Part shown: one piece after another, positions 1 through 32,639 of the stretch
How the letters are laid out: each line of letters starts with the position of its first letter
How positions within the stretch are numbered: position 1 is the first letter of the stretch
Source: Bacteroidota bacterium
GTDB lineage: Bacteria; Bacteroidota; Rhodothermia; Rhodothermales; JAHQVL01
DNA length: 32,639 nucleotides
Direction: 5' to 3'
Assembly (NCBI GenBank): GCA_039111535.1
Contig: JBCCIM010000055.1
Location: 1-32,639 of the forward strand
Translations under genes and position numbers: made by a program
The notes under the pieces: model-generated
Told to the model about the DNA's origin: nothing
Databases searched by the model: none
Seen by the model: only the letters and a program-made list of their open reading frames with translations

Positions 1-543
1 CCAGAGTACGCCGTAATCGGCCGGGTGGCGCGTCGCCTGTGGGCCAAGGCGCTCAAGCACCTGTACGGGGCAGATGAGCGGGCGCAAAAGCTGAAGTATC
101 ACATTCAGACCAGCGGCCGGTCGCTCCATGCGCAGGAGATCAGCTTCAACGACATCCGCACGACGTTGCAGGCGCTAACCGCCATCTACGACAACGCCAA
201 TTCGCTCCACACCAACGCCTACGACGAGGCGATCACCACCCCGACCGAAGAATCGGTGCGTCGGGCGATGGCGATCCAGCTGATTATCAATAAGGAGTGG
301 GGCTTGGCGTACAACGAAAATCCGATCCAGGGAGCGTTTGTGATCGAGGAGTTGACCGACTTGGTGGAAGAGGCGGTTTTGCAGGAGTTTGAGCGTTTAA
401 CCGAACGAGGTGGCGTATTGGGTGCGATGGAAACGATGTACCAGCGGAGCAAGATTCAGGAGGAGTCGCTCTACTACGAGACGTTAAAGCACAATGGGGA
501 TTACCCGATTATCGGTGTGAATACGTTCTTGGTCTATATCTAA
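1..543 (+). CDS. icmF: Fused isobutyryl-CoA mutase (IcmF), C-terminal part, 5' cut by window and prematurely ended
   Basis: The frame is open from base 1, so the gene begins outside the window. The visible part matches the substrate-binding barrel of adenosylcobalamin-dependent acyl-CoA mutases: [24 protein letters not shown]-like and [13 protein letters not shown] segments typical of IcmF. IcmF interconverts isobutyryl-CoA and n-butyryl-CoA and carries its own G-protein chaperone domain upstream of this part. The oddity is the 3' end. After PIIGVNTFL the frame reads VYI and stops, whereas family members continue for roughly 90-100 residues ending near GGKYRRN. None of the other frames downstream continues it. 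This part also looks more GC-rich than the following genes. It could be a pseudogene, a rearrangement junction or an assembly error. The family call is firm; IcmF versus a close methylmalonyl-CoA mutase relative is less so. Confidence 0.85.
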
Positions 544-568
544 CCTTTGTTGAGCTAAAAAAGCTGGT

Positions 569-1306
569 ATGTCACAATTCAGTTATGGCCAGTATTGTCC
601 ACTTGCACATGCGCTCGATACACTCGGAGAGCGCTGGACGCTGCTGATCATCCGTGAGCTGATGCACGGCCCTCGCACCTACAAACTGTTGCTACAAAAC
701 TTGCCCGATATGGGGGCCATCAGTTTGTCGCGCCGGCTAGGAAAACTGGAACGCAGTGGCATTGTACAGCGAGAGATGCAAGAACCTCGGGCGGCGGATG
801 AGCCGTATTCGCTCACAACAAAAGGCCACAAACTGATCCCGCTATTGGTCGATCTCGCAGCATTTGGACTTGAGTCGCTGGACCTACCCGCTGCCTACGA
901 AGTCTATTCTCCCCTCTGGTCTTTGCTCGAGTTGCATGCCCGGTTTAAGCCTGCCCTTGCAAAAGAGTTGAACATGATGTTCGAACTGCGCATTGACAGT
1001 GAAGCACACCATGTGGAAATCAGTCAAGGGGTTGTTAAAACGCATGCAGGTCCTGCCCCTTCCCCGTTGTTTGTAATTACCACAGACGCGGCCAGTTTTA
1101 TTTTGATACTGCGGGGGATTCTGCCGATACGCGAAGCCATTCAGATTCGCCGGCTTGATATTGATGGCAGCCTGGCAGCGTTCTCGCGGACGCTGGATAT
1201 CTTTGGGCTGCGCGCGCCTGTCCTTGAAGCCCCCAAACAGCCAAAGAACGGCGCTGTTGATGGACAGGCCAATGCGCCCAAAATTGAGATGTATCCCGCC
1301 CGTTAG
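569..1306 (+). CDS. HxlR-family winged-helix transcriptional regulator with C-terminal SCP2-like domain
   Basis: Residues about 8-100 form the HxlR winged helix, recognisable by YGQYCPLAHALDTLGERWTL near the start, the LSRRLGKLERSGIV recognition region, and the wing ending in YSLTTKGHKL. Residues about 120-220 form a second domain that resembles the sterol-carrier-protein-2-like C-terminus found in some HxlR proteins (hydrophobic strand, then LRGILPIREAIQIRRLDIDGS). This two-domain form of about 245 residues is longer than the usual 100-150 residue HxlR protein and suggests ligand binding. HxlR regulators often sense aldehydes, redox state or aromatic compounds; nothing here names the target. 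It lies 25 bp after the broken icmF end, so any functional link with that gene is uncertain. Confidence 0.88.
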   Translation: MSQFSYGQYCPLAHALDTLGERWTLLIIRELMHGPRTYKLLLQNLPDMGAISLSRRLGKLERSGIVQREMQEPRAADEPYSLTTKGHKLIPLLVDLAAFGLESLDLPAAYEVYSPLWSLLELHARFKPALAKELNMMFELRIDSEAHHVEISQGVVKTHAGPAPSPLFVITTDAASFILILRGILPIREAIQIRRLDIDGSLAAFSRTLDIFGLRAPVLEAPKQPKNGAVDGQANAPKIEMYPAR

Positions 1307-1440
1307 AAGCATCCAGAAAGCCACCCGACCAGCCTTCTAATTCTTATTTCAGGAATAAAAGGCGAAACACAACAGCTTCCACATGCTACAAGCATGTTAT
1401 ACCCGCCCACGCTGGCCCCTTACTAAAGAATATTTGCAGA

Positions 1441-2217
1441 ATGAGAACAGTGCGTGCTACACGGTATGTGACGCCTCTTCGGGAAGGGGGCTCGTTGCCA
1501 GCTATTGTGGAGGCTGATGACGACGGCACGTACGTGCTTAAATTCAGGGGCGCCGGCCAGGGGCCGCGTGCGCTTGTCGCGGAACTGATAGCAGGAGAAC
1601 TGGCCCGAGCAGCCGGCTTGCCAGTCCCCGAAATTGTATTTATCGAACTCGATATTGAGCTGGCCCGCACCGAGCCCGACCAGGAAATCCGAGACCTGAT
1701 CAAAGCCAGTGATGGGCTAAATCTGGCACTCGATTACCTGCCGGGATCGCTGACCTTTGACCCCGTTGTTGATCAGACTGATGCCCACCTGGCATCTGCC
1801 ATTGTTTGGTTTGATGCCTTCGTCACGAACATTGACCGCACGGCCCGCAATACCAATATGCTCATGTGGCACAAACAGCTCTGGCTCATTGATCATGGGG
1901 CTGCGCTGTATTTTCATCACGCATGGGACAATTATCAGGAACGCAGTAAAGATGCATTTTCTGCTATAAAAAACCACGTTTTGCTGCCGTCTGCCAATGC
2001 CCTTGAAGACGCCGGCCGGCGCATTAGTGCCAAGCTTACAGAAGAGGTTGTTCGAGATATTGTGGCGCTTGTGCCGGCAGCCTGGCTCACTGGCGATTCG
2101 CCGTTTGCTGACATAGCTGCGCACCGGGAAGGATATGTAACGTATCTGCTAAACCGCCTGTCCCCACCATTTAACTTTATGGAGGAGGCTGCCCGTGCCA
2201 GAGCAACGTCTGTATGA
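1441..2217 (+). CDS. HipA-like protein kinase (HipA_2 type)
   Basis: A compact kinase-fold protein of 258 residues. Visible motifs are the ATP-lysine strand YVLKF (K34), a helix glutamate in AELIAGELA (E48), a catalytic-loop segment NIDRTARNTN (D132, N137, N139) and the metal-binding aspartate in LIDHGAAL (D151). These fit the stand-alone HipA-like kinase family (Pfam HipA_2), not full-length HipA, because the N-terminal HipA subdomain and a HipB partner are absent. The gene overlaps the DUF3037 gene by 23 bp, an arrangement seen repeatedly in bacteria, which suggests the two work together. Substrate and role are unknown; the toxin HipA phosphorylates glutamyl-tRNA synthetase, but that cannot be assumed here. 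No helix-turn-helix antitoxin is encoded next to it. Confidence 0.85.
   Translation: MRTVRATRYVTPLREGGSLPAIVEADDDGTYVLKFRGAGQGPRALVAELIAGELARAAGLPVPEIVFIELDIELARTEPDQEIRDLIKASDGLNLALDYLPGSLTFDPVVDQTDAHLASAIVWFDAFVTNIDRTARNTNMLMWHKQLWLIDHGAALYFHHAWDNYQERSKDAFSAIKNHVLLPSANALEDAGRRISAKLTEEVVRDIVALVPAAWLTGDSPFADIAAHREGYVTYLLNRLSPPFNFMEEAARARATSV
2181..2188 (+). promoter_or_regulatory. Strong Shine-Dalgarno deciding a GTG start
   Basis: GGAGGAGG lies six bases before the GTG at 2195, inside the 3' end of the HipA-like kinase gene. It fixes the start of the DUF3037 gene and points to translational coupling. Most other starts in this window lack such a clear site. Confidence 0.8.
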
Positions 2218-2578
2218 TTATGCCATTATCCGGGTAATGCCCCGGGTAGAGCGAGAAGAGTTTATAAACGCCGGCGTTATTTTGTCGTGTAATGCGCATC
2301 GCTTCCTCAAAGCCACCATTGCCCTCGATCCTGATCGCCTCATCGCGCTGGATCCCAACGTTGATTTGGATATGGTTAACGCGCACTTGCGTGCCATAGA
2401 AAAGATCAGTGCCGGTGACCCGGATGCGGGGCCTATTGGGCAATTACATCGCCGCGAGCGCTTTCACTGGCTTGTTGCTCCTCGGAGCACCATGATTCAA
2501 ACCTCGCCTGTGCATACGGGCCACTGTACAGATCCTGAGCAAGCCCTGGCACACCTCGTAGACAAAATGGTCCGGTAA
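2195..2578 (+). CDS. DUF3037 family protein
   Basis: A 127-residue protein matching DUF3037: it opens with YDYAIIRVMPRVEREEFINAG (strand-turn with VxREEFxNxG) and ends with the characteristic RFHWLVAPRSTMIQTSPVHTG segment. There is no signal peptide or membrane helix, so it is cytosolic. It starts at GTG with a strong ribosome site and overlaps the preceding kinase gene, so the two are surely co-translated. The family has no established function. The constant pairing with a HipA-like kinase suggests it is a regulator, substrate or antitoxin-like partner of that kinase, which is inference only. Thirteen bases separate its stop from the converging response-regulator gene. Confidence 0.88.
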   Translation: MPEQRLYDYAIIRVMPRVEREEFINAGVILSCNAHRFLKATIALDPDRLIALDPNVDLDMVNAHLRAIEKISAGDPDAGPIGQLHRRERFHWLVAPRSTMIQTSPVHTGHCTDPEQALAHLVDKMVR

Positions 2579-2591
2579 CAATCTACAGACG

Positions 2592-3272
2592 CTAGTCGTC
2601 AGTGTTTTCTACAATGCCGTTTTTCCACGCCCAGGCTGTTACCTCAGCACGGGTATTGAGCTCCAGCTTCATGTAGATGTTACTGACGTGCTTTTTTACA
2701 GTACTCTCGGCGATAAACAGCTCTTCGCCAATTTGCATGTTATTGAATCCTTTGGCGATGAGCTGAAGCACTTCGAGTTCACGCCGGCTGAGTTGCTGCA
2801 ATGAGCTGTCAACTTTGCGGCTTGGCCCACGGCGCTGCTTCATGAGCGCTGCAGCCACTTCCCGGCTAAGCCAGCCCTCTTCACCTTTAGAAACCCCACG
2901 CACTGCGGCAACGATAGTATCCAGCGATTCACTCTTGGTGAGGTAGCCGGCCACAGCGCCGCTTTCGAGCAATTTGGTGATATACTCAGGATCCTCGTAC
3001 GCGCTGAGCACGAGCACGCGAATGGCTTCGCCGTCTTCCTGAAGTTTTGTTGCCACTTCCAAACCCGTCATCTCGGGCATTTCCATATCCAGGACAAGCA
3101 GATGGGGTTGCAAGGCCTTTGCCAACTTCAGGGCTTCCCTCCCGTCACTGGCTTCTCCAATTACCGTAATATCCTCTTCCTGCTCCAATCGGGCCCGCAT
3201 GCCGGCGCGTAACGGAGGGTGGTCGTCAGCCAGCAGCACCTTTATTGGTGCAATTGCCTTTTCTGTGTACAT
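2592..3272 (-). CDS. NarL/FixJ-type response regulator (REC + LuxR HTH)
   Basis: Residues about 10-130 are a receiver domain with the acidic pair ADD (15-17), phospho-acceptor D62 in LVLDMEMPEMTG and the conserved lysine K113 in YLTKSES. Residues about 160-222 are a LuxR-type helix-turn-helix (SRRELEVLQLIAKGFNNMQI, then STVKKHVSNIYMKL). It should bind DNA as a phosphorylation-driven dimer. No histidine kinase is encoded nearby, so it is an orphan here. It converges on the DUF3037 gene. The target genes are not evident; the S46 peptidase genes that follow on the same strand are transcribed from upstream and terminate before this gene. Confidence 0.95.
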   Translation of the reverse strand: MYTEKAIAPIKVLLADDHPPLRAGMRARLEQEEDITVIGEASDGREALKLAKALQPHLLVLDMEMPEMTGLEVATKLQEDGEAIRVLVLSAYEDPEYITKLLESGAVAGYLTKSESLDTIVAAVRGVSKGEEGWLSREVAAALMKQRRGPSRKVDSSLQQLSRRELEVLQLIAKGFNNMQIGEELFIAESTVKKHVSNIYMKLELNTRAEVTAWAWKNGIVENTDD

Positions 3273-3436
3273 AATTTATCAGTCTGGTCGCACTGCCTGC
3301 AAGATACAAACTATTTGGCAGAACTCCTCTGTGTTGTGGGCTTAATGAAATACAACGATGGCTTTGGTGGTAACCATCCATCTTTATATAGTGCGAAAAA
3401 TCTGATTGAATTACGACAACTTGACCCGCTTTAACC

Positions 3437-3475
3437 TAAAAAGAAAGGCCATCCCTACCTAAGGATCGCCTTTCT
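3437..3475 (-). terminator. Intrinsic terminator of the S46 peptidase genes
   Basis: On the minus strand GAAAGGCGATCC (3474-3463) pairs with GGATGGCCTTTC (3454-3443) with one mismatch and an 8-base loop. A run of five T residues follows (3442-3438). It lies about 45 bp after the stop of the peptidase gene at 3521. Confidence 0.85.
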
Positions 3476-3520
3476 AGTTTAATCATTGGACTCAGACCAA
3501 CAGCCCTATAAGCGCAATTT

Positions 3521-5812
3521 CTACTCTTCCATTGCGGCGTCCGCCTCATCTTCTGTTTCAACAAAGGTATTCCCCACCAATTCCAGCACAATACGATCTG
3601 CATCGTATATATCATCCAGCACTTCGAGGATACCGCGTGCATCTACAGAAATAGCGCGCGCCGTTTTGTCGCGGTAGACATATTCATTGGGGAGCGACTC
3701 GACATTCCCGTCGAAAATCAAACCGACCAACTCCAGGTTGGCGTTTACCAGGGGTGAACCCGAGTTGCCGCCTGTAATGTCATTTGTTGATACAATGTTG
3801 AGGGGGGTTGCAAGATCAAAGCCAGTCGGCCGTTCCCGCCAGCGCTCAGGTAAATCCCACTCACTGCCCGACCCATAAGTAAAGAAATGGTCGTACAGCC
3901 CATAAAATGTGGTTTTGTACGGTGCAACGGTCCCATTGTAATTGTACCCTTTAACCACACCATCAGACAACCGTAGCGAGAATGTGGCATCGGGGGGAAT
4001 GTCTTCACCCAGCACATCCAGGCGCGCGCGCGCTAGCCGGGCACTCAGGTTTTCTTCCCGATCTGCAAAACTGCCATTTTGTTGGCCAAGCGTAAAGTAC
4101 AGGGGGCCTAACGCATTGATAATGGGCACTGCAGCATCTTTGCTAGACAAAAAGCCACTGTCAAGCAATGCATAAAATGCACTGGAATCGGTCAACGCTG
4201 TGCTATCGACCAGCGTTGTCGCCAACTCTTCCGGGGTTTTGCCCTGCAAGATTCCACGCAACGTTGGGTCAGTTGGCCCGAGGTACTTTTTGATTTCATT
4301 GATACGCGCCAACACAAAAGCTTTCTCTACTTCGTCAGGGAAGTCTTTGATTTCGGACGCGTCATTTTTGATGCCATCCAGCGTCTCCTGCGGTGCACCG
4401 CGCTGCTTAAGCAACGCATACGCATAGCCGTAGAGCGCACGGGTAAAGACCCGAGAACCAATGGAGGTGCCAAAATACGTCAGGGCACCTGACTGGCGGG
4501 CTGTTGCCTTTTTCGAAGACTGCACAGCGCGCAATTCCCGGAGCACCACCCCGTATTTCTTTTTAAGATCTGTATCCGCTTCAATCGCAGCAGCAAGTTC
4601 TTTCTCGGCAGCCCCTTTTCGCGCCATCAGATATTCATCCTGCAAGCCTTCAAGTTGTCCGGCATTGGCCTTGATTGAATTGGCTATGGAGAAGTAGGTA
4701 TTGCGCAGTTCATCGAGGCTGTCATCGTCGTCGTTTGCTTCGAGGTACGCTTTGAGTATTTCAGAGCGCGTATCCAGTACTTCGAGTTGCTGCGGCAAGG
4801 CATAATCGCGTTCATACTCAAGCTGGCTCACAGTATTGAGCCGGCTGGTTGAACCCGGACTCCCCACCACAAACACCACATCGCCTTCGCTTACCCCGGT
4901 CTTGCTCCAGGGAAAGAAGTATTCAGTTTTGAGCGGCATACCTTCGTAGTCATAGACGCGAAAGAAGGTCATATCCAGCGAATACCTTGGATAAGTGAAG
5001 TTGTCCTCTTCTCCACCAAATTTCCCAAGCTTGAGCTCCGGTGCAACGACCAAACGTACGTCGTAATACCGTTTGAACGTATATGCAGAGAACTTGCCCC
5101 CGTTGTAAAGAGAGATGACTTGCACCTGCAAGGTGGTATCTCTACCCTTGGCATCGTTTGTCAGGCTCCGTTCGAGCGATTCGATGCGGCGCTTGCGGGC
5201 ATCAGCCTCTTCTTCGTCATTCTGAAAATCAGGCACACCATCGTTCACCCGTTTGGTAACATCCTGTATGTCGATCAGTTGGTCAACATAAAGTTCTTGA
5301 ACACGACGTTCCTCATCGATGGAGCGGGCATAGAAGCCACGATCAAGGAGTGATTCACCCGGCCGGCTCACGTCTGTGATGCTTTCGCGGGCGCAATGGT
5401 GATTGGTAAGCACCAGGCCATTTGGCGAAACAAAGGAAGCAGAGCAATTGTCGCCAAAGCGCAAGGCGCCACGGCTTGCCAGTTCAAACCACTGGTCTGT
5501 CAAGTCGAGATTGTACGCTTCTTTGAAGTAGGTCAATGGTGGATTATCGAAGGTCCACATTTTGCCAGCATCAAAGGTACCGGTTGTCACGGTATCCAAT
5601 GGTGAAACAGGTACATCAGCCCTGGTTTGGCGCTCGGTTACGACTCGATCCTCCGGCGCTTTCTTGGGCCGTTCGGTAATGACAGCCGTTTCACTGGTTG
5701 TTGTGGCGCACCCTGCGATAACGAGCAATGCAGACACAACAAGAACCATATATGCGCGTTCCGGGAAGCGCCGCATGGCGTGCTGGACCGAAACTGAAAG
5801 GGATTTAGACAT
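3521..5812 (-). CDS. S46 family dipeptidyl-peptidase, predicted lipoprotein (DPP7/DPP11 family)
   Basis: A serine peptidase of the S46 family, which removes dipeptides from the N-terminus of peptides in the periplasm or at the surface. The trypsin-like halves are visible: GLVLTNHHC holds the catalytic histidine (H138/H139), EEDNFTYPRYSLDMTFF the aspartate region and TGGNSGSP the nucleophile (S684). After the serine the sequence reads FDGN. In Porphyromonas DPP7 a glycine sits at this S1 position, where DPP11 has arginine, so a DPP7-like preference for non-acidic P1 residues is inferred. The N-terminus has a hydrophobic segment ending VIAGC (C35), a lipobox, then about 45 residues of linker, so it should be membrane-anchored. 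It follows a close paralogue by 51 bp and probably shares its transcript. A terminator follows. Confidence 0.93.
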   Translation of the reverse strand: MSKSLSVSVQHAMRRFPERAYMVLVVSALLVIAGCATTTSETAVITERPKKAPEDRVVTERQTRADVPVSPLDTVTTGTFDAGKMWTFDNPPLTYFKEAYNLDLTDQWFELASRGALRFGDNCSASFVSPNGLVLTNHHCARESITDVSRPGESLLDRGFYARSIDEERRVQELYVDQLIDIQDVTKRVNDGVPDFQNDEEEADARKRRIESLERSLTNDAKGRDTTLQVQVISLYNGGKFSAYTFKRYYDVRLVVAPELKLGKFGGEEDNFTYPRYSLDMTFFRVYDYEGMPLKTEYFFPWSKTGVSEGDVVFVVGSPGSTSRLNTVSQLEYERDYALPQQLEVLDTRSEILKAYLEANDDDDSLDELRNTYFSIANSIKANAGQLEGLQDEYLMARKGAAEKELAAAIEADTDLKKKYGVVLRELRAVQSSKKATARQSGALTYFGTSIGSRVFTRALYGYAYALLKQRGAPQETLDGIKNDASEIKDFPDEVEKAFVLARINEIKKYLGPTDPTLRGILQGKTPEELATTLVDSTALTDSSAFYALLDSGFLSSKDAAVPIINALGPLYFTLGQQNGSFADREENLSARLARARLDVLGEDIPPDATFSLRLSDGVVKGYNYNGTVAPYKTTFYGLYDHFFTYGSGSEWDLPERWRERPTGFDLATPLNIVSTNDITGGNSGSPLVNANLELVGLIFDGNVESLPNEYVYRDKTARAISVDARGILEVLDDIYDADRIVLELVGNTFVETEDEADAAMEE

Positions 5813-5863
5813 AATTTCTGTGATTCAATACACTTAAAATGGGGTGAGTAGGTACGCTGGCGA

Positions 5864-8032
5864 TTATTCGCCACCGCCCACTGCTGCGTCGTCACTGACA
5901 AGTACATCATTGGCCAGTTCTTCAACAATACGGTCCGCTTCATACACGGCATCCAGTGCTTCCAACATGCCACGGGCATCAACTGAAACTGAACGGGCAC
6001 GATCTGGCAAATAGATGTAGTTACCCGACAGGCTTTCGATGTTGCCGTCAAAAATAAGCCCGACCAACTCCAGGTCTTTGTTGACAATCGGAGAACCAGA
6101 ATTGCCCCCGATGATGTCATTGGTTGACGCAAAGTTTACGGGTACCGAAAGGTCCAGGTCTTTAGGTGCAGCTTTCCACCGTTCGGGCAAATCCCACTCG
6201 CTTTCGCTGCCATATGAATGGTAATGATCGTACAGCCCAAAGAAGCTCGTAAAAGGTGATGCATACGTGCCATTGTATGGATAGCCTTGCACTACACCAT
6301 CCGCGAGGCGGAGTGAAAACGTTGCATCTGGTGGTATTTCGTTTTGATAAACGGCATAGCGCGCACGACCAATGCTGCTGGCGATTTCACTTTGCTGGGC
6401 ACTCAGGCCGGCAAAGGCGCTTTGATACGTCTGGTACGTTTCGATAAAGCTATCAACCAGTTTGATTGCTGGATCCATGGCGTCCAATGTGCCTGCATCA
6501 AGTGCTTCGGTCAATTGCGCCTGTGATGCCAGCGCAGACGACCCGACAATGCCCTGCGCACGGTCTGTAGCAGACTGCCCAGTTAACAGGGCACCGACAA
6601 GTTCGCTTTCGGTGCCAAATGCAGCCGTCATATCCTGCAACCGCGTTTTCAGAAACTGGAGATCAAGTCCGGCAGGTGTGTCTGCGATGCCCAGTAGTTG
6701 CTCTTTTAATGGCGCCAGTTGCTCGCCGCCGCCAGCCGCCATACGATCCAGGTAGCCATGGGCAAGGATGGCGCGCCGTAATAGAGCAGCGGAATATGTC
6801 CCACTTGTCAGCGCAAAAAAGGCAGCATGCTCTTTGCTGTAGGCGCGCATTTCTTTTTGAATGGCCGCCATATCCTCCATCAATGAGCCATAATCTGCAG
6901 CGAGGTCATCATCAGCTGAAATCGCTTTAACAAACTGCCCCTCCGCGTCCCTTCGTCGGGCCATAATCACGGGATCTGCGAGCGCAGCCAGTTGGCCGGC
7001 ATATGCCTTTTCAGCATTCAAAAGAGAGAAAAGCTGGTTGCGGACCGCATTTTTTGCATCATCTGTTGTCGCTGCATCCTGGTAGTCGCGTAACGCCTGG
7101 ATGTGACTCTTGATGAAGGCCAGTAAATTTTTGTCCGTCATATCCCGGCGTCCTTCAAGCTGGGCAACCGTTTCGAGCCGGCTGGTGCTGCCAGGATTTC
7201 CTATCACAAAGACGGGCTCCCCAATTTGTGCGCCATCCATGCTCCACAAGAAGTAGTGTTCAGGCTCAAACGGGACGTTGTCATCATAGACCCGAAAAAA
7301 GGTCATATCGAGCGCATAACGAGGGAACGTAAAGTTATCAGCATCTCCTCCATAGTAGCCCATTTGCAGTTCAGGCGTGAAGACGAGTCGCACGTCATCG
7401 TAACGCTTGAACGTATAGGCAGCGTATTTACCGCCGTGGTAAAAAGGAATAATTTCAATAACGTATCCGGCCTCTTCCCCCCCCAATCCATCCAATAACA
7501 TAGCCGTTACGGCATCGATGGTATCTTGCCTGGCCTGCGCACGTTCAGCATCTGTTTCGCCGCGCATTTCTGCTTCCCGTACTGCCTGGGTAACATCTTC
7601 AATGGCAACAAGCTGATCAGCATAGTAGCCGGGTACCTGGCGCTCCTCTTCAAGCGTAGTGGCATAAAAACCGTCTTCCGTCAACCGCTCGCCTGGATTG
7701 GACACCTGGGTCACAGCATTGCGGGCGCAATGGTGGTTTGTGAGCACCAGCCCATATCCCGACACAAACGACGCTGAACATCCGGGAATACGGAGTGCGC
7801 CAAGCCTGGCTGTATCAAACCATGACTGAGATGGCGTAAAGTTATACGCTTCTTCAAAGTACTCAAAAGGTGGATGATCGAACGTCCACATTTTGCCGTT
7901 ATCAAACCGGCCGGCTTTGTCTGCGTCCTGGCCGTATGCCGTATGTGGCAACAATACAATCAGTGCCAGCAGACTTGCGCAGACTATGCGCAAAGTGGAT
8001 CCGGCTTGAATCATTAGTTTTTCTTGTCTCAT
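5864..8032 (-). CDS. S46 family dipeptidyl-peptidase, secreted paralogue
   Basis: Second S46 peptidase, 722 residues, close to the usual family length. It has a type I signal peptide (hydrophobic residues about 13-34, cleavage near AYG-Q), histidine in GLVLTNHHC (H100/H101), the DNFTFPRYALDMTFF aspartate region and nucleophile S645 in GGNSGSP, followed by FDGN as in its neighbour. The middle helical cap domain (about 280-540) is more divergent between the two copies than the catalytic halves. It is the first gene of the pair, so a promoter should lie upstream, where dyads at 8107-8132 are found. An in-frame ATG six codons in (8014) is an alternative start. Both enzymes suit an organism that feeds on proteins or peptides, as expected from the family. 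Confidence 0.93.
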   Translation of the reverse strand: MRQEKLMIQAGSTLRIVCASLLALIVLLPHTAYGQDADKAGRFDNGKMWTFDHPPFEYFEEAYNFTPSQSWFDTARLGALRIPGCSASFVSGYGLVLTNHHCARNAVTQVSNPGERLTEDGFYATTLEEERQVPGYYADQLVAIEDVTQAVREAEMRGETDAERAQARQDTIDAVTAMLLDGLGGEEAGYVIEIIPFYHGGKYAAYTFKRYDDVRLVFTPELQMGYYGGDADNFTFPRYALDMTFFRVYDDNVPFEPEHYFLWSMDGAQIGEPVFVIGNPGSTSRLETVAQLEGRRDMTDKNLLAFIKSHIQALRDYQDAATTDDAKNAVRNQLFSLLNAEKAYAGQLAALADPVIMARRRDAEGQFVKAISADDDLAADYGSLMEDMAAIQKEMRAYSKEHAAFFALTSGTYSAALLRRAILAHGYLDRMAAGGGEQLAPLKEQLLGIADTPAGLDLQFLKTRLQDMTAAFGTESELVGALLTGQSATDRAQGIVGSSALASQAQLTEALDAGTLDAMDPAIKLVDSFIETYQTYQSAFAGLSAQQSEIASSIGRARYAVYQNEIPPDATFSLRLADGVVQGYPYNGTYASPFTSFFGLYDHYHSYGSESEWDLPERWKAAPKDLDLSVPVNFASTNDIIGGNSGSPIVNKDLELVGLIFDGNIESLSGNYIYLPDRARSVSVDARGMLEALDAVYEADRIVEELANDVLVSDDAAVGGGE

Positions 8033-8106
8033 TTTTCTGGATTTTCAGCTGGCACTGCCCAGTACAGGGTCGGGTAGCAGAACAACGCCAGGCTGTTCAA
8101 TCGTAA

Positions 8107-8132
8107 AGTATTTAAATACTCCTAAACAGGAG
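8107..8132. promoter_or_regulatory. Two overlapping dyads upstream of the S46 peptidase genes
   Basis: A perfect 14-bp palindrome AGTATTTAAATACT (8107-8120) overlaps a hairpin CTCCT-AAAC-AGGAG (8119-8132). They lie 75-100 bp upstream of the start at 8032 and outside any gene, so an operator or leader structure is plausible. No regulator can be named. Confidence 0.4.
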
Positions 8133-8235
8133 AAAAATTCGATGGCGGGTTGCGCGTCATCTTCTGTGATAATCGTTAAAATTCCGGCAAAAACAGGAAC
8201 ACGAATACCATAAACTCATATAGTTGGCATCATTT

Positions 8236-8321
8236 GCGAGAGTGGCGGAATTGGTAGACGCGCTAGATTTAGGATCTAGTTCCTTCTGGGAGTGGGGGTT
8301 CGAGTCCCCCCTTTCGCACCA
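8236..8321 (+). tRNA. tRNA-Leu (anticodon UAG)
   Basis: An 86-nt class II tRNA with encoded CCA. The acceptor stem GCGAGAG pairs with CTTTCGC, the D arm reads GGCGGAATTGGTAGACGC, the anticodon stem CTAGA/TCTAG encloses the loop TTTAGGA with anticodon TAG, a variable arm follows, and the T arm is GGGGG-TTCGAGT-CCCCC. UAG reads CUA and, by wobble, other CUN leucine codons. It stands alone and is followed by its own terminator. Confidence 0.98.
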
Positions 8322-8340
8322 TCGCATACGATGTTATAGT

Positions 8341-8376
8341 GTCCGGGATCCGTATTGGGTTACCGGACTTTTTTTG
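8341..8376 (+). terminator. Intrinsic terminator of tRNA-Leu
   Basis: GTCCGG (8341-8346) pairs with CCGGAC (8363-8368), followed at once by seven T residues. It lies 20 bases after the tRNA and 12 bases before the stop of the convergent porD gene. Confidence 0.85.
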
Positions 8377-8387
8377 TCTATGCCGTT

Positions 8388-9284
8388 CTAATTTACCAGA
8401 TTCTCATACTTCGAGAGATTGGCAGGGTCTATTCTGGACAATAAATTAAATGCCTCAGAACTCAGGGTAGATTCTTCAAAAATGGCCGCAATATCATCCG
8501 CTTTCGCCGTAAAGAAAATATCGAGTACATATTGTCTTGAGACGGCATCGTAAAGCTCATCCAGGCTCTTCAACGCATCAAGTACGTTTTGCTGGGCAAC
8601 TTCTGTTTCCCGAACAAAAATATCCAGTCCGCCGAAGTGGAAATCAAAATAGGTTTGCCGCAGCGACTTAAACCGTGGGTCGAGGAGTTGGTCAATGAGG
8701 TCGTTGCGCCCGCGGTCACCGCTCAGGTCCGTCCACCCGATTGCCCCCTGTGATTCTGCCAATTCAGCTACACGCCTGGCTTTTTCAAAATGTGGGGTCC
8801 CACCAAATGCCTCGAAGGTATCGTAATCATATCCCAGCATGAGGTAGGCATAGAAGTCGAGGACAGAAGTGAGCGGATCAAATCGCTCGGGGTCAAAAAT
8901 AAGTGGCGTTCCCTGTGCAAAACTAAATTGCCAGCCGCCATCACTAATCTGGATAATGGTAGTTTCTGTGGGTACACCGTAAATGGGCCGGCGGGTTGAC
9001 AACACAACCTGCGCAGAAAAACTGGTCAGGGTGAGCGCTTCTTCAAATATGATTTGCATCAGGCAATTGATGCGTTCGAAGTCTTCGTAGCGGTCACTGG
9101 TAAAAGAGCGCTCATTCAGATAAAGCTCAGCGCGTTCTTCCAGCTCAGTAAGAAATGAAAATTCGCTACCTGTGAGTTGCTGGTAATTTACGGTAACGGT
9201 ACAGTTGAATTCCTGGGCCGTAGCAGTCCGGGTCCCTCCAATCAACAGTAAACCGCCCAAAAGCAGACAAAATCTGTACATCAT
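8388..9284 (-). CDS. porD: Type IX secretion system protein PorD (DUF4835)
   Basis: The mature protein opens EFNCTVTVNYQQLTG and contains ERINCLMQI, STRRPIYGVP, LTSVLDFYAYLMLGYDYDTF, GGTPHFEKA and FHFGGLDIF, in the order seen in the DUF4835/PorD family. PorD is required for type IX secretion in Porphyromonas and is thought to be periplasmic or outer-membrane associated. I place the start at the ATG at 9284, which gives a standard signal peptide (MMYRFCLLLGGLLLIGG, cleavage near TAQ) and 298 residues. The longer frame to 9359 adds 25 residues ahead of the signal and is unlikely. No other por/gld gene is adjacent, although the next gene rightward is a small outer-membrane barrel of PorV/PorQ-like appearance. 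Confidence 0.85.
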   Translation of the reverse strand: MMYRFCLLLGGLLLIGGTRTATAQEFNCTVTVNYQQLTGSEFSFLTELEERAELYLNERSFTSDRYEDFERINCLMQIIFEEALTLTSFSAQVVLSTRRPIYGVPTETTIIQISDGGWQFSFAQGTPLIFDPERFDPLTSVLDFYAYLMLGYDYDTFEAFGGTPHFEKARRVAELAESQGAIGWTDLSGDRGRNDLIDQLLDPRFKSLRQTYFDFHFGGLDIFVRETEVAQQNVLDALKSLDELYDAVSRQYVLDIFFTAKADDIAAIFEESTLSSEAFNLLSRIDPANLSKYENLVN

Positions 9285-9557
9285 ACAGGAGTTTCTTGTT
9301 ACAAAAATGATGAAAGACGTTTGTAGCAAATACCCGTATAGGCGGTGTTTTATGTTCATCCGATGCGATCTGAACCAGGCTACAAAGCCGCGTATTCATA
9401 TATCGGATCGGGATATGGTGTTGCAATAGTACTTGAAATGATTTCGGCTGTTTCCGAGCAGACTGAATTCTGCCTTTTGTGATATGCAAGAAGGTATGTA
9501 ATGCTCTGCGTTTACGTCTGAACAGCTACATCCGTATCACACCTGTAGCTAAACGCC

Positions 9558-10397
9558 ATGCCTCATCCTTTCGTGCAAACCATCCTGATTGCTTTAGGCA
9601 TCGCAAGGCTCATCACAATTAGCCCCTGCCAAGCACAAACGTTGAATTATGGTGCACTGCATAGCGGACTTGCAGACGCCACTGTGGCATTTCCAGCGCA
9701 AGTTGCCGGCCCCAACCCTGCCCTCTATACAACAGAGGATGTACAAGTATTTTCCGTTTACACAACCAGGCCCTACAATATTAAAGCATTGACTCACAGC
9801 GGGTTGTCAGCCACCCTGACACCTGGGCGCATGATTATTAGCAGCAGCCTCAGCAGCATGCAGGTGTATGCGTACAGGCAGCTTAGTACAGAAACATCCA
9901 TGACTTTTCCTGTCCGTGCCGGCACCAGCCGCAGGTTTATGCCTGGCTTTCGTCTAACCAGCCGGCATGTAGCCATAGACGGTCACGGAAGCACCAGTAC
10001 GTTTGCATTAAGCGCGGGGTTTATAGTCCCGGTGCATCATAACATCTACCTAGGTGCCAGTGCAAGACACATCGTGCAAAGCAACCTCCAGCTCCATCTA
10101 CCTCGAACACTTGGTGTCGGGTTCGCAGCAAAACCTCACGCTGGATTTTGGCTTATGAGCACTGTGTATCATGAACCAGGCTATCAGCCCGCGTTGCATA
10201 CCGCGCTCCAGGTCATGGTCCAAAAAGCCATTCAATTACGGTATGGGATTACCACAAATCCGCTACGCTGGACGGGTGGCTTCGGCATCCGGCTGGCCAC
10301 TATCGAATTTGATGCAGCAATTGAGCGCCATGTCCTCCTTGGATGGACTCCTGAATTATCCATTAACCTAGTCCGCATGCGTCGAAAGGATCTATAG
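9558..10397 (+). CDS. Small outer-membrane beta-barrel protein, PorV/PorQ-like in appearance
   Basis: A 279-residue protein with a signal peptide (hydrophobic residues about 8-20, cleavage near CQA-Q) followed by alternating polar/hydrophobic strands. The start of the mature part, SGLADATVAFPAQVAGPNPAL, resembles the N-terminal hatch of FadL/PorV-type barrels, where an NPA motif is common. No enzymatic motif is seen. It diverges from porD across a 273-bp gap and precedes a small membrane protein and a helix-hairpin-helix/barrel protein. A role linked to type IX secretion is possible from family resemblance and position only. I do not recognise a named family with certainty. Confidence 0.7.
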   Translation: MPHPFVQTILIALGIARLITISPCQAQTLNYGALHSGLADATVAFPAQVAGPNPALYTTEDVQVFSVYTTRPYNIKALTHSGLSATLTPGRMIISSSLSSMQVYAYRQLSTETSMTFPVRAGTSRRFMPGFRLTSRHVAIDGHGSTSTFALSAGFIVPVHHNIYLGASARHIVQSNLQLHLPRTLGVGFAAKPHAGFWLMSTVYHEPGYQPALHTALQVMVQKAIQLRYGITTNPLRWTGGFGIRLATIEFDAAIERHVLLGWTPELSINLVRMRRKDL

Positions 10398-10608
10398 GCC
10401 AGTGTCAGATGCGGGGCTGGGTCGGGCGATATGAGACAGCAACCGCGCAAACCAACCCGTACATTGGAGCTACCTTGAAATGCCCCCTGTGCCCCCATGT
10501 GTTTCGATATCGCCCCATTGTGATCTTCTCACAATCGTGCCGCCAACGCAAACGGACCTCCACCACGCGTCTGGACCTGCAGCCGGCACCTGAAATCAAA
10601 ACTATATC
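10398..10608 (+). other. Intergenic region with inverted repeats, no confident gene
   Basis: A 9-bp inverted repeat GGGCGATAT (10424-10432) / ATATCGCCC (10507-10515) is followed directly by a perfect hairpin ATTGTGA-TCTTC-TCACAAT (10517-10535). No T-run follows, so it is not a standard terminator. An open frame at 10409-10624 contains CPLCPHVF but lacks a second metal pair. Confidence 0.4.
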
Positions 10609-10893
10609 ATGGAAGCAATACTAGAGTTGCTGCGCAGGAATGGCATTGAAGCAAAGGGACTTCAGGTCGAGAATCCTGCTAAAAAATCGAGAGTATTTGC
10701 AAATTTTATGGCGGGACTGTGGTTCTTTTACGCAGTTGGCGCCTGGTATGGATCTAAATTCATGTTGCAAGATCCAGATGCCGGTGCAGGCGACCCACTC
10801 CTCTTTGGCGCTACATTCATTGTATGGTTTGTTGCCTTCTTTGGGCATGTGTCGTTTGATCTTGCAAGAAAACGGATTAAGTACGGTTCATAA
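10609..10893 (+). CDS. Small two-helix membrane protein, unknown function
   Basis: A 94-residue protein with a basic N-terminal cytosolic part (residues 1-27), a first membrane helix at about 30-52 (ANFMAGLWFFYAVGAWYG), a short loop with acidic and Gly residues (DPDAGAGDP), and a second helix at about 64-83 (FGATFIVWFVAFFGHVSF), ending in a basic tail (ARKRIKYGS). Both ends should face the cytosol. I do not recognise the family. It sits between a barrel-protein gene and the helix-hairpin-helix protein gene, with 50 bp to the latter, so co-transcription is likely. Confidence 0.65.
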   Translation: MEAILELLRRNGIEAKGLQVENPAKKSRVFANFMAGLWFFYAVGAWYGSKFMLQDPDAGAGDPLLFGATFIVWFVAFFGHVSFDLARKRIKYGS

Positions 10894-10943
10894 TCTGGCG
10901 GCTATACGTCTTGGTATTAAACCACCAGGACGGATGGCACGCC

Positions 10944-13019
10944 ATGCGACAATTTCCCGCTTATATAGTTAGCCTGATTTGTCTGCATGGCCTTTGCAGT
11001 CAAACCTTATTGATACAGGCCTCAGCGAGGCAGGTAGCCGGCGATACGCTGTCTGAAGTATATCCACTGTCCCCAGCGCCCTGGGCCGAAGTCCTCAACG
11101 ACGATACGCCATTTGACGAAGAAACACTGGCGCGGCTTGAGGTCCTGGCTGAACATCCAATTAACCTTAATCAGGCCACACTTGCAGAGCTCCTGACCGT
11201 CCCGTTTCTGGACGAGCAGCAAGCACAAGCTATCTTGCGCTACAGGCAGCAGCATGGCATGTTTAAAAAGGCTGTTACGCTACGTACAGCTCGTTTACTC
11301 AGCCCAAGTGAATACCGCCTCCTCTCTCGCTCCTTTACTGTAGCGACCTCACCCAAAAAGCAATCAGCCTTTTCGCTGACCCTTATTCAAGCAGCCGGCA
11401 GAAAAATAGACCTGGATGCTGCATTTAGACGCACCGTTGAAGCAGGCGGCTATGCCGGCTCACCCAGTCAACTGTATACCAGGCTCGCAGTGTCGAACAA
11501 GCGTTTCAGCCTCCGCCTCGCACTTGAAAAAGATCCGGGAGAAACGTTTGCCTGGCAACCCAACCAGTTCTTGCTGGGCTTTGACCATGTTTCAGGTACG
11601 ATCATATGGAAATCCAGCAGTGTAGTACGCGAGGTACTCCTGGGAGATTTTCATGTGCTGGTTGGCCAAGGCCTCATGTTATGGCGCAATACGGGACAGG
11701 GCAAAGGCACTGCCCCCCTCTCCGCCCCGATACGACCTGGGAATGGCATAAAAGCAGGGGCGTCTCGCGAAGAAAACAGGTTTCTGCGCGGCATAGCCAT
11801 CACGCTCCAACCTACCCCGCGGTTTGTTGCTCGACTCTTTGCATCACGCAGGAAACTCGATGCAGCGTTAAGTGAAGATACAGGGCTAACGAAGGCATAT
11901 GTTATGGCTCTTGGTACATCAGGGCTGCACCGAACGGCTGGAGAACTAGCCAGACAAGATCAGCTTGAAGCGACTATAACGGGTGCATCTTTCGCATTAA
12001 ATTACGAGCAGGCAACCCTTGGCCTGAGCGGCTACGCAAGTCGATTTAGTCATAGCTTTATGGCCGGCAACCGTCCGGAAGACTACTACGACTTCACTGG
12101 GGATCAGCTTGCCGGCATAAGCCTGCATGGCAATATTAAAACCCAAACCCTACGCGTCTTCGGGGAGTTGGCTCGAAGCTTCCCCGGCACTTATGCCCTG
12201 ATAGCCGGCGTGCGGTGGCGCCTACATCCCCGCACAAGCATCCTCGGCGTCGTACGTGTTTTCAGCCGGCAGTACCAAACGCTGTATGGCAAAGCCTTTG
12301 CCGACCAACGAGCCAAAGTGCAGAATGAAACTGGTTGGTATACGGCATTGGAAACCGAATTACATCCTTATTGGACAACCAGTTTTTATGCGGACTTCTA
12401 CCAACATCCATGGGTCACGTTTAAGTCAGGCATGCCACGACAAGGCTTCTCTGCATTTTGCAAACTGGATTACACACCACGCAATTGGTTTACGGCTCAG
12501 CTACTCTACCGGTTTGAATCAGATCAAATGCGTGCCCAGGCACCAGGTCCTGCACTTCCAATCAGGCACGCAATGCAAGAAAAAGTACACATCTTGCGCT
12601 TTCAAACTGTTTATGCTTTTTCCCATCTGCTAAAGTTACGCATTCAATTTGACAGGCGGGTATTATATGTGGCGGGAGCGTACAAACAGGGAAGCATGCT
12701 CATCCAGGATGTGATTTGGCAACCCAATGCTTCATGGCGTATCCAACTGCGTTTGTCAGGGTTTACTTCGAATGGCGGTGCATCAACCCTGTACGCTTAT
12801 GAAAACGATTTACGCTATAGATTTACAATTCGTGCGTTCACTGGCACGGGGTCTCGTAATTTTTTACTTTTAAGAAAACGGGTAGGAACCCATATTGCCT
12901 TTGAAGTTAAGTATGGTACTACCCTGAACAGACAGATTTCGAATACCGAAGCCGGCGTAGACCTTTTCCCCGGCAAGCGAATTCGTGAAGTGCAAGCCCA
13001 ATTCATTTGGCACGTCTGA
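10944..13019 (+). CDS. Helix-hairpin-helix protein with predicted C-terminal outer-membrane barrel
   Basis: A signal-like segment (residues about 5-22) is followed by a ComEA-type helix-hairpin-helix at about 70-130: INLNQATLAELLTVPFLDEQ, then AILRYRQQHGMFKKAVTL. The remaining roughly 550 residues are rich in alternating strands, aromatic residues and short turns (for example FSLRLALEKDPGETFAW and LRIQFDRRVLYVAG), as in an outer-membrane barrel. Proteins of this two-part form are common and uncharacterised in Bacteroidota. The hairpin domain binds DNA in ComEA, so a role in DNA uptake or surface binding is conceivable, but it may equally be a protein-interaction module. The ATG at 10944 is preferred over the upstream in-frame ATG (10911), which would add 11 residues before the signal. 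Confidence 0.75.
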   Translation: MRQFPAYIVSLICLHGLCSQTLLIQASARQVAGDTLSEVYPLSPAPWAEVLNDDTPFDEETLARLEVLAEHPINLNQATLAELLTVPFLDEQQAQAILRYRQQHGMFKKAVTLRTARLLSPSEYRLLSRSFTVATSPKKQSAFSLTLIQAAGRKIDLDAAFRRTVEAGGYAGSPSQLYTRLAVSNKRFSLRLALEKDPGETFAWQPNQFLLGFDHVSGTIIWKSSSVVREVLLGDFHVLVGQGLMLWRNTGQGKGTAPLSAPIRPGNGIKAGASREENRFLRGIAITLQPTPRFVARLFASRRKLDAALSEDTGLTKAYVMALGTSGLHRTAGELARQDQLEATITGASFALNYEQATLGLSGYASRFSHSFMAGNRPEDYYDFTGDQLAGISLHGNIKTQTLRVFGELARSFPGTYALIAGVRWRLHPRTSILGVVRVFSRQYQTLYGKAFADQRAKVQNETGWYTALETELHPYWTTSFYADFYQHPWVTFKSGMPRQGFSAFCKLDYTPRNWFTAQLLYRFESDQMRAQAPGPALPIRHAMQEKVHILRFQTVYAFSHLLKLRIQFDRRVLYVAGAYKQGSMLIQDVIWQPNASWRIQLRLSGFTSNGGASTLYAYENDLRYRFTIRAFTGTGSRNFLLLRKRVGTHIAFEVKYGTTLNRQISNTEAGVDLFPGKRIREVQAQFIWHV

Positions 13020-13067
13020 ACTCCCGCCCCATACATAGTCGCCCTCTCAGACTTTTTTGGATCTAGC

Positions 13068-13460
13068 ATGAACAGTCATCAGGCTGACAATATTCTGGTT
13101 GTTGAAGACAATCCAGATACGCAGATTTTGCTACGCTATTTGCTGCAATCGCGGTATGGCATCCATACGGTCACCCGTGTTGAAGATGCCCTGGCACATA
13201 TTGAGAAACACGAGTATACGCTCCTCCTTGTCGATATAAACCTGGGTGAAGAGCGTACCGGAGTTGACCTCCTTAATATTGTGCGGGACCATGAGTTGTA
13301 TGCTACCTTGCCCATGGTTGCCATCACTGCATATGCCATGCCGGGCGACGATCACAAGTTCCTTCGGATGGGGTTTGATGCCTACATCAGCAAGCCCTTT
13401 TCCAGAACAGAGCTTTATACTGCTATAAACCAGGTCCTGGACCACGAAAAGACTTCGTAA
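13068..13460 (+). CDS. Single-domain response regulator (CheY-like receiver)
   Basis: A 130-residue stand-alone receiver domain. The acidic pocket is VVEDN (E13, D14), the phospho-acceptor is D56 in LLVDINLG, the switch threonine lies in AITAYA and the conserved lysine is K109 in YISKPF. There is no output domain, so it must act through a partner. It has a short intergenic spacer (48 bp) after the barrel gene and a strong terminator after it. No kinase gene is nearby. Such receivers often act in phosphorelays with hybrid kinases. Confidence 0.93.
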   Translation: MNSHQADNILVVEDNPDTQILLRYLLQSRYGIHTVTRVEDALAHIEKHEYTLLLVDINLGEERTGVDLLNIVRDHELYATLPMVAITAYAMPGDDHKFLRMGFDAYISKPFSRTELYTAINQVLDHEKTS

Positions 13461-13502
13461 GCCAAACGCAGCCCTGCCGACGAGCAACTTGTGTGTAAAC
13501 AA

Positions 13503-13535
13503 AAAAGCCCGAACAATACTTGTCCGGGCTTTTGT
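13503..13535 (+). terminator. Intrinsic terminator after the receiver gene
   Basis: AAAAGCCCG (13503-13511) pairs with CGGGCTTTT (13525-13533). Three more inner pairs follow after one mismatch, with a 5-base loop. The A and T tracts on both sides make it usable on both strands, so it may also end the minus-strand M56 transcript. Confidence 0.85.
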
Positions 13536-13651
13536 ATTAAAAGTTGGTAGACTACCAGGCCATATCTGAAATATAAAACGATTGAGAGATCCTTCACATT
13601 CGCTCAGGATAAGGCAGTGTCTATGCTTGATTTCGATTATTCAGACAAAGC

Positions 13652-16447
13652 CTAGTTATCCCAGTTTTTGCTTGATCTGCACTCAAGTCTATTCATCGCA
13701 CGTTTGCGGCGTTTTCTGCTTTGATCTTCAAAAAGGCCGGCTGCTTTCTCACACAATTCCGGGTTCACTTCCAGAACCGGTCCAACAACGTCGATAAGAT
13801 CAAGCAAAGACTCAAAATCTTCATCAGACCACTCATGTTCTAGCTCGTATTGCAAGTGCTCAAGTTCGAGTAGGGCCTCTTCCAATTCCAATCCAGATAA
13901 GGTTAACTCGTGCTCTAACTCAGCAAGTGCATCTTCATCAAATTTGAGGCCCTCCAGACTATAAGCCACTTCTTCGAGTGCATCAGCCGTCAGGCTAAGC
14001 GATAACTCACCGATGGCAAGTCCTATTTGGCCGGCAGAAGCACCAATTTCTGCCATTGCCTCGCCAAATGCTGCTCCATCCCAATCGTTATCATTGTCCC
14101 AATCCTGGTCGTTATCGTTATCCCAGTCCTGGTCGTTATCGTTATCCCAGTCATTATCGTTGTCCCAATCCTGGTCATTATCGTTATCCCATCCATGGCC
14201 AGCATCTGCATCCCAGCGATCATCACCATAATCGAGCTCACTCAGTGCCATGGTTGCGTAGCGACGCACTTCACTATTTTCGTCCTTTAGCGCTTTAGTT
14301 AACGCATCAACTGCACTTACATCGCCTATTTCGCCTAATGCAATGGCTGCATACTTCCTGATTTCAGGGTCTTTGTCTTTCTGCAGCAATTCGGTAAACA
14401 ACAACATGCTTTCTTCATCTGCACGGTCGGAGATAGCCATTACAGCGTGGCTCCGTACATCCGGGTCTTTGTCTTTAACAGCTTTTCGAAGTAACCGAAG
14501 TGACGCCTCATCATCATACTCACCCAATGCCATAACGGCAGCGCGACGGATATCGGGGTCTTTATCACTGAGCGCCTTGCCTATAGCAGGCAAGGCAGAT
14601 TCATCTTCGCGATCTGCAAGCCCGTATAGTGCATATCGACGTACTTCAGGGTCCGCATCTTCAAGCATTTCGATGAGAATGGCCGTTGTACTATCGTCAC
14701 CATTATCAACGATACCCATCAGTGCATAGCGACGAATCTCAGGGTCACGGTCATCTAAAACGGTAACAAGGGCCTCAACAGCGCGGCGATCATCAACATC
14801 AGCCAATGCAATTGCAGCATATTGACGCACTTCTCGGTCGCGGTCAGCAAGGGCCTTGATGTACACGTCAAGTGCTTCATCAGCATCCAGTTCGCTCAGT
14901 GCCATGATTGCAAAACGACGCACTTCCCTGTCAGAATCACGAAGCGCCAACGCTGCAATCATGTTTACAGCACCCAGGTCATTTATTTCGCTGAGCGTTT
15001 GCAAGGCATGCTGGCGTACTTCAGCATCTTCATCGCTAAGCGAATTACGCAATGCTTTTATTGCCATTTTTCGGGCGCGACGCTGCTCTTCACTGGTATC
15101 AGCTACAGCGCTTCTACGATCGCGCCTGAGCGCACGTGAATCCCTGAGGGCAAAGTCATTATCCCTTTCCCACTCAGGCTCGACGCCAAGGCTGTTTTCA
15201 GCTTTACCGTCTGCATGGTTTTTGTTCAGGAAAACAAACCCCGGCGCAGTACTCTGCGAAATCAATGTATTAGAATTGGATTCTGCAAGCTGCCAGGGGC
15301 TCAGCGCTGTAATAGGTAACATTACTGCTGTAGCAAGAATGCAGGTAAGGACCGTCCCAACGCGGTTCAACGTCCGTCTTTTCCGCGCAGGATCCAGGAT
15401 ATCAACTACCCGACCTTCAAGTTGCGACGGCTTTGCCATTGAAATGGTGTTCAGTGGAGATACCCACGACATTTTGAGCGAGCGCGCGATATCGAGCAAG
15501 TGGCTTGCATAAGCAGACGCTTTCATGCCCTGAGAGAGCACCAAATCGTCACATGCTTTTTCCTGTTCGATGCGCATTCGCTGCAGGCCCTGCCATGCCA
15601 TCGGATTAAACCAGTGCAAGGCGCAACCCAGCTGCGCGCCAAACTGCGTGAGGGTATCCCAGCGTTTGATGTGTGCCATTTCATGCAGTAGCACATAGCG
15701 CCGGCGCTCTTCCGACCAGTCATCAGCATCGATGGGTAACAGAATCACCGGACGCCATGCTCCCCACGTCATGGGAGACGAAACACTTGCACTCATTTTA
15801 AGCGCAACAGGGCGATAAATTAGCAAACGATCTGCAAGCTCGTCTGTCAGGTCATCCCAATCATCACCTTCGGGCGCGCGTGACTGTATGGTAATCCACC
15901 AGGCACCAGCCAGTCCTGTGAAGGTCCAAAACAAAACAGCTGCGATACCCAACCCCCAAACCCCAAGAATGAGCGTGGACCAGTGGGCGTCTTTTACATA
16001 ATTGATAATCGGGCTCAACACCCAGTTGGTATTTTCGCGTGCGGGTGTGGCATAAACAGCTGCTGCGTCTGATTCCGCTGCGGTCTCGCGTTGCTCAGGA
16101 AACCGTTCTGTTGTATTTGGAGGGGTTGTCAGCCAAACTGGCGCTTCGGCGTCGGTTGACCGCAAGCCGGCTTCAGGAAAGGCCTGGGTATTTTCAGCTG
16201 CTAGCTGCGCTTCAAAAGGCTGCGGTATAAGCGGCACAGACACACGGGGTAAAACAGCAGAGAACAGTGGCAGCATCAATATCATGATCAGCGCCGTAGC
16301 CCAAATCAGGTGCCGCGCTGCGGCAGCAGAGCGAGAGAGCATGCCGGTAAGAATGCGCGCACCCAATAAAATCAGTAGGCCCTTGATAAACAGGTCTGCC
16401 AGTACCATCAAGATATCATATAAAGGTTCATCTACAATAAAATTCAT
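13652..16447 (-). CDS. M56 (BlaR1-like) membrane metallopeptidase fused to HEAT repeats and a Trp/Asp-rich repeat
   Basis: Residues 1-390 are a BlaR1/MecR1-type protease. Predicted membrane helices lie at about 13-33, 45-66, 157-186 and 363-383, with zinc motif HEMAH (255-259) and downstream ligand glutamate E296 in EQEKACDD. The usual C-terminal penicillin-binding sensor is absent. Instead there are nine HEAT-like repeats at 463-740 with a 31-32 residue period (DPEVRRYA-type cores), a tandem WDNDND/WDNDNDQD segment (752-790) and an acidic, leucine-rich helical tail. By membrane topology, the part after the fourth helix should be periplasmic, as the sensor is in BlaR1, but I cannot confirm this. 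It starts two bases after the BlaI-type gene, so the pair is one operon and this protein should inactivate the repressor on a signal. No beta-lactamase gene is adjacent. Confidence 0.93.
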   Translation of the reverse strand: MNFIVDEPLYDILMVLADLFIKGLLILLGARILTGMLSRSAAAARHLIWATALIMILMLPLFSAVLPRVSVPLIPQPFEAQLAAENTQAFPEAGLRSTDAEAPVWLTTPPNTTERFPEQRETAAESDAAAVYATPARENTNWVLSPIINYVKDAHWSTLILGVWGLGIAAVLFWTFTGLAGAWWITIQSRAPEGDDWDDLTDELADRLLIYRPVALKMSASVSSPMTWGAWRPVILLPIDADDWSEERRRYVLLHEMAHIKRWDTLTQFGAQLGCALHWFNPMAWQGLQRMRIEQEKACDDLVLSQGMKASAYASHLLDIARSLKMSWVSPLNTISMAKPSQLEGRVVDILDPARKRRTLNRVGTVLTCILATAVMLPITALSPWQLAESNSNTLISQSTAPGFVFLNKNHADGKAENSLGVEPEWERDNDFALRDSRALRRDRRSAVADTSEEQRRARKMAIKALRNSLSDEDAEVRQHALQTLSEINDLGAVNMIAALALRDSDREVRRFAIMALSELDADEALDVYIKALADRDREVRQYAAIALADVDDRRAVEALVTVLDDRDPEIRRYALMGIVDNGDDSTTAILIEMLEDADPEVRRYALYGLADREDESALPAIGKALSDKDPDIRRAAVMALGEYDDEASLRLLRKAVKDKDPDVRSHAVMAISDRADEESMLLFTELLQKDKDPEIRKYAAIALGEIGDVSAVDALTKALKDENSEVRRYATMALSELDYGDDRWDADAGHGWDNDNDQDWDNDNDWDNDNDQDWDNDNDQDWDNDNDWDGAAFGEAMAEIGASAGQIGLAIGELSLSLTADALEEVAYSLEGLKFDEDALAELEHELTLSGLELEEALLELEHLQYELEHEWSDEDFESLLDLIDVVGPVLEVNPELCEKAAGLFEDQSRKRRKRAMNRLECRSSKNWDN
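14078..14191 (-). repeat. Tandem repeat coding WDNDND(QD)
   Basis: In-frame repeats of 18 and 24 bp encode alternating WDNDND and WDNDNDQD units, six copies of the W-D core. The DNA is near-identical between units (CAATCCTGGTCGTTATCGTT-like on the plus strand), which indicates recent expansion or slippage. Dense Asp/Asn suggests calcium binding, as in other DxDxD loops; this is inference. Confidence 0.9.
14228..15061 (-). repeat. Nine HEAT-like repeats, 93-96 bp period
   Basis: Conserved V/I-R cores fall at residues 477, 509, 540, 571, 602, 633, 664, 696 and 727 of the M56 protein. Each repeat reads approximately KALxDxDPEVRRYAxxALxx. The units are similar enough in protein sequence to indicate internal duplication. 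Confidence 0.9.
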
Positions 16448-16449
16448 GG

Positions 16450-16836
16450 CTAGCGGCCTTCTTCTTTAGCGTTTTTGATGAGGGCAGAAAGGCGATCCAG
16501 TTCCTCTTCAGAAAGGTCATCTGACAAATCGATCAATGCAGCCATGGCCTGTGAAACAGAGCCTTCAAAGAACGTTGCCAAAACATGATTTAGCGCAGAC
16601 TTTTTTGCGCGCTTTTGCGAAACAGTTGGCTTGTATATATACCGGGTGCCAACTTTGTCATGCTGGAGGTGCCCCTTCTCTACCAGTATCCTCAACATAG
16701 CACGCACAGCAGAATAGCTCGGCGGGTCAGGAATTTCGTCCATTACTTGCGCCGCTGTAGCTTTGCCTGTACGATAGATGGCGTCCATTATCTGACGCTC
16801 TCGCCGGCTTAGTTTTTCGTGTAATGCTGAAGCCAT
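16450..16836 (-). CDS. BlaI/MecI-type transcriptional repressor
   Basis: A 128-residue winged-helix repressor: LSRRERQIMDAIYRTGKATA, then AVRAMLRILVEKGHLQH and GTRYIYKPTVSQ match the N-terminal DNA-binding part of the BlaI/MecI/CopY family. The helical C-terminus (about 80-128) should dimerise. Family members repress their own operon until cleaved by the cognate M56 protease; that protease is encoded two bases downstream. The promoter region carries two matching dyads (16888-16909 and 16946-16965), which I take as its operators. Without a beta-lactam sensor in the partner, the inducing signal is unknown. Confidence 0.95.
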   Translation of the reverse strand: MASALHEKLSRRERQIMDAIYRTGKATAAQVMDEIPDPPSYSAVRAMLRILVEKGHLQHDKVGTRYIYKPTVSQKRAKKSALNHVLATFFEGSVSQAMAALIDLSDDLSEEELDRLSALIKNAKEEGR

Positions 16837-16887
16837 ATTTTTGGGATTTATGCTTTACCTACGGGCAATTATGCGCCGGGTTACAAA

Positions 16888-16909
16888 AGGTGCTAAATTT
16901 TTAACACCT
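16888..16909. promoter_or_regulatory. Operator 1 of the repressor-M56 operon
   Basis: Imperfect dyad AGGTGCTAAAT/TTTTAACACCT with one arm mismatch and the centre mismatched. It begins two bases after the -10 box in the direction of transcription, so it covers the start site, a position suited to repression. An outer GTTACA (16880-16885) / TGTAAC (16914-16919) pair surrounds it. Confidence 0.75.
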
Positions 16910-16911
16910 AA

Positions 16912-16940
16912 AATGTAACAGAAATCCACCTCTATGTCAA
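16912..16940 (-). promoter_or_regulatory. Promoter of the repressor-M56 operon
   Basis: On the minus strand a perfect -35 box TTGACA (16940-16935) is separated by 17 bp from TACATT (16917-16912), a good -10 box. This fits a sigma-70-type consensus, not the TTTG/TAnnTTTG pattern of many Bacteroidota promoters. About 75 bp remain to the repressor start. Confidence 0.7.
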
Positions 16941-16945
16941 GCCGA

Positions 16946-16965
16946 TGTGCTAAATTTTTAGCACA
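16946..16965. promoter_or_regulatory. Operator 2 of the repressor-M56 operon
   Basis: TGTGCTAAATTTTTAGCACA is a perfect dyad apart from its central T/T pair. It lies five bases upstream of the -35 box. It shares the core GTGCTAAATTTTTA-CAC with operator 1; the centres are 57 bp apart. The two sites bracket the promoter. Confidence 0.8.
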
Positions 16966-16992
16966 AAAAAGGGACCTGCAACGCAGATCCCT
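16965..16992 (-). terminator. Intrinsic terminator of the zinc-ribbon gene
   Basis: On the minus strand AGGGATCTGC (16992-16983) pairs with GCAGGTCCCT (16979-16970) around a 3-base loop, one G-T pair included, followed by a T-run. It abuts operator 2, so it insulates the repressor operon from upstream transcription. Confidence 0.85.
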
Positions 16993-17043
16993 GTGTATTA
17001 AAACCCAAACACCAGGCTTATCACCTGATGATCAAGTTGTATG

Positions 17044-17421
17044 TCAGTTGGAGCAGATCGATTTCAGCACCCGACGGCGGCTGTTCAACTTATCGTGCCA
17101 CGATTCTTCTTCAGCAGATTCATCGTCAACGTAGTATTCCCATAGTCCTACAGCACTCTCCGCAAGTAGAACGTGGCTACGCATATGTGCAACGCGCTTC
17201 AGCACGGGCGCCATGCCCATTTGGTGTACAAAGGTGATTTTGCAGTCACCACTGTGCCCCATTTCTTTTACCGAAAGCCAGTTGTCGCCACAAACGTGGC
17301 AGGTATAAAATCGAGATTCCTGTTCAGCGGCAACGAGGGGGTCACCGTGCTCCTCTTCAACGGCAACTTCCATTGGCATCATACTATAGCTGCCGCAAGC
17401 TTTACACTTAAGCCTTTCCAT
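17044..17421 (-). CDS. Zinc-ribbon protein of unknown function
   Basis: A 125-residue cytosolic protein with two cysteine pairs: CKAC near residue 5 and CHVC near residue 42 (YTCHVCGDNW), which together can bind one zinc. The C-terminal half is helical and charged (DDESAEEESWHDKLNSRRRV) without clear motifs. I chose the ATG at 17421 over the upstream GTG at 17427 because it directly precedes ERLKCKACG. I do not recognise the family. It has its own terminator and lies upstream of the repressor promoter on the same strand; nothing links the two functionally beyond position. Confidence 0.75.
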   Translation of the reverse strand: MERLKCKACGSYSMMPMEVAVEEEHGDPLVAAEQESRFYTCHVCGDNWLSVKEMGHSGDCKITFVHQMGMAPVLKRVAHMRSHVLLAESAVGLWEYYVDDESAEEESWHDKLNSRRRVLKSICSN

Positions 17422-17733
17422 AAGCACATCTTTAGGGTCCCTGATGAATACAAGCGGATTCAGGGTAGCGGGTAAACATACGTGGGGGTTGCCGGCGCGA
17501 TAGGAGCCAGCAAATTAAACTATACCCGTAATTATCAGGAAGGTCGTTCCATCCTAAATCAGCTCAGGGTTTTGTGAGCAGTCGTACAACATCACGGATT
17601 CGAACTACACGGTTTGTAATTGTGGGGAAATTACAGGTGGGTCCAATGCTCATCGTAGATTTAACCCTGTGTCGTGGGTTTCGGCTGTGTCAAACGTGGA
17701 CTTAAGTCATCCTACACAAATTTTTTTCGCTTG
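17422..17733. other. Intergenic region with one clean dyad
   Basis: The 312 bp between the zinc-ribbon start and the end of the large three-part gene hold no convincing gene. The only structure seen is a perfect 7-bp hairpin TGTAATT-GTGGGGA-AATTACA (17615-17635), about 195 bp upstream of the zinc-ribbon gene. No T-run follows on either strand. Confidence 0.5.
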
Positions 17734-20601
17734 TCAACGCAGATCAAAATCCCATGCCCTATCGCTATGCCGGTAAGCCGCAGAGAAGCGCAAGTCAAAA
17801 TTGAACAGGTAAAAAAGCCGGAACTGTGCACCAACGCCAACGCCGCTGGCAAACAGCGTGCGGCGATCTGGAAGACTTGTTTCATTCTCATCACCAAGCA
17901 TAACTGCATTGGTGTTAATTAATCCCTCGGTAAAACCAAATGCATAGAGGGCTTTGAGGTAGAAAGGAATCATAAAGAGGCCGTTGTCTGCATACCAAAG
18001 CGGTTGTACGTACTCAAGCCCTGCAACCAGATGATTTCCGCTACCAAGCGCGAGACGGTCTGTGTAGCCACGCGGCAAAAAGCGGTCTAGGTTGTAAATG
18101 CCACCTCTGTTCTGACTTAACCAGGCTACATGCGCCTGCAGGCCGATATTGGCGCGGTGCAAATACGGCATGTACCCCGTAAACCGCGTTATTACACCAC
18201 GCGCAGCGCTGCCTCCCTCCCGATGGAGATCCAGCAGACTTTGAACAGACAACAGGGCACCCTGGTTTGGAATCAGGTCCCTTGTGTTCGCCTGTAATTT
18301 ATAAAACGCAGTGAGCACCGGCTCTATAAAAACACGTTTTTCAAAAGGCAAAGGATTATCCAAAAAGAACCGGGTTTCCTCCACTGCCCCTTCGAGCCCA
18401 AGCGTGACGCCGCTTTGGAAAACATTTCGCTCTAACACGATCGGCAACCGGGCCCCCAGGGAGACACCGCGCCGTTGCCGGCCTACCTGGATCGCCTGTA
18501 TGGCGTTTACCTCATTGCGGATTGTGGTGTTTACCTTTGAAAGGGTGTGGTACGCCCGAACATAAGGCAACAACGGACCAATGCTTCCTTGCAGCGTACC
18601 TTCCCCCCACACGCGTCCAGATTGGTAATATCCATCGAGGGAATACCGCAATCGCTCTAACGGATCGGTGCCTTGCAGTGCCAGGCCAAATCCGGCGGTG
18701 ATGTCTCGACCAAATGCCTCTTCAGCTGACGGCCTGAAAATGGGCAACAAACTCCTTGGCTTCAGATAGCGCATGGCGCGGTACCGAGAAGCTGTCATCT
18801 CCGGCTGCATTGTGCGCTCTGATGAAGCTGCAAAAAGCGCAGGAGTGTGCGTCGCCGGCGCGGTGAGCATACCGTTTACCGGGACTGCGGTCTCAAAGGA
18901 AAACGGCAGCAAAGCGAGCTCAAATTGCTCGTGGGTATAATTGATATAGGCGAGCGACTGTCCGTCTGGAGACAGTGCCGGCTCCAATGCACCGTACAGC
19001 GCATTGGTTACTTGTCGTACGTCTCCCGTCTCGATGTTGAACACAAACACATTGGAAATACCACCGGGATCTGCGGTAAAGAGCAGGTATTGTCCATCCT
19101 CGCTCCAGCTTACATCATAAATGGCTGCATCATTGAAATGCACCAGAGGCGATGCAGCTACACCGTTGCCGCCGGTTTCAAGTTTATAAAGTCCCTGCGT
19201 ACCCGCTACATTCAACACCCCGGCCACCCACACAGGGCCCTGTGCCACTTCCTGAATCCTGACACGGTCATCACCCGCCAGGGTTTGCACCCCCCCCTGC
19301 CCATCTACCTGCACCAGCGTGTTCACCTGGCCGGCTGTTTGTAATGCCCAGATTTCATCGGCATTACCTGGCGCTGGTGCCCCAAGGCGCATGCCATCAG
19401 TAAAGCGGCGTTGCCGCCCACTGGCAAGGTCTACTTTGTAGAGGTCTGACGTGCGCTTGATCGCAATTAACGGATCTACTTTGTAGTGCGCATAGAGCAG
19501 CGCAGAACGATCAGCACTGAGATTGTACACAAAATCACTGGTTGGCAACGTGGTCAGCAGATGGTGTTGGGCACCGGTTGCGACGTTGTGGATATAGAAT
19601 CCGCTGCGTTTGTTATACCCGCTTCCAAATACCACCAGCGTGTTTTCATCAATCCACTTGGGCCGGCGATACGTTGTGCCTTTTGCGGCTGCCAGGACGC
19701 GTGGCATGGTCACTGTGCCGAGCTTCGCTACCCGCTCTGCTTCGCGGGCTGCCATTTCTTCTACAAATGCTTTGTAGACTTTCGGAGGCCACTGCCTCGC
19801 GCCATACCACAACCCGATGCCATATCCTAAAAAAGGAATGCGATAATTCAGGTCGGATGAACGCTCAAAAAACGCAAGGCTATCTTGTGCTGCCAAATAT
19901 TCGACCAGATGGGCACCCCCGAGATAAAATCGGTCAAAGGGCCTGGTGTAGGCCGGCATTTCCACCAATTGGGCCATTGACCACGGTTTGGCTGAGGCCA
20001 TTGCTGCGCGAAAACGCATCGTAAAAAACGCATGGTTTAGGCGGCCAGCGCCTTCCTGGTGCCGGCTCTCGTAGTGCACAGCCAATCCTTCGCTAATGCC
20101 CTGGGGAATGAACAGATTGAACGCACGAACTATATCTGGCGCAAACGGGCGCAACAGCGCACCCACGCCAAATCCACGCTGCACGTTGGCATGTACTGCA
20201 TGCACCAGTTCATGGGGCAGTACAGTATCCATCCAGGAAGTATGCACAGGTGACAAGGAGCGGCCTTTCAGGTAGGGAATTTCGACTTCTTGCTTGAAAG
20301 GAAGCGGCGTTACATAACCGTTAGACTGGTCGTTAAACCCATTCAGCACCACAGGCATGTAAAGCGAACCATGATGCGCAAGCAGCTCCCGGGCCGGGTC
20401 AACATGCTTTTGTAATACGCGCAATGCAGCTTCCGCTTCTGCCTGAAATCCAGCTTCAAAAATGATTTCGAAATGATCTGACTTTAAGACCTCGTAGGAA
20501 ACGCCGAGAGGGCGGGCAATTGGGCTGTATACGAGGAATTGCGCCGCTGCTGTAAACGGAGTGATAAGACATAAAACTACAGCAACAAACAGTGCACGCA
20601 A
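17734..20601 (-). CDS. Three-part secreted protein: HELVH protease-like domain, TolB-like propeller, outer-membrane barrel
   Basis: A signal peptide (residues 1-20, cleavage near AAA-Q) leads into a gluzincin-like domain with HELVH (130-134) and a later glutamate in SEGLAVHYE (E171), the usual third zinc ligand. Residues about 300-600 form a TolB/PD40-like beta-propeller (for example YDVSWSEDGQYLLFTADPGG, ALSPDGQSLAYINY). Residues about 640-955 look like an Omp85/surface-antigen barrel and end in the strand AYRHSDRAWDFDLR. Such proteins occur in Bacteroidota and are often labelled Tol biopolymer transport, which says little. A surface-anchored peptidase is a reasonable inference because the zinc motif is complete. 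A short open frame for an amphipathic peptide lies 65 bases upstream. Confidence 0.85.
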   Translation of the reverse strand: MRALFVAVVLCLITPFTAAAQFLVYSPIARPLGVSYEVLKSDHFEIIFEAGFQAEAEAALRVLQKHVDPARELLAHHGSLYMPVVLNGFNDQSNGYVTPLPFKQEVEIPYLKGRSLSPVHTSWMDTVLPHELVHAVHANVQRGFGVGALLRPFAPDIVRAFNLFIPQGISEGLAVHYESRHQEGAGRLNHAFFTMRFRAAMASAKPWSMAQLVEMPAYTRPFDRFYLGGAHLVEYLAAQDSLAFFERSSDLNYRIPFLGYGIGLWYGARQWPPKVYKAFVEEMAAREAERVAKLGTVTMPRVLAAAKGTTYRRPKWIDENTLVVFGSGYNKRSGFYIHNVATGAQHHLLTTLPTSDFVYNLSADRSALLYAHYKVDPLIAIKRTSDLYKVDLASGRQRRFTDGMRLGAPAPGNADEIWALQTAGQVNTLVQVDGQGGVQTLAGDDRVRIQEVAQGPVWVAGVLNVAGTQGLYKLETGGNGVAASPLVHFNDAAIYDVSWSEDGQYLLFTADPGGISNVFVFNIETGDVRQVTNALYGALEPALSPDGQSLAYINYTHEQFELALLPFSFETAVPVNGMLTAPATHTPALFAASSERTMQPEMTASRYRAMRYLKPRSLLPIFRPSAEEAFGRDITAGFGLALQGTDPLERLRYSLDGYYQSGRVWGEGTLQGSIGPLLPYVRAYHTLSKVNTTIRNEVNAIQAIQVGRQRRGVSLGARLPIVLERNVFQSGVTLGLEGAVEETRFFLDNPLPFEKRVFIEPVLTAFYKLQANTRDLIPNQGALLSVQSLLDLHREGGSAARGVITRFTGYMPYLHRANIGLQAHVAWLSQNRGGIYNLDRFLPRGYTDRLALGSGNHLVAGLEYVQPLWYADNGLFMIPFYLKALYAFGFTEGLINTNAVMLGDENETSLPDRRTLFASGVGVGAQFRLFYLFNFDLRFSAAYRHSDRAWDFDLR

Positions 20602-20666
20602 GGAGACGCTCCAAATTTGCAGTCGGCGTCAGCACATCATCTCCAGGCAGTCAAGATCTGTGAAGA

Positions 20667-20735
20667 TTATTTGCGCGCCCACCACTTTACGATGAGTTCG
20701 ATAAGCTTCAGAAACTGCATAATAATCTGTTTCAT
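20667..20735 (-). CDS. Possible 22-residue amphipathic peptide
   Basis: ATG at 20735 opens a 22-codon frame ending TAA at 20667. The product begins MKQIIMQFLKLIEL and ends VKWWARK: a net-positive amphipathic helix with paired tryptophans, no other strong feature. It lies in the 248-bp gap upstream of the three-part protein gene, on the same strand, ending 65 bases before its start. It could be a leader peptide or a small membrane-active protein, or chance. The ribosome site is weak. Confidence 0.35.
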   Translation of the reverse strand: MKQIIMQFLKLIELIVKWWARK

Positions 20736-20849
20736 GGCAACAGTTAATTTATCTAAAATGCGTTCTGTGCTTACGTAGAAAAAGAAAGTCAGGATGCAGC
20801 GCTGACAAATTTACTTAAAAGTGCGCGATCAGCCATCTTAATGCTCAGA

Positions 20850-21728
20850 TTAACGATCTTTTAGTCGCTGGTTTTGCCGGGCATCTTCGGAAGTAAACGA
20901 ATCTTCCTGATCGAGCAAGGAAGCATCAATGCGTGATGCTCCAGCATCTTCATACGTCATATCCGGCTCCTTGGCAGGCTGGTGCACAGCGAGGATTTTG
21001 CCCAATCGGCTCCCAAGCTCTTGCAGTTCGCGGTGTTTCTTTTTCCGCCAGGTTTTATCTGCATAAGCAATGAGCGGCACAAATATCGCCATCGCTACAA
21101 TGAACGTGAAGATGGCTGGCAGCATACCCTCCCAAACGGCGCCACCGATTGCCGCACCAAAAAGTGACAGGATGAGTCCGTAAGTGATGCTTTCAGCAGT
21201 GGTGCCGCCCCAGCCCACGCGTTGGCTCAGTTTGACCTGCAAACTTTCGCCCCTGGGCTGTACAATCACACGCGTCTCGATACCAGACATAGACATATGC
21301 TTCCATTCCCTCGAGCGCCCTACCTGGCTCTCTACACCGCGCCCATATCCTTGCGCGCCGGCTGCACTACCATCAAGGCCAGCGCCCATCATGTAGCCCA
21401 GGTCTGAATCATACCGGTGCCGCAGCTCTGAAACGACTTCTTCCCAGCTTTCGTCTGTGAGCTCAGCCACAACCCATTGGTCAACGTAATTGTGGCTGGC
21501 GCTGGTTGACGGTTTGCCGTGGGCAATCGCTACGTTCTTATCAAACAGTTGTGTTGCAGCCTGTCTCAAGTGAATCGGGTCAAGGCCGGCTTCCGCAGCG
21601 ATGGTTTCGAGCTCAGACAACGTCAGACCCGAGCGATGATCTGCATTCTTGGCTGCTTTTGCCTGCAATTTTGATGCAAGCTCAAGCATGGAGGCCATTT
21701 CCTCTTCTGAATAAGTTCTTTCAGCCAT
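20850..21728 (-). CDS. Two-helix membrane protein with N-terminal helical domain, unknown function
   Basis: The N-terminal ~65 residues form a helical module (YSEEEMASMLELASKLQAKA, then LTLSELETIAAEAGLDPIHL and QAATQLF) seen in many uncharacterised membrane proteins of Bacteroidota and Gemmatimonadota. A soluble strand-rich part follows (about 80-180), then two membrane helices (about 185-206 and 208-230), a basic stretch (KTWRKKKHRELQELG) and a polar tail. The helices arrange both ends in the cytosol. No enzymatic motif. It stands alone between the three-part gene and alaS. Confidence 0.7.
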   Translation of the reverse strand: MAERTYSEEEMASMLELASKLQAKAAKNADHRSGLTLSELETIAAEAGLDPIHLRQAATQLFDKNVAIAHGKPSTSASHNYVDQWVVAELTDESWEEVVSELRHRYDSDLGYMMGAGLDGSAAGAQGYGRGVESQVGRSREWKHMSMSGIETRVIVQPRGESLQVKLSQRVGWGGTTAESITYGLILSLFGAAIGGAVWEGMLPAIFTFIVAMAIFVPLIAYADKTWRKKKHRELQELGSRLGKILAVHQPAKEPDMTYEDAGASRIDASLLDQEDSFTSEDARQNQRLKDR

Positions 21729-21935
21729 ACGCTTTTTGGCAATCGGTTAAAGCCCGGGGTAGGTTAATGCACCAACCGTCGCAATAAAGAAAACGTTGGT
21801 GGACAGTGCAGGAGGAATTCTAATATACCATTTCTACAAATGAGATCCGTATGCCACCACGGCAGGCAGATTATCAGTAAGAGCATGTTTAAGTTTTACC
21901 CTTTTCTGTAGGCAAACAACTACGTCTGGACAACC

Positions 21936-24773
21936 CTACAGCATTTCTTCGACTACCCCTGCGGCAGAAGCAAGCGCCTCATCTAACTTTTCAGGTTGAC
22001 GTCCACCAGCCGTTGCAAGTTGCGGTTTACCCCCGCCACCGCCGCCAACTTTCTTGGCGAGAGAGCCAACAATCGCGCCGGCCTTGATGCCCTGCCCCTT
22101 GATCAGGTCGTCTGAAACAGACGCTACCAGGTACGCCTTGTCTCCTTCCGGAGCAACAGTACCCAGCACCGCAATGGCCTTCTCTGGCAACCGGTCGCGT
22201 AAAGACTGGCCAAGATTACGCAATACGTCCATGTCGACGCCATCGATGCGCCCTGTTATCACCCGATTGCCACCAATTTCAGCAGCCTGGTCGATAAACC
22301 CGGCCAGTTGGCCTTCAAGCTGCAACTGGCTTTGGGCCGCCAATTCTTTCTCCAGTCGTTTGTTCTCTTGAATCAAAGTAGCAACAGCTTCACTCGGCGA
22401 TGCATTTAGTACTTTGAACTGCTCGCGTACCCGGCCAAGTTCATCCAGTGCATCATTTACGAAGCTTGTGACCGCATCACCTACTACTGCTTCAACGCGC
22501 CGTACGCCAGCAGCAACAGATCCTTCAGAGAGGAAGCGAAATGCACCGAGCTCTCCAGTGGCATCCACATGGGTGCCACCACAAAGTTCAACGGAATAGG
22601 CAGGATCGAAGGTGATCATGCGCACTGAATCTCCATACTTCTCACCAAACAATGCTGTAGCACCGCGCGACATGGCCTCATCGATTGGCACTCCGCGCTC
22701 CTCTTCTCGCGAGACATTTTGCTGAATGACGGTATTTACCCGGTCTTCAATTTGCCGCAACTGTGCCGGTGTCACGCGCTCAAAATGACTGAAATCAAAG
22801 CGGAGTTTATCCGGCGTAACAAGCGACCCCTTCTGGGCAACGTGCGACCCAAGTAGTTCACGCAATGCTGCGTGAAGCAAGTGGGTTGCGGAGTGATGCT
22901 TCTGGATTTTAGCGCGGCGCTCCCCGTCTACGATTGCAACCACATTGCCCGTCTGTTTAGCAGGAAGCTTGTCTACAAAGTGAACGATGCGCCCCTGATC
23001 CTTTCGGGTATCCAGGACGTTGATTGTTTCGCCGGCTACCAAAAGCGTACCCGTATCACCAATCTGCCCACCACTCTCAGCATAAAACGGTGTGGCATCC
23101 AGCAACACCTGGTAGAACTGCTCGTCTTCAGATTTAAGCGTCCGTACTGCGCGAATCTCCGCATCTTTCACTTCGAGCGTGTCATATCCGACAAACGCCG
23201 AATCTTCTCCTTCGGTGACAACTTGCCACAAGTCAACACTGCTCTGGTCAACCTTGAACGAAGTTGCGGCGCGGGCGCGCGCTTTCTGCTCTTTCATGAG
23301 GCCCTCATAGCGGCCTTTGTCGAGCTCCAGCCCCTCTTCGCGGAGCATCAGTTCGGTCAGGTCGACGGGAAAGCCATACGTATCGTGCAACAGGAAGGCT
23401 ATTTCGCCGGCCATCTTGCCCGAAGCGCTCACGCCCATGAATTGTTGTAACATGTCATCTCGCGACATGTCTCCGTACGCTTTACCCAGCAGGTCAATGG
23501 CCTGGCTGTCTTTCTTGATCTCTTGCAGGTCTTTTTTACCCGCCTTGAATTGCTGTACATATGGGGTGAGGTTCTCAAAAAAGGCAAGTCCCATGCCCAG
23601 CGTCTCGAGGAATCCGTCTTCTTCAGCGCGGATCACTTTCTCGATATAATCCTGCTGTTCAACAAGCGCAGTAAAAGCGCCGCCCATTTTGGCGACAACA
23701 TGTGGCACAAGCTGGTACAGGAACGGCGATTTCAGGTCGAGTGTCTGGTACCCGTAGCGCACAGCGCGCCGCAAAATGCGGCGAATCACATACGACTGGC
23801 CGGCGTTGCCCGGAGACACACCATCCGAGATTGCAAAAACGCACGTACGAATGTGGTCAACTATAACGCGCATCGCAATGCGGTACTTCTCCCGCAGGGC
23901 CTCATCTACCGTTGCCATCCCATCATAGCTGTCAACGGCTTCAAGCGGTGATAGGTCGGCAACACGTTGTAACAGGTTGGCAAACAGATCAGTGTCGTAC
24001 GTGCTGCTTTTACCTTGAAGCACGGCCACGATACGCTCAAAGCCCATCCCGGTATCAACATGTTTGGCTGAGAGTGGCTGCAAGGAGCCATCTTTCTGTG
24101 CATTGTACTGGATGAATACCAGGTTCCAGATTTCGATGACCTGTGGATGGTCTTCATTAACAAGTGTTTTGCCATCAACAAGCGCGCGGTCTTCGTCGGA
24201 GCGGAGATCAACATGGATTTCAGAACAGGGTCCGCAAGGCCCTGTATCCCCCATCATCCAGAAATTGTCCTTGGAACCGCAAAAGAGGATATGGTCCGGA
24301 TCCAGTGTGGTCTCTGATTTCCAGAAAGCCGCCGCTTCATTGTCTGGCTCGAGGCCCAGTTTTTCATCGCCGGCGTGAACGGTGGCGTACAGGCGATCGG
24401 GTTCGAGCTTCCAATTTTTCACGAGGAGCTCCCATCCCCAGCGAATGGCTTCTTTTTTGAAATAGTCGCCAAAGCTCCAGTTGCCCAGCATCTCAAAAAA
24501 GGTGTGGTGGTAGGTATCGTAGCCTACCTCTTCCAGGTCGTTGTGCTTGCCAGAAACACGCAAACATTTTTGCGAATCTGCTGCCCTGATGTAGGGCCGG
24601 CTGCCGCTGCCGAGAAAGACATCTTTGAATTGATTCATGCCGGCGTTGGTAAACATCAACGTCGGGTCATTCTGAGGTACAAGCGAATCACTGGATACAA
24701 CTTCGTGCTGCTTGTCTGCAAAAAACTGCAGAAAAGCCTGGCGAATTTGCTCAGATGTTGCTGGTCGAGACAT
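21936..24773 (-). CDS. alaS: Alanyl-tRNA synthetase
   Basis: Full-length class II synthetase of 945 residues that charges tRNA-Ala. The N-terminal aminoacylation domain is clear (IRQAFLQFFADKQHEVVSSD, LMFTNAGMNQFKDVFLG, GDTGPCGPCSEIH). The editing domain has the zinc motifs HHSATHLLH (near residue 626) and CGGTHV (near 732). A coiled-coil linker (LIQENKRLEKELAAQSQL) precedes the C-Ala domain with a glycine run (GGGGGGKPQLATAGG). Nothing is missing. It starts 103 bp after the GWxTD gene on the same strand, so the two could share a transcript. A weak 7-bp stem CTGTAGG/CCTACAG surrounds its stop codon on the minus strand. Confidence 0.98.
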   Translation of the reverse strand: MSRPATSEQIRQAFLQFFADKQHEVVSSDSLVPQNDPTLMFTNAGMNQFKDVFLGSGSRPYIRAADSQKCLRVSGKHNDLEEVGYDTYHHTFFEMLGNWSFGDYFKKEAIRWGWELLVKNWKLEPDRLYATVHAGDEKLGLEPDNEAAAFWKSETTLDPDHILFCGSKDNFWMMGDTGPCGPCSEIHVDLRSDEDRALVDGKTLVNEDHPQVIEIWNLVFIQYNAQKDGSLQPLSAKHVDTGMGFERIVAVLQGKSSTYDTDLFANLLQRVADLSPLEAVDSYDGMATVDEALREKYRIAMRVIVDHIRTCVFAISDGVSPGNAGQSYVIRRILRRAVRYGYQTLDLKSPFLYQLVPHVVAKMGGAFTALVEQQDYIEKVIRAEEDGFLETLGMGLAFFENLTPYVQQFKAGKKDLQEIKKDSQAIDLLGKAYGDMSRDDMLQQFMGVSASGKMAGEIAFLLHDTYGFPVDLTELMLREEGLELDKGRYEGLMKEQKARARAATSFKVDQSSVDLWQVVTEGEDSAFVGYDTLEVKDAEIRAVRTLKSEDEQFYQVLLDATPFYAESGGQIGDTGTLLVAGETINVLDTRKDQGRIVHFVDKLPAKQTGNVVAIVDGERRAKIQKHHSATHLLHAALRELLGSHVAQKGSLVTPDKLRFDFSHFERVTPAQLRQIEDRVNTVIQQNVSREEERGVPIDEAMSRGATALFGEKYGDSVRMITFDPAYSVELCGGTHVDATGELGAFRFLSEGSVAAGVRRVEAVVGDAVTSFVNDALDELGRVREQFKVLNASPSEAVATLIQENKRLEKELAAQSQLQLEGQLAGFIDQAAEIGGNRVITGRIDGVDMDVLRNLGQSLRDRLPEKAIAVLGTVAPEGDKAYLVASVSDDLIKGQGIKAGAIVGSLAKKVGGGGGGKPQLATAGGRQPEKLDEALASAAGVVEEML

Positions 24774-24876
24774 AACAACAATGGAAACAGATTACTGGAA
24801 TAGCAGGCCCAGTAAACGCAACAACTTCCATTTGGTTGTTCTCCTTTACAGCAAATTCAGAGAATACCACAAGCCG

Positions 24877-27168
24877 CTATTCGAGCAGGATAATGCGCTC
24901 TGCTTCAACGGTTTTTTTGGAGATGACGTCTGTTACTCGCATGACGAGCACGTAACTGCCGGCCGGCTGCTGTGTTGTATCCAAAATGAAGTACTGCCCG
25001 TCATCAGGTGCTGTCGTTGTATTGGTAAACCGCACAGACACGCCCGTGTTGGGTTTGCGCCGGAATGCACGCCTCCTGAGCCGGGCAAGGCCTTTCTGGT
25101 CTTCAAACGCAAGCAGAACAGCCTCTACTTCATACATAGCTTCCTGGTTGGTATCCTGGCCAAGGTTGTAGGCTTCAAAGTAGAGGTACAACGGCTGTTG
25201 TTTGTTAAACACCCCCCAAGGGGCAGCCTGAATGATCAGTCCATTGCGTTCAAACATACCTGAAGGCGCTGTTTCGTCGGGTAACGCTTCTTCGACATTG
25301 TAGGCCAACATAAGGTCACTCAACTGCAGCTTGTCGGTCTCAAAGTTGGGCACGTCCAGCGTGCTTCGGTCAAACCCCTGCCCTTTACCAGATTTGGTTT
25401 CAAACTCCACAGACAAATCGTATGCACCGGGCGCTGCTTCCAATTGCAAGGCATCAATCCAGACTGAAGCCTCCTTGAACATGGTAATATCGTTGGTTTT
25501 CACCTTTTCGACGCGGCGGTGATCTTCGTTTACAATCCCATCTGACGCAGACAACAGAAAAGCGCCGGCGTGCAGCGACAGCGTTTGCTCAAGCTTGAGC
25601 GCGCTTGTTTCTACTGGAACGGCATATGGCACATAAACATCAGCTTTCCCTGCTGCTCCTTTAAACGCATTGGCCAAATACGGGAAGGTGACGCGCTTGC
25701 CACCTGCTTCGTATTCATACCCGTCTGGCTTTTCATCAATGTTGTCTTTTGCAATAATCACATAGTCAAGCTCAGTACCAATAGCTGCCCTACCGCTCAT
25801 TACCTGCGAACAGGGGCTATAAAAGACATAGTTATTCAATTGCGGCCACAGGTTGCCAAACACAAATCGAAATCCGGGATACTCAAAAATGTGAAACTGA
25901 TCGAACGTAGCAGCCCCACATTGTGCGATGGCGTTCGACATGTAATATTCCAACTCCGGCTTACCATAACGGACATAGATTTCGCCTCGTTCAGAATCCC
26001 AGCCGGTCAGGTTGAGTTTTGGCTCTGAAAACTGCAACTCAGCGTATACAAGGCGGGCATAATGCTCGGTAAGCCGCTCATTCTCGGGGGTTAAAAACCG
26101 AGGATCGCGGAAAGCCCAGAATCCATCTTCGCTGAAAGCGGTGTTTTTCTTTTTATCCTTCAAGCCGGCTTCGTTAAGCAACCGTTCCGTGTCGGCAAAG
26201 ATTGCAACAAGGCTGTCGGGCATGTGGGTCATTGCCTGCTGAAATTGTTCTTCAGCTATTGCATGATTTTCTAGGTAGTGCTGCGCATATCCTTTGAAGA
26301 GATATGTATGATAGTCGTCCGGGATGTGTTCGCGCATTTGATTGGCCATCTGGCCAAGGGCAACCATATTGGGCCGTGTGGTAAACAAACGGGCCAAATG
26401 TTTATAAGCTCGCAGGTTTTGCGGATCTCTAATCAATGCCCGCCGGAGATAATTTTCTGCAACCGGATATGCGAGGTCTGCGCGCGGGCTCAAGTCTATG
26501 ATGGATTTACCCGTTACCCGCTGGTCGTCAAGGCTAAATACATCAGCAGGATTGGTCAGGTCTTTGGGAATCAGGAGTTGGTCCGAAAAAAGGGCTGTAA
26601 GGTTTGCCCGCGCCGGCCGCGTTGACCCAAGCCATCCATCTTCCAATACGCTCATTCCGTCAACCGTAATGCGCTGCCGCCAATCGAGCCATTCATAGGT
26701 AAACCGTTCACCCAACGTCAGATTTGCCATCACTGACAGAGAATCCAGGGCTAAAATCTTAGCTGACAACTCATCTTTACGCGTGCGGCGCAACAGCTCA
26801 AGCGGCTCTCTCGGAAATCCAAATTCGAGTTGCAGTTCCATGAACGGGACGTGGTCAGGCTTCAGGCGCAATGCCCGTACAATAGAGCGATCAGCTGCCT
26901 TTATTTCTCCAAGTGCCCACTGGACACGCGCCATGTGAAAACGTGCTTCTGCATTGTCAGGCTCTTTGTCGATGATCCAGTCAAACGCTTCTTTTGCGTC
27001 GTTCCAGCGGGATTCTTCTATAGCTTTAAGGCCACGCTCCATCCATGCGGGATGCGCTTGACCCAACGCCAGGTTTGTTACTCCTGTAAAAAGAAAACAG
27101 GCAATCAGACAAAGCGACCAACGGGAAATGCCGGCTACAAATACGTGCTGGGCATAGGAATGCTGCAT
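24877..27168 (-). CDS. GWxTD-domain protein with TPR-like repeats
   Basis: A signal peptide (hydrophobic residues about 16-34, cleavage near ALG-Q) is followed by TPR-like helices: WNDAKEAFDWIIDKEPDNAE (near residue 50) and later AYKHLARLF and YAQHYLENHAIAEEQFQQA. Near residues 385-400 lies GWDSERGEIYVRYGKPE, the family signature usually written GW(x)TD-RG-xxYxRYGxP, here with S-E in place of T-D. The C-terminal ~220 residues are strand-rich (APGAYDLSVEFETKSGKGQG, SYVLVMRVTDVISKKTVEAE). Members are secreted proteins of Bacteroidota and related phyla without established function. It precedes alaS on the same strand and diverges from the Wzi-like gene. Confidence 0.88.
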   Translation of the reverse strand: MQHSYAQHVFVAGISRWSLCLIACFLFTGVTNLALGQAHPAWMERGLKAIEESRWNDAKEAFDWIIDKEPDNAEARFHMARVQWALGEIKAADRSIVRALRLKPDHVPFMELQLEFGFPREPLELLRRTRKDELSAKILALDSLSVMANLTLGERFTYEWLDWRQRITVDGMSVLEDGWLGSTRPARANLTALFSDQLLIPKDLTNPADVFSLDDQRVTGKSIIDLSPRADLAYPVAENYLRRALIRDPQNLRAYKHLARLFTTRPNMVALGQMANQMREHIPDDYHTYLFKGYAQHYLENHAIAEEQFQQAMTHMPDSLVAIFADTERLLNEAGLKDKKKNTAFSEDGFWAFRDPRFLTPENERLTEHYARLVYAELQFSEPKLNLTGWDSERGEIYVRYGKPELEYYMSNAIAQCGAATFDQFHIFEYPGFRFVFGNLWPQLNNYVFYSPCSQVMSGRAAIGTELDYVIIAKDNIDEKPDGYEYEAGGKRVTFPYLANAFKGAAGKADVYVPYAVPVETSALKLEQTLSLHAGAFLLSASDGIVNEDHRRVEKVKTNDITMFKEASVWIDALQLEAAPGAYDLSVEFETKSGKGQGFDRSTLDVPNFETDKLQLSDLMLAYNVEEALPDETAPSGMFERNGLIIQAAPWGVFNKQQPLYLYFEAYNLGQDTNQEAMYEVEAVLLAFEDQKGLARLRRRAFRRKPNTGVSVRFTNTTTAPDDGQYFILDTTQQPAGSYVLVMRVTDVISKKTVEAERIILLE

Positions 27169-27284
27169 AAATCCTGGAAACTGTATGATAGGTGGTGTGC
27201 GCCCGGCCTATGACTAAAGTTATTGCAATACAGGAAGGTTAACAAGGCACTTTAAAAGTTACGCATGAATCCAGCGCCGGTTTT

Positions 27285-28835
27285 ATGTTGCAGCACATAC
27301 ACTGGAGAACATATTACACCACCAAGTCGTTTTCGCTGCCAGTAGCCTACAGCTTTATCCCTGTTTACTCGCTGCATAAATCACCCTATAGACCAGTGTC
27401 CTGTTTGCGCGTTTTCGCTTTTTCCTTTTTGCTGCTCATGCTGTTTGCACCCGTGCTGTTTGCACCCGAAGCATTTGCGCAGGAAGAAGCCCCTGTATTC
27501 CGTAAAGAACTTTCATTCACAGGTGGCAACAGAAGTATGTTGCCATTCTGGGTCACAGCAAATCAGTTTGGCGTTGTCCCCCATAATAGAAGCAGCGCTG
27601 CGTTCAGGATTGCCGTAACCCAACCTTTGAAACAACCATCGCGGATTGGTTTTGCCTATGGTATTGATGCCGTAGTTCGCGCAGGAGAACAGTCAACGGC
27701 GTTTCTCCAGCAGTTGTATGGTGAACTAACCTGGGGGCCCTTCCTGTTAAGAGCCGGCCGTAAAGAGGAGAAAATGGGTGAGGTGCATCCTTTCCTTACA
27801 ACAGGCTCGATGGTACTCAGTGGTAATGCAGCACCTGTGATAGGAATAAGCATTTCCTGGCCCAGCTATGTGACCGTACCGCGGACGGGGACCTTCCTGG
27901 CTATTAAAGGGCACGCAAAACACGGGTGGCTTGACGGTAACCGGATCACTACAAATCCCATGCTGCACGCCAAGTCGCTTTTCATGCGCTTCGGCAAAGA
28001 TCAATGGCCCTGGAAAGCATGGGCCGGCGTGATGCATTATAACGTCTGGGGTGGCCGGCACAAAAATGAAAACATAGGCGACCTCCCGCGCTCTTTTAAT
28101 GATTTCCTGCGGGTGTTTTTTATTCAGGGTGCCAATTCAACCTTCGAAGTTGATGGTGAGGTTACCAACGTTCTAGGAAATTCAATTGGGGCATACGATG
28201 TTGGATTTTCCTGGGAGGCTGCTTCTTTCTTCCTGCAATTTTACCGACAGTTTTACCTCGAAGACACCGTCTCTACCCGCTTACGGAGCCCCGGAGATGG
28301 ATTGTATGGCCTGCACTTTAAAGCCTCTGATCGCGAAGGGCTATTGTCAGATGTTTTGTATGAGCACATCAATACGAGAAAACAGGGATCGAAGCGCAGT
28401 GAGATTCAGGGTACCGACAACTATTACAACCACTTCATTTACTCTACAGGCTGGACCCACCGTGGGCGGACGCTGGGAACGCCCGTTATCCTCATGCGGC
28501 CGGACCAGGTAGGCGTATTCAACAACATGCTCTTTGCGCATCACCTGGGCATCGCCGGCACGCTCCGCACAACCACGGCCTATCAGGTTTTGCTAACGAT
28601 GACGCGTAATTACGGCGTCAACTCCATTTTCCGCTCTACAGGGTTTGGTTTTACAATGGATGGTGCAAGGTTTGACGGCGCGCGTGATCAGTTTTACGCC
28701 GGACTCACCATCTTCCAGTCCCTGCCAAACATGCCACAATTCCAGGTAATGACCCGTCTAGGATATGATTGGGGGGATGTGCGTACGGATAACAACTTCG
28801 GCCTTACCGTTGGCGTTGTGCACACCAATCGGTAG
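27285..28835 (+). CDS. Capsule assembly Wzi-family outer-membrane protein
   Basis: The body matches the Wzi barrel family: ELSFTGGNRSMLPFWVTANQ near the mature start, RKEEKMGEVHPFLTTGSM, NAAPVIGISI, and the final strand FGLTVGVVHTNR. Wzi anchors group 1 capsule at the outer membrane in Escherichia coli; the Bacteroidota relatives are probably involved in surface polysaccharide as well, but substrates are unknown. The start is uncertain. The ATG at 27285 places 40 unusual residues before the signal peptide (CLRVFAFSFLLLMLFAPVLF, cleavage near AFA-Q), whereas a GTG at 27396 would give a standard signal. A 15-bp tandem duplication encodes LFAPVLFAP in the signal. No capsule synthesis genes are next to it. 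Confidence 0.85.
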   Translation: MLQHIHWRTYYTTKSFSLPVAYSFIPVYSLHKSPYRPVSCLRVFAFSFLLLMLFAPVLFAPEAFAQEEAPVFRKELSFTGGNRSMLPFWVTANQFGVVPHNRSSAAFRIAVTQPLKQPSRIGFAYGIDAVVRAGEQSTAFLQQLYGELTWGPFLLRAGRKEEKMGEVHPFLTTGSMVLSGNAAPVIGISISWPSYVTVPRTGTFLAIKGHAKHGWLDGNRITTNPMLHAKSLFMRFGKDQWPWKAWAGVMHYNVWGGRHKNENIGDLPRSFNDFLRVFFIQGANSTFEVDGEVTNVLGNSIGAYDVGFSWEAASFFLQFYRQFYLEDTVSTRLRSPGDGLYGLHFKASDREGLLSDVLYEHINTRKQGSKRSEIQGTDNYYNHFIYSTGWTHRGRTLGTPVILMRPDQVGVFNNMLFAHHLGIAGTLRTTTAYQVLLTMTRNYGVNSIFRSTGFGFTMDGARFDGARDQFYAGLTIFQSLPNMPQFQVMTRLGYDWGDVRTDNNFGLTVGVVHTNR

Positions 28836-29203
28836 TGATGTGGGAGTTTAGTGTTGACAAAACGGGGTACGTGTTTTCGTATTTCCGTGCTCTTGTTTTG
28901 CAGTATGCAAGCGTCTTTTCTCTAAAAAGAACTTCACTCGGCATCATACGAACCCTTTTATCAGCACTAACCGGCACAACCCCAGACCTGCAACACTTTT
29001 GTGATAGCTTTAGCAAAGCTCTGACATACCCTAAATAGCGCCAACTGTTATCCTTTTTATGGTACTGGACGCCAGTACTGTAAAGGTCCTGTATGAAGGG
29101 CCCCGCTCCCCGGCTGGGTATCCACGGTAACATACCAGATCAGACTTTTACCCCCCAACTGTGCTGCGCGTGCAGGCACAGGCGTATTAGAAAGTTGATC
29201 ACC
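28836..29203. other. Intergenic region with a perfect hairpin
   Basis: No convincing gene is present in these 368 bp. A perfect hairpin GTACTGG-ACG-CCAGTAC (29062-29078) lies 125 bases upstream of the tail-anchored protein gene, and a smaller one AGCTTT-AGC-AAAGCT precedes it near 29006. Neither has a T-run, so termination of the Wzi-like gene is not explained. Confidence 0.45.
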
Positions 29204-29638
29204 ATGACAAATCAGAAAAAGCGTTCTCTCGAGCACGAGATTAACGCCAGGCTGTACCGCAACCTCACGCGGGAAGGCATCCCAATGGATCACCTGGATC
29301 CAACACACCTCGCAAGCTGGCCCTTACTCGAACACCAATCGGCAAACAAGGGCGATTACGTCAATCTTCTGCCGCCTTCTTATCGCAATCCCTTCCAGCA
29401 AGAGATAAGTGCTGTAACGCAGCAACGCCGGCAAGCCGACAAAAAATCAGCAGCACAGGGCCAGGATTTCAGAACACATCTGGCCAGCGAGTGGTCAATA
29501 TCAGACGAACCTGAAATTGTAGTAGCCGAGGAGCCGCAACGCTCCGGCGTGTCACTGCTCCTGATCACCATCGCAGGCCTCCTGATGGCAGCCTCGCTTG
29601 CACTCAACAGCACCTTCTTACCGGCCCTCTTTTTTTAG
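29204..29638 (+). CDS. Tail-anchored membrane protein, unknown function
   Basis: I chose the ATG at 29204, which begins MTNQKKRSLEHEINARLYR; an upstream in-frame ATG at 29093 adds 37 residues of cysteine- and proline-rich sequence that looks non-coding. The 144-residue product is hydrophilic and charged until a single C-terminal hydrophobic segment (SLLLITIAGLLMAASLALNS), which should anchor it with the N-terminus in the cytosol. No motif is recognised. It converges on the lipoprotein gene at 29679. Confidence 0.65.
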   Translation: MTNQKKRSLEHEINARLYRNLTREGIPMDHLDPTHLASWPLLEHQSANKGDYVNLLPPSYRNPFQQEISAVTQQRRQADKKSAAQGQDFRTHLASEWSISDEPEIVVAEEPQRSGVSLLLITIAGLLMAASLALNSTFLPALFF

Positions 29639-29678
29639 CCCTGCTTGATTTCCTCGGACTGTGTATTCAGCTTCGAAT

Positions 29679-30353
29679 TCAAGGTTTGAGCGAAATCCCA
29701 AGTCCGACTGCAAACACAACGGCTTCCAGTTCTGGCGAGTACCCCAACCAGAGCCTGCTACGCAGACGCCCATTGGTGTCGTCGATGTAGTGTGCAAATC
29801 TGACGCCTACGGACGAAACCCTGAAGATAAAATCATGTTCTCCGACATAGCACGCGACTACGCCTTCACATCTCGTTAACCCATGCCGGTCACTCCGGAA
29901 ATACAGCCCAAGCCCCAATCCGCCACCACGATGACGCACAATTGGATGCTGTGCAATTAGACTGTAATTCATCTGGATATTCCCCATCGCAGTGATATAA
30001 AGCTTATCACGAACACTGTATGTCCAGTCGAGCCCAGCGCCGCTTCCGCCAATCGCAGCACCAATGGCGCCAAATCGTTTGACATTCCAGGCCCGCTTGT
30101 ACGTAAACGACCATAAATTCCGCTCTAACAGCCATACACGACCAGATCCCTGATATAAATCCTCCGCGTAAGCACGAAAGCCCGCTCGCAATAAAGAAGA
30201 TGACGCGGAAAGGCCCTGGGTGGATTCCTCCGGGTCTCTGTGCTTTTCAAACAACATAATTTCACTTTGCGGGACATGCAGCGCACTGCAACCGGAAGCG
30301 ACAAAAAACAGACTGACCAGACAAGTCAGTTGGACCATAGATCGGAAGCACAT
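29679..30353 (-). CDS. Predicted lipoprotein, unknown function
   Basis: A 224-residue protein with a lipoprotein signal ending FFVASGC (C22). The start at 30353 includes an arginine before the hydrophobic stretch (MCFRSMVQLTCLVSLFF); the next ATG would leave no positive charge. The mature part alternates polar and hydrophobic residues with many glycines and aromatics (GGGLGLGLYFRSD, SRLWLGYSPELEAVVFAVGLG), suggesting strands, possibly a small barrel or barrel-associated protein. Family not recognised. It diverges from the TSDGD-repeat gene. Confidence 0.7.
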   Translation of the reverse strand: MCFRSMVQLTCLVSLFFVASGCSALHVPQSEIMLFEKHRDPEESTQGLSASSSLLRAGFRAYAEDLYQGSGRVWLLERNLWSFTYKRAWNVKRFGAIGAAIGGSGAGLDWTYSVRDKLYITAMGNIQMNYSLIAQHPIVRHRGGGLGLGLYFRSDRHGLTRCEGVVACYVGEHDFIFRVSSVGVRFAHYIDDTNGRLRSRLWLGYSPELEAVVFAVGLGISLKP

Positions 30354-30559
30354 CGAAGCTGGAGAGGTTTAATGCTAATTGCCTTAGGCCGGAGCGTAGA
30401 ATGGCAACACAGGTACATCCGGCGAATTGGGGGGGCATCTTTCTATCAAAAGCGCATCATCTTCACAAAACGCGACATCAGATCTGTAACTTCTTCTTTT
30501 TAGTACCCGTAAATCTTACATTATCCTCCAACAAGTCACCTGATTATTGCTGCCGAGCC

Positions 30560-31792
30560 ATGACTCAATCCTCATCTAAAAGTGTTTCGACCCCTAAGAA
30601 AATTGCCCTGCTTGTCCTTGGCGCCCTGACGATCCTTACGTTTGTCAATATCCTGGAAGCCGGCGTGAGCAAGCTGCGCGGCAGTGACCGTGCGATGGCC
30701 GCAACCGAAAAAGGGTATGAAGAAGGCTTCCTTCCGATGGATGAAGTTGCCGTACGCACCGATGCTGATGACGGAGAGTTGATGATTGAGGAGTCATTCA
30801 AGGTTTCTTCAGGTGATAACTTTGTTGTTGGCGTAAACGACGCAGATCTATATGTTGAAACCAGCGACACAGACAATGCGAAGGTTGAGGTGTACCTCAA
30901 GTCCAACAACATGAATAAAGGCCGCGATTACTTCGAAAACCAGAATTACGAAGTAACCCAGGATGGCAACAGCGTTTTTGTAAAAACGTATCCAAAACGG
31001 AAAAACTTTAACTGGTCGGGTATTCGCAACCTGCGCATTACGGTGCGTGCCAGTATTCCATCTGATTTCAATGTAACCCTCAAAACCGCCGATGGAGACA
31101 TCGTGCTGGGTGAAACGAGTGGAGAAATAATGATCCAGACTTCAGATGGCGACGTAAATACCGAATTCCTCTCCGGTCCATCCATCAACATTCGGACGTC
31201 AGACGGCGACATTGCAACCGAATCCATGGATGCTGCGCAAGTGTCTGTTGCAACGTCTGATGGCGATATTCGCCTTGAAGATGTTGATGCCGATGACATT
31301 TCAGTTCGGACGTCAGACGGCGACATCATGGCGGCGCGGCTTACCGGTGAATCTTCTGTTTCGACGTCTGATGGAGACATCCGCATCAAAGCGATTGAAG
31401 GTGCAGAAACAGCTGTACGCACTTCAGATGGAGATATTGTGACTGAGATGGTGGATACCAACAACGCCCAGTTCCAAACGTCGGATGGCAGCATTACCCT
31501 CAACAGTGTTGCCGGCGATCTGACAGCCAAGACCTCCAGTGGTAATCTCCGGGTTGGCCTTACGGAGGGCGGCAAAGTCTACCTGCGCTCAGGTGATGGA
31601 GATATCCACATCAGCGCGCCAAGCGATTATTCCGCTGAACTGATGCTCCGCGGGGAACGTGTACGGATTGCATCTGGTTTTCAATTCGACGGTAAACTCA
31701 AGAAAAACGAAGCGGAAGGTCGTATCAATGGGGGCGAGTTCACCCTCGAAGCCCGTACATCGGACGGAGAAGTAGTTTTTAAGGAAAACTAA
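30560..31792 (+). CDS. DUF4097-family repeat protein with N-terminal membrane anchor
   Basis: The ATG at 30560 begins MTQSSSKSVSTPKKIALLVL and gives one membrane helix (about 14-36) with the rest outside the cytosol; the frame extends further upstream to 30401 but that part reads as non-coding. From residue 176 the protein is built of ten 18-19 residue repeats, each starting with TSDGDI or a close variant, then further strands ending RTSDGEVVFKEN. This is the DUF4097 beta-strand repeat, expected to form a right-handed beta-helix-like stack. Family members are of unknown role, some linked to envelope stress. The gene is 63 bp before a second DUF4097-like gene and likely co-transcribed, although a weak terminator-like structure lies between. 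Confidence 0.85.
   Translation: MTQSSSKSVSTPKKIALLVLGALTILTFVNILEAGVSKLRGSDRAMAATEKGYEEGFLPMDEVAVRTDADDGELMIEESFKVSSGDNFVVGVNDADLYVETSDTDNAKVEVYLKSNNMNKGRDYFENQNYEVTQDGNSVFVKTYPKRKNFNWSGIRNLRITVRASIPSDFNVTLKTADGDIVLGETSGEIMIQTSDGDVNTEFLSGPSINIRTSDGDIATESMDAAQVSVATSDGDIRLEDVDADDISVRTSDGDIMAARLTGESSVSTSDGDIRIKAIEGAETAVRTSDGDIVTEMVDTNNAQFQTSDGSITLNSVAGDLTAKTSSGNLRVGLTEGGKVYLRSGDGDIHISAPSDYSAELMLRGERVRIASGFQFDGKLKKNEAEGRINGGEFTLEARTSDGEVVFKEN
31085..31612 (+). repeat. TSDGD repeats, 54-57 bp period
   Basis: Ten units begin T-S/A-D-G-D or a variant (TADGDI, TSDGDV, TSDGDI x5, TSDGSI, TSSGNL, SGDGDI). Two units share an identical stretch TTCGGACGTCAGACGGCGAC, while others differ at synonymous sites, so the array is old with some recent copying. 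Confidence 0.9.
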
Positions 31793-31799
31793 GTATTTT
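31773..31799 (+). terminator. Weak terminator-like structure between the two DUF4097 genes
   Basis: TAGTTTT (31773-31779) pairs with AAAACTA (31785-31791) over a 5-base loop, followed after two bases by ATTTTTT. The stem is AT-only apart from one pair and overlaps the stop codon, so partial termination at best. Confidence 0.3.
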
Positions 31800-31855
31800 T
31801 TGCACAGTCCGGGCTTTGGTATTGATTCACGGCCACCATTCCCCGAAATTTGGGC

Positions 31856-32461
31856 ATGGCGAGAATCACGCGCCCGGCACCTGACAAAGAGGTACGGGCT
31901 TTACAAAAGAAATTTGACGTCGCTCCTTCAGGGCGTCTGTTCATCAGCGTCCCAGGCGCTGACCTTGATCTGATTGCAACAGATTCTGACAAGGTTGAAG
32001 CTGAAGTTTACGTAAAGTCGCAATCCAAAAACGAGGCACTTGCGCTCACCGACCGCATTAAGCTGCGGTTGCGTGCAGTTGACAAGCAAACGGTCAGGAT
32101 CGAATCCAAGTCCTTCTATCAGAATGGATTTGTGGGTTGGAATACGGACGATGCAATCCAGATACGGCTGCTCATTCGTCTGCCCCGCGCATTTAATGTG
32201 GATATTCAGGCATCCGGCAGTGCAACCTCTATTAAGGCCGTTGAAGGCAAAGTGAGTATTCAGTTGTCAGGCGGCTCGCTGAACGCAACAGAATTGCAAG
32301 GCCGGCTGGAAGTCATGGGATATGGCTGCACCCTCGACATCGACCAGTTCGAAGGATCCAATCTGGAGCTGGTTGCTGCATCAAGTGCCCTCACAGCCTC
32401 GAACGTAAAGGCCAAGCAACTAAGTATCCGCGCACCCAACAATTCAAAAATGCTGTATTAA
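31856..32461 (+). CDS. DUF4097-like beta-strand protein without signal peptide
   Basis: I chose the ATG at 31856 (MARITRPAPDKEVRALQKKF); a TTG two codons earlier is the frame limit. The 201 residues resemble the non-repeat region of the upstream gene: FISVPGADLDLIATDSDKVE parallels VGVNDADLYVETSDTDNAKV, and VYVKSQSKN parallels VYLKSNNMN. The later part has strand-rich segments (GKVSIQLSGGSLNATELQGR) but no TSDGD array. No signal peptide or membrane helix is visible, so it would stay in the cytosol unless the start is wrong. It looks like a degenerate or specialised paralogue of its neighbour. Confidence 0.75.
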   Translation: MARITRPAPDKEVRALQKKFDVAPSGRLFISVPGADLDLIATDSDKVEAEVYVKSQSKNEALALTDRIKLRLRAVDKQTVRIESKSFYQNGFVGWNTDDAIQIRLLIRLPRAFNVDIQASGSATSIKAVEGKVSIQLSGGSLNATELQGRLEVMGYGCTLDIDQFEGSNLELVAASSALTASNVKAKQLSIRAPNNSKMLY

Positions 32462-32503
32462 CCCTTGCAGTGCCGATGACCGTTTTGTGGTAAAAACCCT
32501 ATA

Positions 32504-32563
32504 CAGAGGAGTATTCTATTGAGACTGCACGCAGTGTCATTTCAATAGAAAAACACTCCTCTG
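32504..32563. repeat. Long imperfect inverted repeat downstream of the last gene
   Basis: CAGAGGAGT (32504-32512) pairs with ACTCCTCTG (32555-32563), and CTATTGA (32516-32522) with TCAATAG (32542-32548); a small inner stem ACTG/CAGT (32524-32535) closes the loop. No T-run follows, so it is not a canonical terminator. It could be a transcript-end stabiliser, a leader element of a gene beyond the window or a mobile palindromic element. The final 75 bases hold no supportable gene. Confidence 0.6.
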
Positions 32564-32639
32564 CATGGGTTTCTTCCTCGGTTCTGGGCAATGCGCATCA
32601 CCGAGAGGCTGACATTATTTTGATGGATGTGTCTTTGGC

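Follow-up and report, generated by a model that had tools for sequence, protein, structure and literature searches.

A HipA_2-family kinase gene overlapping a DUF3037-only partner gene: a lineage separate from HipAD

Described kinase–DUF3037 pairs and the locus in the window

Published pairs of a HipA-type kinase and a DUF3037 protein carry a larger partner than the one considered here and were read as phage defence. The paper on one of them, HipAD, is said to be that of Brenes and Laub from 2025. According to the DefensePredictor report, DS-6, renamed HipAD, consists of a kinase and a DUF3037-DUF1829 protein, the two proteins are predicted to bind, and a catalytic mutation in the kinase abolishes phage defence (PMC13092281). 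A second pair, a neighbour of retron Sda1, was shown by experiment to act alone as a kinase toxin with a DUF3037 antitoxin; in that report, deletion of the kinase removed defence against Bas51 and deletion of DUF3037 was toxic (PMC12548924). The same report gives the Sda1 partner a C-terminal region like that of a DNA-binding protein (PMC12548924). The partner in the window (the whole stretch of 32,639 nucleotides that was analysed) is without a C-terminal half beyond DUF3037. The same two families are also combined in the PADLOC candidate PDC-M66, and both of its gene models match the pair in the window. In the literature searched, we found no report of, or experiment on, a kinase paired with a DUF3037-only (short) partner. 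The pairing of the kinase and DUF3037 families is known; a separate lineage with a DUF3037-only partner is apparently unstudied.

A preliminary description of the locus, made from its letters, had proposed a HipA-like kinase gene overlapping a DUF3037 gene. This holds: the two open reading frames (Table 1) score above the Pfam cut-offs for PF20613 and PF11236, respectively. A scan around the pair for a sigma-70-type consensus and for terminators found none. A response-regulator gene in the opposite orientation lies 13 nt 3' of the DUF3037 gene. The window begins (1-543, plus strand) with the 3' end of a gene of the B12-dependent methylmalonyl-CoA-mutase family, cut at the contig start; a tie between this fragment and the pair was considered and found unsupported after the cobQ surveys of carriers given below. 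A tie to the upstream HxlR gene was likewise dropped. In the neighbourhoods of relatives, the 25 of 104 families listed for 61 genes upstream of the pair do not include HxlR, whose recurrence is therefore slight at most. Farther along the window, on the minus strand, lie two adjacent S46 peptidase genes (3521-5812 and 5864-8032; 607.7 and 562.1 bits), an apparent tandem pair, and a gene (13652-16447) for one protein in which a long series of HEAT repeats comes after a BlaR1-type M56 peptidase domain.

Table 1. Features of the kinase–DUF3037 locus and their positions in the window
Feature	Position	Strand	Basis
HipA_2-family core kinase gene, ATG start, 258 aa	1441..2217	+	ORF, Pfam, PADLOC, alignment, model
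DUF3037 partner gene, GTG start, 127 aa, domain DUF3037 only	2195..2578	+	ORF, Pfam, PADLOC, model
Shine-Dalgarno GGAGGAGG within the kinase gene, 6 nt 5' of the DUF3037 GTG	2181..2188	+	sequence
Overlap of the kinase and DUF3037 genes, 23 nt, different frames	2195..2217		like overlaps in relatives of several phyla
Gap of 134 nt between the HxlR-type regulator gene and the kinase gene, presumed promoter region	1307..1440

The two proteins and the overlap of their genes

The window kinase scores 79.9 bits with the Pfam HipA_2 model (PF20613, cut-off 27) and 97.2 bits (2.2e-28) with the PADLOC PDC-M66A model. An alignment of 50 kinases shows no variation at K34, D132, N137, and D151, the motifs earlier called intact, nor at G16, G17, and S18, which belong to a loop near the N-terminus. 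By analogy with HipA, we take the four motif residues to be the ATP lysine, the catalytic Asp and Asn, and the metal Asp; that S18 is the autophosphorylation site is a guess. The AlphaFold model of the kinase (pLDDT 93.8) is nearest, among solved structures, to CtkA (Z 16.2, rmsd 3.1 over 210 residues, 16% identity), followed by PI4K IIα (Z 13.6), CotH kinase (12.3), and Fam20 (11.4), and it also matches HipA (4pu4_B; Z 11.1, rmsd 3.7 over 186 residues). Since the core-kinase alignments take up the whole 258 aa model, the N-subdomain-1 of HipA is absent, and the protein is, as modelled, a core HipA/CtkA-fold kinase without it. By sequence, no convincing solved relative was found for either the kinase or the DUF3037 protein. 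Two Leptolyngbya plasmids (AP018204.1 and NZ_CP092420.1, 390724-390936) match residues 185-255 of the kinase only, and in one of them an annotated DUF3037 gene lies beneath the match; the kinase there is perhaps split or shortened.

The partner covers the whole Pfam DUF3037 model (PF11236, positions 1-118 of 118) with 156.1 bits against a cut-off of 22.6, and positions 3-128 of the 281 of the PADLOC PDC-M66B profile (4e-9). Its model is one confident domain (pLDDT 95.3) of three strands, four helices, two strands, and a final helix. Conserved residues of the DUF3037 protein include R13, R89, W92, R97, S98, Q102, and H107. No clear match to a solved structure was obtained for this model (best Foldseek E 0.55; VIA, Z 3.4), and no HipS-like fold was among the matches listed. 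The predicted fold is unrecognised among solved structures and may be a new one, which this result by itself does not prove. DNA-binding proteins are among the weak matches (AcrIIA15, Z 2.6; PARP WGR, Z 2.4-2.5), and the partner may yet bind DNA. Pfam found DUF3037 in 35 of 35 short partners scanned, with one extra weak match (ACBP4_C) in one of them, and no HTH or other recognised DNA-binding domain in any of the 35, which agrees with the earlier suggestion of a module without a DNA-binding antitoxin.

The GTG start of the partner had been placed behind a ribosome site within the kinase gene, and GGAGGAGG is indeed found there, coding for Glu-Glu at the kinase C-terminus. Relatives were compared at named loci, the best 80 of 136 matches for the window DUF3037, a sample that for this reason favours the short form. 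The two genes overlap by 11-26 nt in 78 of the 80 loci and by 4 nt in 2; the overlap is 14 nt long in 39, 23 nt in 30, 17 nt in 5, and 11, 4, or 26 nt in 2 loci each. The named loci span Pseudomonadota, Myxococcota, Acidobacteriota, Chloroflexota, Actinomycetota, Spirochaetota, Bacteroidota, and Ignavibacteriota. With 15 loci from the window's kin added (95 in all), at least five bases of AAGGAGGTGA stand within 20 nt of the DUF3037 start in 68, six of them with GGTGA only, and 19 are without any AAGGAGGTGA match near the start. At the Shine-Dalgarno position the Glu-Glu of the kinase is spelled GAGGAG in 39 of 45 cases, whereas genes nearby use this spelling for 134 of their 374 Glu-Glu pairs (Fisher p = 4.6e-11), and from this excess the ribosome site itself seems selected. 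Judging by the sequences, both the overlap and the Shine-Dalgarno seem to be under selection. Twenty further loci from the window's phylum, together with 3 named ones from Bacteroidota, also keep an overlap of 11, 14, or 23 nt; GGAGG occurs in none of these 23, and AAGGA in two. Of the other 14 short loci in the window's order, 11 show a 4 nt overlap or no overlap, and a search near the DUF3037 start gave no Shine-Dalgarno match in those 11; coupling is therefore not essential. As to a translationally coupled unit, the conserved overlap and ribosome site fit it, but this arrangement is missing from most short loci of the order, and we infer the coupling of the two genes from their sequence.

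Linkage, short and long forms, and genomic setting

The recurrent pairing of the two families, asserted before, is borne out by each sample. A kinase gene stands directly upstream of DUF3037 in 80 of the 80 named loci (best 80 of 136); upstream of short DUF3037 genes it stands in 49/49 cases (296 genomes from the window's phylum) and in 27/27 (250 genomes from one β-proteobacterial family), compared with 14/18 and 9/12 for long ones, where short and long mean a stop-to-stop frame of less than 260 aa or of more. Some DUF3037 match is present in 66 of the 296 phylum genomes, 49 of them short. Kinase matches without an adjoining DUF3037 match make up 13 of 76 rows in the phylum (19-70 bits) and 9 of 46 in the family (21-43 bits). 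Among 60 genomes, the window's own and its relatives, both families are confined to the same 15, with 16 loci each; 15 of the 16 loci are of the short form, one cut by the contig end. The pairing of short DUF3037 with the kinase is not due to chance. Among the short loci, no broken one turned up to tell which of the two genes cannot be lost alone.

Several single loci deserve mention. The second locus of genome G010, with its 307 aa open frame, resembles the long form; G010 and G208 each combine a short locus with a long-form locus or partner match. Long-form kinase matches run in two frames (L145, G256:C8) or contain an internal stop (G596:C5) beside an open DUF3037 gene. A broken kinase with a kept partner is what an antitoxin model predicts and may be what these two cases show, although sequencing errors are possible. 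At the long-form locus L149 (G288:C1:417000-434000), part of the kinase and DUF3037 share one 429 aa frame, which may be a fusion or a frameshift.

The two forms are sharply separated. In a comparison that covered 37 of the 39 DUF3037 places of the β-proteobacterial family, 26 short-form partners have 129-153 aa and score 178-218 bits to the short-form profile, 11 long-form partners have 267-282 aa and score 19-48 bits, and no length or score falls between them. The kinases score 397-430 bits to the short-form profile in the short loci versus 26-55 in the long ones, where a kinase was found in 9 of 11. These profiles were built on short forms, and Pfam's own models give the same gap: DUF3037 scores 137-155 bits in short versus at most 98 in long partners, and the kinase model, in the reversed direction, gives 158-284 bits for the main long matches versus 53-77 for the short. 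Pfam found DUF3037 in the 8 long partners scanned and reported no DUF1829 in these 8. In a kinase tree with 59 members, a 100/100 branch parts the 48 short-form kinases from the 11 long-form ones, with five of the long rows deviating in composition and two having long branches; the window kinase is placed among the short ones and HipA of Escherichia phage PhiR5_1 among the long. Within the sample of the β-proteobacterial family, mean identity is 63% for short kinases (n 26) and 39% for long ones (n 8). HipAD, annotated as HipA/HipD in phage PhiR5_1, shares with the window pair the order of the genes (kinase first, DUF3037 second), a short gene overlap, and a HipA_2 kinase with an NxDRT motif. 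However, HipD has 275 aa, with about 150 aa past DUF3037, and long forms are seen on a phage, on plasmids, and near restriction genes. The window proteins share 29% identity over 154 residues with HipA of PhiR5_1 and 22% over 119 with HipD. Because its partner is without the C-terminal half of HipD, its kinase lies across the 100/100 split, and its relatives have no defence genes nearby at the scanned loci, are scarce in plasmid records, and do not occur at full length in phage records, the window pair is not HipAD proper but a deeply separate lineage.

The setting was read by flank comparison and with a codon-scored gene caller. Among 95 genes at most 7.5 kb from 11 long loci, 91 PADLOC families match, with restriction-modification and MADS models foremost in the 25 of 91 families listed; many of the listed families are overlapping methyltransferase models. 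The 95 genes scanned around 8 short loci gave matches to 7 families: mad3, hit in four genes; four E1-E2 models; one PolA-like model; and M66A, the last because the kinase of locus L141 was itself among the scanned genes. The mad3 model also matches three genes near long loci. The short-locus scan covered 95 of 156 genes at 8 of 13 hand-picked loci, all outside the cobalamin operon described below, and left out one long gene from L134 and one from L135. A PADLOC scan of the ten genes around the window pair turned up no defence gene proper; its matches were weak ones only, to a LuxR-type regulator (two) and a HEAT-repeat protein (three). When the window kinase was compared with 72,556 plasmid records, 12 matched, 5 of them over at least 80%, one of these 5 being as large as a chromosome. 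Among 50,697 phage records there were 2 matches, neither over 80%. The genes directly beside the pair at 62 other short loci (61 upstream and 61 downstream genes) are mixed household genes. The families listed for them (25 of 104 upstream and 25 of 79 downstream, some recurrences being the same place in related species) include HSP90, DnaJ, uracil-DNA glycosylase, and phasin, and some short loci adjoin RecX/PyrE/ArgH. On plasmid unnamed2 of Streptomyces globosus (L159:6939-10569), a short pair stands between genes for a phosphopantetheinyl transferase and a crotonyl-CoA carboxylase/reductase, beside ketosynthase genes. At the loci examined, the short lineage is outside defence islands. Both flanks are shared within one linked group of 40 of 109 short loci and, among 23 loci of the window's phylum, within groups of 10, 3, and 2. 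With moderate confidence, we take the lineage to be chromosomal, its pairs being ordinary residents of the genome and not defence modules carried on islands.

Possible mechanism and comparison with known systems

The reading that we hold with moderate confidence is that of a bicistronic pair in which an active core kinase is restrained by a co-translated DUF3037 protein, and whose role on the chromosome could be other than phage defence. Ribosomes translating the kinase gene would reach the internal start, and DUF3037 would be made in step with the kinase. The DUF3037 protein would bind the kinase and keep it inactive; a signal, which could be a phage, stress, or a metabolic cue, would release it, and the freed kinase would phosphorylate a cellular target and slow growth. 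Control would run through protein binding and coupled translation instead of promoter repression; as the partner is without a recognised DNA-binding part, HipBA-type autoregulation is not expected. Kinase activity, binding, inhibition, growth effect, trigger, and target are what we infer for this pair, and the restraint of the kinase is suggested by analogy, from the toxic deletion of DUF3037 in the distant Sda1 cousin. The preliminary description had offered a kinase-inhibitor or toxin-antitoxin-like module. The analogy with HipAD and the Sda1 pair favours this (PMC13092281; PMC12548924), but the description had missed the HipAD and PDC-M66 relatives and, as to the class of module, the separate lineage outside defence islands at the loci examined.

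The linked group mentioned above has the pair within a cobalamin operon, and a role in cobalamin biosynthesis, e.g., as a threonine kinase feeding CobD, was weighed. In Comamonas (L067:792-8636) the order is cobO-bluB-cbiB-cobD-[kinase-DUF3037]-cobQ-cobT, where the cobD match is below the curated cut-off, and cobQ is nearby in 45 of 121 loci and in 34 of 80 named ones (best 80 of 136); because some genomes are counted twice among L034-L142, the 45/121, like the 40/109 of the linked group, counts loci and not species. However, 76 of the 121 loci, 11 of them of the long form, have no cobalamin gene in the stretch examined. None of the 60 genomes of the window's kin, among them all 15 carriers, has a cobQ match that reaches the cut-off, and of 31 named carriers chosen from outside the operon clade 7 have one; the model works, as 7 of 14 well-known genomes used as a control pass. 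A general B12 role is refuted, carriers outside the operon clade being mostly without cobQ, and we give practically no credence to a role in cobalamin biosynthesis for the pair. The operon also provides a measure of the pace of evolution. At 30 of its loci the kinase averages 79% identity and DUF3037 82%; the averages for the neighbouring products are 85% for CobO (17 loci), 80% for CobQ, 78% for CobT (29 loci), 71% for CbiB, and 66% for CobD. In this one clade, the pair thus changes about as fast as the metabolic genes beside it. Resident, syntenic loci among household genes (HSP90, DnaJ, RecX/PyrE/ArgH, and others) would also suit a DUF3037 protein that is no inhibitor but an obligate subunit or substrate adaptor of one constitutive housekeeping kinase. 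This is also in line with the strong conservation of both proteins across phyla and with the finding of a kinase-less short partner in 0 of 76 loci in two samples. We nevertheless regard it as improbable. The presence of the pair is patchy in the phylum (DUF3037 in 66 of 296 genomes, 49 short), so the pair is dispensable, and the toxicity of removing DUF3037 from the Sda1 pair fits an inhibitor better than a needed subunit (PMC12548924).

The families and the order of genes are also those of an abortive-infection system like HipAD, in which a phage would disturb DUF3037 and the freed kinase would stop the cell. Both PADLOC models are matched (M66A 2.2e-28, M66B 4e-9), DS-6/HipAD and the Sda1 pair defend against phages (PMC13092281; PMC12548924), and presence in the window's order is sporadic (15 of 60 genomes). 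Against this stand the 100/100 branch that parts the short from the long kinases, the 7 PADLOC families near short loci versus 91 near long ones (95 genes each), the weak matches around the window pair, the near absence of the short kinase, at more than 80% cover, from phage (0/50,697) and plasmid (5/72,556) records, and the metabolic pace of evolution in one clade. Both the setting and the evolution of the pair speak against a module dedicated to defence, and we consider the abortive-infection reading unlikely.

The bare-DUF3037 lineage, present in many phyla and, in at least one clade, a stable neighbour of metabolic genes, is the minimal form in which to ask what DUF3037 does to a HipA-type kinase, and it lets one ask whether such kinases work outside defence. 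Since the partner is without a recognised DNA-binding part, the pair also tests the need for promoter control in a HipA-type module. A further proposal is more tentative, and on balance we rather doubt it: the short pair would be a resident kinase-regulator pair with an unrecognised partner fold and no part in defence, and HipAD an island-borne offshoot to which a DNA-binding-like half was added and which was recruited to phage defence. If this were true, a widespread growth-control kinase with its inhibitor would have been overlooked, its best-known cousins being labelled defence.

Compared with HipBA, the window pair has a kinase with the same core fold (4pu4_B), and the DRxxxN spacing is as in HipA. 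The pair differs from HipBA in having no N-subdomain-1, in placing the toxin-type gene first, and in a partner with no Pfam HTH; the partners of HipBA and, probably, of HipAD have a DNA-binding part, whereas the short DUF3037 has no recognised one. CtkA of Helicobacter pylori is the solved structure nearest to the window kinase model, yet sequence identity is low, and to our knowledge CtkA has no DUF3037 partner. The core-only kinases HipG, HipM, HipI, and HipJ, as described by Gerdes (2021, PMC8262856), have bicistronic partners of the HipS, HipS-HIRAN, Stl-like, or resolvase-like kind and not DUF3037. In the same paper, these kinases are, like the window kinase, without N-subdomain-1, and they share with it a Gly-rich loop near the N-terminus (PMC8262856).

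Follow-up and report, generated by a model that had tools for sequence, protein, structure and literature searches.

What does a BlaR1-type protease respond to when HEAT repeats occupy the place of its penicillin-binding sensor? Most discussion of BlaR1 treats it as a beta-lactam receptor, and the question is raised by a gene of a Bacteroidota bacterium located on a contig of 32,639 bp, the whole of which is referred to here as the window. A preliminary description of the gene had proposed a proteolytic switch responding to a signal other than beta-lactams, calcium among the candidates. The present analysis bears out a conserved switch of the BlaI/BlaR1 type with a predicted extracytoplasmic module that is not of the beta-lactam-binding kind, and gives no support to the calcium idea. 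We put at roughly 60% the probability that the locus is a self-contained proteolytic switch of this type, in which the sensor has been exchanged for a periplasmic HEAT array that recognises a polypeptide ligand.

Protease core and proposed sensor module

The gene is read on the minus strand from position 16447 to 13652, a detail absent from the preliminary description, whose coordinates were correct. Its open reading frame has no internal stop and encodes an M56 (BlaR1-type) metalloprotease of 931 amino acids with a C-terminal HEAT array (M56-HEAT protein). Hydropathy analysis revealed four strong membrane segments, TM1 to TM4 (residues 12-30, 48-66, 159-177 and 363-381; positions 16358-16414, 16250-16306, 15917-15973 and 15305-15361, on the minus strand like all features of the gene), and the AF2 model has helices at residues 7-36, 42-65, 156-188 and 358-380. 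A weak fifth hydrophobic segment (residues 801-819, score 1.2) lies in the tail. The charge pattern fits the four segments and, together with homology to BlaR1, predicts that both termini are outside the cytoplasm (N-out/C-out), with the HEAT array in the periplasm.

The Pfam profile Peptidase_M56 (PF05569) matches residues 146-348 (E 3.6e-33; 115.4 bits against a curated cut-off of 31). This match, the AF2 model (pLDDT mostly 86-96 over residues 161-320) and an alignment with Staphylococcus aureus BlaR1 (8exs), which spans residues 212-375, delimit a predicted cytoplasmic gluzincin domain at residues 185-360 (15368-15895). The zinc motif HEMAH (residues 255-259; 15671-15685) aligns with H201ExxH of BlaR1, and EKACD (residues 296-300; 15548-15562) aligns with E242xxxD. 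In the cryo-EM study of BlaR1, these two motifs and Asp210, Tyr261 and Arg294 are described as catalytic or near strictly conserved (PMC9834060). Their counterparts H255, E256, H259, D264, E296, D300, Y313 and R346 (BlaR1 H201, E202, H205, D210, E242, D246, Y261 and R294) do not vary among 39 sequences of the order. At the place of the scissile Ser283-Phe284 of BlaR1 the alignment has Ile-Ser, residues that are variable in relatives, so that autocleavage as in BlaR1 is unsupported for the M56-HEAT protein.

Nine HEAT repeats, found by Pfam, repeat scanning, AF2 and structure matches, follow TM4 at residues 456-738 (15082-14234) and are predicted to form a periplasmic solenoid. HEAT_2 matches occur in six stretches (E 4.7e-66), and core motifs lie near residues 474, 506, 537, 568, 599, 630, 661, 693 and 724, i.e. 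at steps of 31-32 residues. In structure searches the solenoid (pLDDT about 70-90) matched alphaRep proteins (TMt 0.72-0.78), with looser matches to importin-alpha and the PP2A scaffold; these are folds used for binding proteins or peptides. Both the HEAT_2 profile and the alphaRep-like solenoid thus place the tandem helical pairs in the HEAT superfamily. As the AF2 model was built on a 27-sequence alignment and has a pTM of 0.44, its local folds are usable but not its domain arrangement.

HEAT arrays are also generic scaffolds, and their repeat number varies widely among relatives of the M56-HEAT protein. Both facts would fit a reading, in our judgement rather doubtful, in which the array serves as a fixed scaffold, keeping the protease within a complex or gripping a partner, while the signal enters elsewhere, via a separate receptor or the 90-residue loop between TM2 and TM3. 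This loop, predicted to be periplasmic, is indeed long (residues 67-155). A further point in favour comes from the BlaR homologue of Mycobacterium tuberculosis, which we take to be Rv1845c and in which the signal may likewise enter at another place. Like the M56-HEAT protein, it combines an M56 protease and a BlaI repressor without a penicillin-binding sensor, but it has no sensor domain at all where the M56-HEAT protein carries a large HEAT module (PMC9834060). Against the scaffold speaks the location of the array: BlaR1 has its sensor at this very place, the C-terminus behind TM4, which is also where domains are exchanged in paralogous proteins (see below).

The solenoid is followed by a WDNDND(QD) tandem repeat (residues 753-791; 14191-14075), whose tandem organisation is also evident in the DNA, and then by a helical, acidic tail with two cysteines (residues 792-931, Cys899 and Cys923; 14074-13655). 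Residues 801-931 include 32 D/E and 11 K/R, and the tail is uncertain in the AF2 model. Binding of Ca2+ by the WDNDND repeat, as envisaged in the preliminary description, could in principle gate the protease. Residues 736-800 indeed contain 17 overlapping DxDxD positions, and in the homologue of genome G030 the corresponding part is a degenerate stretch rich in W, D and N. Nevertheless, a metal sensor is improbable: only one of these positions reads DxDxDG, the region is predicted to be disordered (pLDDT about 26-32), and the exact pattern, present in four copies here, was found in none of 59 relatives. A WDNDND-like stretch is likewise absent from the homologue of G001, the nearest relative, which belongs to the same family. 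The best interpretation of the array, whose expansion is accounted for by tandem duplication, is a species-specific acidic linker that expanded recently. Apart from calcium, the anatomy given in the preliminary description was reproduced with correct positions, namely four membrane helices, an intact zinc site, nine HEAT-like repeats, the W/D/N repeat and the acidic tail.

The same description had the penicillin-binding sensor replaced, and this agrees with the domain searches. Pfam identified HEAT_2 after TM4 and no penicillin-binding or class-D beta-lactamase-like domain anywhere in the protein; a motif scan found neither SxxK nor KTG after TM4; and the NCBIfam model blaR1_generic scored 96 bits against a cut-off of 400. 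The protein is therefore an M56 protease, yet not a beta-lactam receptor of the BlaR1/MecR1 type. An ordinary beta-lactam receptor would share the chassis and the repressor, and a candidate operator is situated 22-23 bp upstream of a PF00144 serine hydrolase gene (contig C97), but on the domain evidence such a function is very improbable.

Repressor, operators and candidate targets

A gene for a BlaI/MecI-family repressor of 128 amino acids (16450-16836, minus strand) ends 2 bp before the start of the M56-HEAT gene, exactly as described earlier. Its product matches Penicillinase_R (PF03965; E 6.5e-29; 101.1 bits, cut-off 22.6) and the penicillinase repressor structure 1p6r. Genome and sequence scans revealed two palindromic 18-bp candidate operators which flank a candidate blaI promoter, TTGACA-17-TACATT (16912-16940, minus strand). 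Operator 1 (core 16947-16964), located upstream of the -35 region, has perfect arms of the form GTGCTAAA-N2-TTTAGCAC and reads TGTGCTAAA-AA-TTTAGCACA; operator 2 (core 16890-16907), just downstream of the -10 region, has one mismatch and reads GGTGTTAAA-AA-TTTAGCACC. The homologous operon of G001 has a matching two-operator layout, and in G030 one clear operator is present upstream. TTGAC-type promoters also lie between the operators in relatives.

Genome scans were compared with a Markov simulation, for which 111 kb of the source genome served as training data. Three sites with at most one mismatch were found, two of them at the blaI promoter, whereas about 0.03 are expected by chance in 6.6 Mb. 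With up to two mismatches the number increased to seven, which exceeds the chance expectation of 1.2 just modestly.

The third close site (C44:1439-1456) is an exact copy situated some 34 bp upstream of a gene for an Erythro_esteras lipoprotein of 413 amino acids (PF05139, E 1.2e-25; EreC in the PDB, E 5.3e-5). By our own reading the protein starts with a lipoprotein-like signal sequence, MRKVLTFFFLFVYSVAC. Given an exact operator upstream of a secreted esterase-family lipoprotein, an envelope or antibiotic-type response is probably under the control of the switch, and this gene is its best putative target, although membership of PF05139 is no proof of macrolide hydrolysis. In relatives, an esterase target with an operator of the M56-HEAT type is not conserved. 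The serine hydrolase gene on C97 and a methyltransferase gene on C113 were also considered as targets; their sites have two mismatches, too little above chance for a claim. A two-mismatch site (GTGCGAAAAATTTAACAC) was also seen in G001 upstream of a gene for a small secreted helical-repeat-like protein (L145:2291-2716, contig C166).

The locus resembles the BlaR1/MecR1 and BlaI/MecI systems of S. aureus and Bacillus licheniformis in its BlaI-family operon, its M56 gluzincin, which has four helices and retains each of the named catalytic residues, the C-terminal domain after TM4 and the palindromic operators at the promoter. It differs in the sensor, which consists of nine HEAT repeats and an acidic tail instead of a class-D beta-lactamase-like domain with SxxK, and further in the lack of the Ser-Phe autocleavage residues, in the operator sequence and in the putative esterase-family target. 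Autoregulation, two paired dimer sites and very small regulons are described for BlaI of Clostridium thermocellum in the part of that study considered here, and the M56-HEAT switch is similar in these respects; in the same part, the motif is of the GTCTAT type, unlike the operators found here, and a HEAT module is not mentioned (PMC8457756).

By homology with these systems, a BlaI dimer would occupy the two palindromes at the blaI promoter and a few distant operators and thereby block transcription. The M56-HEAT protein, with its four membrane helices, cytoplasmic zinc protease and periplasmic solenoid, would bind, or lose, a polypeptide ligand; the change would be passed via TM4 to the protease, which may then cut its own BlaI and so allow expression of the operon and its targets. 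The operator, repressor, protease and a first candidate target gene are all named, which makes the switch directly testable.

Conservation and paralogous M56 proteins in the order

Pfam searches of 60 genomes placed M56-HEAT proteins in at least eight genera, a minimum because the M56 genes of these genomes were opened in part. Besides the source they are represented by L068 (G030), L069 (G001), L070 (G008), L071 (G021), L076 (G003), L078 (G050) and L079 (G043). A tree of the protease core united the source protein, L068 to L071 and L090 in one supported clade (97/93) and L076, L078 and L079 in a second HEAT clade (100/99); proteins with KYGV repeats and of the DUF4097/coil type formed other clades. 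The operon of G001 is flanked by the same response-regulator gene as in the window, and that of G030 by a gene resembling the window's PD40-repeat protein. As M56-HEAT genes, continuous and stop-free in all seven further cases, occur in seven other genera and gene order is common to G001 and partly to G030, a chance fusion, frameshift or assembly artefact, the case against which the preliminary description had cautioned and for which nothing was found, is ruled out for practical purposes. The fusions next to BlaI-type genes for which it had advised a search thus exist, the closest relatives sharing operon, operators and a neighbour gene. Phylum-wide, a search at E 1e-25 recovered the close subfamily in the same order only, remoter fusions being below its reach. 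A related-locus search with the single protein returned mostly remote M56 proteins of Clostridia and two Nitrospira HEAT proteins, none of them a fusion.

The source genome contains seven M56 genes and eight blaI genes, one of the latter at a contig end; protease and repressor are thus kept in one genome while the C-terminal module changes. Paralogues in this genome and in the order are built on the same chassis, most with an upstream blaI gene and a palindromic operator of their own, and differ from the M56-HEAT protein in their C-terminal modules (M23, TonB_C, DUF4097 or other repeats), from which we conclude that C-terminal swapping is common here. One of those in the source genome (L107:1129-3120, contig C71) has two peptidoglycan peptidase domains of the M23 (LytM) type joined to the protease and is accompanied by a BlaI gene and TACGAA/TTCGTA operators; another (L007:1186-2898, contig C3) carries a TonB C-terminal domain. 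At five of the six other intact blaI promoters inspected in the source genome, the palindromes were clearly different. The related operator, of the ATGCTAG/CTAGCAT type, belongs to a KYGV-type paralogue on contig C46, and hence the two switches may cross-talk.

In this paralogue (L105:2256-4718), and in L072, L073, L075, L077, L080, L087, L091 and L097, TM4 is followed by repeats of about 25 residues of the form KYGVDxxYIxELxxxGY. These proteins form their own clade, and most have operators of the ATGCTAG/CTAGCAT type; in L105, the one scanned, the Pfam match covers the M56 part only. Operator-like sites also occur near the orthologue of a DUF5916 gene in several relatives. This gene was rejected as a target of the M56-HEAT switch because its site in G001 and the operator of the KYGV-type paralogue have the same sequence. 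A GTGCTA-N-TAGCAC palindrome near the start of the DUF5916/CBM9 protein was observed in seven genomes (L116:945-3302 on source contig C33, and L167 to L172), and the exact identity in G001 suggests that this protein is a conserved target of the KYGV-type paralogue.

A lead to the ligand of the HEAT solenoid comes from the second HEAT clade, where in G043 (L079:3728-4753), G050 (L078:3797-4879) and G003 the M56-HEAT gene is immediately followed by a gene for a secreted HEAT protein. In G030 a homologue unlinked to the M56-HEAT gene has an operator-like site at its start. The N-terminal region of this protein was detected in these four of the 60 genomes and in no other, all with an M56-HEAT gene; by our arithmetic such co-occurrence has a chance probability of about 1 in 7,000, a figure of lower true weight because three of these genomes come from a single family. 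No homologue was detectable in the source genome, which leaves a HEAT-HEAT ligand as just a lead there. Tentatively, the solenoid might recognise a secreted HEAT-type or other periplasmic polypeptide and derepress a macrolide-esterase-like envelope hydrolase among other genes, the switch being one of a family with interchangeable sensors that operate in parallel in one cell through mostly distinct operators. In G043, blaI, the M56-HEAT gene and the secreted HEAT gene were found clustered with a sigma-factor-like ORF (5242-5661) and further HEAT-repeat ORFs (L079:1107-8611, contig C146).

The preliminary description had not recognised the sensory module as described, and our literature search, which left most subscription journals outside, found no M56-HEAT protein either. 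While the chassis is known, the HEAT sensor module is undescribed in the literature searched. If the proposed function is confirmed, BlaI/M56 pairs would represent a general bacterial route from an outside signal to DNA via repressor cleavage, beside two-component systems and anti-sigma proteolysis, and HEAT arrays would be a sensor class.

Elsewhere in the window, two adjoining genes (30401-32461) encode DUF4097 (toastrack) proteins, and TSDGDI repeats are numerous in the first; in relatives, M56 proteins have this fold as a C-terminal module. Two adjacent, related genes at 3521-8032 encode peptidase-like proteins of 763 and 722 amino acids with a TNHHCAR motif, which presumably resemble S46 dipeptidyl-peptidases.
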